Shown: piece after piece, positions 1-64,000 of the stretch | Position numbering within the stretch: the first letter of the stretch is position 1 | How the letters are laid out: each line of letters starts with the position of its first letter | Translations under genes and position numbers: made by a program | Assembly (NCBI GenBank): GCA_018660265.1 | Contig: JABJKS010000040.1 | Coordinates: forward strand, 1 to 64,000 | Direction of reading: 5' to 3' | Length of the DNA stretch: 64,000 nt | From: Rhodospirillaceae bacterium | GTDB taxonomy: Bacteria; Pseudomonadota; Alphaproteobacteria; GCA-2731375 | The notes under the pieces: generated by a model | Told to the model about the DNA's origin: nothing | Databases searched by the model: none | The model's input: the letters and a program-made list of their open reading frames with translations, nothing else

Positions 1-504
1 CGCCACATGCCCCAACCCATTATCGCCTCCATCAATGGCTATGCCCTTGGCGGGGGTATGCTGCTGGCCATGGCCTGCGATGTTCGCGTGGCCGCAGACA
101 GCGCCACATTCGGCTATCCGGAAATCAAGTTGGGGATTTTTCCCGGCACCGGCGGCACCATTTTGCTGGATCGTTTAATCGGCCCGGCCAATGCACGTTC
201 GATCTGCCTGACGGGGGAGCTGTTTGATGCCCAAAGGGCCTATCATCTAGGCCTGATTACCCACCTGGTCGCAAAAGATGATCTGGTAGCAGAGACGGCG
301 CGCCTGGCGGATTTAATGGCCGGGTATTCGCCCGTTGCCATGCGCGAATTGAAATGCGCCCTGAATGCGTCCATGGAATTGAGTTTCGAAGCCGCGCGGG
401 AGGCAGAGATTAAGGCCCACGCCCGTTGCTTCGCGTCAAACGACAGGTTGGAAGGGATGACAGCCTTCGTTGAAAAACGATCACCCAACTTTCGCGGCGA
501 TTAA
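1..504 (+). CDS. Enoyl-CoA hydratase/isomerase family protein, 5' end outside the window
   Basis: The reading frame is open from base 1, so the gene starts upstream; about 167 residues of the crotonase fold remain. The oxyanion-hole glycines are visible in SINGYALGGGM, and the loop FGYPEIKLGIFPGTGGT carries the glutamate that corresponds to the first catalytic Glu of mitochondrial enoyl-CoA hydratase. By eye, the position of the second catalytic Glu is a serine (ARSICLTGE), so the enzyme may be an isomerase, hydrolase or other crotonase rather than a true hydratase. The C-terminus is a typical crotonase helix ending in FRGD. Its stop overlaps the 3' end of the convergent histidine kinase gene by 24 bases. 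Confidence 0.85.
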   Translation, partial: RHMPQPIIASINGYALGGGMLLAMACDVRVAADSATFGYPEIKLGIFPGTGGTILLDRLIGPANARSICLTGELFDAQRAYHLGLITHLVAKDDLVAETARLADLMAGYSPVAMRELKCALNASMELSFEAAREAEIKAHARCFASNDRLEGMTAFVEKRSPNFRGD

Positions 505-2616
505 CTCCAAAAGCTCACCTTGGGTCGCGCCTACGAATTCATCGATCCCGGCTTCTTCCGGGGCGCCATTGTTCAACGTCAACTCCTGGCGGGCATCTTC
601 GGTATTACCCAACAGACGTTCGGCGGGCAACAGCATGGTCACCGTTGTGCCTTGACCAAATTCGGATTTGATATCCAAAGTGCCGCCATGCAGTTCACAC
701 AAATGCAGGGCCAAGGGCAGCCCCAAACCAGTGCCTTCGACGCGGCGGGTAATAGACCCATCCACTTGGGCGAATGGGGTCATGGCCACGGGGATATCTT
801 TTTCATTCATGCCGATACCCGTGTCGGCTACCCACAATTCAATCTGTTCTTCGCCGCTTTCATTGTTCTTGCGACGCCCGGTCCCGACGGTGACTTGTCC
901 GCCTTCAAGGGTAAATTTGATCGCATTGGACAGCAAATTCAGTATGACCTGCTTTAAAGCTCGTTGATCCGCAAGGATCAGGTCAATATCAGGATCTATT
1001 TCTGTGATCACCCTGACCCGGCCCTCGCTGGCTCTCTCTTGGGTCAAACGCGCTGTTGCAACCACTATTTCAGACAGCAGGAATTGCTCTTCAACCAATT
1101 CGAATTGGCCGGCCTCTACCTTGGCCAGATCCAGCAGGTCATTGATAATTGATAGCAGGTGCTGGCCACTGTCGTTGATATCCTTGGAATATTCGAGATA
1201 TTTCGGCGAATTAAGCGGTCCAAAAAGTTCTCCCACCAAAATTTCCGAAAATCCGATGATCGCGTTCAAGGGCGTCCGCAGTTCGTGCGAGGTATTTGCC
1301 AGGAATTCGGACTTGGCGCGATTAGCCAGCTCCGCCTGCTCCTTCGCGACGCGCAGGGCCTGTTCGGCGTTTTGCTGTTCGGTCACATTTTGGCAGACCG
1401 CCAAGACCCCGCCGCCGGGCATGGCAAAGGTCCTGAATTCGAGAATGTCTCCATTCAACCGCGTACGTTGATAGCTATTCGGCACAACGCCATATGTTTT
1501 CTCAATGTACTGTTCGGTAAGCTCATCCACATCGCCAGGGCCAAATTCCCCATTCTCGGCGCTCAGGCGCAACAGGTCGCGTACCGTCCGGCATTTAGCG
1601 ACACGTTCGGGATCAAGCCCCTGCAATTCGTACAATCCCTCATTCAAGGCAACGATCTCGCCATTCGATCCGACAAAGGCAATACCCACATCCAGATTGC
1701 CAAAGATCGCCTCCAACTCCTCCGACCGTTTACGCAGATCTTCCTGGTCCCGCTTGGACGCCGTGATATCGGTGATCGCAATCGTTATACCGCCGTCGGG
1801 CATCCGGTTCCGGCGCACGTCCAAGGTCTGACCATTACCGCCGGTCATTTCCTGCTGTGCTGGCTCACCGCGCAACAAGGCCTGGGCCCGCTTTTGAATA
1901 CCTGCAGGGGACGTGTCCTCAAAAACACCTGCTTCACCCAGAAACTGGCACAGACTTTCGATTGAAAGGCCAACTTCGGCAAACTCAGAAGTCACGCCAA
2001 ATAGATCAAAATACCTTTGGTTCCAAGTCATCAAATTGCCAGCGCTGTCGAAGACGACGATCCCCTGGTCGATGCTTTCCAAGGTAGATCGCAGCAAATC
2101 GGACCTTTTGTCCAGCGCCCAGCTTTGTTGTTTCTGCCGGGTGATATCGATGCAGCTTAATAAACGCCCACCGCCCTCTGTCGTCTGCTCTGTAAATCGC
2201 AAGCTGCGGCCATCAGTCAGACTAACTTCCCATTCTACTTGCTGGGGTTGGGCCCGTTTCGCCACGTCTTCCAAGAAGGCCGGCACGCGATGGGCCGCGT
2301 CGACAAAAATGCCTGCCTCTGCCAGCGCACGGAAGAATTCCAGGCGGCTGTATCGCTGATCCTTCACACCGTGTATCGTTGGCAACAGCTGTAGCAGCTT
2401 GTCGTTGACCTGCTGTAATTGGTCGGTTTGGTCGAAATAGGCCATCGCCAGGGGAAGGGCGCTGACGATATCCGCGTCATTTGTCAGGGTTTTGGGCGCA
2501 AGATTTGAAGCATAGCCACGGCGCATTATCACGGCCAGCCCAATCCCTGCCACTAGCAGGCACGTAACAGCCAATATGATAATTGTGTAGTCCAATGCCG
2601 CCATCAAATCTCTCAA
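481..2616 (-). CDS. PAS-domain sensor histidine kinase
   Basis: A 711-residue hybrid-free sensor kinase. One hydrophobic segment at about residues 8-31 should anchor it in the inner membrane with almost no periplasmic part. Three PAS-like modules follow (about 45-160, 168-288 and 298-415), then a coiled linker and a HisKA domain with the phospho-accepting His near residue 444 in ANTSHELRTPLNAIIGF. The ATPase domain has its N box (NLLSNAIKFT), G1 box (DTGIGM) and G2 box (GTGLGLPL). There is no receiver domain and no response regulator next to it, so its partner is elsewhere. The architecture resembles PleC/DivJ-type alphaproteobacterial kinases. The start at 2616 is the first of two close ATGs (the other is four codons in). 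Confidence 0.9.
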   Translation of the reverse strand: MRDLMAALDYTIIILAVTCLLVAGIGLAVIMRRGYASNLAPKTLTNDADIVSALPLAMAYFDQTDQLQQVNDKLLQLLPTIHGVKDQRYSRLEFFRALAEAGIFVDAAHRVPAFLEDVAKRAQPQQVEWEVSLTDGRSLRFTEQTTEGGGRLLSCIDITRQKQQSWALDKRSDLLRSTLESIDQGIVVFDSAGNLMTWNQRYFDLFGVTSEFAEVGLSIESLCQFLGEAGVFEDTSPAGIQKRAQALLRGEPAQQEMTGGNGQTLDVRRNRMPDGGITIAITDITASKRDQEDLRKRSEELEAIFGNLDVGIAFVGSNGEIVALNEGLYELQGLDPERVAKCRTVRDLLRLSAENGEFGPGDVDELTEQYIEKTYGVVPNSYQRTRLNGDILEFRTFAMPGGGVLAVCQNVTEQQNAEQALRVAKEQAELANRAKSEFLANTSHELRTPLNAIIGFSEILVGELFGPLNSPKYLEYSKDINDSGQHLLSIINDLLDLAKVEAGQFELVEEQFLLSEIVVATARLTQERASEGRVRVITEIDPDIDLILADQRALKQVILNLLSNAIKFTLEGGQVTVGTGRRKNNESGEEQIELWVADTGIGMNEKDIPVAMTPFAQVDGSITRRVEGTGLGLPLALHLCELHGGTLDIKSEFGQGTTVTMLLPAERLLGNTEDARQELTLNNGAPEEAGIDEFVGATQGELLELIAAKVG

Positions 2617-2751
2617 TTGTGCGAATGGGCACCGAATGGTGCCGGCAACATGTACGTTTTGCCTGTACTAACAATAACTTGCTGGGGTTAATGATAGATT
2701 AAGTGAACGAATTTGCTTGCTATTGTGACGCCAATTCACCGACCCTGCGGC

Positions 2752-3366
2752 ATGACTAAATCGCCTGCCTTGGAACCATTATTATCTGAAATCAGCCGCT
2801 GCCAATTGTGTGCGGCGGACCTGCCCCTTGGCCCGCGCCCGGTGCTTCGGGCCGGGGCGGCGGCACGACTTCTTATAATCGGACAGGCACCGGGCACGAA
2901 GGTTCATGCGAGTGGCATACCCTGGGATGATCCAAGCGGCGATCGCCTGCGCGATTGGCTGCAAATTGGAGCGGACGTCTTTTACGATCAAAACAAGGTC
3001 GCGATCATGCCCATGGGCTTTTGCTATCCGGGGCGTCTGCCCAAGGGCGGCGACCGCCCACCGCGTCCGGAATGCGCGCCCGCGTGGCATGCCGACCTTT
3101 TGCGCCATCTGCCGAACATCGAACTATGTGTGCTGGCCGGTGCCTATGCCCAAGCCTATTATTTGCCAGATCGTCGTGCGGGCGGACGCGCAGGCCCTGG
3201 TAAGGGAACTGTCACGGAAACCGTACGGGCCTGGCGGGACCATGGCCCACGGTTTTTGCCCCTGCCCCATCCTTCCTGGCGTACCAAAAGCTGGCAAAAA
3301 CGCAATCCATGGTTTGATGAAGAGGTTCTGCCCGCATTGCGCCAACGCGTGCGCGAAATCCTTTGA
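2752..3366 (+). CDS. Uracil-DNA glycosylase family protein
   Basis: A 204-residue protein of the UDG superfamily. It has the motif-1 water-activating loop (LLIIGQAPG), a following IPWDDPSGDRLRDWL segment, and the C-terminal DNA-intercalation motif LPHPSW. An N-terminal C-x2-C pair (CQLC) precedes the fold; I cannot tell whether it binds a metal cluster with later cysteines. It probably acts in base excision of uracil or damaged bases. I chose the ATG at 2752 (MTKSPAL) over the in-frame start at 2713, because the first 13 residues of the longer form do not look like part of the family. The gene is convergent with the nitroreductase, with only three bases between the stop codons. Confidence 0.8.
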   Translation: MTKSPALEPLLSEISRCQLCAADLPLGPRPVLRAGAAARLLIIGQAPGTKVHASGIPWDDPSGDRLRDWLQIGADVFYDQNKVAIMPMGFCYPGRLPKGGDRPPRPECAPAWHADLLRHLPNIELCVLAGAYAQAYYLPDRRAGGRAGPGKGTVTETVRAWRDHGPRFLPLPHPSWRTKSWQKRNPWFDEEVLPALRQRVREIL

Positions 3367-3369
3367 CGT

Positions 3370-4209
3370 CTATTCCAGCGTGAACTTGTGTCGGCGCAGA
3401 TAGTCGGCCAAGTCATCGCGCTCTCGCACAGAGACCTGCCGGGTCTTATCCTCGGACCAGCCATAAAAATCTACCTCGCCATATTCTGCCATCTTCCGAT
3501 ATTTTTCAGGCGGTATCGTATAAATGCCGTGCCGGCGATGATCATAGGCATCGATTTGTTCCGGCAATTGGCTATCGTCATATTGATCCGTATGGACGAC
3601 AATCTCGGGCGGCAGACGGGTCGAGGTGAAGCCCGGATGGGCGGGATAGCCCAAACACATACCGGCAAGGGGAAATACGTAATCAGGCAGAGCGGTAATC
3701 TCGGCGATCGTGTTAATATGATTACGCACCACACTAATAGGGCAGCAGCCAAGGCCGGCGGCCTCTGCCGCAGTGATGAAATTCTGCAGGACCAATCCGG
3801 TATCCACGGCGGCATTAAGAAAGGCGTCCAGATGATCGTTGGCAAATGGATGGCCACGCAATTCAGACAACCGGCGAATGCGCCGGGAATCGCCGCAAAA
3901 CAGCAAGAATACCGGGCAAGTTCCGATCCATCCCATATCTGGCATCAGGGCGGCAATTGCCGCGCGCTTTTCCGGATCCTGAATGCGGATAATGGCAATT
4001 TGTTGCAAATCCGACTTGGCCGGTGCCGAGAGGGCGCAGGCATACAACAAGTTCAAGGTTTCTTCAGCCACGGGATCATCCAGAAACCGCCGGTGGGTAC
4101 GATGCGACAACAGCGCGGCCAGGGTATCCTGCCCCGGTCCCGGCGCAACCTCCCCCACATTGGTATCCATGCCAAAACGCTGCGCTGCAAGATCCGCCAA
4201 TTTACCCAT
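3370..4209 (-). CDS. NfsA/FRP-type nitroreductase family oxidoreductase
   Basis: A 279-residue FMN-dependent, NAD(P)H-using oxidoreductase of the nitroreductase fold. The FMN-binding start is recognisable (LLSHRTHRRFLDDPV, the usual R-x-S/T-x-R phosphate contact), as are the central GLGCCPISVVRN segment and MCLGYPAHPG, both typical of the NfsA/Frp branch. Such enzymes reduce quinones, nitroaromatics or flavins; the natural substrate cannot be read from the sequence. The start at 4209 sits next to the start of the divergent lipoprotein gene (4249), leaving a 39-base shared promoter region. Confidence 0.88.
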   Translation of the reverse strand: MGKLADLAAQRFGMDTNVGEVAPGPGQDTLAALLSHRTHRRFLDDPVAEETLNLLYACALSAPAKSDLQQIAIIRIQDPEKRAAIAALMPDMGWIGTCPVFLLFCGDSRRIRRLSELRGHPFANDHLDAFLNAAVDTGLVLQNFITAAEAAGLGCCPISVVRNHINTIAEITALPDYVFPLAGMCLGYPAHPGFTSTRLPPEIVVHTDQYDDSQLPEQIDAYDHRRHGIYTIPPEKYRKMAEYGEVDFYGWSEDKTRQVSVRERDDLADYLRRHKFTLE

Positions 4210-4248
4210 AATGTCCGCTCCCTCTCATTTACAAAGCCTAATCATATT

Positions 4249-5211
4249 ATGCCATTTATCGCACTTGTCTGCGCCCTTGTGATTTTGGGTGCCTGTGCCC
4301 CCAGGGTCCAGGACTTCCAACCCGGCCTGATGGCAGCCAAACTTAAGGCCGACAGCTTTGTGACCGAGGATGGCAAGGCCTTGCCCTTGCGGATGTGGCC
4401 GGCCCAAGGGGTGCCCAATGCCATCCTTGTCGCCCTGCACGGCTTCAACATGTACAGCAATTATTTCGCCGATCCTGCCGCATCCTGGACCCAACAAGGC
4501 ATCACCACCTATGCCTATGATCAACGGGGCTTTGGTGCCTCGCCCGAGGCGCGGATCTGGGGCGGGGCGGAAGCCATGGCATCCGATGCAAGGGCGTTTT
4601 TGCGATTGGCGGCCAGGCGTCATCCGGGCCTGCCGGTTTATCTATTGGGCGACAGTATGGGTGCCGCTGTAGCCGTATTGGCGACCGCCGAACAGAAAGC
4701 TCAGGACGTCGATGGCGTCATATTGGTGGCACCGGGCCTGTGGGGTGGTCAATCCATGCATCCCGCACTGCGTTTTGGCCTATGGTTGTCAGCCCACACC
4801 ATGCCCTGGAATACGGCCACGGGCAGCGGCCTAAAACGTCAGGCTTCCGACAATATTCCTATGCTGCGCGCCTTAGGCCGCGACCCATTGGTGATCCGCC
4901 ATACCCGCATTGACGCGATCTATGGTGTTACCGATTTAATGGGCAAAGCCTATGATGCCGCCCCGTCTTTAAAGTTGCGAACCTTGCTGTTGTATGGCGA
5001 TCTGGATGAAATTGTGCCCCTTGAACCGGTGCAACAAACCATCAGCCGTCTGCCCGCACCTCCCACATTCGCCCTGTATCCAAAGGGCTGGCACATGTTG
5101 TTGCGGGATCTGCAGGCGAAAGTCGTCTGGTCCGACATCGCCAGCTGGATCAACGACCCCGCAGCCGCCCTGCCCTCCGGTGCCTCAGGAATTGCCCAAG
5201 CAAGGCGGTAA
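4249..5211 (+). CDS. Lipoprotein alpha/beta hydrolase (lysophospholipase-like)
   Basis: A 320-residue serine hydrolase with a lipoprotein signal: a hydrophobic stretch followed by the lipobox LGAC, so the mature protein should be lipid-anchored at Cys16. The hydrolase core shows the oxyanion-hole region (LHGFNMYS), the nucleophile elbow GDSMG, a late acidic residue in YGDLDEIVP, and the catalytic His in GWHMLL. This order matches the monoacylglycerol lipase/lysophospholipase branch. The frame stays open far upstream (to 3388), but that part lies antisense to the nitroreductase. The ATG at 4249 is favoured because the signal peptide begins exactly there. Confidence 0.88.
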   Translation: MPFIALVCALVILGACAPRVQDFQPGLMAAKLKADSFVTEDGKALPLRMWPAQGVPNAILVALHGFNMYSNYFADPAASWTQQGITTYAYDQRGFGASPEARIWGGAEAMASDARAFLRLAARRHPGLPVYLLGDSMGAAVAVLATAEQKAQDVDGVILVAPGLWGGQSMHPALRFGLWLSAHTMPWNTATGSGLKRQASDNIPMLRALGRDPLVIRHTRIDAIYGVTDLMGKAYDAAPSLKLRTLLLYGDLDEIVPLEPVQQTISRLPAPPTFALYPKGWHMLLRDLQAKVVWSDIASWINDPAAALPSGASGIAQARR

Positions 5212-5277
5212 TTGCTTATTAACTCCAATACGCTAACACTATATCCCCTAACATGTGAAAGGTGGGAGATTTCCTTC

Positions 5278-5541
5278 ATGACCCATTTTCTGAAAACAGA
5301 TGACAATCCGGACGGCCATCGCCTAGAAGACATCCTGGTGATGGTCCGAGGTGATATGATCAAACGGGCCGTTCTCATCCTTGATGACGACCGGCCCGAA
5401 GCCCGCAAGGTTCTGGCCAACAACGTTCAGATCATGTCCATGCTGACGGAATGCATCGACCTGGCGGAGGAAAACACCACCGTACTGACCAAAGCCTTTG
5501 GCCCCAGCCAACCCGGCAAACCACGTATCGGTGAAAGCTGA
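5278..5541 (+). CDS. Small conserved-looking protein of unknown function
   Basis: An 87-residue soluble, acidic protein that I do not recognise. The ATG at 5278 is preceded by a good ribosome-binding site (GGTGGGAG about 9 bases upstream), which favours it over the in-frame start at 5212. It has no signal peptide, membrane segment or cysteine. The centre (DMIKRAVLILDDDRPEARK) looks helical and charged. It lies between the lipoprotein hydrolase and the FAD-linked dehydrogenase on the same strand. Spacing of 66 and 108 bases suggests its own or a shared transcript, but gives no functional hint. Confidence 0.6.
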   Translation: MTHFLKTDDNPDGHRLEDILVMVRGDMIKRAVLILDDDRPEARKVLANNVQIMSMLTECIDLAEENTTVLTKAFGPSQPGKPRIGES

Positions 5542-5649
5542 ACAGTTTCAAGGGCTGGTATCTCTAATATCGAGGTTCTTGGACAATTCACCAAGCCAGC
5601 GTAAACTGACCCCAGTACTGTGTTTCCTATTGGGGATTATCATAACGTC

Positions 5650-7026
5650 ATGGCCGAACTTATTGATCAAATCCGCGACATCGTCGGTGAACGCGGCGTC
5701 GTGGTACACGAGGATTTGCTGGGCCGAAGTGCCGGGTTTCGACACCCGAACGAAACCTTGCAGGCGAAATTCCTGGTCCGCCCCGCCAACACCGACGAAG
5801 TCTCCAAAGTTTTAAAGCTATGCAATGATGCAGGCCAGGCTGTGGTCAGCCAGGGCGGATTGACCGGCCTGGTGGACGGAAACATTGCTGGCCGGGATGA
5901 AGTAATCTTGAGCCTGGAACGGATGCGCGAGATTGAAGAGATCGATCCCGCCTCCTCTTCCATGACCGTGCAGACAGGCGTTACACTGCAATCTGTGCAA
6001 GAGGCCGCGGACGAGGCCGGCTTTTTCTTTCCCCTTGATCTGGGCGGGCGTGGTTCTGCGACCCTAGGGGGTAATGTCTCCACCAACGCAGGCGGCAACC
6101 GGGTCGTCCGCTATGGCATGGCGCGCGATATGGTGCTGGGGATGGAGGCTGTGCGGGCCGACGGTACGGTGCTGAATTCCCTGAACAAAACCATCAAGGA
6201 CAACGCGGGCTATAACCTAAAGCATCTGTTTATTGGTTCTGAAGGGACGTTGGGTGTGGTCACCCGTTTGGTCCTGCGCCTGCGCCCGAAACCGGCCAGT
6301 CAGGAAACCGCTTTTCTGGCGGTGGACGATTTCAACAAGCTGCCGAAATTGCTGAATTTCTGTAATGGCCGCTCGGGCGGTGGTCTGTCGGCGTTTGAGG
6401 TGATGTGGAAGGAATATTTTCAACTTGTTCTTTCGACCCCCGGCGCAGCACAGCCCTTACCTGGCGACTATCCTTTCTACGTCCTGATGGAAGTCATCGG
6501 CGGCGATACGCAAGGTGACGGCGAACGCTTCGAAAATATGCTGGCCGCTGCGTTGGAAGAAGGCCTGTTGGTCGATGCGGTCATCGCCAAATCAGAGGGC
6601 GAACGCCAGGCCATGTGGGCCCTGCGTGACGATGTGGAAAGTCTGGACCGCTGGGGGCCCCGGGTTGGCTTTGACGTGGGCCTGCCCATTGCGGAGATGC
6701 CCGCCTATTTGGATGAAATCGACAAACCCATCGTGGCTGAGTGGCCAGACCGAAAACGCGCCGTCTTTGGCCATTTGGGCGACGGCAACTTGCACATCAC
6801 CTATTCGGTGGGAGAAAACGGTGCCAACGTTAAAAAGGTCATAGATGACGCCGTCTACCTGCCCTTGGCCAGCCGGGGCGGTTCAGTCTCTGCTGAACAT
6901 GGAATTGGGTTGGCCAAAAAAGCCTATCTGGAAGTCTCCCGCAGCCCGGCGGAAATTGAATTGATGCGGGAATTGAAAACGATGATGGACCCGAACAATA
7001 TTCTAAACCCCGGTAAGATTTTTTAG
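5650..7026 (+). CDS. FAD-binding oxidoreductase (D-2-hydroxyglutarate/glycolate dehydrogenase type)
   Basis: A 458-residue flavoprotein of the vanillyl-alcohol-oxidase fold, GlcD/D2HGDH branch. The N-terminal FAD domain contains the pyrophosphate-binding loop (VSQGGLTGLVDG) and the second FAD stretch (GGNVSTNAGG, then GSEGTLGVVTRL). The C-terminal FAD-oxidase domain has the metal-site histidines in GHLGDGNLHI and the closing SAEHGIG motif. Such enzymes oxidise D-2-hydroxyacids and pass electrons to a flavoprotein or quinone. The start is ATG 5650 (MAELIDQI). Its TAG stop overlaps the GTG start of soxB by one base, so the two are translationally coupled and the substrate may feed the same pathway. 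Confidence 0.87.
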   Translation: MAELIDQIRDIVGERGVVVHEDLLGRSAGFRHPNETLQAKFLVRPANTDEVSKVLKLCNDAGQAVVSQGGLTGLVDGNIAGRDEVILSLERMREIEEIDPASSSMTVQTGVTLQSVQEAADEAGFFFPLDLGGRGSATLGGNVSTNAGGNRVVRYGMARDMVLGMEAVRADGTVLNSLNKTIKDNAGYNLKHLFIGSEGTLGVVTRLVLRLRPKPASQETAFLAVDDFNKLPKLLNFCNGRSGGGLSAFEVMWKEYFQLVLSTPGAAQPLPGDYPFYVLMEVIGGDTQGDGERFENMLAAALEEGLLVDAVIAKSEGERQAMWALRDDVESLDRWGPRVGFDVGLPIAEMPAYLDEIDKPIVAEWPDRKRAVFGHLGDGNLHITYSVGENGANVKKVIDDAVYLPLASRGGSVSAEHGIGLAKKAYLEVSRSPAEIELMRELKTMMDPNNILNPGKIF

Positions 7027-8282
7027 TGAGCAAATACTCTCTAACCAGTCTTATCCGCCATGGCCTGACCGGGCACCGGGGCTGGAAACCAGCCTGGCGG
7101 CACCCGGAGCCGAAGGCGGAATATGACGCCGTCATCGTTGGTGGCGGCGGGCATGGTCTGGCGACCGCCTATTATCTGGCGAAGAACCACGGCACGACGA
7201 ATATCGCAGTGCTGGAAAAAGGTTGGCTGGGCGGCGGCAATACGGGGCGGAATACGACGATTGTTCGCTCCAACTACCTGCTTGACGGCAATGCGAAATT
7301 TTACGAACACGGCATGAAACTGTGGGAAGGGTTGAGCCAGGATCTGAACTACAATGTCATGTTCTCTCAGCGCGGCGTGCTGAACCTGGCCCATTCCAAG
7401 GGCCAGCTGGAAACCTTTCGCCGCCGGGGCAATGCCATGCGTCTAAACGGCATCGATGCGGAAATTCTAAACCGGGACGACGTCGCCAAATTCGTTCCCG
7501 CCATGGACACCTCCCCCAACACACGCTTCCCCATCGAAGGCGGCCTGTTGCAACCACGCGGCGGCTCTGCCCGCCATGATGCGGTGGCCTGGGGCTATGC
7601 CAGGTCGGCGGATCAACGGGGCGTCGATATCATCCAGAATTGCGAAGTGACCGGCATTCGGCGGGATCAAAACGGTGTCCTCGGCGTAGAGACCAGCCGG
7701 GGTTATATCGCCACGAAAAAAATTGGCCTGGCGGTCGCGGGCCATTCCAGCCAACTGGCGGCAATGGCGGATGTACGATTACCAATCGAATCCCATGTCC
7801 TCCAGGCCATGGTCAGCGAACCGGTCAAACCGGTGCTGGATACAGTCGTCACCTTTGGCGCGGCGCATCTTTATGTCAGCCAGTCCGACAAAGGCGAATT
7901 GGTCATGGGTGGTGACATTGATGGCTATAACTCCTTTGCCCAAAGAGGCAGCCTGGCCGTTATCGAGCATGTGACGACGTGTCTGGTCGCACTGTTCCCG
8001 CAATTCAGCCGGCTGCGCATATTGCGCACCTGGGGCGGCATCATGGATATGACCACGGATGGCAGCCCGATCATCGGCACCACGCCGGTACCGGGATTGT
8101 TCCTGAACGGGGGCTGGTGCTACGGCGGCTTCAAGGCGACACCTGCATCGGGATGGGTCTTCGCCCATACCCTCGCCACCGGACAACCCCATGCCCTGAA
8201 CGCTGAATTAAGCCTGGATCGTTTTCATACGGGCCGGGTGCTGGATGAAAAGGGTGCCGGCCCTTATCCCTGGCTGCATTAG
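7026..8282 (+). CDS. soxB: Sarcosine oxidase subunit beta
   Basis: At 418 residues it has the normal length for the beta subunit of heterotetrameric sarcosine oxidase. This subunit holds the non-covalent FAD and the covalent FMN, and demethylates sarcosine to glycine. The Rossmann dinucleotide motif is at about residue 35 (VIVGGGGHGLATAYYL), followed by GGGNTGRNTTI and, near the end, the FAD-contacting GGWCYGGFKATPASG. The N-terminal leader (SLIRHGLTGHRGW) is typical of SoxB. Translation starts at GTG 7026, overlapping the upstream stop. SoxD follows after 17 bases, and the order B-D-A-G is the standard operon. Confidence 0.95.
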   Translation: MSKYSLTSLIRHGLTGHRGWKPAWRHPEPKAEYDAVIVGGGGHGLATAYYLAKNHGTTNIAVLEKGWLGGGNTGRNTTIVRSNYLLDGNAKFYEHGMKLWEGLSQDLNYNVMFSQRGVLNLAHSKGQLETFRRRGNAMRLNGIDAEILNRDDVAKFVPAMDTSPNTRFPIEGGLLQPRGGSARHDAVAWGYARSADQRGVDIIQNCEVTGIRRDQNGVLGVETSRGYIATKKIGLAVAGHSSQLAAMADVRLPIESHVLQAMVSEPVKPVLDTVVTFGAAHLYVSQSDKGELVMGGDIDGYNSFAQRGSLAVIEHVTTCLVALFPQFSRLRILRTWGGIMDMTTDGSPIIGTTPVPGLFLNGGWCYGGFKATPASGWVFAHTLATGQPHALNAELSLDRFHTGRVLDEKGAGPYPWLH

Positions 8283-8299
8283 GTCGATAGGGAAATGGC

Positions 8300-8608
8300 A
8301 TGATTTTAATTACCTGCCCCCACTGCGGTCCGCGCCAGGAAAGCGAGTTTACCTATGGCGGTGACGGGGCAAATGCACGACCGGCGGCGCCCGAAGATGT
8401 GGATGACGCGGCCTGGATCGATTACCTCCACCTGCGCGATAATCACAAGGGTCCACATGATGAACTGTGGCAGCACGTCCAGGGCTGTCGCCGCTGGTTG
8501 CAGGTGCGCCGTGATGTTGTGACACACCAGGTCATAAGCTGCCATGTTTTGTCGGCGGACATAGCGGACCTGGCGGACTCGGCGGATATGGTGGAGGGTG
8601 AAAGATGA
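8300..8608 (+). CDS. soxD: Sarcosine oxidase subunit delta
   Basis: A 102-residue zinc-binding subunit of heterotetrameric sarcosine oxidase. The N-terminal CPHCG motif supplies two Zn ligands; the later His and Cys of the family are seen in LWQHVQGCRRW. The FTYGGD segment and the C-terminal ADSADMVEGER region, which crosses into the alpha-subunit gene, are typical. The stop overlaps the soxA start as ATGA, so translation is coupled. Confidence 0.95.
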   Translation: MILITCPHCGPRQESEFTYGGDGANARPAAPEDVDDAAWIDYLHLRDNHKGPHDELWQHVQGCRRWLQVRRDVVTHQVISCHVLSADIADLADSADMVEGER

Positions 8609-11388
8609 GCCGCCATCCAGCCATGGGCCGCTTGCTTGATCGCGACCGCCCGCTGTCATTTACCTTTGATGGTAAATCCTATCGCGGCTATCAGGGCGAT
8701 ACCCTGGCCTCCGCCCTGATGGCGAATAACATTCGCGTGCTGGGGCGCAGTTTTAAATATCACCGTCCCCGGGGCATTTTTGGTGCCGGCAGTGAAGATC
8801 CATCCGCCCTGGTCCAATTGCGCACCGCAGGCCGGACGGAGCCCAATATCCGCGCAACCCAGGTGGAGCTGTATGACGGCCTTGTCGCCCATAGCCAAAA
8901 CAACTGGCCGTCCCTGGACTGGGATCTGGGCGCGGTTCTGGGTCTGGCGTCAAAATTCCTGCCTGCTGGCTTCTATTACAAGACATTCATGTGGCCTGCA
9001 AAATTCTGGCCCCATTACGAACGACTGATCCGCAACATGGCCGGCATGGGACGAAGTGCCGAAACCCCGGACCCGGACCGCTATGAAAAACGCCACGCCC
9101 ATTGCGATGTCCTGGTCATTGGCGGTGGTCCCACGGGCCGGGCGGCAGCACTAGCGGCAGCGAAAGACGGCAGCGATGTTTGGCTGGTCGATGAGAACGC
9201 GCATATCGAGGAACTGGACGGCGTTACCGTCATGGCGCGCACCACAGCGTTCGGGAAATATGACGACAGCCTTTATGGCCTGCTGGAACGCACCGGCGAT
9301 CATCTGGCCGCACCAAAGGATGATGCGCCCCGACAGATCCTGTGGTTGCTGCGCGCTGGCCGGATGATCCTGGCCAGCGGGGCCATCGAACGCCCACTGC
9401 TATTTGCCAATAACGACCGACCCGGCATCATGTTAGCCGGTGCCGCGGCGCGCTTTCTGGCCGACTATGGCGTGTGCCCCGGCAAACGTGCCGTGATCGT
9501 CACCAATAACGACAGCGCCTATGCGGTGGCCCAAACTTTGATCGACGGCGGCATTGATATTGCCGCGATCATTGATCAACGGCACCTGACCACCCGGCGG
9601 GAAATTGCGGGCTGTGAGATCCTGCATAATCACGGGGTCATCGACACCGCAGGACGCCGTGGCCTCACCAGGGTCACGGTCGCGCCCCTGGACGTCAATG
9701 GTGATGCCGTCCCGCAGTCAGAGAGGTTGCTGGACTGCGACCTGCTTTGTGTCGCGGGCGGCTTCACGCCCAGCGTGCACCTGTATTCCCAGGCCGGCGG
9801 CAAGCTAACCTTTCGCGACGATATCCAGACCATGGTGCCGCATGGCGAAGTAGGGGGCATCACAGTTGTGGGGGCGGCAAATGGCGAGCTGGATGGCGGC
9901 GTCGGCGAGCCCCTCAACCTCAGTCTTGGCCGGGCGAAACAGTTCATCGATCTACAAAATGATGTCACGGCGGCGGATGTGGAGCTGGCGGCGCGGGAAG
10001 GTTACCAATCCGTCGAACACCTGAAACGCTACACCACACTGGGTATGGGCACGGATCAGGGCAAGACGTCGAACCTGAACGGCATTGCCGTACTGGCCGG
10101 TGCCCTGGACAAGCCGCAAGCGGACGTCGGCATCACCACCTATCGCGCGCCCTATACCCCGGTGACCATCGGTGCTTTAGCAGGACGAGAGGTCGGCACC
10201 TTCCTAACACCGACCCGGCGCACGCCCCTGCAGGAGTGGCACGAAGACAACGGTGCCGTCTTCGTCCCCGCCGGCCTGTGGCGGCGGCCCCACTATTACC
10301 CCCGCCCGGGAGAGACAATGGCGGATGCGGTCAACCGCGAGGTCCTGGCTGTACGGCAGAATGTGGCAATCGTCGATGTCTCCACCCTGGGGCGGATCGA
10401 TCTGCATGGCGGTGATGTGGCGGAGTTTTTGAACCGGGTCTACATCAACGGTTTCAAGACCCTCGATATCGGCATGTGCCGCTATGGCGTGATGCTGCGG
10501 GATGACGGCATGATATTTGATGACGGCACCGTGGCCCGCATGGGAGATGGCCACTATATCATGACCACGACCACCGCCAATGCGGGGCCGGTCATGGCCC
10601 ATCTGGAATATTATCTACAGGTGGTCTGGCCCGATCTGGATGTACATCTGACATCCATCACGGATCAATGGTCCGTGGTCGCCGTCGCGGGCCCGCAGTC
10701 CCGCGCCCTGTTGGAAAGCCTGGACAGCGATATGGAATTCGCCAACCAGGCATTGCCTTTCATGGCTTGGCGGGCCGGGCAAATTGGCGGCATCACGGCG
10801 CAGGTTTTCCGCATTAGTTTTTCGGGCGAGTTGGCCTACGAGATTGCCGTGCCCGCCGATCATGGTCATGCCCTATGGGAAATGTTGCTGGCTGCGGGCG
10901 AAGATCTCGGCATCATACCTTACGGCACGGAAGCCTTGACCACCCTGCGCACAGAGAAAGGCCATTTCGTCATGGGGCCGGAAGCCGATGGCCGCGCCAG
11001 CGCCGATGATATGGGCCTTGGCGGCATGCTCTCTGCCAAGAAAGATTTTATCGGAAAGCGCTCCCTGCGCCTGCCCGCCCTGGAGCCCGAGGGGCGGCCA
11101 AATCTGGTCGGCCTGATCCCCAAAGACGGCAAAACGGCCATCCCGCCCGGTGCCATCATGGTGGATCGGGAAACCCCGGGGCCGGGCATGGAAAAAGCCG
11201 GGCATGTAGCAACATCCGTGTTCTCGGCCAGCCTTGGCAAACCCATTGCAACAGCAATGGTGACCAATGGCCGCCAGCGTCACGGTGAAACCTTGTGGGC
11301 CCATTCACCCGTCGACGGCCGTGTCGTCCCGGTGGAGGTCACGGACCCGGTGTTCATTGATCCAAAGGGGGAGCGTCTGCGTGCCTGA
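8605..11388 (+). CDS. soxA: Sarcosine oxidase subunit alpha
   Basis: A 927-residue subunit that binds NAD+ and tetrahydrofolate and channels the one-carbon unit. The N-terminal 2Fe-2S-like fold comes first (FTFDGKSYRGYQGDTLASAL, then SFKYHRPRG). A Rossmann domain follows (VLVIGGGPTGRAAAL near residue 170). The C-terminal third, from about 560, is a glycine-cleavage T-protein domain with ISFSGELAYEI. The protein is shorter than the roughly 960-1000 residues usual in the family. The stretch of about 30-40 residues that normally follows the Rossmann motif and contains an FGG signature appears to be missing between WLVDENAH and IEELDGVTV. The frame is intact, so this looks like a true internal deletion. 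A small overlap with soxD and soxG supports one operon. Confidence 0.94.
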   Translation: MSRHPAMGRLLDRDRPLSFTFDGKSYRGYQGDTLASALMANNIRVLGRSFKYHRPRGIFGAGSEDPSALVQLRTAGRTEPNIRATQVELYDGLVAHSQNNWPSLDWDLGAVLGLASKFLPAGFYYKTFMWPAKFWPHYERLIRNMAGMGRSAETPDPDRYEKRHAHCDVLVIGGGPTGRAAALAAAKDGSDVWLVDENAHIEELDGVTVMARTTAFGKYDDSLYGLLERTGDHLAAPKDDAPRQILWLLRAGRMILASGAIERPLLFANNDRPGIMLAGAAARFLADYGVCPGKRAVIVTNNDSAYAVAQTLIDGGIDIAAIIDQRHLTTRREIAGCEILHNHGVIDTAGRRGLTRVTVAPLDVNGDAVPQSERLLDCDLLCVAGGFTPSVHLYSQAGGKLTFRDDIQTMVPHGEVGGITVVGAANGELDGGVGEPLNLSLGRAKQFIDLQNDVTAADVELAAREGYQSVEHLKRYTTLGMGTDQGKTSNLNGIAVLAGALDKPQADVGITTYRAPYTPVTIGALAGREVGTFLTPTRRTPLQEWHEDNGAVFVPAGLWRRPHYYPRPGETMADAVNREVLAVRQNVAIVDVSTLGRIDLHGGDVAEFLNRVYINGFKTLDIGMCRYGVMLRDDGMIFDDGTVARMGDGHYIMTTTTANAGPVMAHLEYYLQVVWPDLDVHLTSITDQWSVVAVAGPQSRALLESLDSDMEFANQALPFMAWRAGQIGGITAQVFRISFSGELAYEIAVPADHGHALWEMLLAAGEDLGIIPYGTEALTTLRTEKGHFVMGPEADGRASADDMGLGGMLSAKKDFIGKRSLRLPALEPEGRPNLVGLIPKDGKTAIPPGAIMVDRETPGPGMEKAGHVATSVFSASLGKPIATAMVTNGRQRHGETLWAHSPVDGRVVPVEVTDPVFIDPKGERLRA

Positions 11389-11896
11389 AACCCCATCTCG
11401 CCGCTCCGCCCTAGATCAGTTCAGCCGGGGCATGGAACCCAACGACCTGATCCGGGAACGCACGGGCCTGTGGATCCAGCGCCTCTATGCCCCCAACGGT
11501 GTGCCGGGGCTGGCGCTGCCAGAACAACCGAATACCGCCAGCAGCAAAGACGGCCTGCATGCCTTCTGGGTCGCGCCGGGGGAATGGCTGCTTGTGGCGG
11601 ATCAGGCCAAGGATATTGCCAGTGCGGCCCAGAACAAGCTGAGCGATCTCAGCCATGCCCGCACGGTGTTCCGGCTGGAGGCTGCAACAGCGCGCGACAT
11701 CCTGGCGAAAAGCTGTCCCCTGGATTTGCGTTTGGAAAAATTCCCCCCCGGCCATTGCGCCCAAAGCGGCCTGGGCAGCCTCTCCCCCGTCTCCATCCTG
11801 GTGCATCATTTGGAAGACGGAAGCCACATGGACCTTTACGTCCCCCGCAGCTATGGCCAACACGTTTACGCCTGGTTGGTGGACGGCACGCATTGA
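11381..11896 (+). CDS. soxG: Sarcosine oxidase subunit gamma
   Basis: A 171-residue gamma subunit, the small folate-domain-like partner of SoxA. The motifs LHAFWVAPGEWLL, HARTVFRLEAATARDILAKS and CPLDLRLEKFPPGHCAQS, with a histidine-rich end (ILVHHLEDGSHMDLYV), fit the SoxG family. I chose the GTG at 11381, which overlaps the last eight bases of soxA and follows the ribosome-binding site AAGGGGGAG. A longer frame from 11267 is only antiparallel noise inside soxA. Confidence 0.88.
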   Translation: MPETPSRRSALDQFSRGMEPNDLIRERTGLWIQRLYAPNGVPGLALPEQPNTASSKDGLHAFWVAPGEWLLVADQAKDIASAAQNKLSDLSHARTVFRLEAATARDILAKSCPLDLRLEKFPPGHCAQSGLGSLSPVSILVHHLEDGSHMDLYVPRSYGQHVYAWLVDGTH

Positions 11897-11911
11897 TAAA
11901 GGGCAATCAGG

Positions 11912-12328
11912 ATGATCAATCCAATAGCGGACTTCATCGCCATGCGGCGGGAGATCGTGGCGCGGTCGCGCATACTGGATGCCTGGGGGTTTTTCTTGAA
12001 CGTCCCTACGGTGATAGGCAGTTTCTTCTATTTGGACAGGCCGGTTGGTGCCGCCGTATGCGCTGCCATCCTTGTCTCTCTCCTCATCGCGACGCAAATG
12101 CACAAACGCATGCCGATGAGCCGCCTGATGGCCCTTTGCCACATCGTATTCCTGCCTGCAATTGCCCTTTTGGTGATGGAAGTCGGGCCGGGTAGCATCA
12201 ACAATGCTTTCGGAATTTGGGCCACATACAGCCTGGTATTGATGACCATCTGCGTGTTGATCGACCTCTTTGACCTTTACCGCTATTTCATTCAGGGCAA
12301 CCGCACCTACGTGCAGCCCAACCAATAG
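11912..12328 (+). CDS. Small integral membrane protein of unknown function
   Basis: A 138-residue protein with about four hydrophobic segments (roughly residues 24-40, 45-62, 72-92 and 100-122) and a basic, Arg-rich N-terminus (MRREIVARSRIL). It begins 15 bases after soxG, so it is probably the last gene of the sarcosine oxidase transcript. I do not recognise the family. A role near the membrane with sarcosine uptake or oxidation is only a guess from position. Confidence 0.65.
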   Translation: MINPIADFIAMRREIVARSRILDAWGFFLNVPTVIGSFFYLDRPVGAAVCAAILVSLLIATQMHKRMPMSRLMALCHIVFLPAIALLVMEVGPGSINNAFGIWATYSLVLMTICVLIDLFDLYRYFIQGNRTYVQPNQ

Positions 12329-12332
12329 TCAA

Positions 12333-12839
12333 TTAGGTATGTCGTTCGATAAACGCCTCGAACACCGCGACGATATCGGCGGCCATCATTTGTTCAGACG
12401 CCATACTGCGTTCGGTGATGGGCAGGCCAACCTGTTTACGCAGTTCCTGATTATTCATGGCACGGGCCCATTTCGGATCGTGGGCGATCAAACGTCCAAA
12501 AAACACCCCGCTATCGGCGGCATCTGCAGCATAGAAAAGTCGTGCAATGCCAGCCTGATACATGGTCGCCACGCACATGGCGCAGGGTTTGCCGGAGGTA
12601 TAAAGATCGGCGCCTTTAAGGCTTGTAACCGATAGCTTGGCGCAGGCATCTCGGATTGCATCAACTTCTCCATGGGAGGTTGGATCGCATTTCGCCTCGG
12701 CCCGGTTCAAACCTTCCCCAACGATCTTGCCATCCATGACAACAACAGCGCCATAGGGTAGCGTACCCGGTTGATCAATGCTTTCCGCCGCGATCGCAAT
12801 TGCGCGGGCCATGAATTTTTCATGCATGGGAGTATCCAC
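12333..12839 (-). CDS. Nucleoside/guanine deaminase-like protein (CDA superfamily)
   Basis: A 168-residue zinc-dependent deaminase. The active-site HGE (SHGEVDAIRDA, with Glu as proton shuttle) and the Zn-binding PCAMC pair are both present with normal spacing. The fold and length match guanine deaminase/tRNA-adenosine-deaminase-like enzymes; the substrate is uncertain. The longest start is GTG 12839, directly following the TAG of the upstream gene (TAGGTG). An ATG four codons in is the alternative. It is the third gene of the operon GST-GFA-deaminase. Confidence 0.85.
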   Translation of the reverse strand: MDTPMHEKFMARAIAIAAESIDQPGTLPYGAVVVMDGKIVGEGLNRAEAKCDPTSHGEVDAIRDACAKLSVTSLKGADLYTSGKPCAMCVATMYQAGIARLFYAADAADSGVFFGRLIAHDPKWARAMNNQELRKQVGLPITERSMASEQMMAADIVAVFEAFIERHT

Positions 12840-13274
12840 CTAATCCTCCGGAATTGCGAAGTGGTGCATCTCCGGGAAAGAACCGTAGCGGGGAATGTCG
12901 TCACCCGATGTGTCGGCGGCGTAGTCCGCGGCCTCGTCCAAAAAGATGCGCATCATCAGATGCAGGCCGGTGGGTTGATCCAGGCTGCCGGCGGTAATGG
13001 TAATTGTGTCCCCACCATCGCGCCGAAAAAACATGGTAGAGCCACAATTGGAACAAAAACCGCGTTCAACTTTTTCCGAACTGCGATACCAGCTTAAACT
13101 ATTCCGGTCGTCATCAATGCTGACATCAGCCAGACGGGCACCGATGGCGTGCCAGACACTGCCCGTCAGACGCCGACAGCTTTCGCAATGGCATTCCACC
13201 ACTTGCCGCACGGGTCCGGTAATTTCATACCGGACCCGGCCGCAATGGCATTTACCGCTGCGTCGTGCAGACAT
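12840..13274 (-). CDS. GFA-family zinc-binding protein (CENP-V/GFA type)
   Basis: A 144-residue protein with the cysteine pattern of the glutathione-dependent formaldehyde-activating family. KCHCGRVRYEI gives the first Cys pair, ECHCESCRR the central set, and FCSNCGSTMF the third. These cysteines bind zinc. The family name comes from a proposed glutathione/formaldehyde role in Paracoccus that may not hold for all members. It sits 14 bases after the GST gene and directly before the deaminase. Its nearness to soxBDAG, whose reaction can release formaldehyde, makes an aldehyde- or glutathione-linked role plausible but unproven. Confidence 0.85.
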   Translation of the reverse strand: MSARRSGKCHCGRVRYEITGPVRQVVECHCESCRRLTGSVWHAIGARLADVSIDDDRNSLSWYRSSEKVERGFCSNCGSTMFFRRDGGDTITITAGSLDQPTGLHLMMRIFLDEAADYAADTSGDDIPRYGSFPEMHHFAIPED

Positions 13275-13288
13275 ATCTATACCTTAAG

Positions 13289-13984
13289 CTATTCTGCCGC
13301 GACGGTGCTTTCGCCCAACAAGGTGCCGACGTACCAGCCACGGGTGCGCAGGTTATTGAAGAACACTTCCTCAAAGCTATCGTGGACCGATCCGATCACC
13401 GCATCGTCCTGTATCAAAGCCTCCGCCCAGGCACGGACCAGGGGGAAATCTTTCAGGGCACCTGTTTGAACGAATTGCTCAATCAGCATAAACCGCTGCA
13501 AAAACGGCGCATATGAGGCATCCACCAGGCTGATTTCGGGGCCATTGAAATACGGCCCCTCGTTATCCCGATCATTGGCGATCGCATCTTCCAGCTTTTG
13601 GAAAAAGGTCGAGATACCTTCCAGTTTCTCGTCCATCGCTTCCCGGGACTTAGTGTAGTAGATGTTGATACCTTTGGAAAAGTCCGGCACGAAATCCGTC
13701 CAGGCCCGGTTGCGGGCCCGCTTGAACGGGTCGGCCGGATGGCATTTCGGGTCCACCACGTCTTCAAGATATTCCGCGATAGCATTGGATTCGAACAATG
13801 GCTCCCCATCCACGGACAACACGGGCACCTTGCCATGCGGTGAGATTTTCAGGAACCAATCGGGCTTGTCAGTCAGATCAATGTAGGTAACGTCAAAATC
13901 GACATTTTTCGCACGCAAAAGAATCACGGCGCGCTGTACCCACGGTCAAGTGATCGAGCTGATCAGATGATATTTCTTCGCCAT
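13289..13984 (-). CDS. Glutathione S-transferase, predicted selenoprotein (Sec encoded by TGA at 13946-13948)
   Basis: I read this as a 231-residue GST whose codon 13 is an in-frame TGA read as selenocysteine. Translation from ATG 13984 gives MAKKYHLISSIT, then TGA, then PWVQRAVILLRAKNV. The TGA falls exactly on the catalytic Cys of the CPWVQRA motif found in omega/beta-like bacterial GSTs. Downstream the fold is intact: HGKVPVL for glutathione binding, ESNAIAEYLED, and a helical C-terminal domain. The start follows a GGGGAG ribosome-binding site at 13994-13999. A start at GTG 13927 would drop 19 residues, including the first strand and active site. A fitting SECIS hairpin follows the TGA, and tRNA-Sec is encoded at 54776. 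The alternative is a nonsense mutation or a base error for TGC. First gene of a three-gene operon. Confidence 0.8.
13911..13934 (-). promoter_or_regulatory. Predicted bacterial SECIS element in the GST mRNA
   Basis: On the mRNA, 11 bases after the UGA, GCGCGC (13934-13929) pairs with GCGUGC (13916-13911) to give a six-base-pair stem with one G-U pair. The stem closes a 12-base loop (13928-13917). The loop starts CGUG, so a G lies in its first two bases, and the UGA-to-loop distance is 17. Both agree with the known bacterial SECIS layout recognised by SelB, as in fdhF of E. coli. Stem stability was judged by eye only. Confidence 0.6.
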
Positions 13985-14404
13985 ATCAGGCATCTCCCCA
14001 AAGTCTGGATTTTTGAACGACAGGTAAGCATAAGCCCAGGATTTAGCGCCGTCAAAGCATTGCCAATCCCGGCGCGGGGCCAGGCAACTCGACAAGGCCC
14101 ACGCCTCATACCAACGGCCCCGCTATGTCGCCGCTGCCGTTGGTGCTGATCATATCGTTCGGGATGCGGACGAGGCCCTGAACGGGCTGGCCGCGTAGAC
14201 GCACTTCGCTATTGGATACATTGTTGATTTCGGGGATTGGCGGCGCGGCAGGTGTCCACGTAAGCAGGACCCAGGAATTCCTGTTCTTTGTACTGGCGGC
14301 GCATCCGGTTCTTGATGTCAACCGCCCTGGGAAGGCCCTCACCCTCTTGTTAGACGGGTAGTTTCCTATGATTTCCTTAAGAAATGGTGAAGAGCCGACT
14401 GCCG
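13985..14404. other. Non-coding region between the GST operon and the gabD-like gene
   Basis: This stretch holds the GST ribosome-binding site and presumably its promoter near 14000-14080. It also holds the possible gene remnant at 14106-14340. I see no complete gene, RNA or clear terminator in it. On the far side it borders copy B of a dispersed hairpin repeat (14405-14477). Confidence 0.5.
14106..14340 (-). pseudogene. Possible frameshifted gene remnant, family not recognised
   Basis: On the minus strand, two overlapping frames each look protein-like. From 14340 one reads EGLPRAVDIKNRMRRQYKEQ and on to GPAYVDT. From about 14252 the neighbouring frame continues PAAPPIPEINNVSN to IPNDMISTNGSGDIAGPLV, ending at 14106. 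Joined by one frameshift they give about 78 continuous residues. No start codon or ribosome-binding site is convincing, and I cannot name the family. It may be a degraded gene or chance. Confidence 0.25.
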
Positions 14405-14477
14405 GCGCGCATTTATTCAATATGCGTCGAGGCACCTAAGAAACGAGCAATTGAACCAATCACTTAAGTCGCGACAG
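14405..14477 (+). repeat. Dispersed intergenic hairpin repeat, copy B (partial)
   Basis: About 70 bases here match, with scattered mismatches, the reverse strand of 46882-46953. The best-conserved part is GAGCAATTGAACCAATCACT, preceded by TAAGAAA and followed by a two-base difference and GTCGCGA. A weaker match to the first hairpin (TTTATTCAA) lies at its left end. This copy ends at the 3' end of the aldehyde dehydrogenase gene and lacks the last arm seen in copy A. It lies three bases beyond that gene's stop codon. Confidence 0.6.
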
Positions 14478-14480
14478 CCT

Positions 14481-15953
14481 CTAGTCGATCCCGCCCATGC
14501 ACAGGTATTTCAGCTCGACATAGTCATCAATCCCGTACTTGGAACCTTCACGTCCCAGGCCAGACTCCTTCACGCCGCCAAAGGGGGCGACTTCGGTGGA
14601 GATGACGCCCGTATTAATGCCGACAATACCGTATTCGACGCCTTCAGAGACGCGCCAGATGCGGCCGATATCGCGGGCATAAAAATAGGCGGCCAAGCCA
14701 AATTCCGTGTCGTTGGCCATTTGAATGGCCTGCGCCTCGGACTCGAAGCGGAAGATCGGTGCCATGGGGCCAAAGGTTTCCTCCCGCGCCACCTTCATCT
14801 CCGGGGTGACGTCTGCGACAATAGTGGGTTGGAAAAAATTACCGCCCAATTCATGACGCCCACCACCGACCACCACGCGCGCACCCTTGGCCAGGGCATC
14901 GGCGATATGGTCTTCTATTTTGGCAACGGCAGCACCGTCGATCAACGGCCCAAGGACCACGCCGTCTTCGGTACCATCGCCAACTTTCATGGCTGAAACA
15001 GCTGCCGCCAATTTCTCAACAAAGGCGTCATAGACACCATTTTGCACCAGCAGGCGATTGGCACAAACGCAGGTCTGACCGGCATTACGATACTTTGACG
15101 CCATGGCACCTTCGACAGCAGCATCCAGATCGGCATCATCAAAGACGATAAAAGGCGCATTGCCGCCCAATTCCATAGAGGTCTTTTTGACCGTCTCGGC
15201 GCACTTCTTCATCAAAACCTTGCCAATTTCGGTAGAGCCGGTGAAGGTCAATTTACGCACGATGGGATTTGACGTCATCTCATCGCCGATCTCGCTCGAT
15301 GCCCCGGCCAGTACGGACATGACACCCGGCGGCAGGCCTGCCCGCTCTCCCAATTCCGCCAAGGCCAAAGCCGAATACGGTGTCTGGCTGGCAGGTTTGA
15401 CGACGATAGTGCAACCCGCCGCCAAGGCCGGGCCCACCTTGCGCGTGACCATTGCGGCGGGAAAGTTCCACGGCGTGACAGCGGTGCAAACCCCAATCGG
15501 CTCCTTGATCACGACGATCCGTTTGTCCGCGTGATGGGCGGGAATTGTGTCGCCATAAAGGCGCTTGCCTTCCTCTGCGAACCATTCGATGAACGAGGCC
15601 GCATAGGCGACTTCGCCCTTCGCCTCAAGCAAAGGCTTGCCCTGTTCCAGGGTCATGATCAAGGCCAGATCATCAACGTGTTGATGCATCAAATTGAACC
15701 AGTCACGCAGGATTTTCGCCCGTTCTCCAGCAGTTTTCGCACGCCACGTGACAAGGGCACGATCCGCCGCCTCAATCGCCCGGCGGGTTTCCGCAGCACC
15801 CATGCGCGGTACCGTTCCAATGATCTTCCCCGTCGCGGGATTATCAACCTCGATTACGCCGCCGCCATCGGCATCGCACCATTCACCATCAATATAGTTC
15901 TGTTGGCGGAAAAGCTTACTATCGTTGAGCTGCGCAAGATCCATGGTGCCCAT
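14481..15953 (-). CDS. gabD: NAD(P)-dependent succinate-semialdehyde dehydrogenase
   Basis: A 490-residue aldehyde dehydrogenase, full length. The cofactor site (VTPWNFPAAMVTRK, then FTGSTEIGK), the catalytic Glu in MELGGNAPFIVFDD and the catalytic Cys in NAGQTCVCANR are all in place. The GabD-like signatures (NYIDGEW, TLEQGKPLLEAKGE, GGVKESGLGREGS) favour succinate-semialdehyde dehydrogenase, converting the semialdehyde to succinate in GABA-type catabolism. Related semialdehydes remain possible. The start could be ATG 15953 or an ATG three codons in. It is transcribed alone, with the hairpin repeat just past its stop. Confidence 0.9.
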   Translation of the reverse strand: MGTMDLAQLNDSKLFRQQNYIDGEWCDADGGGVIEVDNPATGKIIGTVPRMGAAETRRAIEAADRALVTWRAKTAGERAKILRDWFNLMHQHVDDLALIMTLEQGKPLLEAKGEVAYAASFIEWFAEEGKRLYGDTIPAHHADKRIVVIKEPIGVCTAVTPWNFPAAMVTRKVGPALAAGCTIVVKPASQTPYSALALAELGERAGLPPGVMSVLAGASSEIGDEMTSNPIVRKLTFTGSTEIGKVLMKKCAETVKKTSMELGGNAPFIVFDDADLDAAVEGAMASKYRNAGQTCVCANRLLVQNGVYDAFVEKLAAAVSAMKVGDGTEDGVVLGPLIDGAAVAKIEDHIADALAKGARVVVGGGRHELGGNFFQPTIVADVTPEMKVAREETFGPMAPIFRFESEAQAIQMANDTEFGLAAYFYARDIGRIWRVSEGVEYGIVGINTGVISTEVAPFGGVKESGLGREGSKYGIDDYVELKYLCMGGID

Positions 15954-16067
15954 AGCGGCGGTCTCCTATCTGGCATGATACCCCAAAGCTGCAGCCGTGA
16001 TCCTGCACCCATTCCCTGCCCCAGGCAACCTGGGAATAGGCGCAGGTTCTTTACGCGTTTTAGGTCT

Positions 16068-16679
16068 TTACGCCTTGGCACTGGGGCGGGCAGATACGGC
16101 GGCATGCCAGCGCGCTAGATTGGGTCGGTCATCACCGACGCGCAGGCCGATGACCTTGCCGAAATCAACACCGCACAGGGCGGTAATATCGGCTATTGTA
16201 TAATGATCACCGGCGACGAATTCCCGATCCGCCAGTACACCGTCTAACCAGTCAAAGCGCCCTGGCGCCTTTTGCTGATTAAGCTCACCCCAGGCCGGCA
16301 CCTGATCTTCCAGTTCGGCAAAAAACTTACTGGTATGACGAAAGCCTGCCGCGATGCATCCCAACAATTGCTGCTCCACCCGCCGGTTCCACATTTCCAC
16401 CACCGCCCTGTCCTTGGCGTCGTTGCCGAACAAGGCCGGCGCGGGCTGAACCTCCTCAAAATAGCGGCAGATGGCCACGCTTTCAGATAAATGGCTGCCG
16501 TCATCCAACTCCAGCGTTGGGATCTGGCCAAGTTGATTGATCGAGGCGATAAAGTCGTCGGTCTTATGTTCCTGTTTACCGATATCCATCGCTACCAAAG
16601 GCACATCGATACCCTTTTCGGCCAAAAAAATGCGCACCCGGCGTGGATTTGGTGCCATCTGGCTATCATATAATTTCAT
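16068..16679 (-). CDS. Glutathione S-transferase
   Basis: A 203-residue GST. The N-terminal thioredoxin-like domain begins MKLYDSQMAPNPRRVRIFL. It has no Cys at the usual active position, the glutathione-contact segment is QIPTLELDDG, and LSESVAICRYFEE follows. The C-terminal helical domain contains DHYTIADITA. Substrate unknown. I chose ATG 16679, which follows a GAGGGAAG ribosome-binding site; the longer in-frame start at 16760 reads through an inverted repeat. Unlike the GST at 13289 it has no TGA in frame, so the window encodes two distinct GST types. Confidence 0.88.
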   Translation of the reverse strand: MKLYDSQMAPNPRRVRIFLAEKGIDVPLVAMDIGKQEHKTDDFIASINQLGQIPTLELDDGSHLSESVAICRYFEEVQPAPALFGNDAKDRAVVEMWNRRVEQQLLGCIAAGFRHTSKFFAELEDQVPAWGELNQQKAPGRFDWLDGVLADREFVAGDHYTIADITALCGVDFGKVIGLRVGDDRPNLARWHAAVSARPSAKA

Positions 16680-16709
16680 CGTTGCTTCCCTCAATATTTC
16701 TATGGCCAA

Positions 16710-16760
16710 GTGGTGCGAGCGAAACAGAAGAATCTTTCGGTTTCGTGTCTCGCGCACCAC
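16710..16760. repeat. Imperfect inverted repeat upstream of the second GST gene
   Basis: The left arm GTGGTGCGAGCGAAAC (16710-16725) is complementary, with a few unpaired bases, to the right arm at 16740-16760 ending CGCGCACCAC. A 14-base spacer separates them. It lies 31 bases upstream of the GST start and could be a regulatory site, an mRNA leader hairpin or a repeat unit. Confidence 0.5.
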
Positions 16761-16773
16761 GATTCTTAAGAGT

Positions 16774-16829
16774 CTAGTGGTCTTTCGATCCTAGCGGATG
16801 GGAACCATCCGTTAGGACCGGACCACTAG
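16774..16829. repeat. Long imperfect inverted repeat ending in CTAG
   Basis: CTAGTGGTC at 16774 and GACCACTAG at 16821-16829 form the ends of a hairpin whose inner arms (CGGATGG / CCATCCG) close on a three-base loop. About 25 positions pair with a few mismatches. Direct CTAG ends and near-perfect symmetry look like a small palindromic mobile repeat. No T-run follows, so it is not an obvious terminator. Confidence 0.55.
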
Positions 16830-17063
16830 GTGATCGGCAAGAACAGCGATCAGCCTGCTTCATTAACGGACGTCCTGAGGCATCATTAACAGACAGCCCC
16901 CCTATTGGTCGAGGGGTGGGCTCTTCAAATAGCACTGGGGAGAAACAGTTTTGCCACAGCGCCGCCCCGTCATCATGACGCAGCAGGAAGGCCTCGAACA
17001 TTGTTCCCAGGCCAAGCCTTGTTTCAGCAGAGATGCCGAACAATAAATATGACAGAATCTATA
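16830..17063. other. Non-coding region downstream of the thioesterase gene
   Basis: Together with the two inverted repeats, this makes a gene-free stretch of 384 bases between the second GST and the thioesterase. A minus-strand open frame (17043 to 16774) covers it, but its composition is Pro/Arg/Ser-rich and its end runs through the palindrome, so I do not call it a gene. A weak GC-rich hairpin (GCCC and GGGC arms, about 16893-16922) is present without a T-run. Confidence 0.4.
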
Positions 17064-17537
17064 TTACGTCTTTTTCGACTTAACGACCGCCGCAGCGCCC
17101 TTGGCACGCGCAAATCGCGGGTCATTGGCACTGGGTAATTTTGCCAATCCGTTACAGCGCATAACCGGGCCGTCAGGTCCAATCATCAAACCGGATGCAA
17201 AGCCCAATCGCCGGGTCGTATGGCGAAAGTCAATCTCGCTGACCAGCCATTGATCCTTGAAAGCCGGTTTCAGGAAATCGTAACTCATTTGAATGGTGGG
17301 CGAAAATGCATCGGTTTCCGCTGCCAGTTGCACATTCATACCCACGGCCATGTCCATCAAGGTCATCATCATGCCGCCATGACAGATCCCTGCCGGGTTC
17401 ATGTGGATGTCCTGAACCACAAAACCCATAATACCCCGGTTCTGCTCATCAATCCGCCAATACAAAGGCCCCACATGGTTTACAAATCCCTCATCATCGA
17501 GAAAGGGATCAAAGCCTTCTGGTACGCTTGGGTGCAT
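17064..17537 (-). CDS. PaaI-type hotdog thioesterase
   Basis: A 157-residue single-domain hotdog protein. The helix-leading segment NPAGICHGGMMMTLMDMAVG carries the HGG signature of the PaaI/YbgC-type acyl-CoA thioesterases. The strand TIQMSYDFLKPA is also typical. It should hydrolyse small or aromatic acyl-CoA thioesters, with the exact substrate unknown. Start ATG 17537. It has no same-strand neighbour close by; the upstream gene (17677) is divergent. Confidence 0.85.
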   Translation of the reverse strand: MHPSVPEGFDPFLDDEGFVNHVGPLYWRIDEQNRGIMGFVVQDIHMNPAGICHGGMMMTLMDMAVGMNVQLAAETDAFSPTIQMSYDFLKPAFKDQWLVSEIDFRHTTRRLGFASGLMIGPDGPVMRCNGLAKLPSANDPRFARAKGAAAVVKSKKT

Positions 17538-17676
17538 GGTTGGAAATCTCGCTGTTTATTTCGGAAAGGTGGCGCACCGAACGGCACGCAAGTCTACATA
17601 CGGCGAATTATAGGGTACGGGCAAGACGGGATACACCATTTCGCCGTAACCCGCTTATCGTGTTAATAAAGCAGGC

Positions 17677-18381
17677 ATGATCGAAGAAATACTCTTGCTT
17701 GCCGAACCGGTCCTGAGCGAAGGACTTGAGACAGTTTTGCAAGCGGCTAATCCACACTTGAAAATCACGCCCATCCAGTCCCTGGCGCGACTTGAGGCAA
17801 AATGCCGTGGTCGGCAGGAGGGAACCCGGCTAATTTCATTCGGTTCAGAGATTATCGTTCCGACCGCTATCCTGGAAGTCTTGGGCGCGGGGGCTTATAA
17901 TTTCCATCCCGGGCCGCCGACCCATCCGGGACGTTTTCCATCCTGTTTCTTTATTTACGGTGGCGGGGAGCGGTTCGGGTCAACCGTGCATGAGATGGCA
18001 GCCAAGGTTGACAGTGGGCCTATCAATGCCGTGGATTGGTTTGCAGTGCCGAACGACGTTGACCGTTTGACGTTGGATGCCATGAGTTTTCGCTCGCTTT
18101 TTGCACTCTTTCGCAAACTCGCGCCCCATCTGGCGGTTAGCGCTGAACCCTTGCCGTGCATCAACGAGGCTTGGAGCGGCCGTGCGACGACACAGCAAGA
18201 CTTCGAGGCAATGTGCCGTTTGCCTCCCGACGTGAGCGAGCAAGAGTTCCGGCTCCGTTATCGCGCCGTTGGCGAAGGGCCAAATCACGCCCTCGAAATC
18301 AGCTTGTTCGGACATCGCTTCTGCCTGCGCAATCAACAGAGCAACCCGGAGGTATTAATCGGCGGGGAGAAACGTAGCTGA
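17677..18381 (+). CDS. Formyltransferase-like protein
   Basis: A 234-residue protein resembling the catalytic domain of methionyl-tRNA formyltransferase and relatives. The central NFHPGPPTHPGRFPS matches the family's substrate loop, where His of the H-P-[GS] motif is catalytic. The downstream GSTVHEMAAKVDSGPI matches the segment with the catalytic Asp (VDSG). It is shorter than Fmt (about 310 residues) and lacks the OB-fold C-terminal domain. It is therefore probably not the main Fmt but a sugar- or amine-formylating relative, or a non-enzymatic member. Divergent from the thioesterase. Confidence 0.7.
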   Translation: MIEEILLLAEPVLSEGLETVLQAANPHLKITPIQSLARLEAKCRGRQEGTRLISFGSEIIVPTAILEVLGAGAYNFHPGPPTHPGRFPSCFFIYGGGERFGSTVHEMAAKVDSGPINAVDWFAVPNDVDRLTLDAMSFRSLFALFRKLAPHLAVSAEPLPCINEAWSGRATTQQDFEAMCRLPPDVSEQEFRLRYRAVGEGPNHALEISLFGHRFCLRNQQSNPEVLIGGEKRS

Positions 18382-18465
18382 GTAAAGCAGAGCTGCATTG
18401 ATATGGCACCGTCAGAGTAGGTGTTCTGGCGGTAACAACAACCTTTGCGAAGAACCGAATGAAAT

Positions 18466-20298
18466 TTATTCCACTGTGACGGATTTTGCCAGATTGCGTG
18501 GCTGATCCACGTCCGTGCCTTTCAGAACCGCAATGTGGTAGGCCAGCAATTGCACGGGAATGGAATACAGAATGGGTGCGACAAAGGGATGCACGATGGG
18601 TAGGCGCACCGTGGCCCAGGCATCTTCGCCGACGTGGTCGATACCATCACTATCGGAAATCAGCACAACTTTGCCGCCGCGGGCCGCGACCTCCTGCATG
18701 TTGGAGGCGACTTTTTCAAACCAATGATCCTTGGGTGCAACGACAATCACGGGCACCTGTTCATCGATCAGGGCAATTGGTCCATGCTTCATCTCGCCTG
18801 CGGGATAGCCTTCGGCATGGATATAGGAAATCTCCTTCAACTTCAGGGCCCCCTCCATGGCGATGGGGTAGGAAGTACCCCGGCCAAGATACAGGGCATC
18901 CCGGGCCTTGAAGATTTCTTGCGCCAGGGATTGAATATGTTCGTCATGGTGCAGAACCTCGACCGCGCGCGAGGGCACCTCTGTAATGGCCTGGCCCAAT
19001 ACGGCTTCGGTCTGGGCATCAAGCTTACCGCATTGTTTGGCCGCCGTGATGGCCAGACAGGCCAGCACCACCAGCTGAGTGGTGAAGGCTTTGGTCGAGG
19101 CGACGCCGATTTCCGGGCCCGCCAGGGTTTGCAACACCACATCGCTTTCCCGCGCTATGGAGCTATCAGGCACATTGACGATAGATAGAATGTGCTGGCC
19201 CTGCTGCTTGCACAACCTTAATGCCTCCAAGGTATCCATGGTCTCGCCGGACTGGGAGAGAAAGATGGCGACGCCGCCTTCGGGTAGCGGCGCATCGCGA
19301 TAGCGGAATTCAGAAGCCACATCGATCTCCACCGGAATGCGGGCCATGCTTTCAATCCAGTATTTGGATACCATGGCGGCATAGGAAGAGGTGCCGCAGG
19401 CGATAATGGACAGTTTGGGCACTTCGGCGAAATCAAACGGCAGGTCCGGCAGCCGGATGGAACGTTCTTCGGGGTTAAAGAACGAATGAATTGTATCGCC
19501 GATTACTGTCGGCTGTTCGTAGATTTCCTTCAACATGAAGTGGCGATAGTTGCCTTTAGAGATATCGCCCAATGAAGCAGCGGTCAGCTTAATTTCCCGC
19601 TGTACAACCGCGCCGCCCGCGTCGTGGATTTCCGCACTGTCCCGGCGCATCACGACCCAATCACCTTCATCCAGATAACAAATACGGTTGGTCCAGGGCG
19701 CAAGCGCGATGGCATCGGAGCCGAGGAACATCTCCTCCTCACCAAAACCCACCACCAACGGGCTGCCCCGTCGTGCACCGACCATCAGATTATGCTCGCC
19801 GGAAAAAATCATGGCCAAGGCAAAGGCACCTTCAAGGCGCTGTAACGTGGTATGGGCGGCGGTAACCGGATCCATGCCGTCGTTGAGGTATTGGCTAATC
19901 AGATGGACGAGAACTTCCGTATCCGTCTCGGAAGCGAAGTTCGCGCCGCGATCTAACAGCTCTGCCTTTAATTCTTTATAATTCTCGATGATGCCGTTAT
20001 GCACCAGGGCCACGCTGGTCGTGGCATGGGGGTGGGCATTGACCTCGTTCGGGATGCCGTGGGTGGCCCATCTGGTATGTCCGATCCCCACATCACCGGC
20101 CAGGGGCTCCTCTTCCAACCGTTCGATCAGGTTCACCAGCTTACCTTCGGCCCGGCGGCGGTCGATATGACCATTGACCAGGGTGGCGATACCGGCGCTA
20201 TCATAGCCTCTGTATTCCAGGCGTTTCAGCCCCTCCGCCACACGGGCGGCGACGTTGTTTTGCCCGCTGTTGCCAATAATGCCGATGATGCCGCACAT
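18466..20298 (-). CDS. glmS: Glutamine-fructose-6-phosphate aminotransferase (isomerizing)
   Basis: A 610-residue enzyme making glucosamine-6-phosphate from fructose-6-phosphate and glutamine, the first step towards UDP-GlcNAc for peptidoglycan and LPS. The N-terminal Cys of the class-II amidotransferase domain follows the initiator Met (MCGIIGIIG). GIGHTRWATHG and HNGIIENY are the glutaminase motifs. Two SIS domains follow (IACGTSSYA, SQSGETMDTLEA, then GRGTSYPIAMEGALKLKE), ending in the usual LAKSVTVE. Start ATG 20298 is set by the need for Cys at position 2; the frame extends further upstream but without meaning. It lies 11 bases behind glmU, the usual pair. Confidence 0.97.
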   Translation of the reverse strand: MCGIIGIIGNSGQNNVAARVAEGLKRLEYRGYDSAGIATLVNGHIDRRRAEGKLVNLIERLEEEPLAGDVGIGHTRWATHGIPNEVNAHPHATTSVALVHNGIIENYKELKAELLDRGANFASETDTEVLVHLISQYLNDGMDPVTAAHTTLQRLEGAFALAMIFSGEHNLMVGARRGSPLVVGFGEEEMFLGSDAIALAPWTNRICYLDEGDWVVMRRDSAEIHDAGGAVVQREIKLTAASLGDISKGNYRHFMLKEIYEQPTVIGDTIHSFFNPEERSIRLPDLPFDFAEVPKLSIIACGTSSYAAMVSKYWIESMARIPVEIDVASEFRYRDAPLPEGGVAIFLSQSGETMDTLEALRLCKQQGQHILSIVNVPDSSIARESDVVLQTLAGPEIGVASTKAFTTQLVVLACLAITAAKQCGKLDAQTEAVLGQAITEVPSRAVEVLHHDEHIQSLAQEIFKARDALYLGRGTSYPIAMEGALKLKEISYIHAEGYPAGEMKHGPIALIDEQVPVIVVAPKDHWFEKVASNMQEVAARGGKVVLISDSDGIDHVGEDAWATVRLPIVHPFVAPILYSIPVQLLAYHIAVLKGTDVDQPRNLAKSVTVE

Positions 20299-20309
20299 AT
20301 GCTGGCTCC

Positions 20310-21674
20310 TTAGCTCTTCTTCTTTTGGGCGGCTTTTTCCGCTGACTTGCGTTTGCGGAAGGACAACGCCCAATCTGACAGTTCTTTCTGCGCCGAACGC
20401 TCAACAGCCAGGGCATCCGCGGCAACGTCCCGCGTCACCGTGCTGCCCGCCCCGACAATGGCACCATCACCAATCTTGACCGGGGCCACCAGCGCGCTGT
20501 TGGAACCGATAAAGGCACCCTTGCCGATATCGGTGAATGACTTCAGAAAACCGTCGTAATTGCAGGTGATGGTGCCCGCACCGATGTTGGCCCCCTCACC
20601 CACGCGGGCATCGCCGATATAACTCAGATGATTGACCTTGGCACCGTCTTCGATACGGGCCTTCTTCACTTCAACGAAATTGCCGATACGGACATCCTTG
20701 CCGATTTCTGCTTCCGGCCGCAGCCGGGCGAACGGCCCGATATTGGCACCGTTAGAGATATGGCAACCCTCCAAATGACTAAAGGCTTGAATGGTCACGT
20801 CGTCATCAACGCGTACGCCGGGGCCGAAAAACACATTCGGGCCGATGCTGACATCCTGGCCCAAAATTGTATCGTGGCAAAAATGAACACTGTCGGGGTC
20901 CAACAAAGTAACGCCACCCGCCATGGCAGCGTGGCGTAGACGGTTTTGCACCACCGCCTCCGCCTGGGCCAATTGATCCCGTGAATTCACCCCCCAGGCT
21001 TCAATCTCGCCCGCCTCAACCACCGCACAGGTGCGGCCCAGACGATTGGCGATTTCCACGATTTCCGTCAGGTAATATTCGCCCTTGGCATTGTCGTTGC
21101 CCACACCGTCCAGCAATTCCGATAGAATGGCACCATCGATGGCCATAAAGCCGGAATTGCACAAATCAATGCCCCGCTCCGCCTCAGAGGCATCGCGATG
21201 TTCGACAATACGATCCAGATTACCTTTATCGTCCAGGATCAACCGGGCATATTCGGCAGCATCGGCGGGACGAAAACCCATGACGACGACCGCCGGATTG
21301 CCTGCCCCATGACGGGCGGCAAGCATGGCGTTGAGGGTTTCGGAGGCGACGAGGGGCGAATCAGCGAACAGCACCAACACATCGCCCTTGAAACCGGCGA
21401 GGTTTTCCCGCGCCGCCATCACCGCATGGCCGGTGCCAAGGGGGGGATCCTGCACCGCAACTTCAATGTCGGGCACCGCCGCCCTTATGGCGTCGCCATT
21501 GCCGGGCGATACCACAACGATGTGCCGCTCCGCACCCAAGGCATCAACCACTGCCAGCAACTGGGCCAGCATAGAACGGCCCGCCAAGGGATGGAGCACC
21601 TTCGGCAGTTTCGATTTCATCCGGGTACCTTGCCCGGCGGCCAAAATTACGGCTGCGATCGCGTCTTCACTCAT
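20310..21674 (-). CDS. glmU: Bifunctional GlcNAc-1-P uridyltransferase / glucosamine-1-P acetyltransferase
   Basis: A 454-residue bifunctional enzyme completing UDP-GlcNAc synthesis. The N-terminal pyrophosphorylase has the nucleotide motif LAAGQGTRMKSKLPKVLHPL. The C-terminal half is a left-handed beta-helix with hexapeptide repeats (GANIGPFARLRPEAEIG, GANIGAGTITCNYDG, GAIVGAGSTVTRDV) typical of the acetyltransferase. The start at ATG 21674 (MSEDAIAAV) fits the family better than the GTG at 21710. It is co-transcribed with glmS, 11 bases downstream. Confidence 0.96.
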   Translation of the reverse strand: MSEDAIAAVILAAGQGTRMKSKLPKVLHPLAGRSMLAQLLAVVDALGAERHIVVVSPGNGDAIRAAVPDIEVAVQDPPLGTGHAVMAARENLAGFKGDVLVLFADSPLVASETLNAMLAARHGAGNPAVVVMGFRPADAAEYARLILDDKGNLDRIVEHRDASEAERGIDLCNSGFMAIDGAILSELLDGVGNDNAKGEYYLTEIVEIANRLGRTCAVVEAGEIEAWGVNSRDQLAQAEAVVQNRLRHAAMAGGVTLLDPDSVHFCHDTILGQDVSIGPNVFFGPGVRVDDDVTIQAFSHLEGCHISNGANIGPFARLRPEAEIGKDVRIGNFVEVKKARIEDGAKVNHLSYIGDARVGEGANIGAGTITCNYDGFLKSFTDIGKGAFIGSNSALVAPVKIGDGAIVGAGSTVTRDVAADALAVERSAQKELSDWALSFRKRKSAEKAAQKKKS

Positions 21675-21829
21675 ATCTGCAAGTCTTTGTTTCGTTGGTA
21701 TATTTTGCACTTAATACATTAGCTTGGCGAACTTGACACAAGGTAAACAGCAGGCCAATTCAATTTCCTTTACAGTATCTTTCAATGCAGTGTTGTAGCT
21801 AACGGTTTTAGCAAAAAAGGTCAGACTGA

Positions 21830-23605
21830 ATGAACATCGCTCAGCTTTCCATTTCCGCCATTTTGGTCGGCGCGGTGATCCTGTTTATCTGGGGACGGCC
21901 GCGCTATGATTTGGTGGCGCTGTTGGCGCTGTTGGCCACGGCAATAGCCGGACTGGTACCGGCAAACCAGGTTTTTGCCGGATTTGGCCACCCTGCGGTC
22001 ATCACCGTTGTGGCCGTGCTTATCGTCAGCCGCGGGCTCCGCAACGCCGGCGTCGTGGACGTCATTGCCGGTTGGCTGTCGCCCTTGATGGATCGCCCGC
22101 AACTGCATTTGGCCGCCCTGACCATGACCTGCGGCTTTTGCTCTGCCTTTATGAACAACGTCGGTGCGCTGGCAATTCTGATGCCCGTGGCCCTGGAAAC
22201 AGCCGCCAAGCAAAACCGCTCCCCCGCCGCCATGCTCATGCCACTCAGCTTTGGTGCTATTTTGGGCGGGTTGAGCACCATGATCGGCACACCGCCCAAT
22301 GTCATCATCGCGCAATATCGGGCCGATGCCTTGGGACAGTCTTTTAGTATGTTCGATTTCACGCCCGTGGGCGGCATCATCGCCTTGCTGGGCGTGGCAT
22401 ACCTGATCCTGTTCGGTTGGCGGTTGATCCCCCGACAACGTCGCGGCCAGCCCAGTGCCGGGGAAATCTTCCAGATCCGCGACTATATGACAGAGGCGCG
22501 ATTGGCAGACGGCTCCCCTCTGCTGGGCCGCTCCATCGCCGCCATGGGAGAGCTTGAAGATCTCGACGTTCTGGTTACCGCCCTGATCCGGGGCGAAGAA
22601 CGCCGCCCCGCGCCAAGCCGGCGAACCAAATTACAGCCCGACGATATCCTGGTCCTGCGCGCTGATCCCACGGATTTGAAAACATTCATGGAAGTTGCAG
22701 GGTTGGAGCTGGTCGGCGACGAGGAGCTTTCAAAGGAGCATCTTTCCTCAGACGATATTGCCTTGATTGAGGCGGTGATAACCTCAGGCTCGAACCTGGC
22801 CGGGCGCAGCGCCCGCACGGTCAATCTGCGTAATCGACACGGCCTGAACCTCCTCGCCATTGCCCGCCGCGGCGAGCGGGTCCGCACCCGCCTGGACCGG
22901 GCTTTGATGGAACCGGGCGATGTATTGTTGTTGCAGGGCGACAGCGGTGCCATGCCCTATGTTCTCTCTCGCCTGGGCTGCCTGCCTTTGATGCGCCGGG
23001 GATTGCGCCTGGGCCAGGAGCCAAGGGTCCTGGCGGGCCTGAGTATTTTTGCAATCGCCCTGGCGGCATCCGGCTTCGGCCTGCTACCGGCAGCCGTGGC
23101 CTTGACCGGCGCGGCGGTGGCCATGGTCTTGTTCAATTTTATGAATTTGCGGGAGATGTACGAGGCCATCGATTGGCCCGTCGTTGTCCTGCTTGGCGGG
23201 ATGATCCCTGTCGGGGGTGCTTTGGAAAGCACCGGCACGGCGGCCCTGTTGGCCAATGGACTTGTCGGCTTGGCCGGCTCCCTGCCCGTTTGGGCGGTGT
23301 TGGCCTTTGTCCTGATTTTAACGATGACCCTCTCGGACGTCATGAACAATGCCGCGACAGCGGTGGTCATGGCACCCATATCGGTTGGCATTGCCCATGG
23401 TTTGGACAGCAGTCCCGATGGCTTTTTGATGGCGGTGGCGATCGGGGCATCGTGTGCTTTCCTCACCCCCATTGGCCATCAATGCAACACTCTGGTATTG
23501 GGACCGGGCGGCTATCGTTTCTCTGACTATTGGCGCGTCGGCCTGCCGCTGGAAGTGTTGATCGTTGCCGTTGCCGTGCCTTTGATCATGTTGATTTGGA
23601 TGTAG
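21830..23605 (+). CDS. SLC13/DASS-family anion transporter with TrkA-C domains
   Basis: A 591-residue permease. Hydrophobic helices fill residues 1-190 and 400-591. Between them sit two cytoplasmic RCK_C/TrkA-C regulatory domains (about 210-290 and 300-380). SFGAILGGLSTMIGTPPNVII and DVMNNAATAVVMAPI are the two hairpin/helix motifs of the divalent-anion:sodium symporter family. Such transporters move sulfate, dicarboxylates or citrate; the ion cannot be chosen from sequence. It starts at ATG 21830 behind AAAGGTC. The phosphoglycolate phosphatase gene follows after six bases, so they share a transcript. Confidence 0.9.
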   Translation: MNIAQLSISAILVGAVILFIWGRPRYDLVALLALLATAIAGLVPANQVFAGFGHPAVITVVAVLIVSRGLRNAGVVDVIAGWLSPLMDRPQLHLAALTMTCGFCSAFMNNVGALAILMPVALETAAKQNRSPAAMLMPLSFGAILGGLSTMIGTPPNVIIAQYRADALGQSFSMFDFTPVGGIIALLGVAYLILFGWRLIPRQRRGQPSAGEIFQIRDYMTEARLADGSPLLGRSIAAMGELEDLDVLVTALIRGEERRPAPSRRTKLQPDDILVLRADPTDLKTFMEVAGLELVGDEELSKEHLSSDDIALIEAVITSGSNLAGRSARTVNLRNRHGLNLLAIARRGERVRTRLDRALMEPGDVLLLQGDSGAMPYVLSRLGCLPLMRRGLRLGQEPRVLAGLSIFAIALAASGFGLLPAAVALTGAAVAMVLFNFMNLREMYEAIDWPVVVLLGGMIPVGGALESTGTAALLANGLVGLAGSLPVWAVLAFVLILTMTLSDVMNNAATAVVMAPISVGIAHGLDSSPDGFLMAVAIGASCAFLTPIGHQCNTLVLGPGGYRFSDYWRVGLPLEVLIVAVAVPLIMLIWM

Positions 23606-23611
23606 AGATTT

Positions 23612-24289
23612 ATGCCCTATGCGAAGCGATTTGACGCCGTTCTGTTCGATCTTGACGGCACCCTGATAGAAACCGCGCCGGACCTGTGTGGTGCCCTCAA
23701 CCACACGCTGGCCCAGGCGGGCCGCGCGGGGGTGCAACTGGATCAGGTGCGCCACATGATTGGTGACGGTGCCAGGGTCATGCTGCGTCTGGGGCTTGAG
23801 GCCACGGGCGAAAATCCGACGGAGGCGGACATTGAACAATGGTTCGACGTCCTGTTGGATTACTACTGGCACCACGTCGCGGAACAAAGCTATGCCTTTC
23901 CAGGTGCCTTGCCCGCAGTCGAAAATCTGCGGTCCGCAGGCCTGAAAACAGCTGTCTGCACAAACAAGCCGGTGGCCATGTCAAACCGCCTGTTCGAACA
24001 ACTGGACATCGCCCATTTGTTCGATGCGGTCCTGGGCGGCGACAGTCTGGCGGTACGCAAACCGGATGCCGGGCACATCCTGGGCACCCTGGAGGCCATC
24101 GATGTCGCGCCCGAGCGCGCAGTCATGATCGGTGACAGCGCCAATGACCTGAACGCCGCCCGCAACGCAGGCATACCGGTCGTTTTGGTGACATTCGGCT
24201 ATACCACGGTGCCGGTTCAGGAGCTTGGCGCCGATGCTCTGATCGATCATTTCGACCAATTGCTACCCGCCCTTTCGGGGCTGTCTTGA
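23612..24289 (+). CDS. gph: Phosphoglycolate phosphatase (HAD family)
   Basis: A 225-residue HAD hydrolase. Motif I is FDLDGTLIETAPDL with the nucleophilic Asp, motif II is CTNKP, the Lys is in VRKPDAGHILGTL, and motif IV is MIGDSANDL. The cap follows the C1 pattern of Gph, which removes phosphate from 2-phosphoglycolate. It begins six bases after the transporter gene. The stop codon overlaps the likely -35 box of the tRNA-Val promoter. Confidence 0.9.
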   Translation: MPYAKRFDAVLFDLDGTLIETAPDLCGALNHTLAQAGRAGVQLDQVRHMIGDGARVMLRLGLEATGENPTEADIEQWFDVLLDYYWHHVAEQSYAFPGALPAVENLRSAGLKTAVCTNKPVAMSNRLFEQLDIAHLFDAVLGGDSLAVRKPDAGHILGTLEAIDVAPERAVMIGDSANDLNAARNAGIPVVLVTFGYTTVPVQELGADALIDHFDQLLPALSGLS

Positions 24290-24314
24290 CACAGCCGCGC
24301 GGGGGGACTACATC
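24286..24314 (+). promoter_or_regulatory. Probable sigma-70 promoter of the tRNA-Val gene
   Basis: A perfect TTGACA box (24286-24291), a 17-base spacer and TACATC (24309-24314) would start transcription about 45 bases before the tRNA. The -35 box overlaps the gph stop codon. Found by eye only. Confidence 0.45.
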
Positions 24315-24365
24315 GAAGCCCGCCTAGGCTGCAAGGTCGCTTACAAAGCATAGAAAATGGCTCGG

Positions 24366-24442
24366 GGGCGCATAGCTCAGTTGGTTAGAGCGCTGTGTTC
24401 ACATCGCAGAGGTCCGTGGTTCGAATCCACGTGCGCCCACCA
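24366..24442 (+). tRNA. tRNA-Val (anticodon CAC)
   Basis: A 77-base cloverleaf. The acceptor stem GGGCGCA pairs with TGCGCCC, the D arm is GCTC...GAGC, and the anticodon stem CTGTG/CGCAG encloses the loop TTCACAT with anticodon CAC. The T arm is CGTGG TTCGAAT CCACG and the 3' CCA is encoded. It reads valine codon GUG. A T-run follows directly after the CCA. Confidence 0.96.
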
Positions 24443-24838
24443 TTTTTTTCAATGACTTAGCCCCGAATAGCGCAGTTCTCCCTGGTTCAATTGAACCGCT
24501 TTCGCCGCGATTTCGGCAAAGGGGGCGCCAGATGCAATGACGCCCAACGGCGTTGACGGCCAATTCCTCAACAACACCGCGCATGACCTTACTACCCACC
24601 CACACGCCTTGCGCTACAAATCGATTTTGCAATGCAATTACATGTAACCTTATGCAAATGAAGCATCGGAAAAAACTTCCCTATAGCGTTAAAACGTTGG
24701 TACCATTCCATGAAAATAACAGCTAACAAAATCATGTTTGGTTGCGATGCCTGGGAACAGCGTAACTACTAGATAAGACCAAAGCAGCGGATAAGGCCGA
24801 AACGAAAAATGTGCCGCCGCACAACAGGGAAGTATGAC
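24443..24838. other. Intergenic region upstream of the TRAP transporter operon
   Basis: Nearly 400 bases without a convincing gene. It contains a perfect 14-base palindrome GGTTCAATTGAACC at 24484-24497, a possible operator but far (about 340 bases) from the transporter start. The AT-rich part at about 24640-24770 probably carries the promoter. The ribosome-binding site GGGAAG precedes the ATG at 24839. Confidence 0.5.
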
Positions 24839-26794
24839 ATGGGTAGTTCAGCGGAATTAGGCAACGACGACGACTCTAAACTTGAAGCGTTAGTGGATGA
24901 GGCGACATCGGATCGCCTCTCGGGCGTGGTGTATTGGATCGCGTTATTGTACGGCGGCTTTGGCATTCTTGTCGCCATGAACCAGACATTTTCCTGGAAT
25001 GCATTCGGCTATGTGCTGGTTGATAATGCTTATTATTATCTGTTGATTGCAATATTTTTGCCTTTGGCTTTCCTTCTTTTCCCGGCCCGTAATGCCGACC
25101 GCTTCCATGTTCCGATCTATGATTGGATATTGGCCGTCATCACCCTCGTCGCTGCGCTGTACCTCTCGTACCACGGCGGCGAAATGGTCGAACAGGGATG
25201 GGACATTATTGCCCCGGTAGAGCCGACGATTGCCGCCGCAGCCATTTGTTTCCTGGCTCTTGAGGGTGTTCGCAGGGCCGGTGGTGGTGCCTTGTGCATT
25301 ATTGCCACGATGTTTTTCCTGTTCCCCTTATGGGCAGACGTCGCACCGGGATTCCTTTGGGGTTTTTCAAAAGAGCCATTGGAACTTGTCCGGGCCCACG
25401 CCATGGGTTTTGAGAGTATCATCGGTGTGCCCATGCGGGTTGCCGGTAATTTGCTTATTGGCTTTTTGATTTTCGGCTCCGCACTCGTGGTAACGGGAGG
25501 CGGTGATTTCTTTATGAACTTCGCCTCCGCCCTAATGGGACGCAGCCGGGGCGGGCCTGCCAAGGTTGCCATTCTGTCCAGCGGCTTCTTTGGTTCTTTA
25601 AGTGGCAGTGTTATCTCAAACGTGGTGACCACGGGCAAATTGACCATCCCGACAATGAAACGGGTCGGCTACCCCCCTGTCTACGCCGGTGCGGTTGAAG
25701 CATGTGCATCAACGGGGGGGGCCTTGATGCCCCCCGTTATGGGCGCTGTTGCCTTCCTGATGGCGGAGTTCCTGAACGTTCCCTACTCAACCGTGATGAT
25801 CGCCGCCGTCGTGCCGGCGGTTATTTTCTATCTAGCCTTGTTATTGCAGGTGGATGCCTACGCCGCCGTGAATGGCCTGAAGGGCATGGATGAAGATGAT
25901 ATCCCGGACTTGTGGGAGACGTTCAAAGGCGGTTGGTACTACATTTTCAGCCTCATCGCCCTGGTCTACATGCTCGTCTGGTTGCGCCTGGACCTTTATG
26001 CGCCGTACTACGCGGCAGGCATTCTGATCTTTTGTTCCTTCGCTTTCCGCAAAGGTGAAGCCCGGTTCAATCTGAATACGCTCAAGGAACTGATCGTCGA
26101 TTCAACAAAAATTATTGCCAACATCATCGCCATTCTAGCTGGTGTCGGGATGATCGTCGGTTCCCTGGCATTCACAGGCGTAGGTGGGGCGTTTTCCCGG
26201 GAACTGCTGCAGATAGCCGGCGAAAATTTGTACCTGTTATTGGCCATGGGAGCGGTGACGTCCTTCCTGCTCGGCATGGGGATGACGGTCAGTGCCTGTT
26301 ACATCTTTCTCGCCATTGTCCTGGGCCCGGCCCTGATCGATGCGGGCCTTGACCCCATCGCCTCACATCTGTTCATCCTATATTGGGGCATGTTGTCCTA
26401 CATCACGCCGCCCGTGGCCCTGGCTGCCGTCGCAGCGTCCATTATTGCCAAGGCCGATACAATGGCGATTGGCATGCGATCCATGCGCCTGGGCCTGATC
26501 AACTTTATCCTGCCGTTTATCTTTGTGCTGAACCCGGCTCTGATCCTGCGGGGGGAATGGGATGAAATTATTATTATGGTTGGCACTGCCCTGGTTGCGG
26601 TGTGGTTGATGGCATCGGCCTTTGAAGGTTATCTGAACAAGGCTGGCACCGTCGGTTGGGCTGTCCGCGCCCCGCTTTTGGCAGCGGCTGCCTGTCTGTT
26701 GTATCCGGAGATATATTCCAAAGCCGTTGGCGTGGGCCTGATCGTCCTATGTTATGCCATTGCCCTCGTTCAACGAAAACAAGCGACCGCATAG
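24839..26794 (+). CDS. TRAP transporter, fused small and large permease (4TM/12TM)
   Basis: A 651-residue membrane protein combining the DctQ-like and DctM-like parts of a tripartite ATP-independent transporter, as in the TAXI subfamily. A hydrophilic N-terminus (about 35 residues) precedes the many membrane helices. The DctM part shows ASGSVISNVVTTGKLTIP-like and CASTGGALMPPVMGAVAF segments, and a second matching half around LGMGMTVSACYIFLAIVLGP. The motor is a sodium or proton gradient. Start ATG 24839 has the ribosome-binding site GGGAAG. The cognate binding protein follows about 100 bases downstream. Confidence 0.93.
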   Translation: MGSSAELGNDDDSKLEALVDEATSDRLSGVVYWIALLYGGFGILVAMNQTFSWNAFGYVLVDNAYYYLLIAIFLPLAFLLFPARNADRFHVPIYDWILAVITLVAALYLSYHGGEMVEQGWDIIAPVEPTIAAAAICFLALEGVRRAGGGALCIIATMFFLFPLWADVAPGFLWGFSKEPLELVRAHAMGFESIIGVPMRVAGNLLIGFLIFGSALVVTGGGDFFMNFASALMGRSRGGPAKVAILSSGFFGSLSGSVISNVVTTGKLTIPTMKRVGYPPVYAGAVEACASTGGALMPPVMGAVAFLMAEFLNVPYSTVMIAAVVPAVIFYLALLLQVDAYAAVNGLKGMDEDDIPDLWETFKGGWYYIFSLIALVYMLVWLRLDLYAPYYAAGILIFCSFAFRKGEARFNLNTLKELIVDSTKIIANIIAILAGVGMIVGSLAFTGVGGAFSRELLQIAGENLYLLLAMGAVTSFLLGMGMTVSACYIFLAIVLGPALIDAGLDPIASHLFILYWGMLSYITPPVALAAVAASIIAKADTMAIGMRSMRLGLINFILPFIFVLNPALILRGEWDEIIIMVGTALVAVWLMASAFEGYLNKAGTVGWAVRAPLLAAAACLLYPEIYSKAVGVGLIVLCYAIALVQRKQATA

Positions 26795-26895
26795 GCTGTC
26801 ATCTATAGGGATTGCATATCCAGCCTATCGATGCTGATATGCGAAAAAAAGAACCACGAAACGTAACTAGAAATGTAACAAGGGAGAACTTTACG

Positions 26896-28065
26896 ATGGA
26901 ACTAAGCAAACACATGTGGCGGTTTGCAGGCGGGGCCGCGATGGCCGCGTTGCTGGCGACCAGCGGTGCCCAGGCGGGCGGCGTACCAAAAACCATGATC
27001 TGGACGTCTTACGATTTCGGCTCTGCTGGTTTCGCACAGGCATCCGCCGTCGCAAATGCGTTCAAGAAACAATACAACACACGCATTCGCATCGTACCGT
27101 CGGGTACGGGTATTGGCCGTCTACTTCCCGTAACCCAACGCAAAGCCCACTACGGCTTTTTGGCAACGGAAACATTTTTCGCCTCCGAAGGCATCTATGA
27201 TTTCGCCGTTACGCAATGGGGTCCGCAAGACCTTCGCATTGTTCTTGCCCCACCGACGGCCACCGGCATCTCGGTTCCCAAAGGCTCTAAATACGCCGAT
27301 GGCCATAACCTCAAAGGTATCAAACTTGGCTATGTGAAGGGCAATCCCTCTGTCAACGTCAAGACTGATGCGCTGCTGGCTTATGCGGGTTTGACGCGAG
27401 CCGATATCACACCGGTTTGGTTTGGTGGCTATGGCGTCATGAAAGGTGCCCGCTTAAGCGGCAAGATCGATGGTTTCCTGATGTCACCTTATTCCGGCAT
27501 CACCCGTGAGCTGGAATCTTCACCTGATGGCATCGACTGGGTCCAGTTCGATCCCGCAGACAAGGAAGGCTGGGCCCGCATTACCAAGATTGCGCCCATG
27601 TATGCCCCCCTTGCCGCTGATGACGGTGCCGGCATGGAAAAAGGCAAGCCTGTCAACATCATCGAATTCCGCTATCCCATGATGGTCACCTATGCTGACC
27701 GGAGTGAAGCAGAAGTCTATGAAGTCACCAAGGCGATGGACGAGGCGTTTGACCAGTACAAAAACGTCAACGCAACAACCAAAAACTGGGCCATTTCGAT
27801 GGCCGGCAAAACCCCTGCTGACGTTGCCTGGCATCCCGGCTCGGTCAAGTACCTGAAAGAAAAAGGTGTTTGGACGGCCGAGGCAGAAGCCTGGAACCAG
27901 GCCCGTCTGGCCCGTCATGCCAAAGTGATTGAAGAGTGGGATAATGCCACGGATGCCTTCAACATGTGGCGTGCGGCAGAGAAGAAGAAGAAAAACAAGA
28001 TCAAGGTCTCAGAAGCCTGGCCGAAATACTGGTCGGACCATCGGAAGAAAGTTGGTCTCGACTAG
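26896..28065 (+). CDS. TAXI-family TRAP transporter solute-binding protein
   Basis: A 389-residue periplasmic binding protein. It starts with a Sec signal peptide (hydrophobic WRFAGGAAMAALLATSGAQA, cleavage after AQA). The mature part has the TAXI-type opening (IWTSYDFGSAGFAQASAVAN, RIVPSGTGIGRLLPV). TAXI proteins bind small organic acids or amino acids such as glutamate; no closer ligand can be given. I chose ATG 26896 after AGGGAG; an upstream in-frame ATG at 26812 lacks this site. A strong terminator lies 22 bases past the stop. Confidence 0.92.
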   Translation: MELSKHMWRFAGGAAMAALLATSGAQAGGVPKTMIWTSYDFGSAGFAQASAVANAFKKQYNTRIRIVPSGTGIGRLLPVTQRKAHYGFLATETFFASEGIYDFAVTQWGPQDLRIVLAPPTATGISVPKGSKYADGHNLKGIKLGYVKGNPSVNVKTDALLAYAGLTRADITPVWFGGYGVMKGARLSGKIDGFLMSPYSGITRELESSPDGIDWVQFDPADKEGWARITKIAPMYAPLAADDGAGMEKGKPVNIIEFRYPMMVTYADRSEAEVYEVTKAMDEAFDQYKNVNATTKNWAISMAGKTPADVAWHPGSVKYLKEKGVWTAEAEAWNQARLARHAKVIEEWDNATDAFNMWRAAEKKKKNKIKVSEAWPKYWSDHRKKVGLD

Positions 28066-28086
28066 ACTATCGTTCAAGATATCGGA

Positions 28087-28116
28087 AATGGGCGGCTTCG
28101 GCCGCCCATTTTTTTT
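28087..28116 (+). terminator. Rho-independent terminator of the TRAP operon
   Basis: A GC-rich hairpin (GGGCGGC, loop TTCG, GCCGCCC, extended by A-T pairs) is followed by eight T residues. It lies just past the binding-protein gene. The T-run overlaps the 3' end of the convergent hydantoinase B gene by two bases. Confidence 0.92.
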
Positions 28117-29713
28117 ACGCCAGACCATCCCTGATGTCTGCATCACGCAATTCCTGGGAACGCTCTTCCGGTGCGCCGAAGCCGCCGCCGCCCGGCAACT
28201 CCAACGTGATGACATCACCCTGGTTCAGGCGAAACGGTAAGCCGCCCTCAACCTCGCGTTCGTTCACCAAAATACGCTCCAAGCTGCCGTTTGCACCGCC
28301 ATTGCGGCCAACGGGTGGAAAGTTCAGCCGTTGCGACAAAACCACCAGGGTTACAGGGCGGGCGGCGGTAATCTCCATCTCCACCCGTTGTCCCAGGCCG
28401 CCACGATATTTACCCGTCCCACCCGATCCGGGCAGGTATGATTTATCAAGGATCCGCACCGGAACCCCGCGCTCCAAAACCTCCACTGGCGTTGTCGAAA
28501 CATTGGTGGGAAAGCTTAAGGTTGAGATGCCATCCTGATCAGGCCGCGCCCCTTGGCCACCATTAAAAAAGAAAATGGTCGAAAACGGCCGTTCCTCATT
28601 CCAGCCGGACATGGCGAAGCCATGCAACGGTATGCCACTTTCCGCCGGCACCTTTTCAGGCAGGGCCTTGGCCAGAGTATTGAATACGGCTGAGGTGCAA
28701 TAATGCCCCACCGTGGCGCGGGCCTCCACCGCCGCCGGATAGGCTGGGTTGAGGAAACAACCTTCCGGCGCGGTGATGGAGATAGGCCGAAAATTTCCCT
28801 CGTTATTCGGCACATCGGGCAACAGAACGCATTTCAGGGCATAGGTCGAATAAGCCTGGGTATAGCCAAGGACCGAATTCAGGGGCGATGGATTCTGCGG
28901 TGAGGTACCGGCGAAATCCACCAACAATTCATCGCCCCGTACATCCATTCTGCAATGCATCTCCAATGGCAGACTGCTGTCGAAGGAATCTATTTTTGTG
29001 ATGCTGTCATAGGTGCCATCGGGGATCTGCTCAATTGCCCGTCGCATGGCCTGTTCCGTCAGATCCGTGATCCGGTTGGCCAGGCCCCACATATCCGCCA
29101 TATGATATTCCGCCAACAGATCGGTAATCCCTGTGCCCATGCGCTGACAGGCCCCGACCATGGCATGGATATCGCCACTGACTTCATCGGGCACCCGGAC
29201 GTTCTGGCGGATAATATCGTTCAAGGTCTCATTCCGCTGTCCGGCCTCATACAATTTCAGGATCGGGATCTGTAGACCTTCTTCATAGATATCCTTGTTG
29301 TCAGGGGCCCGACGCCGCCCGCCGATATCCGCCATATGGGCGATGGCACCGGCGAACCCGACCAGGGTAGCGCCATGGAATATTGGTGCCGCGATGGTCA
29401 AATCCGGCAAATGCCCGGTCCCGATCCAGGGATCGTTGGATATGATCACATCACCCGGACGCAGAGTCTCGGCTGGATATTTTACTAAGAACGCCCGCAC
29501 GGACATAGGCAACGTCCCAATGAACGAGGGGATGGAGCGGGTGGCCTGGGCCACAGACTGGCCGTCAGGGGCCAGGACCATACACGTATAGTCATGGGAT
29601 TCCCTTACCACAGTCGAAAACGATGTTCGGTGCAGCGCCAAAGCGGCCTCATCAATGACCGAAATCAGACGGGTCCACAGGACTTCAACAGTAATGGGAT
29701 CAAGCGTATCCAT
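28115..29713 (-). CDS. hyuB: Hydantoinase B/oxoprolinase family protein (copy 1)
   Basis: A 532-residue HyuB/acetone-carboxylase-alpha-like subunit. Conserved features are DPITVEVLWTRLISVIDEAA at the start, SNDPWIGTGHLPD, HMADIGGRR, MEMHCRMD-like DVRGDELLVDFAGTSPQNP, and the glycine-rich end GGGGFGAPEERS. With HyuA it forms an ATP-dependent amidohydrolase of the 5-oxoprolinase/N-methylhydantoinase group, opening cyclic amide rings. Start ATG 29713 follows AGGAGAA. It lies ten bases downstream of hyuA. Confidence 0.9.
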   Translation of the reverse strand: MDTLDPITVEVLWTRLISVIDEAALALHRTSFSTVVRESHDYTCMVLAPDGQSVAQATRSIPSFIGTLPMSVRAFLVKYPAETLRPGDVIISNDPWIGTGHLPDLTIAAPIFHGATLVGFAGAIAHMADIGGRRRAPDNKDIYEEGLQIPILKLYEAGQRNETLNDIIRQNVRVPDEVSGDIHAMVGACQRMGTGITDLLAEYHMADMWGLANRITDLTEQAMRRAIEQIPDGTYDSITKIDSFDSSLPLEMHCRMDVRGDELLVDFAGTSPQNPSPLNSVLGYTQAYSTYALKCVLLPDVPNNEGNFRPISITAPEGCFLNPAYPAAVEARATVGHYCTSAVFNTLAKALPEKVPAESGIPLHGFAMSGWNEERPFSTIFFFNGGQGARPDQDGISTLSFPTNVSTTPVEVLERGVPVRILDKSYLPGSGGTGKYRGGLGQRVEMEITAARPVTLVVLSQRLNFPPVGRNGGANGSLERILVNEREVEGGLPFRLNQGDVITLELPGGGGFGAPEERSQELRDADIRDGLA

Positions 29714-29723
29714 GATTGTTCTC

Positions 29724-31832
29724 CTAAACGCCCGTGTCGAAGTCGATGACGATATTTGCAGCGGCATCAACATGAAATTTTGTATCCGGCCCGGTCACGA
29801 TGGAGGTTTCCCGCTCTTCAATAATGGCCGGGCCCTGAATGGTTTCACCCATTGGCAGCCGGTAACGATCATAGATAGCGGTTTCCACATATCCGCCCGC
29901 CGCCTCGAAATACACCGAACGCTTGCCTTTCAAGGCCGGACCGTCCCCTTGGGTGGCAGCATCCAGCGCCGGCTTAATCTCCAGCTTCGGACGCGGGTTC
30001 AGGACCCGGGCCCGCAGTCCCACCACTTCCAACGGTACATCCGGTGGGCGGTGGCCATAAACGCCTTGATAGATCTCAGCAAAGCCCGCCTCCAGGGCCG
30101 GGATTGATATCTCCGCGTCATCGTCAGTAACCGGCACCGACACCGAATAGCCCTGGCCCTGGCAACGCATATCGATAGATCGCTGCATGACCAGCCGGCT
30201 ATCGGCACCGATTAGCTTTGCCAGGGAGGCCTCACCGGATTGCCGCATGGACGCGAAATGCGCCGCAACCAAGGTCCAATCCACGGCATCCAACCTGGCA
30301 AAATAGGCGTTCACCAACTCCACCGCCGGCAAGGCGGCCAGACAACCAATGGCCGATGCCACGCCTGCCCCAAACGGACAGAGCAATCGCCCCAGACCCA
30401 GCTTCCGCGCCAAGGCATAGGCATGAACAGGGCCCGCACCGCCAAAGGCAATCATGGCGAAGTTGCGCAAATCGATGCCTTTTTCGGCTGCATGGGCGCG
30501 GATTGCCGCCGCCATACTTTCGTTGACGACATCATGAATACCCCAGGCGACCTGTTCCACGGACATCCCCAAACCGCTGGCAATGCCGCTTTCGATGGCC
30601 AGGCTGACCGCGTCCAGGTCAAGCTGCATATCACCGCCCAGGAAATGTTCCGGATCAAGATAACCAAGCAATAGATCCGCATCCGTGACGGTGGGCTGTT
30701 CACCCCCCTGGCCATAACAGACCGGCCCTGGAACGGCCCCGGCGGATTTCGGCCCCACGTTCAATAGTCCCAGAGCGTTGACATGGGCGATGGAGCCACC
30801 GCCTGCCCCGATCTCCAACAACTCAATGGCCGAGATTTGCAAGGGATAGCCGCTGCCCCGCTTAAAGCGATGCACATGGCCGACCTCAAATTCATGGGTG
30901 ATGGCGGGTTCGCCATCCCGGATGACGGATATCTTGGCCGTCGTACCACCCATGTCAAAGGCAATGGCATCGGGCTGTGCCAAGGCTTCCCGTGCGAAGT
31001 GGGATGCGGCAATGGCACCGGCAGCGGGCCCAGATTCGATCATTCGCACCGGATAGGTATCCGCCACATCCCCGGCAGGTCCAATGCCGCCATGGGACAG
31101 CATCATAGAGGCTTCCCGGACCATGCCCAGATCGGACAGACCTTGGTTCAATCGTCCCACATACGTCTGCACCAAAGGTTTTACATAGGCATCGACAACT
31201 GTCGTTGAAGTCCGCTCAAACTCCCGCACCTCAGCCGAGACCTGGTGGGAGACACTGACTGTTAGATCAGGGAACAGCCGGGCCGCAATTTCCGCCACCC
31301 GTATTTCGTGATCGGGGTGGGCATAGCCATGCAGCAGACAGATGGCAAGGGATTGGATGCCAGCGTCCCTGACCAGGCGTTCAAGAACATCCTCGACCTG
31401 GGCTTCATCCAGGGGTGTGCGAACCGCGCCACTAAAATCGATGCGTTCTGCAACCTCCAACCGGCGTTGGCGGGGCACCAGGGGGCTTGGCATACGAATG
31501 CCAAGGTCATAGATGTCATAACGCGCTTCGCGACCCATCTCCAAGGCATCGCGAAAACCAGCCGTGGTGATCATACCTGTGCGCGCGCCTTTGCCTTCCA
31601 GCACCGCATTGGTTGCCACCGTGGTCGCATGCACCACATCGTGCACCAGAGATGATGGAATATCCGAATACTGAAGGATTTCGCCAGCACCCGTGAGAGA
31701 GCCTTTCGAGGGGTCATCGGGCGTACTCAACACCTTCGCAAACCAGACCCTGGCGCTGTTATCATCGACGAGCACCACATCCGTGAAAGTGCCCCCCACA
31801 TCAATGGCAAGGCGGCAGGATGGTTGAGGCAT
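29724..31832 (-). CDS. hyuA: Hydantoinase A/oxoprolinase family protein (copy 1)
   Basis: A 702-residue ATP-binding subunit of the hydantoinase/oxoprolinase family. The N-terminus AIDVGGTFTDVVLVDD is the actin-like phosphate-binding loop. Next come HATTVATNAVLEGKGARTG, the middle SHGGIGPAGDV and AFDMGGTTAKISVIRDGE, and the late AFGGAGPVHAYALA. It hydrolyses ATP to activate a cyclic amide that the B subunit helps open. The pair is transcribed away from the aminotransferase gene and converges on the TRAP transporter, whose cargo could be its substrate. Confidence 0.92.
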   Translation of the reverse strand: MPQPSCRLAIDVGGTFTDVVLVDDNSARVWFAKVLSTPDDPSKGSLTGAGEILQYSDIPSSLVHDVVHATTVATNAVLEGKGARTGMITTAGFRDALEMGREARYDIYDLGIRMPSPLVPRQRRLEVAERIDFSGAVRTPLDEAQVEDVLERLVRDAGIQSLAICLLHGYAHPDHEIRVAEIAARLFPDLTVSVSHQVSAEVREFERTSTTVVDAYVKPLVQTYVGRLNQGLSDLGMVREASMMLSHGGIGPAGDVADTYPVRMIESGPAAGAIAASHFAREALAQPDAIAFDMGGTTAKISVIRDGEPAITHEFEVGHVHRFKRGSGYPLQISAIELLEIGAGGGSIAHVNALGLLNVGPKSAGAVPGPVCYGQGGEQPTVTDADLLLGYLDPEHFLGGDMQLDLDAVSLAIESGIASGLGMSVEQVAWGIHDVVNESMAAAIRAHAAEKGIDLRNFAMIAFGGAGPVHAYALARKLGLGRLLCPFGAGVASAIGCLAALPAVELVNAYFARLDAVDWTLVAAHFASMRQSGEASLAKLIGADSRLVMQRSIDMRCQGQGYSVSVPVTDDDAEISIPALEAGFAEIYQGVYGHRPPDVPLEVVGLRARVLNPRPKLEIKPALDAATQGDGPALKGKRSVYFEAAGGYVETAIYDRYRLPMGETIQGPAIIEERETSIVTGPDTKFHVDAAANIVIDFDTGV

Positions 31833-31938
31833 TTACATAGACCCTTACTGGTATTCCGGCATTGAAAAAGGTACCTTGGTTCATACAAGATTTTTGGCGC
31901 GTCGAGCGTATTTTTTCAAGTTGGCTAGGTTAGATTAG

Positions 31939-33138
31939 ATGTCTCCGCCTTTATCAAAATTCGCCCAATCGGTTGGCGGCTCCACAGTCGTCGGCATGCG
32001 CCGCCAAGCGGATGCCCTGGAAGCCCAAGGCATGACGATTATAGATTTCGGCATTGGGGAACCGGATTTTGAGGCCCCACCCCCGGTGCGGGAGGCGGCG
32101 ATCAAGGCCATTCAGGATGGCCACGGCAATTATATCGATCCGCGCGGGTTGTTGGAACTTCGCGAAGCCATCGCGGCATTCGAAGGAGCGCAGCATGGCC
32201 TGGACGTTGACCCGGATCAAATCGTCGTCACGCCGGGTTCTTACGGCGGGTTGTCGCTGATCACCCGTGCTCTGTTGGATCCTGATGACGAAGTATTGGT
32301 GATCGAACCGGGTTGGGGGCCGTACAAGGCCATGGTGAAGCTGACCGGGGCCCAGGCCGTGGGCGTCCCCATGGGCACGAAGCAGGGACGTTTTGTCATC
32401 GACGGCGACAAGCTGGAAGCGGCGGTCACCGCGAAAACCAGGGCCATCATCGTCAACACGCCCTGGAACCCTACGGGCCGGGTGCTATTGCCGGAGGAAC
32501 TGGCGGCAGTGGCAAAGGTGGCGGAACGGCATGACCTATGGATCGTCGCTGACGAAGTCTACAGCGAATTGGTTTACGCCAACGCCTCTCACGTTTCCAT
32601 CGCGACCCTGGGGGAAGATGTGCGGGCCCGCACGGTCATCGCGACTTCCCTGTCTAAATCATTTGCCATGACCGGTTGGCGTCTGGGTTATTGCATAGCA
32701 CCGGCGGAATTGTCGGTTTTGCTGGCTAAGATCAACCAATATACCTCGCGCTGTGCCACATCGATCGTGCAACATGCCGCCATCGCCGCATTTCGCGAAA
32801 GTGCATCATATGTAGCGGATATGCATGCGCAGTATTCTAAACGCAGGGATGCCATTGCTGCCGGCCTGAATACGATCCCCGGCGTCGAATGCCCCCTGCC
32901 CGAAGGTACCTTCTATGCCTTTCCGCAAATTCCCGAAGCCTGGGGCGACAGCAAGGATGTTGCAGGCTATTTGCTGCAGGAAGCCGGTGTCTTGTTGACG
33001 CCCGGTGCCTCTTACGGACCAGCCAGCCGGCATCATTTACGCCTGTCCTTTGCGACCTCGACGGAGCTGATTGAAGAGGGCATGGCCCGCATGCAAAAGG
33101 CGCTGCCGCCAAGCGGCCTGATCGCCAACAATGACTAG
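31939..33138 (+). CDS. Class I/II pyridoxal-phosphate aminotransferase
   Basis: A 399-residue fold-type-I aminotransferase. Substrate-side motifs are FGIGEPDFEAPPPV and VNTPWNPTGRVL. The PLP contact is in VADEVYSELVY, and the Schiff-base Lys lies in SLSKSFAMTGWRLGY, with a C-terminal Arg in HHLRLSFAT. It belongs to the aspartate/aromatic aminotransferase-like group; the amino donor is not clear. Its stop overlaps the following hydrolase start by eight bases, so the two are coupled and may work on the same compound. Confidence 0.88.
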   Translation: MSPPLSKFAQSVGGSTVVGMRRQADALEAQGMTIIDFGIGEPDFEAPPPVREAAIKAIQDGHGNYIDPRGLLELREAIAAFEGAQHGLDVDPDQIVVTPGSYGGLSLITRALLDPDDEVLVIEPGWGPYKAMVKLTGAQAVGVPMGTKQGRFVIDGDKLEAAVTAKTRAIIVNTPWNPTGRVLLPEELAAVAKVAERHDLWIVADEVYSELVYANASHVSIATLGEDVRARTVIATSLSKSFAMTGWRLGYCIAPAELSVLLAKINQYTSRCATSIVQHAAIAAFRESASYVADMHAQYSKRRDAIAAGLNTIPGVECPLPEGTFYAFPQIPEAWGDSKDVAGYLLQEAGVLLTPGASYGPASRHHLRLSFATSTELIEEGMARMQKALPPSGLIANND

Positions 33139-34036
33139 CGCGTCGGCAGCTATTGCACAGGCCCCTGCCTGGTTCCACGACGCCCTGGCCCACACGCCAA
33201 CCTCGCATCACGTAAGTGCCCTGGGATGCGATATCCATTATTTGCGCTGGGGCCCCGATACATCCGATCTACCTGGCCTGCTGTTCCTGCATGCAGGTGG
33301 GGCGCATGCCCAATGGTGGTCGTTCATCGCGCCATTCTTTGCCGAGGACAGAGTGGTTGTGGCCTTGGATTTTTCCGGCATGGGGGACAGCGGCCGCCGG
33401 GACAGTTACGGCAGTGCCTGCCATATGGCGGAAATCGCCGCAGTTCTGGGCGATGCGGATTTAGGCAAACGCCCGATCATCATCGGCCATAGTTTTGGCG
33501 GCTTCATTGCCATGTGCTACGGCAACCAGCATGGCCGGGATCTAACCGGCATGATTTTTGTCGATACGCCCTTACAGCCAGAGACTGAGGCTGGGGCCGC
33601 AGCCAAAGCCAACCCGACGGAAGCTTATACCAAGCCGAAACCGGTTCATCCGGATCGGGAAAGCATCCTTAAACGCTTTCGCCTTGGCCCCGCACAACCT
33701 TGCGAAAATGACTTCATCCTCGAACACATCGCCCAAACATCCATTACCCGGTGCGACGGCGGCTGGACCTGGAAGTTTGATGTCGCCGCCCGTGGTGCCG
33801 CCCACCATGATGAGCCCCTGGCGAATTATCTGGCCAATCTGTCCTGCCCCAAGGCCCTGGTTTATGGCGCGGAAAGCACTATGGTAACAACGCAAGTTGC
33901 AGAATACATGTCGAAATTGTTCGCACCGGGAGAGCCGTTCATCTGCCTCCCCCAAGCCCACCATCACCTCTTCCTCGATCAACCCATCGCCTTTGTGGTC
34001 GCTTTACGGGCTATTCTATCGGGTTGGCAACGCTAG
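33131..34036 (+). CDS. Alpha/beta hydrolase (copy 1)
   Basis: A 301-residue alpha/beta hydrolase. The oxyanion-hole loop is LFLHAGGAHAQWW, the nucleophile elbow is GHSFGG, and the catalytic His is in AHHHLFLDQP. It is clearly related, over the full length, to the hydrolase at 53769-54692 (both open with APxWFH and end with HHHL..DQP.AFV.ALR). Such enzymes open esters, lactones or C-C bonds. It overlaps the aminotransferase gene by eight bases. Confidence 0.87.
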   Translation: MTSASAAIAQAPAWFHDALAHTPTSHHVSALGCDIHYLRWGPDTSDLPGLLFLHAGGAHAQWWSFIAPFFAEDRVVVALDFSGMGDSGRRDSYGSACHMAEIAAVLGDADLGKRPIIIGHSFGGFIAMCYGNQHGRDLTGMIFVDTPLQPETEAGAAAKANPTEAYTKPKPVHPDRESILKRFRLGPAQPCENDFILEHIAQTSITRCDGGWTWKFDVAARGAAHHDEPLANYLANLSCPKALVYGAESTMVTTQVAEYMSKLFAPGEPFICLPQAHHHLFLDQPIAFVVALRAILSGWQR

Positions 34037-34071
34037 GATATCTGGTTAAACGAGAGATAAAGGATAACGAA

Positions 34072-34680
34072 ATGGCTATTCGGGAAATCGCCCAGATGGG
34101 CAACCCCATTCTGTATCGCATGGCCGAAACAGTCGCCGATCCGACCGATCGAGAGATCGCGCGCCTGGCAGAAGATATGAAAGACACCTTGGTGCATGTG
34201 GGCGGCTCCGGCATCGCCGCCCCGCAGGTATATGAAAGCCTACGTCTGGTGGTCTATCGGGTCAGTGCCCGCCTCATCAACAACGCGGCGGAAGACGCCG
34301 ACCCTTGGGTCGTACTGGTCAATCCCGTACTCAAGCTTAATGATGCGGAAACTCTGACCGGTTGGGAACGCTGCCTGTCTATTCCCGGCTTGCATGGAAA
34401 AGTGTCTCGCCCCAGTTCGTTGACCATGACCTATCAGAACCTGAATGGTGACGAGATCACCCTGGATACCACAGGTGCCCTGGCCACCCTGTTACAGCAT
34501 GAATGCGATCATCTGGATGGTGTGCTGTACCCCATGCGCATGACCGATATGTCCAAGTTGGAATTCAATGCCGAACCGGGACATTTAGCCCAGGACATTG
34601 CAGATGGCGTGAAGGTCTGGCCTGTCTTACAGGGCCTTGTTGATGCCTGGCCCGGCCGTGACCGTTGGCTTGATGAATAG
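34072..34680 (+). CDS. def: Peptide deformylase-like protein
   Basis: A 202-residue metalloenzyme of the peptide deformylase family, which removes the formyl group from nascent proteins. Motif 1 is GSGIAAPQ, motif 3 is LLQHECDHLDGVL with both His ligands and the catalytic Glu, and motif 2 reads ERCLS instead of the usual EGCLS, keeping the Cys ligand. The context (after a hydrolase, overlapping an MFS gene) differs from the usual def-fmt pair, so it is likely a second, possibly specialised, deformylase. Start ATG 34072 follows AAGGAT. Confidence 0.85.
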   Translation: MAIREIAQMGNPILYRMAETVADPTDREIARLAEDMKDTLVHVGGSGIAAPQVYESLRLVVYRVSARLINNAAEDADPWVVLVNPVLKLNDAETLTGWERCLSIPGLHGKVSRPSSLTMTYQNLNGDEITLDTTGALATLLQHECDHLDGVLYPMRMTDMSKLEFNAEPGHLAQDIADGVKVWPVLQGLVDAWPGRDRWLDE

Positions 34681-36013
34681 TTCCCAAAAGCGGCGACTGC
34701 CGTTTTATTATGGCTGGGTCGTTGTCGCCGTCGCATTTATCACCATGGGCGTTGGGGTCAATGCGCGCACGGCGTTTTCCCTGCTGTTCCCACCAATACT
34801 GGATGAATTCGGGTGGAGCCGTGGCAGTTTGGCTGCGACTTTCTCCATCGGCTTTATGGTATCCGCCCTGATTACGCCCCTGATCGGCATCATGATGGAT
34901 AAGCACGGACCGCGTCTGGTCCTGCCCATAGGCGCGGCGCTGGTCGGTACGGGCCTGATGTTGACCACATTTGCCGTCCTGCCCTGGCATTTCTATTTGA
35001 CCCTTGGGGTCATGGTCGTGGGTGGGTCCATATTCATCAGCTACATCGGCCACACATTGTTCCTGCCAAACTGGTTCATTCGACGCCGGGGCCTGGCGCT
35101 TGGTCTTGCCTTCGCCGGTGTTGGCATCGGTTCAGTGACCATATTTCCTTGGATGCAGCACTCCATCGACACCGTGGGGTGGCGGGAAAGCTGCTGGGTT
35201 TTGGCCTTCATAATATTGCTCGTCCTGGTGCCGCTGAATATCACCTTCCAGCGTCGCAGGCCGGAAGACATGGGCCTTTTGCCGGATGGCGACAAGGTGC
35301 CCGATGCGACATCGGAGAGGGACAACGGCGAGGTCGTGGACCGAACCATAGTTGATAAGGACTGGGTCGCGACCGATTGGACATTGGCCAAGGCGATGCG
35401 GACCCGCCGGTTTTGGTGGCTGATGTTATCCTTTATCTGCACGCTCTATGCCTGGTATGCGGTGCAAGTGCACCAAACCCGCTATCTGATCGATGTTGGC
35501 ATCACAGCCGAGACGGCCGCATTGGCCCTGGGGCTGGTGGGCTTGGCCGGCGTCATGGGACAGATCGTGGTTGGTCACCTTTCTGATCGCATGGGGCGGG
35601 AATGGGCCTATACCCTGGCGCTGTTGGGTTTTCTGAGCACCTATGGCTGTCTTTACCTCCTGCGCCAATGGCCGGAAGTCTGGTTAATGTACCTGATGAT
35701 CGGACTACAGGGCTTCCTCGGCTACGGTGTTTCCACCGTCTTTGCCGCAACCCCTGCAGACCTGTTTGCAGGCAAGCATTACGGTGCCATATTCGGCGTC
35801 CTGGCAACGGCTGCCAGTGCAGGCGCGGCGCTGGGGCCGTGGACAACCGGCATCTTCTTTGACATTTGGGGCGACTACGACTTGGCCTTTACGCTTGCCA
35901 TGGTTTTGTGTCTGCTCGCCATCGCGACCATGTGGATCGCCGCGCCGCGTAAGGTCCGTCTGGTACAAGGCCAGGTGCGGGGCCAGGTACGGGGGCGGGC
36001 ACCGAGCGATTAG
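34673..36013 (+). CDS. MFS transporter (oxalate/formate antiporter-like)
   Basis: A 446-residue permease with about twelve hydrophobic helices. The inter-helix motif after the second helix (GIMMDKHGPRLVLPIG, a G-x3-D-x2-G-x-R variant) and its copy in the second half (HLSDRMGREWAY) mark the major facilitator superfamily. The opening FYYGWVVVAVAFI is common in the oxalate/formate:anion exchanger branch. The substrate, probably a carboxylate, is unknown. Its ATG overlaps the deformylase gene by eight bases. Convergent with the flavin oxidoreductase, overlapping by four bases. Confidence 0.9.
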   Translation: MNSSQKRRLPFYYGWVVVAVAFITMGVGVNARTAFSLLFPPILDEFGWSRGSLAATFSIGFMVSALITPLIGIMMDKHGPRLVLPIGAALVGTGLMLTTFAVLPWHFYLTLGVMVVGGSIFISYIGHTLFLPNWFIRRRGLALGLAFAGVGIGSVTIFPWMQHSIDTVGWRESCWVLAFIILLVLVPLNITFQRRRPEDMGLLPDGDKVPDATSERDNGEVVDRTIVDKDWVATDWTLAKAMRTRRFWWLMLSFICTLYAWYAVQVHQTRYLIDVGITAETAALALGLVGLAGVMGQIVVGHLSDRMGREWAYTLALLGFLSTYGCLYLLRQWPEVWLMYLMIGLQGFLGYGVSTVFAATPADLFAGKHYGAIFGVLATAASAGAALGPWTTGIFFDIWGDYDLAFTLAMVLCLLAIATMWIAAPRKVRLVQGQVRGQVRGRAPSD

Positions 36014-37017
36014 AGAGCCTTTAGACGCGGTGCCACTTCTTTTACAAATCGTTCCAACGAGGCGTTGACCGCATTTGGGCGCAAACCTGGCGGCACGGCC
36101 CACGTGACCAGATCAGTGATGCCGTTTTGTTTGATGAACGCGCTTAATTCGGCCACACAATGCTCCACATCGCCAACGACCCAGTTCTGCGAGATCCGTT
36201 CCTTATCCTGATCGGGCGGGGCACCACGACCGGCATCCTTGAAGGCCTGGGCGTAATATTCCATGCGGACGCGTTCAGCAGCCAGAATATCGGGCCAATC
36301 CCTCTCTTTATCGTCCGTGACAAAGCACGGCTTGATGATGCCGACGCGATAGTCGTCTGGATCACGACCATCAGCCTTCAGCGCATCGCGCCAGACCTGG
36401 ATGGTTGTTTCATAAGGCCCCTGGGGCAATAGATGGGCATTGAAGCGGGCCGCCCGCAAGGCACCGTTGGCCGATGATGCCGCCACCCACAGCGGCGGGC
36501 CGCCCGGCAGAACATAGTCCGGTTTGATGACCACATCGTCCGCCTGATAGCGCTTGCCCGTATAGCTGAAGCGCGCGCCGCTGAAACAACGCGTCAATAT
36601 TTCCAGGCTTTCATCAGTACGCGATACCCGCTGCTTGACGGACAGCCCATAGCCCGCGAAATCACGCGGCACATAACCAAGACCAACACCAAGGTCGACC
36701 CGCCCGCCGCTAATATTATCCAGTACAGCCAAGTCCTCCGCCAGACGGATGGGCTGATAAAGCGGCAGGATCGATATGTCGGAGGAAAAACGGGCGTTTT
36801 TTGTGCGCGCCGCCATGGCAGCAGCGACGGGGATCCAGGACGGCAGGTATCCGTCATCGACGAAATGATGTTCCGTGAACCAAATAAGGTCGACGCCAAG
36901 TCCATCGAGCCAGGCAGCCTGATCCAGTATCTCGCCGTAAAAAGTTTGATTGTCGATACCGGTGCTGGCTGGATTGCGAAAATCATAAACCACGCCAATA
37001 CGTAAATCCTGTTTCAT
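36010..37017 (-). CDS. LLM-class flavin-dependent oxidoreductase
   Basis: A 335-residue luciferase-like monooxygenase of TIM-barrel fold. WFTEHHFVDDGYLPS is the hallmark near residue 48, followed by LDNISGGRVDLGVGLGY and WVAASSANGALRAA. It should use reduced FMN or F420 to oxidise an organic compound; the substrate is unknown. The likely start is ATG 37017 (MKQDLRIG), with an ATG five codons upstream as alternative. It may share a promoter region with the cupin gene just upstream on the same strand. Confidence 0.88.
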   Translation of the reverse strand: MKQDLRIGVVYDFRNPASTGIDNQTFYGEILDQAAWLDGLGVDLIWFTEHHFVDDGYLPSWIPVAAAMAARTKNARFSSDISILPLYQPIRLAEDLAVLDNISGGRVDLGVGLGYVPRDFAGYGLSVKQRVSRTDESLEILTRCFSGARFSYTGKRYQADDVVIKPDYVLPGGPPLWVAASSANGALRAARFNAHLLPQGPYETTIQVWRDALKADGRDPDDYRVGIIKPCFVTDDKERDWPDILAAERVRMEYYAQAFKDAGRGAPPDQDKERISQNWVVGDVEHCVAELSAFIKQNGITDLVTWAVPPGLRPNAVNASLERFVKEVAPRLKAL

Positions 37018-37116
37018 GGTTCGCAGTCCCATCTGTAAATTCCGGCGGCTAGTTGCCGCCCTTTCGCAACGAGGTGCGTGAACTTGTGTTGAACGAGGCT
37101 CAGCGCACTGGAGGCC

Positions 37117-37578
37117 TTATCTTGCCCCCGCCATCCGGCCCGCCGCCCAGTCTTCCACCGTCACCGTGGCAAGGACATTGTGCGTCTCGTCCAGGGTTTC
37201 AAACAACCGCCCATCCCTGGACTGCATCCCGAAGAAAACAAGCGCACCATTTTTTCCAGCCCGTTCCATATGCACATCCCCCCCGGAACTGCGGGCATAA
37301 TCGCCGGCTTTACGGATCGTATGGGTTGTTGCACCATCGTCGTTGGTTTCGAAGAGATTCTGTTCCCCTTCCAGCACCAGTGTCGTCGTGGCTGCGAGGT
37401 GGCGGTGAAAATGACAGAACGAATTTGGCGGCCAGCGCATAATAAAATCAAGGGCGCCGATTTCTACCTGAGACCCCAGGATCGCAAGATCATAGTTGAT
37501 GGGGTAGTCGAACCTGGGACTGCCCTCAAAATGAACCCAATTCAGTTTGGCGGTATCGAACTTAAAACTGGCAGCCAT
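37117..37578 (-). CDS. Cupin-domain protein
   Basis: A 153-residue single-cupin protein. The metal motif is partly preserved (FCHFHRHLAATTTLVLEGEQ, with three His and the Glu). A second stretch, RSSGGDVHMERAG, supplies the later His. Cupins of this size are often dioxygenases, isomerases or small-molecule sensors, and the activity cannot be told here. It lies 99 bases upstream of the flavin oxidoreductase on the same strand, so a shared pathway is possible. Confidence 0.75.
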   Translation of the reverse strand: MAASFKFDTAKLNWVHFEGSPRFDYPINYDLAILGSQVEIGALDFIMRWPPNSFCHFHRHLAATTTLVLEGEQNLFETNDDGATTHTIRKAGDYARSSGGDVHMERAGKNGALVFFGMQSRDGRLFETLDETHNVLATVTVEDWAAGRMAGAR

Positions 37579-37816
37579 GACATCTCCTCCACGGGGTCGT
37601 CTTCTCGAAATTTGCGCTCGCTAGGTGGGGAAGACTATACTGGAAAATAACATATTGGACATCGTCATTGGGGTGGGAGGAAACGGACGCAGATTACGGT
37701 GCCGCAAAGGCGGACATGAAGGATTGTAATTTGCAGGATCGGGGTATCTCGACCCATTTGACCCCTGCGCAAGACAACATCAAAATAATCTATTGCATGA
37801 ATTGAGAGGAAATCCC

Positions 37817-38239
37817 TTGGAAACGGAATTGTTGCGACCACTGCCAACGCCCATGACACCAGAGGCCATGCCCTATTGGGAGGGCCTGCGCGAAGGTAAA
37901 TTGATGCTGCCGAAATGCGACGACTGCGCAAAGACATTCTTTTTCCCGCGCATTTCCTGTCCCCATTGCCATTCCCGGAACGTCGGTTGGATGCAGGCCA
38001 GCGGCAAAGGCACGCTATATTCCTTTCAGATCGCCCATCGCGCCCTGAACCCGAATTTCAAGATCCCACCGCCGTACATCCTGGCGATGGTTGAACTGGA
38101 AGAAGGCCCACGCCTGATGTCCAACCTGATCAATATTGAGGCCGATCCCGCCATCGTAAAAATAGGCATGGCCGTGGAAGTGGTCTACGAAAAACAGAAC
38201 GACGAGGTCACAATCCCGCTGTTTCAACCGGCAACCTAA
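37817..38239 (+). CDS. OB-fold/Zn-ribbon (DUF35) acyl-CoA-associated protein
   Basis: A 140-residue protein with an N-terminal rubredoxin-like zinc ribbon (CDDCAKTFFFPRISCPHC, four Cys) and a C-terminal OB fold (SGKGTLYSFQIAHRA). DUF35 proteins bind thiolases and related acyl-CoA enzymes. The gene right after it encodes a thiolase-like protein, so they very likely form a complex. The start is probably TTG 37817, six bases after the ribosome-binding site AGAGGA. An ATG at 37793 is in frame but has no such site. Confidence 0.85.
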   Translation: METELLRPLPTPMTPEAMPYWEGLREGKLMLPKCDDCAKTFFFPRISCPHCHSRNVGWMQASGKGTLYSFQIAHRALNPNFKIPPPYILAMVELEEGPRLMSNLINIEADPAIVKIGMAVEVVYEKQNDEVTIPLFQPAT

Positions 38240-38305
38240 AGCCAAGAAAATAGCGACAGCAACAGCGACTGCGACCCTGCAACAGATTATTTATGGAAGC
38301 GTGAA

Positions 38306-39451
38306 ATGAAAGAATTATCAAATTCGGTGGCCATTGTCGGCGTCGATGAGTCCGATGAAATCGGCACCCTGCCCCAAGTCAGCCAATTAAGCCTGCACCT
38401 CCAGGCGATCCATAACGCGATTGACGATGCGGGGCTGAAAATCTCGGACATCGACGGCATCTTTACCGCCGGCCAGCATTCCCCCGTCCTGTTGGGAGAG
38501 GCCCTGGGCGTTACGCCGCGCTATGTGGATGGCACCACGGTGGGGGGCTGTTCGTTCATCATGATGGTGGGCCATGCGGTTGCCGCCCTGCATCACGGGC
38601 TATGCGACGTGGCCGTCATCTCGCATGGGGAAAGCGGGCGTTCGGGCACCGGCGTGACCCGGAACCGAGACACCTCGCTATCGGGACAGTTCGAAATGCC
38701 CTATGGCTTTGGCGGTGCACCAACCTACTTTGGCATGATCACCAACCGGCATATGTACGAATACGGCACGACATTGGAAAACTGGGCCGATGTCGCCGTC
38801 TCCACTCGCGCCTGGGCCGGCCTGAACCCGAAAGCACGATTTCGCGACCCGATCACCGTGCAGGATGTGTTGGATTCCCGCCCGATGTTCTATCCTTTCA
38901 ATCTGTTGAATATCTGTGTGGTCACTGACGCCGGCGGTGCTGTCGTCCTTACCCGCGCCGACCGGGCCAAGGACTGCGCCAAGAAACCGATCTATGTGCG
39001 CGGTGCGGGCGAAGGTACGGAACATACCCTGGTCACCAACATGACGGATATACCCCACTCCAAAGCCACCGCCCTATCAGGCAGCAAGGCGTTCGAGATG
39101 GCGGGCGTGACGCACAGCGATTTTGATCACATCATGCTCTACGATGCCTTCACCTCCGGCCCGCCGATGATGTTGGAGTCTTTGGGCTTCTGCAAACCCG
39201 GCGAAGGCGTGACATTCTTCGAGGATGGCAAATCAACGCCGGGCGGCAGCCTGCCCATCAACACCAACGGCGGCGGGCTGTCTTATACCCATTCCGGCAT
39301 GTACGGCATCTTTCCCATCATCGAAGCCGTGCGCCAACAGCGCGGCGAATGCGGTGACCGTCAGGTGCCGGGCGTCAAACTGTCCCTGGTCAACGGCATG
39401 GGCGGCATGCTGTCGGCAGCCGGTACGATCGTGCTGTCACACGAAAAGTAG
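38306..39451 (+). CDS. Thiolase-like protein (SCP-x/acetyl-CoA acetyltransferase type)
   Basis: A 381-residue thiolase-fold protein. The nucleophilic Cys is in TTVGGCSFIM near residue 77, and NTNGGGLSYTHSG holds the catalytic His region. The second active-site Cys of classical thiolases is absent (VNGMGGMLSAAG), as usual in the SCP-x group that partners DUF35 proteins. It may cleave or form a C-C bond in a branched or aromatic acyl-CoA, as in side-chain degradation. The preceding DUF35 gene is its likely partner. Confidence 0.85.
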   Translation: MKELSNSVAIVGVDESDEIGTLPQVSQLSLHLQAIHNAIDDAGLKISDIDGIFTAGQHSPVLLGEALGVTPRYVDGTTVGGCSFIMMVGHAVAALHHGLCDVAVISHGESGRSGTGVTRNRDTSLSGQFEMPYGFGGAPTYFGMITNRHMYEYGTTLENWADVAVSTRAWAGLNPKARFRDPITVQDVLDSRPMFYPFNLLNICVVTDAGGAVVLTRADRAKDCAKKPIYVRGAGEGTEHTLVTNMTDIPHSKATALSGSKAFEMAGVTHSDFDHIMLYDAFTSGPPMMLESLGFCKPGEGVTFFEDGKSTPGGSLPINTNGGGLSYTHSGMYGIFPIIEAVRQQRGECGDRQVPGVKLSLVNGMGGMLSAAGTIVLSHEK

Positions 39452-39465
39452 CCCGCCCTCACCAC

Positions 39466-39807
39466 TCAGTAGCGGGCCATCTCCGGGTCCACGACCATGG
39501 CCCAGGCGTCAATGCCGCCGGCCAGATTATGGGCATTGGTGAAGCCATTGGCGCGCAGGAACTGCGCGACCTGGTCGCTGCGCGCGCCGTGATGGCACAT
39601 GATCACCAGGGGATGCTCCCGCGGCAGCTCACCCAAATGCTGGGGGACCTGCTGCATGGGAATACACAAACTGTCGGAGATGGCGCAGACCGCTACCTCG
39701 TTCGGCTCCCGCACATCCAGCAACGTATGCAGCACGCCGTCTAAACGTGCCTGCTGCAATGTCCCCACAGCAATCTCCGATCCCCAATCCGCCATTACGT
39801 CCGCCAT
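39466..39807 (-). CDS. Rhodanese-like sulfurtransferase
   Basis: A 113-residue single-domain rhodanese. The active loop MCHHGARSDQVAQFL carries the persulfide-forming Cys in a C-x-x-G-x-R-S pattern, and LLDVREPNE is the CH2A motif. It moves sulfane sulfur, as in GlpE- or ThiI-like roles. I chose ATG 39807, preceded by GAGG about five bases upstream. A longer in-frame start at 39936 overlaps the divergent neighbour. Confidence 0.85.
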   Translation of the reverse strand: MADVMADWGSEIAVGTLQQARLDGVLHTLLDVREPNEVAVCAISDSLCIPMQQVPQHLGELPREHPLVIMCHHGARSDQVAQFLRANGFTNAHNLAGGIDAWAMVVDPEMARY

Positions 39808-39920
39808 ATCACCCTCACAAAAGACAATCCCCAAGATCGGCAATATATCTGAACTTCCCGGATTTGACCCGTGCAATCGCTCAGGCATACTATCTAGCAA
39901 AGAGCACAGGAGTATCGCGT

Positions 39921-40955
39921 ATGACAAATTTGCCAATATTGCCGACCATGGGTGTTGGAAGCTACGCTATTCCGGGCTGGATGCATTTGTTTCGCAAGCA
40001 TATGGGGCAGGCTGCCGCACCCATGGATGTGGCGGAGGCGTTTGACGATGCGACGCGCCTGGCCATTGCGGATCAGGTTGAGGCGGGGATCGATATTGTT
40101 TCCGATGGTGAATTACACCGCCAGCGCTTTGTCTACGAGATGTATGACCGTATCAGCGGCATCGCCCGGCAGGAGCGGCCACGCAAACTTGGGGTGCCCG
40201 GCTATGACATGGCGCCGAAGTTTTATGCCACCGAAAAGGTTGATGCCCCAAATGGCCTCGGCTTGGTGCGGGAGTATGAAGATCTGGCCCGCCTGGCACC
40301 TGGACAGCGCCTGAAAATTGCTTTTCCAGGGCCCCTGACATTTGCCGATAGTATCCTGCCCAGCCCCCATTATGGCGACGGGCCCGGTGCTGTAGGGGCG
40401 TTGATGGATGATGTCATCACAATGCTGAAACGAGAGGTTGCGGCCCTGCGTGCGGCGGGGGCGGAATTTATTCAAATCGATGAACCGGGCCTGACCTTTT
40501 ATCCGGAACGGCGCAGCCAGGCGCAATCCGCCGATTGTATCAACCAGGTGATCGCAGGCCATAACGACAGCACCGCCGTCCATGTCTGCTTTGGCAACAA
40601 CGCCTCCCGCCCATCCTCCCCGCGCGGCATGAAGCGCTTGCTGGGGGCCATGGAGAAGTTGGAGACCCGTATGTTGGTGCTGGAATTTGCCAATCGGGAG
40701 ATGGCGGAACTGGACATGCTGGGGCCATTATCGGAACGCTACGACATTGCAGCGGGCGTCATCGATGTGAAGTCCTTTCACGAAGAAAGTGCCGAGGATG
40801 TGGCAACGCGTATTCGTGACGTCCTGCGCTATGTTCCTGCTGAGCGGTTGACCGTCACTGCGGATTGTGGGTTTTCCGCCATTCCCCGCTGGTTGGCACG
40901 CAGCAAAACCCAGGCCATGGTAGCTGGTGCACGCCTGGTACGGGGCGAAATATAA
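39921..40955 (+). CDS. MetE C-terminal-domain-like methyltransferase
   Basis: A 344-residue TIM-barrel protein like the C-terminal half of cobalamin-independent methionine synthase. The zinc ligands appear as VHVCFGN (His and Cys) and TADCGFSAIPRW (Cys). Homologues of this size act as core methionine synthases or as thiol/alkyl transferases and lyases. With no N-terminal folate domain, a methyl transfer from another donor, or a C-S lyase activity, is possible. Start ATG 39921 follows AGGAG. It lies divergent from the rhodanese gene. Confidence 0.82.
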   Translation: MTNLPILPTMGVGSYAIPGWMHLFRKHMGQAAAPMDVAEAFDDATRLAIADQVEAGIDIVSDGELHRQRFVYEMYDRISGIARQERPRKLGVPGYDMAPKFYATEKVDAPNGLGLVREYEDLARLAPGQRLKIAFPGPLTFADSILPSPHYGDGPGAVGALMDDVITMLKREVAALRAAGAEFIQIDEPGLTFYPERRSQAQSADCINQVIAGHNDSTAVHVCFGNNASRPSSPRGMKRLLGAMEKLETRMLVLEFANREMAELDMLGPLSERYDIAAGVIDVKSFHEESAEDVATRIRDVLRYVPAERLTVTADCGFSAIPRWLARSKTQAMVAGARLVRGEI

Positions 40956-41084
40956 CGGCTTTGTTAACCTCGTTTATTCACCTGCTGTTAGGCATTGATG
41001 GCCGATAATGCAGGTTGCTAGAAAAGCGCAGGCCGTCCCTGGTAATGGTTTTTGGGGGCGGTGGCGAATAAACGTTGAGTTAAA

Positions 41085-41993
41085 ATGACATCAAACGTTA
41101 TTCAATTACCCGGTGTTGGATATGGCCCGCAGTTGCCTGTGCGCCCTGCTGCCGATACCGCTGTGCAAGCGTCGAAATCCAGCCAATCGACGAGCAGCGA
41201 GCAAAATTTCGTTGCACCTAAAGACAGCCATGGCACGGACGATGGTCGCAATCATGGTGGCGAAACAAAGAGCTCCTCTGCCGCCCGACCGCAATCGCCC
41301 GTCGATTTGAACAGTCTTTTGTCAGCCCAAGAACACGGTAATGCACCGGAACAATCCAACAGCCAGCCCGCATCATTGAGCGAGGAGCAGCAAAAACAGG
41401 TTTCTCAGCTGCAGAAAGCGGACGCTGAAATCCACCGCCACGAACAGGCCCATGCCGCCGCCGGCGGGCAATATGCCGGTTCACCGCAATATAGTTATAC
41501 CAATGGCCCCGACGGCGGGCGCTATGCCACGTCCGGTCACGTCTCCATTGATGTATCCGCCGTAGCCGGTGATCCAAAGGCAACAATCGCAAAAATGGAC
41601 GTGGTGCAACGGGCTGCCAACGCACCGGCTGAACCGTCAAGCGCGGATCGTTCCGTTTCAGCCCAGGCAGCATCTACGAAACAAGCGGCCCAAATAGAAT
41701 TAAGCCAGCAGAAAGCCGCTGAAAAAGCGGAAGCCGCAGAAGACGATACGGCAAATGGCACGACAAACACAGCGGCTGATGCGACCGCAAACGCACGTGG
41801 TGAGACTTCCGGTGCCGGACCAGGTAATGGCTTCGTCCCAGGTTTCGTTTTCGGGGAAACCCCCGGCCTTGACAGGGAAGCTGGCGATGCAGCACGGAAG
41901 CCAACAGCCTCTGATGCCGCTGCCTCCGTCTCACCCGCCGCAGCCGCAGCCGCCTATGCCGCTGCCCCGATGAGTTCGATCATCGGAAGTTAA
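41085..41993 (+). CDS. SprA-family putative metalloprotease catalytic-like protein
   Basis: A 302-residue low-complexity protein. Long Ala/Ser/Gln-rich tails surround one conserved core at about residues 100-190. It contains an HExxH zinc motif (EIHRHEQAHAAAGG), followed by AGSPQYSYTNGPDGGRYATSG and HVSIDVSAVAGDPKATI. This is the pattern of the putative metalloprotease CJM1_0395/SprA-related family. Their function is poorly known. The rest is probably disordered. No signal peptide or membrane helix is seen. It is monocistronic. Confidence 0.75.
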   Translation: MTSNVIQLPGVGYGPQLPVRPAADTAVQASKSSQSTSSEQNFVAPKDSHGTDDGRNHGGETKSSSAARPQSPVDLNSLLSAQEHGNAPEQSNSQPASLSEEQQKQVSQLQKADAEIHRHEQAHAAAGGQYAGSPQYSYTNGPDGGRYATSGHVSIDVSAVAGDPKATIAKMDVVQRAANAPAEPSSADRSVSAQAASTKQAAQIELSQQKAAEKAEAAEDDTANGTTNTAADATANARGETSGAGPGNGFVPGFVFGETPGLDREAGDAARKPTASDAAASVSPAAAAAAYAAAPMSSIIGS

Positions 41994-42006
41994 GTTGCCT
42001 TTCGGC

Positions 42007-42396
42007 CTATGCCTTGGCCGCCGTCGCTTCTATCTCGATCAACATATCCGGCGAAGCCAGGCCATCGACAATCACAAGGGTTGAAGCCGGCAGGGTCGCA
42101 TCACCGATAATCTTTTTTCGGGCTGCGCGATAATCGTCAATACTGCGCGGATCGGTCAGGAATATCGTGAACTTCACCAGGTGCTTTTTCGCCATGCCGT
42201 TTTCTTTCAGGCAATTGAGAATATTGCGAAAGCATTGTTCGGCCTGTTTGCGCCCGCCTGCCTGCAGCTTACCCTTGCCGTCAATGCCAACCTGCCCGGC
42301 CATGACCAGCCATTCCGCATTGGCGGGCACCTTGACGCTGTGGGAATAGGCCCCTGCGGGTTTGGCATTGGCCTTGGGGTTCACGAATTCATTCAT
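42007..42396 (-). CDS. RidA/YjgF-family protein
   Basis: A 129-residue RidA-fold protein, which deaminates enamine/imine intermediates in some pathways. Motifs are AGAYSHSVKV and AGQVGIDGKGKLQAG. The arginine usually found near residue 105 is seen in DPRSIDDYRAARKKI, but the exact catalytic site was not aligned. Start ATG 42396 has GGGAG upstream. It is the last gene of the long minus-strand catabolic operon and could remove a reactive nitrogen intermediate or hydrolyse an analogue; that is only inferred. Confidence 0.85.
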   Translation of the reverse strand: MNEFVNPKANAKPAGAYSHSVKVPANAEWLVMAGQVGIDGKGKLQAGGRKQAEQCFRNILNCLKENGMAKKHLVKFTIFLTDPRSIDDYRAARKKIIGDATLPASTLVIVDGLASPDMLIEIEATAAKA

Positions 42397-42439
42397 AGCA
42401 ATAATCTCCCTCACGGTTTCATTTGATCGCAAAACCATC

Positions 42440-43198
42440 TTAACCGACTGTGCTGTAACCACCACTGACAGAAATTATCTGGCCGGTAATCCAACTGGCC
42501 CCGGACGAGGCAAGAAAGGCAATTGTCGGCGCGATATCCTCCGGCTGGCCAATACGGCCCGATGGATAATTGCGCACGATCTTGGACATATTCGCGTCCA
42601 ACCAGGCCTTGTCGCTGTGACCGGTTTCCACCAGGCCCAACGCGACCAAATTCGCGGTGATGCCGTCGCGGCCCAACTCCTTGGCCAGTGATTTCGTCAG
42701 CGCCATCACCCCGCCGCGGGAGGCGGCTGTGATGGCCAGATTTTTCTCTCCCACCCGGGCGCTGTCGCCGGCCAGGGAAATAATCCGTCCATCGCCCGAC
42801 GCCGCCAAATATCCCGCCGCCGCGTGACAGCAATGAATGACACCGTATAGGCCGACATCGATCTGGGCATGCCAATCAGCGGGCGTCGTCTCGACAAATT
42901 TTTGCGGCGTCACATAGCCCGCGTTATTGACCAGGATATCCAGGCCGCCAAAATCGCTGGCGACCTGATCGATCATGGCCTTGGTGGCATCATAATCTGT
43001 CACGTCCCCGCCATAGGCGCGCGCCGTGCCACCGTCGACTTCGATCTCTGCCACAAGCTCTTTTGCCGCCGCTTCCGAGCCGCGATAATTGATGGCGACG
43101 GACACGCCTTCATCGGCCAGGGCCAGAACGATCTCCCGGCCCACATCCCGGGCACCGCCGGTTACCAGGGCGACTTTACCCTTCAATCCTAAATCCAT
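42440..43198 (-). CDS. Short-chain dehydrogenase/reductase
   Basis: A 252-residue SDR. The cofactor loop is VTGGARDVGREIV, then NNAGYVTP; the catalytic part contains a Ser in SLAGDSAR. The usual Tyr-x3-Lys is not obvious (AITAASRGGVMALTKSLAKEL has Ser in place of Tyr), so it may be an atypical SDR. The 3' end (SGASWITGQIISVSGGYST) is normal. It starts 14 bases downstream of CoxL1 with AGGATAG as ribosome-binding site, and RidA follows 43 bases later. Confidence 0.85.
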   Translation of the reverse strand: MDLGLKGKVALVTGGARDVGREIVLALADEGVSVAINYRGSEAAAKELVAEIEVDGGTARAYGGDVTDYDATKAMIDQVASDFGGLDILVNNAGYVTPQKFVETTPADWHAQIDVGLYGVIHCCHAAAGYLAASGDGRIISLAGDSARVGEKNLAITAASRGGVMALTKSLAKELGRDGITANLVALGLVETGHSDKAWLDANMSKIVRNYPSGRIGQPEDIAPTIAFLASSGASWITGQIISVSGGYSTVG

Positions 43199-43212
43199 GA
43201 TCTATCCTACTC

Positions 43213-45564
43213 CTATTTCCCATCGATCAGCCGAAACAAACGTTCCGGCGTGATCGGCAATTCGTTGATATCAATGCCCATGGGGGCAAGCGCGTCTGTA
43301 ATAGCGTTGGCAATAGCGGCGGGCGCACCAATGGTGCCCCCCTCCCCCATGCCGCGAAATCCGCCCGGATTGTCAGGCAACACGGTTTCCAGGTGATGCA
43401 CCTGCATGGCTGGAATTTCTGCTGCGGTAGGTACCACATAATCCATCAGGCTGGCGGTCTGGATTTGTCCTGCGCCGTCGTGGACCACCTCCTCCATCAG
43501 GGCCGCACCGATACCCTGGGCCACGCCACCATGGACCTGACCATCGACGATCAGTGGATTAATGACCCGGCCGCAATCTTCCGCCACCACATAATTTTGT
43601 ACCGTGACTTGATAGGTTTCCGGGTCAACCTCCACCACTGCGAGATGGCTGGCCGGGGTCGTGGTACCAAAATAAGGGTCGTACATCCGCGTAGCCTCCA
43701 GCTCGATATTTTCCCGGATATCTTTGGGCAGACGCCCCATCTCGGAATATACCGCGCGGGCCAACTCGCGAAAGCTCATACCCCGGTCCGTGCCTTTGAC
43801 AAAGACCTGACCGTCTGCTGCATCTACATCGCCCTCATCGGCCTCAAATATATGGGCCGCAGCTTTGATAACATGTTCCCGCACGGCGCGGGCCGCGTTG
43901 ATCGCTGCCCCACCCGCCAGCACTGTGGAGCGGGAGGCATAGGTGCCGGTGCCATGGGCAACGGCGGCACTATCGCCCTGGATCACATCCACATCCTCGA
44001 CCCGTACGCCCAGTTCCTCGGCCACCACCTGGGCCAATGTGGTCTCCAAACCCTGCCCCTGGGAGGCAATGCCGAAATAGGCGCTCACCGCACCGGTGGA
44101 ATCGATGCGTACCGTCGCCGTCTCCGTCCCCGTATTGACCGGCATCCCCGGTGCCACCGCGATGCGGGAGCCGAGGCCCGTTAACTCAGCATAAGATGCC
44201 AAGCCTATACCAACCCATCGGCCCTGGGCCCGCGCCGCTGTCTGATCCCGGCGCAGGCTTTCGTAACTCGAAGCCACCTTGTCCAGGCATTCCATGAACC
44301 CGGCCCGATCCCATACGATGCCGGAGGCTGTTTTGTAGGGAAATTCGTCGGCCTGCACCATATTGCGCCGGCGCATCTCCAGCGGATCCAAGGACAGTTT
44401 TGCCGCCGCCATATCCATGAGGCGTTCCATAACAAACGTCGAAATGGGCCGGCCCACGCCGCGATAAGCACCGGTTGGCGTCTTCGAAGTCGCCACCGCC
44501 CGGACCCGGCCCAGATAGTTGGGCACCCGATAGGGCCCCGGCAGGAAAGATACCACCTGCACCGGTTCAATTGCCGCCGTCCAGGGATAGACGGAATAAG
44601 CCCCCACATCGCCAATAACTTCGGCCCGCAAGCCAAGTATGTGGCCCTCCCCGTCACAGGCCAGTTCCGCCGCCACATGTTCGTCAAATGCCTGGTTGGT
44701 GGTCATCAGATCTTCCAGGCGGTCGGACAGCCATTTTACGGGCCGGCCCAATTGTCGGGCGATGATGCAGACCAGTACTTCCTCGGGGTACAACGCGCCC
44801 TTGCCGCCGAAACCACCACCCACATCGGGGGCGACCACGCGCAGACGGTTGCCCGGTATATCCAGCATCTCAACCAATGCATCGCGGACGATGCCGGGAA
44901 TTTGTGTGGTGGAATGCAGGGTCAGGGCGCGGCGGCCCGGGTCATAGTCGGCGACATAGCCGCGATTTTCCATGGCCGTCGGGGTCTTGCGATGCATGCG
45001 GAAATTACCGCTAACCCGCACGGATGCTTCTGCCAGGGCCGCGTCCACATCACCGCGATGAAATGTGCGGGCAGCCAGGACATTGGTGCCCGCATCATCG
45101 TGCAACAACGGCGCATCCGCCTTTGCATTGGCGATGGCATCAATGGCATCGCCCAAAGGTTCATAACTGACCATGATCTGTTCAGCGGCATCTTCCGCCA
45201 GATATCGATTTTCCGCCACCACGGCGACGACCGCTTCGCCCACATAGCGCACCTTGTCATGGGCCAGCACAGGCAGCTCCGTCGCATGATAGTCCGCCAT
45301 GCGCGAGGTGGCCCGAATGGGGTTCCACAGGCCTGCGATATCGGGGGCAGTAAAGATCGCCGCCACACCGGGCTTAGCAGCGGCATCGGCACTATCAATC
45401 TCCAGAATACGGGCATGGGCATGGTCGGAGCGGACAAAGGCAATGTGCAACATACGAGGCAGGTTCAGATCATCGATAAACCGGCCCTGCCCGGCCAACA
45501 GGCGCGGATCTTCCAGCCGCTGGACACGGGCGCCGATCATTTTCGGTCTGGCGTCAATCTCCAT
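43213..45564 (-). CDS. Molybdenum hydroxylase large subunit, CoxL/XDH type (set 1)
   Basis: A 783-residue molybdopterin-binding subunit of the xanthine dehydrogenase/CO dehydrogenase family. Early DPRLLAGQGRFIDDLNLPRMLHIAF-type segments are followed by VAPDVGGGFGGKG and PTGAYRGVGRP in the active loop. The catalytic Glu is in FRGMGEGGTIGAP near the end. The active loop is close to, but not identical with, form-II CoxL (AYRGAGR) and lacks the form-I AYxCSFR, so it is not a true CO dehydrogenase. It needs CoxM and CoxS, encoded just upstream. Start ATG 45564 overlaps CoxS by 11 bases. Confidence 0.9.
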   Translation of the reverse strand: MEIDARPKMIGARVQRLEDPRLLAGQGRFIDDLNLPRMLHIAFVRSDHAHARILEIDSADAAAKPGVAAIFTAPDIAGLWNPIRATSRMADYHATELPVLAHDKVRYVGEAVVAVVAENRYLAEDAAEQIMVSYEPLGDAIDAIANAKADAPLLHDDAGTNVLAARTFHRGDVDAALAEASVRVSGNFRMHRKTPTAMENRGYVADYDPGRRALTLHSTTQIPGIVRDALVEMLDIPGNRLRVVAPDVGGGFGGKGALYPEEVLVCIIARQLGRPVKWLSDRLEDLMTTNQAFDEHVAAELACDGEGHILGLRAEVIGDVGAYSVYPWTAAIEPVQVVSFLPGPYRVPNYLGRVRAVATSKTPTGAYRGVGRPISTFVMERLMDMAAAKLSLDPLEMRRRNMVQADEFPYKTASGIVWDRAGFMECLDKVASSYESLRRDQTAARAQGRWVGIGLASYAELTGLGSRIAVAPGMPVNTGTETATVRIDSTGAVSAYFGIASQGQGLETTLAQVVAEELGVRVEDVDVIQGDSAAVAHGTGTYASRSTVLAGGAAINAARAVREHVIKAAAHIFEADEGDVDAADGQVFVKGTDRGMSFRELARAVYSEMGRLPKDIRENIELEATRMYDPYFGTTTPASHLAVVEVDPETYQVTVQNYVVAEDCGRVINPLIVDGQVHGGVAQGIGAALMEEVVHDGAGQIQTASLMDYVVPTAAEIPAMQVHHLETVLPDNPGGFRGMGEGGTIGAPAAIANAITDALAPMGIDINELPITPERLFRLIDGK

Positions 45565-46018
45565 AGCCCGCCTCAACTGCCGAGCGGATCGCCTTGACCA
45601 CGTTTTCATAACCGGTGCAACGACAAAGGTTGCCCGATAGCCCCTCGCGAATTTCCTGATCCGTTGCCAAAGGATACTTGCGCAGCAAATCAACCCCGGT
45701 CATCAACATGCCCGGCGTACAGAAACCACATTGCAAGGCATGGTGTTCCTGAAATGCAGCCTGCAGCGGATCAAGATTATCGACCGTGCCCAGGCTTTCA
45801 ACAGTCTCTATCCGGCCACCATCCACCTGCACCGCAAAGCACAGACAGGACCGCACGCTGTCGCCATTCAGGATAACCGTACAGGCTCCGCATACACCCT
45901 GTTCGCAGCCGACATGCGTTCCGGTCAGGCCCAATTCATGGCGCAGGAAATCCGCCAACAACATGCGTGGCTCCACCGCCCGCTCATACATGGTGCCATT
46001 GACCGTGAGCTTTATCAT
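45554..46018 (-). CDS. Molybdenum hydroxylase 2Fe-2S subunit, CoxS type (set 1)
   Basis: A 154-residue small subunit with two 2Fe-2S clusters. The plant-ferredoxin-like one is CEQGVCGACTV...SCLCFAV, and the second is in QCGFCTPGML and GNLCRCTGYENVV. It carries electrons from the molybdenum site to the FAD subunit. ATG 46018 overlaps the CoxM stop as ATGA, and its own 3' end overlaps CoxL, so all three are translationally coupled. Confidence 0.94.
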   Translation of the reverse strand: MIKLTVNGTMYERAVEPRMLLADFLRHELGLTGTHVGCEQGVCGACTVILNGDSVRSCLCFAVQVDGGRIETVESLGTVDNLDPLQAAFQEHHALQCGFCTPGMLMTGVDLLRKYPLATDQEIREGLSGNLCRCTGYENVVKAIRSAVEAGYGD

Positions 46019-46848
46019 GCCGCCCGCTTCCATGCGGCCGCCAACGCACGTTTCGTCAACACGCCAACAAGATGCCGCCGATAATCGGCTGATGCATGCA
46101 GATCGCTATCAGGGGAGATTTCTTGCATTGCCGCATCCGCTGCCGCCCCGATGCTGACATGGTCTGTCAGCAATCCTTCGGCAGCGGTCAGACGCAATGG
46201 CGTTGCATGGGCTCCAATGACGACGATGCGCACTTCGGTGGCTCTATCGTCAGAAAGGCAAATGGTTGCAGCGACCGCAGCTAAGGCGAAATCACCTGAC
46301 CGCCGGGCCATTTCCTCAAACCCCCAACCGGTGCCGGGGGCGAGGCCGGGAAATTGTATCTCGATCAAGATTTCATCATCCGCCAGATCCGTGGCCAAGG
46401 CCCCGTGATAGAAATCGCCCGCCGGGATCGTACGTTTGGTGGTCTTTAATTGAGCGTTCAATAATAACACCAGGCCCGGCCATTCCGCCGCCGGATCTCC
46501 ATGGCATAAACTGCCGCCAATCGTGCCTCGATTACGGATCGCCAGATGGGCCACATGGGCCATGGCGGCATGCAAGACGGGAAAGCGTTGCCGCACCACA
46601 TCAGACATCTCCACCGCATGATGGCGGGTCATGGCACCAATACGCAGTCCGTCGCCGTCTTCGGTGATATAGGCCAGATCGGGGATGCGAGAGATATCCA
46701 CCAACAGGCTGGGTGCCAGCAGGCGAAAATTCATCATTGGCACCAGGCTTTGCCCGCCGGCCAGAACCTTGGCGTCTTCATTACTCAAAGCAGCAACCGC
46801 TGCCTCCAATGAGACCGGCGCAAGATATTCAAAAGCCGGAGGTTTCAC
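46015..46848 (-). CDS. Molybdenum hydroxylase FAD subunit, CoxM type (set 1)
   Basis: A 277-residue FAD-binding subunit. The pyrophosphate loop is VLAGGQSLVPMMNFRL and the second one is RNRGTIGGSLCHGDPAAEWP. I chose the GTG at 46848 (MKPPAFEYLAP), which lines up with the paralogue's MKPAAFDYAQP. A TTG at 46860 would use bases of the adjoining hairpin repeat. The gene begins right beside that repeat, which separates set 1 from the crotonase gene. Confidence 0.9.
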   Translation of the reverse strand: MKPPAFEYLAPVSLEAAVAALSNEDAKVLAGGQSLVPMMNFRLLAPSLLVDISRIPDLAYITEDGDGLRIGAMTRHHAVEMSDVVRQRFPVLHAAMAHVAHLAIRNRGTIGGSLCHGDPAAEWPGLVLLLNAQLKTTKRTIPAGDFYHGALATDLADDEILIEIQFPGLAPGTGWGFEEMARRSGDFALAAVAATICLSDDRATEVRIVVIGAHATPLRLTAAEGLLTDHVSIGAAADAAMQEISPDSDLHASADYRRHLVGVLTKRALAAAWKRAA

Positions 46849-46854
46849 CTTACA

Positions 46855-46953
46855 GAGCAATTTTGAATTAATTGGAGTCGCTCTCGCGACCCAAGTGATT
46901 GGTTCAATTGCTCTTTTCTTAAGAGTTTGAGCATGTTTTGAATAAACATGCTC
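46855..46953. repeat. Dispersed intergenic hairpin repeat, copy A (two hairpins)
   Basis: Two inverted repeats lie side by side between the crotonase stop and the CoxM start. The outer arms of the first are GAGCAATT (46855-46862) and AATTGCTC (46906-46913), with more pairing inside. The second is GAGCATGTTT/AAACATGCTC (46929-46938 and 46944-46953) around a five-base loop. The inner CTCTT/AAGAG is a third small one. The whole resembles 14405-14477 on the other strand. Its end shares a base with the crotonase stop codon, so it may stabilise or weaken the operon mRNA. Confidence 0.7.
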
Positions 46954-47762
46954 TAGACGCCCCGGAAATTAGCCTTACGTTTGCCGTGGAAGGCTTCTAC
47001 GCCTTCCTTGAAATCCTCTGACATACGCAGACGGCCATAGGCGTTACCTTCAATTTCGATACCCGCTTCGACGGTGGTATTTTGCGCCGCGTTCAAGACG
47101 CCCTTGATGGTGCGCTGGGCCAGAGGCGAAAACTCGCGCAATTCATCGACAAATGCATCGACGGTTTCTTCCAGCTTATCATCGGGCACACAGTCCAGAA
47201 CAAAACCCCAATCCTTAGCCTCCGCACCCGATACCCGGCGTGAGCGGAAGGTCATGTCCTTGGTCCGTTGAATACCGATCATGTGGAGTAGGCGGATAGA
47301 GCCGCCCGAACCGGGGATCTGCCCGATACGCTGTTCCGGCAAGGCAAATTGCGCCGTTTCCGAACAGATGCGGAAGTCACAGGCGAGGGGTAATTCGAAA
47401 CCGACGCCGAAGCTATAACCACGGATCTGCGCCACCACGGGCTTATGACAGCGGGATGGCGCGGCAATATTATCGGCCAGACGGGAGACATGCTCCGGCG
47501 AGGCTTCAAGGAAACCTGCAATATTGCCGCCGGAGGAGAAATGCTTACCCTCCGCCCGCAGAACAATGACGCGGACGCGATCATCAACATCCAGTTCCTC
47601 AAAGACCAGACGCAACTGGTCACGCTGGGCAATCTCGATCACATTCAGGGGTGGGCGGTCCAGAATGATATCGGCGCGTTGCTTTTCCGCATCGATTTCC
47701 ACCCGGAAGCCGTCAAGGTCTTCCAAAATCTTGGCCCGCTGGCCCGCAAAAGAATTGCTCAT
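46953..47762 (-). CDS. Crotonase-fold enzyme (enoyl-CoA hydratase/isomerase family; HmfE-like by context)
   Basis: A 269-residue crotonase. The oxyanion-hole loops are FSSGGNIAGF and GYSFGVGFELPLACD, and FALPEQRIGQIPGSGG has the first catalytic Glu; the second position is Asp by eye (RTKDMTF). The C-terminus is typical (SEDFKEGVEAFHGKRKANF). The position after CoxLMS and the acyl-CoA synthetase matches hmfE, the 2-oxoglutaroyl-CoA hydrolase in furoate catabolism. Start 47762 follows AGGAG. The role rests on gene order, not on diagnostic residues. Confidence 0.85.
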   Translation of the reverse strand: MSNSFAGQRAKILEDLDGFRVEIDAEKQRADIILDRPPLNVIEIAQRDQLRLVFEELDVDDRVRVIVLRAEGKHFSSGGNIAGFLEASPEHVSRLADNIAAPSRCHKPVVAQIRGYSFGVGFELPLACDFRICSETAQFALPEQRIGQIPGSGGSIRLLHMIGIQRTKDMTFRSRRVSGAEAKDWGFVLDCVPDDKLEETVDAFVDELREFSPLAQRTIKGVLNAAQNTTVEAGIEIEGNAYGRLRMSEDFKEGVEAFHGKRKANFRGV

Positions 47763-47780
47763 CTCTCGTTTACTCCTGAA

Positions 47781-49280
47781 TTACGCATCTGTTGTGTAAT
47801 CGCCGTCCACCAACATACGGCGAAGAATTTTTCCGACCGGTGATTTCGGCACCTCCCTGATAAAGACATAAGAGCGCGGCCGTTTGAAGGGGGGCAGATC
47901 GGATTTTAGACACCATTCATCCAACGCCGCGCCATTCACGCCTTCCACCCCGTCATGGCGAACGATGAAGGCAGTCACCACCTGGCCCCAACGCGGGTCC
48001 GACAGGCCGACGACGGCGACTTCGCTGACGCTTTGGTGCAGGGACAACACGCTTTCGATCTCAACCGGCAGGATATTTTCGCCGCCCGAGATAATCATGT
48101 CATCGGTCCGTCCGGTGACGAATATATCGCCGTCCCCGTCCCGGTAGCCAATATCGCCGGTGTAGTACCAACCATCGTGGAGGGATTTTTCGTCTGCATC
48201 CGGGCGTTTCCAGTAACCTTCGAAACTTTCATCCCCATCCAGGGCGGCAATAATCTGGCCCTCTTCCGACCCTGTTACCAGATCATCGGGGCCGCTGGCA
48301 TCGAGAGTGATAATGCGGATCTCCTGGTTCAGGCCCGCCTTGCCCGCCGAACCCGGTTTGGCCGCCGCCTTCGGCTCTATGGTAAAAGTATAAATCTCGG
48401 ACGAGCCATAATGGTTGACGAACAATTCCGGCTGAAACGCCTTGTCCAAATCCTGTAACAGGCCGTCGGTCATGGCCTGCCCGGCAAAGCCCAGCTTGCG
48501 CACGGAAGATACATCCGCATCCCCAAACGTCGGGCAGTGTAACAGATCATGATACAGGGTCGGCACCAGATACAGATTGGTGATGCCATGGCGGGCGATC
48601 AGGGCTAAGGCCTCAGCTGGATCATAACGGCGCTGACAGACAAAATGGCCATTGATCAGGACCGAGGCCAATAATGAACGCACCCCCATGGTGTGATACA
48701 GGGGCATCACCCCCAACGTCACCTCACCGCGGGCATATTGGTTTTGCGCCACATGGGCCAGGGCCGCCGCCCGCTCCGCCCCCTGCCGCCGGGGCACGCC
48801 TTTACCGCGGCCCGTCGTGCCGGAGGTATAGAGCATGACGGAGATATCCTGAACATTCGCCTGGGTCGCGGCATCGACCGCCGGATGCGACAACAGATCG
48901 TCCCAATCCTGGTCTACGTTGATACCTTGAATATCCGTATCGACGATTTCCGCCGTCGCCGCCTCAAACACTACCGCCTTGGCGTCCGCATCGTTGAGGA
49001 CGTAGTCGAGTTCCTCTTTGCTGGCGCGCCAATTCAGGGGCGTGATGGCCAGACCCGCGATCTGGGCCGCCATATGCAGGGTCGCCGCCTCGTATCGGTT
49101 TTGCAGTACGGTAACGAAATGATCGCCCTGGCTTAGCCCAAGATCATCCAGGCCCGCGACAAGGCGCAGGATATCGTCCTGCCAGGCAGCGTAGGTCAAA
49201 ATCTTGTCGCCATCCGAGATCGCCACGGCGTCCGGCATCCGCATGACACTTGCCAATAATGTTCGTCCCAAATCAAACAT
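47781..49280 (-). CDS. AMP-forming acyl-CoA synthetase (HmfD-like by context)
   Basis: A 499-residue ANL-superfamily ligase. The phosphate-binding motif is VMLYTSGTTGRGKGVPRR, the adenine motif is NHYGSSEIYTF, and the hinge motif is DGWYYTGDIGYRDGDGDIFVTGRTDD. The catalytic Lys is in PKSPVGKILRRML. It activates a carboxylic acid to its CoA ester. The gene follows directly behind CoxS of set 2, as in hmfABCDE, so furoate or a similar aromatic acid is the best guess. Start ATG 49280 has GGGAAG; TTG 49286 is the longer option. Confidence 0.88.
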   Translation of the reverse strand: MFDLGRTLLASVMRMPDAVAISDGDKILTYAAWQDDILRLVAGLDDLGLSQGDHFVTVLQNRYEAATLHMAAQIAGLAITPLNWRASKEELDYVLNDADAKAVVFEAATAEIVDTDIQGINVDQDWDDLLSHPAVDAATQANVQDISVMLYTSGTTGRGKGVPRRQGAERAAALAHVAQNQYARGEVTLGVMPLYHTMGVRSLLASVLINGHFVCQRRYDPAEALALIARHGITNLYLVPTLYHDLLHCPTFGDADVSSVRKLGFAGQAMTDGLLQDLDKAFQPELFVNHYGSSEIYTFTIEPKAAAKPGSAGKAGLNQEIRIITLDASGPDDLVTGSEEGQIIAALDGDESFEGYWKRPDADEKSLHDGWYYTGDIGYRDGDGDIFVTGRTDDMIISGGENILPVEIESVLSLHQSVSEVAVVGLSDPRWGQVVTAFIVRHDGVEGVNGAALDEWCLKSDLPPFKRPRSYVFIREVPKSPVGKILRRMLVDGDYTTDA

Positions 49281-49282
49281 GC

Positions 49283-49780
49283 TCAATTCTTCCCGAATAC
49301 GTCACCGAATACATCTAGCGCCGCTTTGACGATGCCATCATAACCCGTGCAGCGGCAAATATGACCGGACAAGACGTCGCGGATACGGGCCTCGTCCGCA
49401 TTCGGTTCCTCCTCCCGCAGCTGCGTCAACGACATCAATATGCCCGGCGTACAGAACCCGCATTGCAGGCCATGGTGCTTTTGCATGGCAGCCTGCAATT
49501 CATTAAGGCCGTCCGGTGTTGCCAGGTTCTCCACCGTAGTCAGGGCCTTACCCTCCACCTGGACCGCATACAACAGGCATGATCGCACCGCCTTGCCGTC
49601 CATCTGGATCGTGCAGGCCCCGCAGGAGCCATGCTCGCAGCCAACATGTGTACCGAACGCGCCCAAGGTCTGGCGCAGAAAATCACTCAACAGCAACCGC
49701 GGTTCCGCGTCGCCCTCTACCGCGCGGCCATTCAGGGTAAAACGCACGGTATGTCGTTTGCCTGCCTCAAGGTAACGCAT
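49283..49780 (-). CDS. Molybdenum hydroxylase 2Fe-2S subunit, CoxS type (set 2)
   Basis: A 165-residue subunit with CEHGSCGACTIQMDGKAVRSC and QCGFCTPGIL/GHICRCTGYDG, the two cluster motifs of the family. The N-terminus is a little longer than in set 1 (starts MRYLEAGKRHTVRF). The start overlaps the CoxM stop by 14 bases and the stop overlaps the beginning of the acyl-CoA synthetase gene, so all are coupled. It corresponds to HmfC in the hmf order. Confidence 0.94.
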   Translation of the reverse strand: MRYLEAGKRHTVRFTLNGRAVEGDAEPRLLLSDFLRQTLGAFGTHVGCEHGSCGACTIQMDGKAVRSCLLYAVQVEGKALTTVENLATPDGLNELQAAMQKHHGLQCGFCTPGILMSLTQLREEEPNADEARIRDVLSGHICRCTGYDGIVKAALDVFGDVFGKN

Positions 49781-50585
49781 TGTGCACCTCGTCTATGACG
49801 CGCCGCCCGATCCGCCGCACCAGTTCGCGGCGATAGCGGGCGGTCGCATGTTGATCATCTGCGCCACCCAGGGACCAGGCGAAATCATTCAGGGCCGCAT
49901 CAGCAACCGGCCAGGTTAGATCCACGACGCCAGGCGTATCCGCCACACCGCCTACGCCGAGGCGAACACCGTCCTTATTCCCCACCGCACCGACGGCAAC
50001 GATGGCAAAGTCGCCGTGGCGCTGGGCCACTTCCTCAAACGCCGATGCGGTGGCGGGCCGGGCCAGGGGGAAGCGTGCCGCGACGATCATTTCGTCTGCT
50101 TCCAGGGCCGTCGCCATCATACCAACCTGAAAATCTTCGGCATTGATGATCCGATGGCCCCGCTGGCTGCGGACAAAAACATCGCCCCCCAACAATGCCA
50201 GGGCCAGGGGCAATTCGGAACTTGGATCAGAATGGGCCAGTGATCCACATACCGTGCCCCGCGCCCTGGTCTGATAGTGTCCCACCCAGGGCAGAAGTTG
50301 CGCCAATAAAGGCTGGAATTCAGCCAGTTTTGGCCAGGCCAGCAATTCAGCCTGGGTAACACCGGCACCTACTTCAATGGCACCGTTTGCAATGTCTATG
50401 GTCTGCAATTCGGCCAGGCCGGCAATATCGATTAAAACCTCCGGCGTGGCCAAACGCATATTCATCATGGCCGCCAACGACTGTCCGCCGGCACAAATTC
50501 GCGCGGCCTCGCCCTTTTTCGCCATCAGGGCCAAGGCTTCACCCAGAGTGTCGGGCTGGGCATAATCGAAGGCGGCGGGCTTCAT
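49767..50585 (-). CDS. Molybdenum hydroxylase FAD subunit, CoxM type (set 2)
   Basis: A 272-residue FAD subunit. The two FAD loops are ICAGGQSLAAMMNMRL and RARGTVCGSLAHSDPSSELP. ATG 50585 is set by its ATGA overlap with the CoxL-CoxG stop and by alignment to set 1. It corresponds to HmfB in the hmf order. It is clearly paralogous to set 1 but not a recent duplicate, because many positions differ. Confidence 0.92.
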   Translation of the reverse strand: MKPAAFDYAQPDTLGEALALMAKKGEAARICAGGQSLAAMMNMRLATPEVLIDIAGLAELQTIDIANGAIEVGAGVTQAELLAWPKLAEFQPLLAQLLPWVGHYQTRARGTVCGSLAHSDPSSELPLALALLGGDVFVRSQRGHRIINAEDFQVGMMATALEADEMIVAARFPLARPATASAFEEVAQRHGDFAIVAVGAVGNKDGVRLGVGGVADTPGVVDLTWPVADAALNDFAWSLGGADDQHATARYRRELVRRIGRRVIDEVHNALP

Positions 50586-53563
50586 GGGCCGATCCCCAAC
50601 CATGACAACAAACGCGCCAGCAAGCCTTGCGCCGGTTCAACTTCACGGCCGTCAACCTGGCTCACCAAGCGCTTGAAGAACTGATTGATCAGGGCCCGGG
50701 CAGCACCATCCATCATGCGCCCGCCCACCGCCGCCACCTTGCCGGAAATCTGAACCGTATAGGTATAATCGATCTGGGTACCACCTTCAGTCTCCGTCAA
50801 GGTCAGCCAGCCTTCCCCCCGGGAGGTTCCCAGCGGTCCCGCCGCACCACCAACCAGACGTAGCGAACGCGGGGCATCCAGATCCTGCAAAGCAACCGTG
50901 GCTACGAACCGCCCCTTCACAGGCCCCACGCCCAAAGTCACATCGGCACGATAAGCGTTCTCCCCCGTCATGGTCAAAGCATGGCAACCGGGGATCACAG
51001 CGGCTAGTTTGGTGTCGTCCAGCAACAGCTCCCACACCTCCACCGGTGCTGCGGGAACAAGCGTACCGCCGCTACCATGCAAGGCATGGCCGTCCACAAG
51101 AGTAGGAGTGGGCGCGGGAGTTGAAGGGGATGCTGAAGCAGATTCAGGCGCCTCCTCCCCCAACAATATCTCCGCCAGGTTAGATCGGGTCAAAGGCAGG
51201 GTTGTTAGATCCTCCCCCACCGCATCGGCGACCGCATTGGCGATACAGACCGGCGTCGACATGCAATTGCCCTCGCCTAGGCCCTTGGCGCCCAGCGGCG
51301 TAAAGGGTGATGGGGACTGGTCATGCAGGATCGTCAACTCCGGTATTTCCATGGCCGTGGGGGCAAGATAATCCGCCAGTGTCCCGGCCTGAAAACTGCC
51401 GTCCGGGGCGTAGCATAATTCTTCCAACAACGCCGCGCCCATACCTTGTGCAAAGCCGCCCCTGATTTGACCATCGGCCAACATAGGGTTCAGCAAACGG
51501 CCCGCATCATGCATGGTGACGTATCGATCAATCCGCACGGCGTAGGTTTCAGGGTCAACCTCAACCCCGCAATAATCAAAGATGAAACCATAGGCGCCGG
51601 ATGAATTGATCCGGTCGCCCTCGTCAGGCTCCGCCAACTCCGGCATATTCCAGAATGCGGTTTCGCGTAGTCCCGCACCGGCGGCATCGGGAATGGACAG
51701 GGGCGACCAATGGGCTTTGGCAGCGGATCGGCCGAGGGGCAGGGAGTTATCGGGATTGCCGCGGGCGAATATGCGGCCATTACCGTATGCCACATCTTCG
51801 GGCGGTATATTCAGATCGGCGGCAGCGATCAGGCTTAATCGGTCCCGCAACTGTAAGGCAGCCGTATGCGTGGCGCCTGCCACGGCACCTGCAAAGCGGG
51901 AGGCATAGTTGCCGGACGCGATGGTCCAGGGGTCCTTGGCGGTATCATGTTCCGTAGCAACCGCAACTTCGCCCGGATCACAGGCAAAGACGTCTGCCAC
52001 CACCTGGGCCAGCACAGTGCGATGTCCCTGCCCCTGGGGGACAGACGACACCGCGACAGAGATCGCGCCGGATGGATCAAAGGCGACGGTCGCGGTCGCC
52101 AGCGCGCCATTTTTGGGGCCGGAACGCTCCCGCTGCTCCGGGCTCAACAAAGTTGTGATATAGCCCATGTTGGAGATCGAAGGCTCCACCACCACCGCCA
52201 TGCCGATCCCGTACATCCGACCTGCCGCGCGCGCGCTATCCCGGCGGGCGATCAGTTCAGCCAAGCCGCCGTCCCGGACGGCGCGATCAATACTTCCCGC
52301 GTAGTCGCCAGAATCCAACAACGCACCCGGCGCGGTACGATAGGGCATCGCCGCCGTCGGGACCAAATTCCGTCGTCGCAATTCCAAAGGGTCCAGGCCA
52401 AGCCTGGCTGCGGCCTTGTCCATCAGACGTTCCAGCGGGAAATAGATCTGCGGCCCGCCGAACCCGCGCATCAATCCTGTCGGCGTTTTGTTGGTCACCA
52501 CAACACGGTTATGTATGGCGAGGTTTTCAATGGCGTAGGCTCCGGTCATATTGCCGTGCATGCGATAGATGGTTGCCGGTTCCGGTGCCCGCAGAAACGC
52601 GCCGCAATCTTCCAGCTGATCATAATCCAGGGCCAGAACCCGGCCATCGACATCTAAAGCGGCTCGCAAAGTCGTCACCCGATTGGTGGCGGAGGTCGCA
52701 GCGGCCAGATGCTCCAACCGATCCTCCAGCCACTTCACGGGCCGGCCGGCGATCCGCGCGGCCACACCGAGCGCCACGACATAAGGAAAAACCGCCTGCT
52801 TCACGCCATAGCTGCCGCCCGAAAAGGGCGGCGTCTTCAGGCGCATACGATTGCCAGGCACCTTCAATGACCGGGCCATTATGGTGTGCAGAGTGTAAGG
52901 GCCCTGAAAATTCGCCATGACCTCGAACGCATCCGCGCCAGGATCATAATCCGCGATGACGCAGAAGCATTCCATCGGCGTGCAGGAATTACGCGGGTAG
53001 CTATAGGTCCCCTCGACCACATGGGCCGCCGTGGCGAAGGCGTCCTCTGGGTCGCCATAGCGGAAGTAGCGGTCGTGGAGGACGTTGCCATCCGTACCGG
53101 GATGCAGGGCGGGGGCGTCCACGGCTGCCACCGGGTCAACCACGGGGGGCAATGCCTGATAATCCACCACAATGGCATCAAGGGCATCTTCCGCCAGATA
53201 GCGATCCCGGGCCAGGACCATGGCCACGGGCTCCCCCACATAACGGACCCGGTCGATGGCCAGGGCATATTGCGGGGCGTCTACCTTGACGCCGGTGATA
53301 AACGGTGCGGAATATTGCAACAAATCCGCACCCGTAATCACTGCCACAACACCGGGCATGGCAGCAGCAGCCGCTGTATCTATGGTGCTGATTTCACCAT
53401 GGGCGATGGGTGAACGTAAAAAGGCCGCATGACAGGCGTTTGCAGGCGTCGGCAAATCATCGGCAAACCGCCCCAGACCCCGCAACAAGGTGGGATCTTC
53501 CACCCGTGGCATGGACTGGCCGACCCATTTGCCATTTTGGGATATTTCTGTGCTGTTGTTCAC
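50582..53563 (-). CDS. Molybdenum hydroxylase large subunit fused to a CoxG-like domain (set 2)
   Basis: A 993-residue fusion. Residues 1 to about 770 form a CoxL/XDH-type molybdopterin subunit, with SMPRVEDPTLLRGLGRFADD at the start, TPPFSGGSYGVKQAV in the middle, TGLMRGFGGPQIYFPLERL in the active loop and GAKGLGEGNCMSTP with the catalytic Glu. A Ser/Pro/Ala-rich linker (about 775-800) leads into an SRPBCC/CoxG-type domain to the C-terminus (EVWELLLDDTKLAAVIPGC, then VTLGVGPVKGRF). CoxG of CO oxidisers anchors the enzyme at the membrane. Start GTG 53563 has weak AGG upstream; the open frame further upstream is not used. It corresponds to HmfA in the hmf order. Confidence 0.88.
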   Translation of the reverse strand: MNNSTEISQNGKWVGQSMPRVEDPTLLRGLGRFADDLPTPANACHAAFLRSPIAHGEISTIDTAAAAAMPGVVAVITGADLLQYSAPFITGVKVDAPQYALAIDRVRYVGEPVAMVLARDRYLAEDALDAIVVDYQALPPVVDPVAAVDAPALHPGTDGNVLHDRYFRYGDPEDAFATAAHVVEGTYSYPRNSCTPMECFCVIADYDPGADAFEVMANFQGPYTLHTIMARSLKVPGNRMRLKTPPFSGGSYGVKQAVFPYVVALGVAARIAGRPVKWLEDRLEHLAAATSATNRVTTLRAALDVDGRVLALDYDQLEDCGAFLRAPEPATIYRMHGNMTGAYAIENLAIHNRVVVTNKTPTGLMRGFGGPQIYFPLERLMDKAAARLGLDPLELRRRNLVPTAAMPYRTAPGALLDSGDYAGSIDRAVRDGGLAELIARRDSARAAGRMYGIGMAVVVEPSISNMGYITTLLSPEQRERSGPKNGALATATVAFDPSGAISVAVSSVPQGQGHRTVLAQVVADVFACDPGEVAVATEHDTAKDPWTIASGNYASRFAGAVAGATHTAALQLRDRLSLIAAADLNIPPEDVAYGNGRIFARGNPDNSLPLGRSAAKAHWSPLSIPDAAGAGLRETAFWNMPELAEPDEGDRINSSGAYGFIFDYCGVEVDPETYAVRIDRYVTMHDAGRLLNPMLADGQIRGGFAQGMGAALLEELCYAPDGSFQAGTLADYLAPTAMEIPELTILHDQSPSPFTPLGAKGLGEGNCMSTPVCIANAVADAVGEDLTTLPLTRSNLAEILLGEEAPESASASPSTPAPTPTLVDGHALHGSGGTLVPAAPVEVWELLLDDTKLAAVIPGCHALTMTGENAYRADVTLGVGPVKGRFVATVALQDLDAPRSLRLVGGAAGPLGTSRGEGWLTLTETEGGTQIDYTYTVQISGKVAAVGGRMMDGAARALINQFFKRLVSQVDGREVEPAQGLLARLLSWLGIGP

Positions 53564-53768
53564 GCTGGGAAACCTATTCTCATGCTTCGCCCAGTACGCC
53601 ACATGCAGGCCCAAAAGAGAAGGCCCGAAGCGATGTTTCCAACACTTCGGGCCCTCGGTAACGTCTATGCTAGTTTCCCGCGTCCATGCACTGACGGACA
53701 ATTTCTTACGGGAGGCACCTTGGACTGTCAATGCTATTTTGTGGGCACAACACGCATAACCACAATAT

Positions 53769-54692
53769 CTAGCGTTCTTCCCGCCGCTCCCAAGATTCCA
53801 ATTGAGTACGCAAGGCGGCGACAAAAGCTAAGGGTTGATCCAGAATAAGATGATGATGGGCTGCGGGAATAACCACCAAAGGCGCGCCCGGCCCCATCAG
53901 GCTATGGGTATAGCTGGCCATCTCATCCGTGACCAAGGCGCTCTCTGCCGCAACGAACAAGGCTGATGGGCAGTTTGCCGCGGCTAAATGCTCATGAAAC
54001 GGCTCTGCAAAGCGCCGTCCTGCCATTGCGTGGGTATCAAACTTCCAGATCCAGCCACCCTCACCGGACTTGATGGAATGGCGGGCGATATATTCAACAA
54101 TGTAATCATTATCGCAGGGCTGGCGGGGGCGCAGGCGAAAGCGCGATACGGCTTCTTCAAAAGTTGGATAAACCCTGATCGCACCCATGGGATTGGCACG
54201 GGCGCGCTGGCTTTCATCATTGCCGGGGGGGTAAAGGGGCGAATCAGCGACGACCAAACCCGCCAGGCTTTCCCCATAAAGTGCGGCATAACGCATGGAC
54301 ATGAAACCGCCAAAACTGTGGCCCACAAGGTAGGTTTTCGGCCCCAGCTCCGCCTCCTTGATCACAGCCCGAATTTCCTCAGCCCGCAGGGTGGCGTTGT
54401 ATTCATCCCGGTTGGCGCTGTCCCCCATGCCGGATAGATCGATGGAGGCGACCCGGTAACCGGCGCGAAAAAAAGGCGCAATATGGCTCCACCAATGGGC
54501 GTGCGCACCGCCGCCATGAACAAACAGAATGCCGCCCCTATGGTCACTTTCTTCTTCGGGTTCCCAGAGTAGATAGTGGATGGAACAGCCCTCTACCTCG
54601 ACCCGTTTCGATTGGCCCGGTTGCCCGATGGCCCAATGAAACCAATCAGGTGCCGGGGCCTGAACCTCTAAATTCTGCTCGTCTTCCGTCAT
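53769..54692 (-). CDS. Alpha/beta hydrolase (copy 2)
   Basis: A 307-residue alpha/beta hydrolase. The oxyanion loop is LFVHGGGAHAHWWSHIAPFF, the nucleophile elbow is GHSFGGFMSM and the catalytic His is in AAHHHLILDQP. It is a paralogue of the protein at 33131-34036. It lies about 200 bases upstream of CoxL-CoxG on the same strand and may be the first gene of the catabolic operon, for example opening an ester or lactone. Start ATG 54692; GTG codons at 54701 and 54698 are alternatives. Confidence 0.86.
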   Translation of the reverse strand: MTEDEQNLEVQAPAPDWFHWAIGQPGQSKRVEVEGCSIHYLLWEPEEESDHRGGILFVHGGGAHAHWWSHIAPFFRAGYRVASIDLSGMGDSANRDEYNATLRAEEIRAVIKEAELGPKTYLVGHSFGGFMSMRYAALYGESLAGLVVADSPLYPPGNDESQRARANPMGAIRVYPTFEEAVSRFRLRPRQPCDNDYIVEYIARHSIKSGEGGWIWKFDTHAMAGRRFAEPFHEHLAAANCPSALFVAAESALVTDEMASYTHSLMGPGAPLVVIPAAHHHLILDQPLAFVAALRTQLESWERREER

Positions 54693-54739
54693 CCGCACCA
54701 CTCTTTACGATTACACTTTGCCTACCCCTCATAGCACAT

Positions 54740-54768
54740 TTGCAAAAGCCTACGACACGTCATAGATT
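54740..54768 (+). promoter_or_regulatory. Probable sigma-70 promoter of the tRNA-Sec gene
   Basis: TTGCAA (54740-54745), a 17-base spacer and TAGATT (54763-54768) would place the transcription start almost at the first base of the tRNA. The divergent hydrolase starts 48 bases upstream of the -35 box. Seen by eye only. Confidence 0.4.
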
Positions 54769-54775
54769 GGGAGGT

Positions 54776-54871
54776 GGAAGGGGAACGTATTCCGGTGTTG
54801 CGCGCGGGCTTCAAACCCGTTGAGGGGCGTTAGACGTGCCTGGTGGGTTCGACTCCCACTCCTTTCCGCCA
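54776..54871 (+). tRNA. selC: tRNA-Sec (selenocysteine, anticodon TCA)
   Basis: A 96-base tRNA with the special features of bacterial tRNA-Sec. The acceptor stem has eight pairs (GGAAGGGG with TCCTTTCC, two G-T pairs). The D region holds TTCCGGTG, and the anticodon stem GCGGG/CCCGT encloses CTTCAAA with anticodon TCA. A long variable arm (about GGGGCGT-TAG-ACGTGCC) and a T arm GTGGG TTCGACT CCCAC follow, ending in an encoded GCCA. It lines up well with E. coli selC, which is 95 bases. It reads UGA as selenocysteine with SelA, SelB and SelD, none of which is in this window. A predicted selenoprotein is: the GST at 13289-13984. Confidence 0.95.
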
Positions 54872-55311
54872 ATTTTCTTTATTAACCTATTGATATTTAT
54901 GATCGATCCCACACTACGTCAGAGAAACCGTGGTTGACGGCTGGCCTGGAAGTTTTTCCCGGCAAAGATATCGATTTGTGCCCCGCGATACCCTGACAGT
55001 GAAATCTCGATGCGAAATCTCGATGCGGCGGCTTTAGTTGATCATATGCCGCCCCGTGGCACCTACCTCGACACCGACACCCCTTTTTTCAGCCGTATTG
55101 TCCAGCCGTTACACCGGCGATCACGGAGGCGACGCATACGGATGCGTTTCTGATTGAGTTGTTTTACACTGACAGCGCCGGAACTACCGCTTGAACTATC
55201 AAGAACAAGCGACTTAATATCTAAATCAAGTTGAGCCGGACAATAATTGACTGAGCGGAAAACAGACAATAGTCGTGCCGGCAATTGCCATTAACAAGAT
55301 CGCGGAAGCAA
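54872..55311. other. Non-coding region between tRNA-Sec and the monooxygenase gene
   Basis: About 440 bases. A T-rich tail follows the tRNA. At 55001-55026 the 13-mer GAAATCTCGATGC is repeated twice in tandem. A minus-strand frame at 55063-55284 is basic and Ser-rich and lacks any supporting feature, so I do not call it. tRNA-Sec genes are common integration sites, but I found no second copy of the tRNA end, no integrase and no clear boundary here. Confidence 0.4.
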
Positions 55312-56937
55312 ATGAACCAAAAGATTGAACCCAATCACTTCGACGCCCTTGTCATCGGTGCCGGATTTGCCGGCATGTACCAACTCTATTGCCTGCGCGA
55401 GAAATTGGGCCTTAACGTTAAGGTGCTGGAAACCGGCGACGGTGTTGGCGGCACATGGTATTGGAACCGCTATCCGGGTGCGCGCTGCGACACGGAAAGC
55501 CATGCCTATTGTTTCACCTTCGACAAGGATCTGTACCTTGGATGGGAATGGAGCGAGCGCTATCCAGAGCAACCGGAAATTATGCGCTACATGAATTACG
55601 CGGCCGACACGTTGGATCTGAAAAAGGACATTCAGTTCAACACCAAAGTCACCAGCGCGGATTGGGACGAGACTACTAACCGCTGGCTGCTGCGAACCGA
55701 GCAGGGCGCGCAATACTCCGCTACCTACCTTATTACGGCCATCGGCTGTCTTTCCGCCGCCAATGTGCCGGACGTGCCGGGCCGCGACGATTTCAAGGGC
55801 GATTGGTACCACACCGGCTTGTGGCCGCATGCAGGCGTGGACTTCACCGGCAAGCGGGTTGGCCTGATCGGCACAGGTTCAACCGGCGTGCAAGCGACAC
55901 CAGTGATTGCAGAACAGGCCGGGCATCTGACCGTATTCCAGCGCACCCCGAACTATTCTGTGCCAGCGCGCAACAAAGCCCTAACGGAGGAATTCAAGCA
56001 AGAGGTCAAAGAAACCGCGGACGAGATTCGCTTCAACATGCGCCAGACCACCTCCGGTCACCCCTGGGGCCCGGAACCTCGTCTAGCCGTGGAGACCGCG
56101 CCGGAAGAACGCGAACGTATCTATCAAGATGCTTGGGACCGCGGCGGCCTGCAATTCCGGGCGGCCTTCCAAGACATCATGGTCGACGTGGCCGCGAATG
56201 AGACCGCCGCCGAATTTGTCACTCGAAAAATCCGCGAAGTGGTAAAGGACCCGGAAACCGCAGGCAAGCTCACCGCTTTTGATCACGGCTACTCCACCAA
56301 GCGCCCAATTATCGACAGTCACTATTTTGAGGCATTTAACAGAGACAATGTCGAGCTTGTGGACGTGAAAGCCACGCCGATAGAGGCGATTACGGCAGAT
56401 GGTATCGTGACGACGGATGGCGTCGAATACCCCCTCGATATCATCATCTTTGCAACCGGTTATGACGGCGTCACCGGGCCGTTAATGCGCCTGAACGTGA
56501 CGGGGCAGGATGGCCTGGCGTTGAGCGACTTCTGGAAAGATGGGCCGAAGACCTTCTTGGGCCTGCAAGTGGCTGGCTTTCCGAACATGTTCACAATCAC
56601 GGGCCCTGGCAGTCCATCGGTCTTAACCAACATGCCGGTTGCCTGCGAGCAACATGCTGAGTGGATCACCGCGTGCATCGGCCACATGCGCGAACAAGGT
56701 ACCGATCGGGTCGAGACCAGCTCCACCGCCATGAACACCTGGGGTGAGAAGGTCCAGGAAGCGGCGGAAGCCACTTTGCTGTACACCGCCAAATCGTCCT
56801 GGTATCTGGGCGCAAACGTGCCGGGCAAGCCGCGCGTGTTCCTGCCATATGCTGGTGGGATGGACAAATACCGGCAGATTTGCACAGACGTTGCGGCCAA
56901 TGGCTATGATGGCTTTGCGTTCTCAACTGCGGGATAA
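55312..56937 (+). CDS. Flavin-containing Baeyer-Villiger-type monooxygenase
   Basis: A 541-residue class-B flavoprotein monooxygenase. The FAD motif is VIGAGFAGMYQLY, with GTWYWNRYPGARCDTES, and the Baeyer-Villiger fingerprint is FKGDWYHTGLWP. The NADPH motif is VGLIGTGSTGVQATP. These match cyclohexanone monooxygenase-like enzymes that insert oxygen next to a ketone to give esters or lactones. Start ATG 55312 follows GGAAG; a TTG at 55285 is less likely. It stands alone beside tRNA-Sec and converges on the thiolase gene, sharing a bidirectional terminator. Confidence 0.92.
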   Translation: MNQKIEPNHFDALVIGAGFAGMYQLYCLREKLGLNVKVLETGDGVGGTWYWNRYPGARCDTESHAYCFTFDKDLYLGWEWSERYPEQPEIMRYMNYAADTLDLKKDIQFNTKVTSADWDETTNRWLLRTEQGAQYSATYLITAIGCLSAANVPDVPGRDDFKGDWYHTGLWPHAGVDFTGKRVGLIGTGSTGVQATPVIAEQAGHLTVFQRTPNYSVPARNKALTEEFKQEVKETADEIRFNMRQTTSGHPWGPEPRLAVETAPEERERIYQDAWDRGGLQFRAAFQDIMVDVAANETAAEFVTRKIREVVKDPETAGKLTAFDHGYSTKRPIIDSHYFEAFNRDNVELVDVKATPIEAITADGIVTTDGVEYPLDIIIFATGYDGVTGPLMRLNVTGQDGLALSDFWKDGPKTFLGLQVAGFPNMFTITGPGSPSVLTNMPVACEQHAEWITACIGHMREQGTDRVETSSTAMNTWGEKVQEAAEATLLYTAKSSWYLGANVPGKPRVFLPYAGGMDKYRQICTDVAANGYDGFAFSTAG

Positions 56938-57023
56938 AGTCGGACGCGGTCTTGCAATAGTGGAATGCATTTGTCATTCAACAGATGTCTACGCCGGACC
57001 CAAATAGGGCCGCGGCACCAGGA

Positions 57024-57079
57024 CAAAAAAATGGGCCCTTCGCCAACAGTCTAAGCGGCGGCAAAGGGCCCGTCTTTTT
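57024..57079. terminator. Bidirectional rho-independent terminator
   Basis: GGGCCCTT (57033-57040) pairs with AAGGGCCC (57064-57071), extended by GCC/GGC. On the plus strand, GTCTTTTT follows; on the minus strand, the run of seven A before the hairpin becomes a U-run. It fits between the convergent monooxygenase and thiolase genes. Confidence 0.85.
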
Positions 57080-57092
57080 ACTGATCCGCGAT

Positions 57093-58280
57093 CTATTGCG
57101 GAATTTCGAACAGGCCGGCGGCACCCATGCCGGTGCCGACGCACATGGTGACGACGACATATTTCGCGCCACGGCGTTTGCCTTCAATCAATGCATGCCC
57201 GGTCAGGCGCGCACCCGTCATGCCATAGGGATGGCCGACGGAGATGGAACCGCCGTCAACATTCAACAAATCGTTGTCGATGCCCAGCTTGTCCCGGCAA
57301 TACAACACCTGCACGGCGAAAGCTTCATTCAGTTCCCACAAACCGATGTCGTCCACGTTCAGGCCGTTGCGCTCCAGCAATTTTGGAATAGCGAAAACAG
57401 GCCCAATACCCATTTCATCAGGCTCACAACCATGCACCACCAGGCCGCGATAGATACCCATCACATCCAGGTTCCGCTTGGCAGCTTCTGCATCGCTCAT
57501 CAATACACAGGCGGATGCGCCGTCTGATAGCTGGGATGCATTACCGGCGGTAATATGGCCGTCTTCGCGGGTTACCGGCTTCAGGCTCTGCAGACCTTCC
57601 AAGGTGGTATTGGCGCGGTTGCCTTCGTCTTTTTCCAACAGGGTATCCACATAGGTTACTTCGCCCGTTTCCTTGTCCGTCACCGCCTTGATCGTCGGCA
57701 TGGGAACAATTTCATCATCGAAGCGACCGGCCTGTTGCGCCGCAGCCGTGCGCATCTGGCTTTGGAAGCCGTATTCGTCCTGGGCTTCACGGGAAACACC
57801 ATAGCGGTCGGCAACCGTCTGGGCGGTATCCAACATAGGATCGTAGATCGACGGCAGATTTTCCACCAACCAATCGTTGGTCCGACGGAAGGTATTGGCG
57901 TGATCGTTCTGCACCAAGGAAATACTTTCCAAACCACCACCCACAGCAATTGGCACGCCGTCTGTGATGATCCGTTGTGCGGCAACGGAAATAGCATTCA
58001 GGCCCGAGGAACAGGCCCGGCTGACGGTCAGGCCGGAAACATTGACCGGCATCCCCGCCCGCATGGCGGAACCACGGGCCACGTTGCCCCCGGTGCTGCC
58101 TTCGGTCCGGCCAGCGCCGATGATCACATCCTCAACTTCGCCTGGGTCAACGCCTGCGCGCTCAACCGCATGCTTAATGACATGGCCGCCCATATCGACG
58201 GCATGAGTATTATTGAACGCGCCGCGATAGGCCTTGCCGATCGGTGTGCGGGCGGTTGAAACAATGACAGCGTCACGCAT
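57093..58280 (-). CDS. Acetyl-CoA acetyltransferase (thiolase)
   Basis: A 395-residue classical thiolase. The nucleophilic Cys is in [11 protein letters not shown], the His is in [12 protein letters not shown], and the second Cys is in [16 protein letters not shown]. It makes or splits acetoacetyl- or 3-oxoacyl-CoA. Start ATG 58280 ([15 protein letters not shown]) fits the family; the longer frame to 58373 is not needed. It stands alone between the terminator and the divergent hydantoinase operon. Confidence 0.93.
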
Positions 58281-58448
58281 GATAGTTGCTCCTCGTTTTA
58301 CAGATTTTGAAATTCCTAGACCGACTATAACCTTACTTGCCCACTGGTGCCAGCGGCCCCGACAGATGCGCATTGTCCATTAAGAAAGTACGATCTAGAC
58401 TAACCATGCCGCCGCTACGGCTCGTCAATTTGTGGAGTGCCCAATTCC

Positions 58449-60125
58449 GTGTCTGATGTAGATCCTATTACCGCTTCCGTCATTCAACACCGCCTGGTTG
58501 CCGTCGCCGAAGAAATGGGCGAGGCCATGCTGCGAACGTCCTATTCCCAGATCATGAATTCCAGCCGGGATTTTTCCACCGCCATTTGCGGTCCCGAAGG
58601 CAGACTGGTCTCCCAGGCCGAGCATATTCCCGTCCATGTGGGCGCATTGCCCTGGGCCGTGAAGGCCGTGGTCGAATTTTTTGGCGACGATGTCCACCAA
58701 GGCGACGTCTTCCTGCTGAATGATCCCTATCATGGGGGCAGCCATCTGCCTGATCTGACGGCCTTTGTACCGGTGTTTGCCGGTGATCGCCTGATCTTCT
58801 GGACCGTCAACCGGGCGCATCATTCCGATATTGGCGGTGCCACCCATGGTGCCTACAATGCCACGGCTACGGAAATCTGGCAGGAAGGGCTGCGTGTCCC
58901 GCCAATACGCCTCTACGAAAAGGGCGAAATCCGTGCCGACCTGATGCAGCTGTTGACCATCAATGTCCGATTGGCGAAAGACTTTCAGGGCGATCTGGCA
59001 GCCCAAATCGGCTCGGTCCGTTTGGGCGAACGGCGTCTGGAGGCCTTGATGGAGGAGTTCACCCCGGACGTTGTTGTTGATGCGGTGGAGGTCATCCTGA
59101 ATTCGGCCGAGCAACAGGCCCGAGGGGTCATTTCCAGTTGGCAGGACGGCGTTTATCACGGTGTCGCCGTATTGGACGACGATGGGCGGGGGAATGACGA
59201 TATCGCAATCCGCGCCAAAGTCACCATAGAAGGCAGCGACCTGGAGATCGATTTGAGCGAGTCAGACTATGAAGTGACCTCGTTCGTTAACTCCTCCCAC
59301 GCCAACATGCAATCGGGCGTGGCCATGGCGCTGGCGTTTTTGCTGGACCCTGAAACACCAAAAAACGACGGCTCTTTCCGCCCCGTCAAAGTCGTCGCGC
59401 GGGAGGGCAGTATTGTCTGGGCCAAACCCGGCGCACCGGTGACCTTGTCGACCTCTCACTGCGCCCAGGAAATAATCGAGGCAATCGTCCGCGCCCTAGC
59501 ACCCGCCTGTCCGGACCGGGCCATGGCGGGTTGGGGGCGACGTTTTCGCATTGCCATCAAGGGTGACGACCCCCGCAATGGCCAACCGTTCATCTGGCAT
59601 ATGTTTCATGCCCGTCCTGGTGCCGGCGCGTCGTCGGGGGGCGACGGCTGGCATGGATCGGGGGAATGGCATTCCACGGGCGGCCTCAAATTTGGCTCTA
59701 TCGAGATCGTGGAAACACGTTTTCCCCTGTATTTTCGCCGTCATGAATATCGCGCCAACTCTGGCGGCAGTGGTCGCTACACGGGCGGTGCGGGGGTTGA
59801 TCTGGATCTGGAAGTAGAGACAGCGACCCCCTGCAAGGTCAACGCAGCGGGCGATGGAGCCCGCCACGGTGCCGCCGGCATGCTGGGAGGCGAGGACGGT
59901 GCCCCCCATCGCTATCTGTTACGCGCGCCCGGCAAGCGGCCAAGAGTGTTGCGCACCAAAGAAGAAGGCATAGAAGTACCCGTCGGTGCCGTCTTCGAGA
60001 TACACTCGGCAGGCGGCGGCGGCTGGGGCCCGCCAGGAGAACGTGAGCAGGCGGCGAAAGATTATGACCGCCGCAATGGCTATACGACAAAATCTGGCGG
60101 CAAATCCTCAAAAGCAAAAGCATAG
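58449..60125 (+). CDS. hyuB: Hydantoinase B/oxoprolinase family protein (copy 2)
   Basis: A 558-residue HyuB-type subunit. It contains DPITASVIQHRLVAVAEEMG, LNDPYHGGSHLPDLTAFVP, HHSDIGGATHG and the glycine-rich end GGGGWGPPGE. The C-terminal tail is Lys/Ser-rich. Two GTG starts are possible. The second (58449) follows GTGGAG at 58432-58437, while the first (58437) would overlap that site, so I prefer 58449. HyuA comes next after 14 bases. In copy 1 the order on its strand is reversed, A before B. Confidence 0.9.
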   Translation: MSDVDPITASVIQHRLVAVAEEMGEAMLRTSYSQIMNSSRDFSTAICGPEGRLVSQAEHIPVHVGALPWAVKAVVEFFGDDVHQGDVFLLNDPYHGGSHLPDLTAFVPVFAGDRLIFWTVNRAHHSDIGGATHGAYNATATEIWQEGLRVPPIRLYEKGEIRADLMQLLTINVRLAKDFQGDLAAQIGSVRLGERRLEALMEEFTPDVVVDAVEVILNSAEQQARGVISSWQDGVYHGVAVLDDDGRGNDDIAIRAKVTIEGSDLEIDLSESDYEVTSFVNSSHANMQSGVAMALAFLLDPETPKNDGSFRPVKVVAREGSIVWAKPGAPVTLSTSHCAQEIIEAIVRALAPACPDRAMAGWGRRFRIAIKGDDPRNGQPFIWHMFHARPGAGASSGGDGWHGSGEWHSTGGLKFGSIEIVETRFPLYFRRHEYRANSGGSGRYTGGAGVDLDLEVETATPCKVNAAGDGARHGAAGMLGGEDGAPHRYLLRAPGKRPRVLRTKEEGIEVPVGAVFEIHSAGGGGWGPPGEREQAAKDYDRRNGYTTKSGGKSSKAKA

Positions 60126-60139
60126 ACGGCGAGAATAAG

Positions 60140-62182
60140 ATGTATCGTATTGGTATTGATGTTGGCGGCACATTCACGGACCTGGTTGCCATCGACGATT
60201 TCGGCAAGGTCACACTGGGCAAAACCCCCTCGACGCCTGTTGATCAGTCCATTGGTGTTATGAACGGGCTGGTCCAGGTGGCGGAAACCCTAGGGCTTAG
60301 TCTGGCCGATCTGCTGGCCACCACGGACCGGATTGTGCACGGCACCACGGTCGCGACCAATACCCTGCTGGAACGCAACGGCCCCAAAATTGCCCTGCTG
60401 ACCACGGAAGGCCATCGCGACGTCCTGGAAATGCGCGAAGGCTTAAAGCCGGAGCGATATAATCTGCGCCTGGCCCGGCCGGAAGCATTGATCCCCCGCC
60501 ACCTCTGCCTTGGGGTGCGGGAACGGATCAAGGCCGATGGCAAGATCGATATTCCCCTGGACCAGGCGTCGCTGGACAAAGCCATCCGCGTATTGAAGCG
60601 GGAAAAGATTGTATCTGTCGCGGTCTGTTACCTGCACGCCTATCGCGATGGCCGCCACGAACAGGCGACCCGCGAGGCCCTGGCAAAAGCACTGCCGGAT
60701 CTACATGTCTGTATATCATCGGAAGTGCTGCCCCAGATCAAGGAGTATGAGCGGGTATCGACCACCGTGGTCAATGCCTACGTGGCCCCTATATTGGCCC
60801 GCTATCTCTCCCGCCTGGAAGATGCATTGAAGACCGCCGGTTATGGCGGACCAGTTTTGATCATCCTCTCCCACGGCGGTATCGCGCCCATCGCCGAGGC
60901 CATTCGCATGGCCGCGGCCACCGTTCTGTCGGGGCCTGCGGGGGGCGTTTCCGGTGCCCGCCATGCCGCCGGGTTAATCGGCATGGGGGATCTTATTCCC
61001 TTCGACATGGGGGGCACATCGACCGATATTTCCCTGATCGTCGATGGCCAGGCGACCCTGGCCAATGACCGGCGAATTGCCAACGAACGTATCGCGCTGC
61101 CCAGTTTGGATATCGTGACCCTGGGCGCGGGCGGCGGCTCTATCGCGCGTGTCCGTGCGGGCGGGTTGTTGGAGGTCGGGCCGCAAAGTGCCGGTGCCAT
61201 GCCGGGCCCGGCCTGTTATGGCAATGGTGGCGCGGAGGCCACGGTCACCGATGCCTCCATGGTGCTGGGATATCTCGACCCGGATAATTTTTTGGGCGGC
61301 CGGGCAAAATTGGATAAGGCGGCGGCAGATGCCGCGTTGGATCGCCTCGGCCGGGAACTGGGCATTGATGGCGTGCGCGCGGCAGAGGGCGTGCATCGTG
61401 TGGTCAACACACAAATGGCGGAAGGTGTGCGCCTGGCGACAGTGCGCCGGGGCGTCGATCCCCGCCGCTTTGCCCTGTTGGCATTTGGCGGTGCCGCCGG
61501 TTTGCACGGCACTGAACTGGCCCGGCAATTGAACCTGGGCCGGGTCGTCGTGCCGCGAATCGCTTCCGTGCTGTCTGCCTGGGGCATGTTGGCGACGGAG
61601 TTGCGGTTGGAGATTACCCGCACCCATATCGGGGACACGGCGAACCTTGATATTGCCGCGATCAACAAGCTCTATGCGGAGATGGAAGCGGAGGGGGAAA
61701 GCCGCCTGCGCGGCTGGTTCGATGGTGCCATCCACAGCCTACGCTCCGCCGATATGCGCTATGGCGAGCAGATTTTTGAAATCGATGTCCCACTGGATCA
61801 AGTGGATTTCGCCGCGCCTGATTTACTGGCCCAGATCAAGGGTGCCTTCGAACGCCGCCACGAGGCATTGTATACCTATAGCCTGGAGGATCAGGATCCG
61901 GTTCTGGTCAACGCCCGCGTTGCCACAATCGGTGCCCTGCCGGCACTTCCCGAGGAACCATTGGTAGAGGCCAGCGCACCGATTGCGCCCAGCGGCCAAC
62001 GGCGGATCTATCTTGATGGCTGGCTTGATGCCCCGATCTTTGATTTTGATCGCCTGGCAGCGGGACAAAGCGTTACCGGCCCAGCCTTGATCGTATCGGA
62101 AACCACCAATGTTCTGCTACGCCAGGGTGATGTGGCAACCACGACCCCGCTTGGCTGGCTGGATATTCAAGTGCCCATTTAG
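60140..62182 (+). CDS. hyuA: Hydantoinase A/oxoprolinase family protein (copy 2)
   Basis: A 680-residue ATP-binding subunit. The phosphate loop is IGIDVGGTFTDLVAIDD, followed by VHGTTVATNTLLERNGPK, LSHGGIAPIAEA, FDMGGTSTDISLIVDGQ, and AFGGAAGLHGTELARQL. With HyuB it should open a cyclic amide such as 5-oxoproline, hydantoin or N-methylhydantoin at the cost of ATP. A PAS-BTAD regulator follows on the same strand, and a dihydropyrimidinase-type gene faces it. Confidence 0.93.
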   Translation: MYRIGIDVGGTFTDLVAIDDFGKVTLGKTPSTPVDQSIGVMNGLVQVAETLGLSLADLLATTDRIVHGTTVATNTLLERNGPKIALLTTEGHRDVLEMREGLKPERYNLRLARPEALIPRHLCLGVRERIKADGKIDIPLDQASLDKAIRVLKREKIVSVAVCYLHAYRDGRHEQATREALAKALPDLHVCISSEVLPQIKEYERVSTTVVNAYVAPILARYLSRLEDALKTAGYGGPVLIILSHGGIAPIAEAIRMAAATVLSGPAGGVSGARHAAGLIGMGDLIPFDMGGTSTDISLIVDGQATLANDRRIANERIALPSLDIVTLGAGGGSIARVRAGGLLEVGPQSAGAMPGPACYGNGGAEATVTDASMVLGYLDPDNFLGGRAKLDKAAADAALDRLGRELGIDGVRAAEGVHRVVNTQMAEGVRLATVRRGVDPRRFALLAFGGAAGLHGTELARQLNLGRVVVPRIASVLSAWGMLATELRLEITRTHIGDTANLDIAAINKLYAEMEAEGESRLRGWFDGAIHSLRSADMRYGEQIFEIDVPLDQVDFAAPDLLAQIKGAFERRHEALYTYSLEDQDPVLVNARVATIGALPALPEEPLVEASAPIAPSGQRRIYLDGWLDAPIFDFDRLAAGQSVTGPALIVSETTNVLLRQGDVATTTPLGWLDIQVPI

Positions 62183-62332
62183 CTGCAAATGAAGGCCTTA
62201 CGCCCGAATAGGGCGCACTTGATTTAGATCAAGAACCGCGATGGCATTTCCCGGCATCATCTCTCTAATATTCTACAGAACAGCGCGAGCGCGCTGTGCG
62301 CGGAAGGGGGACCTGCCATCAAAACCACCGAC

Positions 62333-63487
62333 TTGGTACAATTTGCCTCCGATCCGGCATTCGCGGTCAACGGAGACATGCGCGTGATCAGCTGGAATGC
62401 GGGCGCCGAGGCTTTGCTGGGATACACCATGGCCGAGGCCATGGCCCTGAAATGCGGCCAGATCCTGCAAGCCTTCTATCCTACCGGAGAGCCATTGTGC
62501 TCCGTCCTGTGCGAAGGACGTTCATGTATTGCGGTGGGTAAAAAATGGGCCTTGGCCGCCTGCCGGATTCGCAGAAAAGATGGTGAGATGGTTAATGCCG
62601 GGATCTCCACCATGGTGCTGCCACCGGAAGCCCGGAATAATCCGCATGACGACGCCATTGCGATCGTTTTCCTTCGTGAAGCCAAAAGCAGCAGCAACGA
62701 TATTCCCCCCCTGATGCCACTGCGCATTTTTACCATGGGACAGTTCAGCCTGGCCATTGCCGGTGAAGGATTGCAAGTTGAAAGCTGGAAACGGAAACAG
62801 GCCGCCGTCGTACTGAAAATTCTGGTGAGCCATTTAGGCCGGCCTGTGCATCGCGAGCGCCTGATCGAATGGCTGTGGCCCGAGGCGGATGTGGACCGGG
62901 GCTGGGAACGATTGAAAGTCACCATTTCCTTTTTACGCAGTAAATTGAAGGCGGGTGGCGCATCTGCGGAAACCATCGAAACCGTCGGCCAATCCTATCT
63001 GTTGCGCCGGGACGCGGTCTGGATCGACAGCGACGCATTTTGCAGTCTGGTGCAATCCGGCTGGGATTTCCTGAAATCAGGCAACCTGAGCGAAGCCCGC
63101 ACCCAGTTTGAGGAGGCGGAGAGCCTCTATCGTGGTGACTATCTGGAAGCCGAACCCTATGCGGAATGGTGCGCGGAAGAACGGGAACGTTTGCGGGAGA
63201 TGTATCTGGAGCTGTTATCGGGCATGGTCAAATGCTACAGTGATGGCGGCTTGTTCATGGAGGCATCCCGGGTCTGCCGCGCCGCCCTACAGAGCGACCC
63301 CTGCCGGGAAAGCTTCCTGCGTGCCCTGCTGGAATGCCTGGTCAAAATGGGCCGCCCGGATTGGGCCGTGGCCTATTTCAACAGCTGGAAACACAGCCTG
63401 GACCGGGAATACGGTCTGCAACCCACGCCGGAAACCTTGCAGGCCTACAAACACCTGATTGGCGAGCGTATCCACGCCGCCGAATAA
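62333..63487 (+). CDS. PAS domain plus BTAD winged-helix transcription regulator
   Basis: A 384-residue regulator. Residues about 1-110 form a PAS fold (DMRVISWNAGAEALLGYTMA, then an IRRKDGEMVNAGIST strand). A DNA-binding winged helix of the SARP/OmpR type follows (about 130-225; VVLKILVSHLGRPVHRERLI). A bacterial transcriptional activation domain of helical repeats completes it (LFMEASRVCRAALQSDPCRE). A PAS sensor joined to BTAD suggests it responds to a small ligand. The start is uncertain: TTG 62333 is used. Its place after hyuBA suggests it controls that operon or the facing hydantoinase gene. Confidence 0.82.
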   Translation: MVQFASDPAFAVNGDMRVISWNAGAEALLGYTMAEAMALKCGQILQAFYPTGEPLCSVLCEGRSCIAVGKKWALAACRIRRKDGEMVNAGISTMVLPPEARNNPHDDAIAIVFLREAKSSSNDIPPLMPLRIFTMGQFSLAIAGEGLQVESWKRKQAAVVLKILVSHLGRPVHRERLIEWLWPEADVDRGWERLKVTISFLRSKLKAGGASAETIETVGQSYLLRRDAVWIDSDAFCSLVQSGWDFLKSGNLSEARTQFEEAESLYRGDYLEAEPYAEWCAEERERLREMYLELLSGMVKCYSDGGLFMEASRVCRAALQSDPCRESFLRALLECLVKMGRPDWAVAYFNSWKHSLDREYGLQPTPETLQAYKHLIGERIHAAE

Positions 63488-63504
63488 CACCCCTTAATTC
63501 GGCA

Positions 63505-64000
63505 TCAGATGGCGGGGCGGTTACGGATAGCTTCAGCCACTTTGCGTTTCAGGAATTTGCCGTCCGTGCGGTCACCGAAGAATTCACCGTCCTGCATCAT
63601 CACTTTGCCGCGTAGTACTGTTAGGGACGGCCAGACCTCCGATTCATAGCCTTCCCATGGGGTGTAGTCGCTTTCGTGCAGACGGGCGGCGGTAATCGTG
63701 CGGCTTTGCCCTGGATCGAGGACAACAATATCGGCATCGCTGCCCGCTGCCAGGGCACCTTTTTGCGGATACATGCCCATGATCTTGGCAGCGTTGGTGG
63801 AGACCAGATCAGTAAATTTCTCCAGCGTATAGCCGCGCTTTTTGACCATTTCGGTGTACATCACCGAGACCCGCGGCTCACACCCCGCGTTGCCGCCCGT
63901 GGTGTCATCGATGCGGCAGCCCTGGGTTTTGGTCGACAGGTTGCAGCAAATTTCGTCCGTCGCGATGGACGAGATGGAACCGCGCAGCTGCCCTTCCCAC
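63505..64000 (-). CDS. Dihydropyrimidinase/D-hydantoinase-like amidohydrolase, 5' end outside the window
   Basis: The C-terminal about 164 residues of a cyclic amidohydrolase; the frame is open to 64000, well upstream of the first internal Met. Typical parts are the KFTDLVSTNAAKIMGMYPQK helix, the GSDADIVVLDP strand and SDYTPWEGYESEVWPS, followed by VLRGKVMMQDG. These belong to D-hydantoinases, allantoinases and dihydropyrimidinases. The upstream part reads SSIATDEICCNLSTKTQGCR, ahead of CEPRVSVMYTE. The active-site metal ligands lie outside the window. Its position facing the hydantoinase B/A pair hints at a hydantoin or pyrimidine pathway. Confidence 0.88.
   Translation of the reverse strand, partial: WEGQLRGSISSIATDEICCNLSTKTQGCRIDDTTGGNAGCEPRVSVMYTEMVKKRGYTLEKFTDLVSTNAAKIMGMYPQKGALAAGSDADIVVLDPGQSRTITAARLHESDYTPWEGYESEVWPSLTVLRGKVMMQDGEFFGDRTDGKFLKRKVAEAIRNRPAI

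Follow-up and report, generated by a model that had tools for sequence, protein, structure and literature searches.

A glutathione S-transferase gene of a Rhodospirillaceae bacterium with probable selenocysteine at its catalytic position

An in-frame TGA in a glutathione S-transferase gene

Does a single TGA codon at the catalytic position of a glutathione S-transferase (GST) frame encode selenocysteine (Sec)? The frame in question lies on the minus strand at positions 13984-13289 of the window, i.e., the whole stretch of 64,000 nucleotides that was analysed. Its translation reads MAKKYHLISSIT-U-PWVQRAVILLRAK... and comprises 231 residues, with one internal TGA at codon 13 (13948-13946) and a TAG stop codon at 13291-13289. 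Codon 13 is the catalytic position within the motif C/U-P-W-V-Q-R-A and aligns with the catalytic Cys of Omega GSTs, confirming the original prediction of a full GST that starts at ATG 13984 and is interrupted by one TGA where relatives carry this Cys. The top Pfam match was GST_N_2 (PF13409) over residues 12-75 (E = 1.2e-19), the C-terminal half being covered by GST_C_2. A scan of the 64-kb window for other read-through genes revealed no further convincing candidate.

The probable ribosome-binding site GGGGAG was located at 13999-13994 on the minus strand, nine bases upstream of ATG 13984, as had been proposed. A second in-frame ATG at 13993 abuts this element, and ATG 13984 is therefore the better start; the majority of homologues start at the equivalent position. 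A standard gene caller selects GTG 13927 (codon 20), again as anticipated, and the catalytic residue is consequently missing from the annotated product. Throughout the Sec-GST family, standard start choice thus constitutes a systematic annotation trap that deletes the active site.

Homologues were collected from species-representative genomes, giving 80 loci. TGA was present at the exact codon in 44 of these, in all of which the frame is kept and the entire downstream GST is retained. A near relative (L054, 54-57% identity) has TGT at this codon and all 34 distant homologues (34-43% identity) have TGC or TGT, while codon 13 was outside the coverage of one locus (L056); hence, 44 TGA and 35 Cys codons fall into one alignment column, which is the Sec/Cys exchange that the original prediction had suggested looking for. 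The Sec-GST, each time with one TGA, occurs in 12 of the 15 genomes of the GTDB family to which the window belongs, eleven of these genomes representing other species. A class-wide sample of 385 genomes yielded close matches in 17, with TGA in 12; the five matches without TGA (L107-L111) have Cys in CPWV(Q/H)RAA. No conserved second Cys was found in the homologue alignment.

As a matter of principle, a frame that is open apart from one stop codon frequently indicates a pseudogene or a sequencing error. Here, this explanation has a negligible probability and was rejected on the basis of the 44 TGA homologues; eleven further species of this GTDB family share the identical TGA, and the frame downstream of it is intact, with a low pN/pS. 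Since independent assemblies of other species carry TGA at codon 13, sequence comparison excludes a base error at 13946-13948 for practical purposes.

Constraint around the TGA and Sec machinery of the genome

Selection was analysed on 36 dereplicated Sec forms. The pN/pS value was 0.18 at codons 4-12, 5' of the TGA, compared with 0.19 at codons 21-60; this similarity on both sides of the TGA implies that translation runs in one frame from the segment before the TGA into the remainder of the gene. The highest synonymous conservation of the gene was revealed at codons 17-20 (CAG CGC GCC GTG), which ranked first among 140 four-codon windows with a synonymous excess of 0.51 versus 0.19 in the next best window. 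A comparable excess at these codons was absent from the Cys homologues.

Codons 17-20 correspond to the 5' arm and the beginning of the loop of a hairpin at 13934-13911 (minus strand), composed of GCGCGC, the 12-nt loop CGUGAUUCUUUU and GCGUGC. The stem begins 11 nt and the loop 17 nt downstream of the UGA, and 97% of the hairpin pair cells are kept. Based on the synonymous constraint and its position after the UGA, this element is a probable bacterial SECIS, which is also consistent with the G in its apical loop. The stability of the window hairpin was not exceptional in comparison with shuffled sequences. No compensatory changes were found in the stem among the Sec forms; because the stem scarcely varies, RNA covariation is uninformative. 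In two loci (L051 and L055), the hairpin seems to be shifted in register, with a 7-nt loop, CGUGAUU, and a GGGC/GCCC stem replacing the usual GCGCGC/GCGUGC.

These data bear on a reading in which the TGA is a true stop codon and an N-truncated GST without catalytic residue is produced from GTG 13927, the GTG being kept as a start. The gene caller chooses this codon, and it is found in 43 of the 45 Sec-type loci; however, the two exceptions have GTC (L041) and GTA (L046) at this site and retain the TGA, for which reason the truncated product was rejected. Moreover, codons 17, 18 and 19, located ahead of the GTG, are likewise synonymously constrained, codons 4-12 evolve as protein, and, in terms of the AlphaFold model, the truncated product would lack strand 1 as well as the initial turns of helix 1. 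Overall, a truncated product is very unlikely.

The genome to which the window belongs, that of a marine-type alphaproteobacterium (5.5 Mb, 97% complete), contains all of SelA, SelB, SelD and tRNA-Sec, the set required for bacterial selenoproteins; the original prediction had named the lack of selA, selB or selD as evidence that would speak against it. SelA was matched with E = 1e-157 (TIGR00474, 579 bits) and is adjoined by SelB (NCBIfam TIGR00475, 431 bits). SelD (L092) has an in-frame TGA of its own. A second SelD (L093, 262-2529), without in-frame TGA, is fused at its N-terminus to a domain that was assigned by eye as NADH-dehydrogenase-like. The gene for tRNA-Sec (selC; 54776-54871, plus strand; anticodon TCA) was detected by ARAGORN and matched Rfam RF01852 with 66.1 bits at a gathering threshold of 47. 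This gene is solitary, and the contig bearing selA/selB (C1) is a different one. Its location outside selB contrasts with diverse Alphaproteobacteria, whose selC is nested within that gene (PMC8124441). A SelW-like Sec gene with a CMMU motif (MKIDIEYCMMUNYEP...; L112, minus strand, approximately 1480-1700) was found in the same genome, and the best match to formate dehydrogenase alpha in this genome had no in-frame TGA. Thus, at least three Sec-using genes appear to be present.

SelA was found in 35 of the 36 Sec-GST genomes searched; there was no SelA match in G006, and G008 and G034 yielded SelA fragments only, all being draft assemblies. Among genomes with Cys forms, SelA was present in that of L054 and in each of the five that carry L107-L111, but in only one of five with distant Cys homologues.

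Translation of the TGA as Trp or Cys, via suppression or a changed genetic code, would also account for a frame that is clearly translated across this codon. It is extremely unlikely given that the genome possesses the complete Sec machinery, that Sec and Cys are exchanged exactly at the catalytic site, and that a hairpin footprint lies downstream of the TGA. A changed genetic code was rejected, as TGA terminates other genes of the window, e.g., those at 17677-18381 and 8605-11388.

Considering the frame, the Sec machinery, the TGA and Cys homologues and the constraint up- and downstream of the TGA, we are highly confident in predicting 13984-13289 to be a functional selenoprotein gene, in which UGA codon 13 is read as Sec. 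The machinery, the 44 TGA loci and the constraint at codons 17-20 lend support to the selenoprotein originally proposed. SelB and Sec-tRNA-Sec would decode the UGA as Sec, presumably guided by the short hairpin immediately 3' of it.

Fold, glutathione site and predicted chemistry

The AlphaFold2 model (pLDDT 93, pTM 0.90) placed residue 13 immediately N-terminal to helix 14-25, i.e., at the helix-1 N-cap, where Omega GSTs have their Cys. In Foldseek, Tau GSTs ranked first by E-value with Omega and DHAR close behind, so that the fold does not settle an assignment to the Omega class. A sequence search gave Leishmania thiol-dependent reductase 1 (TDR1), pyrimidodiazepine synthase and GST Omega-1 (GSTO1) as first matches, whose CPF/CPY motifs have their Cys opposite position 13 in the alignments. 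The Omega-type glutathione-site residues (Lys of KPxW, VP and ES) are present, their correspondence being taken from the sequence-search alignments. Among 41 Sec and Cys homologues, K40, W43, V53, P54, E65 and S66 are invariant; with the exception of W43, we take these to be the glutathione-site residues of Omega GSTs, following the roles in GSTO1.

GSTO1 (PDB 1eem) and TDR1 (4ags) share with the window GST the common fold, the catalytic residue at the helix-1 N-cap in C-P-F/W-x-Q-R, and the KP(D/E)W, VP and ES residues. They differ in that the window GST, at approximately 25% identity, has Sec in place of Cys, and TDR1, in addition, consists of two GST domains. Closer in sequence are the rhizobial/Bradyrhizobium CPYVQRA GSTs and the L107-L111 clade (36-50% identity), which have a common active-site region but Cys at position 13, and which lack a synonymous constraint of similar strength at codons 17-19.

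A Cys at the helix-1 N-cap is the signature of the Omega and DHAR classes, and Omega GSTs perform thioltransferase and dehydroascorbate reductase chemistry via this residue (PMC10045047). The product of the window gene is likely a monothiol, glutathione-dependent oxidoreductase of the Omega/DHAR type (thioltransferase, deglutathionylase or peroxidase) that uses a selenolate. In the proposed cycle, the selenolate, located at the helix-1 N-cap site of the Omega catalytic Cys, would attack a glutathionylated disulfide, a peroxide or a similar substrate, and the resulting Se-SG adduct would then be released by a second GSH. A monothiol cycle is likely because no other Cys is conserved. Sec that was engineered into GST active sites results in peroxidase activity (PMC9944854); these man-made enzymes were obtained by converting Ser or Cys in other GSTs, whereas Sec in the window GST would be natural and genetically encoded. 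They resemble it in having active-site Sec beside glutathione, which suggests possible peroxidase-like chemistry.

Alternatively, the selenoprotein could serve mainly in conjugation or binding, as a classical GST or in metal or metalloid handling, and not in a glutathione-dependent redox cycle. This role would be compatible with the review statement that approximately 70% of the selenoprotein families with a predicted binding partner involve metals (PMC13188914). It is nevertheless rather unlikely, since the N-cap Cys marks the Omega/DHAR classes with their thiol transfer and reduction, and the engineered enzymes point to peroxidase activity.

Relationship to known GST-like selenoproteins and origin of the Sec clade

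The window GST belongs to an already known kind of selenoprotein, reported since 2005. Four GST-like sequences were described from the Sargasso Sea metagenome (Zhang, Fomenko and Gladyshev 2005, PMC1088965) and 12 GST selenoproteins from GOS (2008, PMC2398784), in agreement with the original prediction's mention of such proteins in marine metagenomes. Reviews from 2022 and 2026 list PPR62222.1 (PMC9312934) and MEK9676863.1 with PF13409 (PMC13188914), respectively, and describe the functions of the listed selenoproteins as largely uncharacterised; no characterised member was reported in the cited literature on GST-like selenoproteins. The window GST, with its PF13409 match, conforms to the description of a COG0625/PF13409 GST with Sec at the catalytic site (PMC1088965). 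It has an in-frame UGA, Cys homologues and a candidate bacterial SECIS in common with the marine proteins, and PF13409 in common with the protein listed in PMC13188914.

The marine proteins have been listed for twenty years from metagenome fragments, whereas the present gene is tied to near-complete genomes of hosts with Sec machinery and to a resolved clade with Cys relatives. A literature search retrieved no report of Sec genes in MAGs of the Rhodospirillales. New are the genome-resolved hosts, the grouping of the Sec forms in a single clade next to a Cys clade, a case of probable Sec-to-Cys loss and the quantified SECIS footprint.

All Sec forms constituted one well-supported group in both protein trees (80 proteins, support 100/99; 70 proteins, 100/96), and the Cys clade L107-L111 was its sister (98/92 for the uniting branch). 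The Cys form L054 (2231-2869), from a SelA-bearing genome, was nested within the Sec group on a long branch, its precise position there having moderate support. Both hairpin arms are kept in L054 (CAGCGCGCC...GCGCGCC), and GCC-AT replaces GTG-AT of the loop, which fits a later loss of Sec; thus, L054 is probably a natural Sec-to-Cys conversion within the clade. Together, the machinery, the Cys sister clade and this probable loss make a direct test of the contribution of selenium to a GST possible. We tentatively propose that the Omega-type scaffold carries a naturally evolved seleno-peroxidase or seleno-deglutathionylase dependent on glutathione, which may have become fixed a single time, in one clade of Proteobacteria, with Sec giving way to Cys on at least one occasion. 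If true, this would be another natural pairing of Sec and glutathione, beside GPx and Sec-glutaredoxin.

Downstream of the Sec-GST, at a distance of 14 nt, lies a gene of the glutathione-dependent formaldehyde-activating enzyme (GFA) family (12840-13274, minus strand), with which it is probably co-transcribed. This gene is directly followed by a deaminase gene of the TadA/cytidine-deaminase type (12333-12839, minus strand; below the NCBIfam cut-offs). The gene for sarcosine oxidase alpha (soxA), together with its associated genes, is located beside the GFA gene and the GST at 7026-11896 on the plus strand. The GFA, deaminase and sarcosine oxidase neighbours are common to only about ten close relatives, within which formaldehyde from sarcosine oxidation could link sarcosine oxidase, the GFA gene and the GST. 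As these neighbours are not conserved across the Sec-GST family, gene context was dropped as a functional clue.

The Sec group comprises Alphaproteobacteria, some contigs labelled as Gammaproteobacteria and one labelled as Acidobacteria, and the taxonomic labels of these MAG contigs may be wrong. The Sec-GST of the Acidobacteria-labelled contig (L020) branches inside the genus-level cluster of the window, and its label is a probable binning or labelling error.
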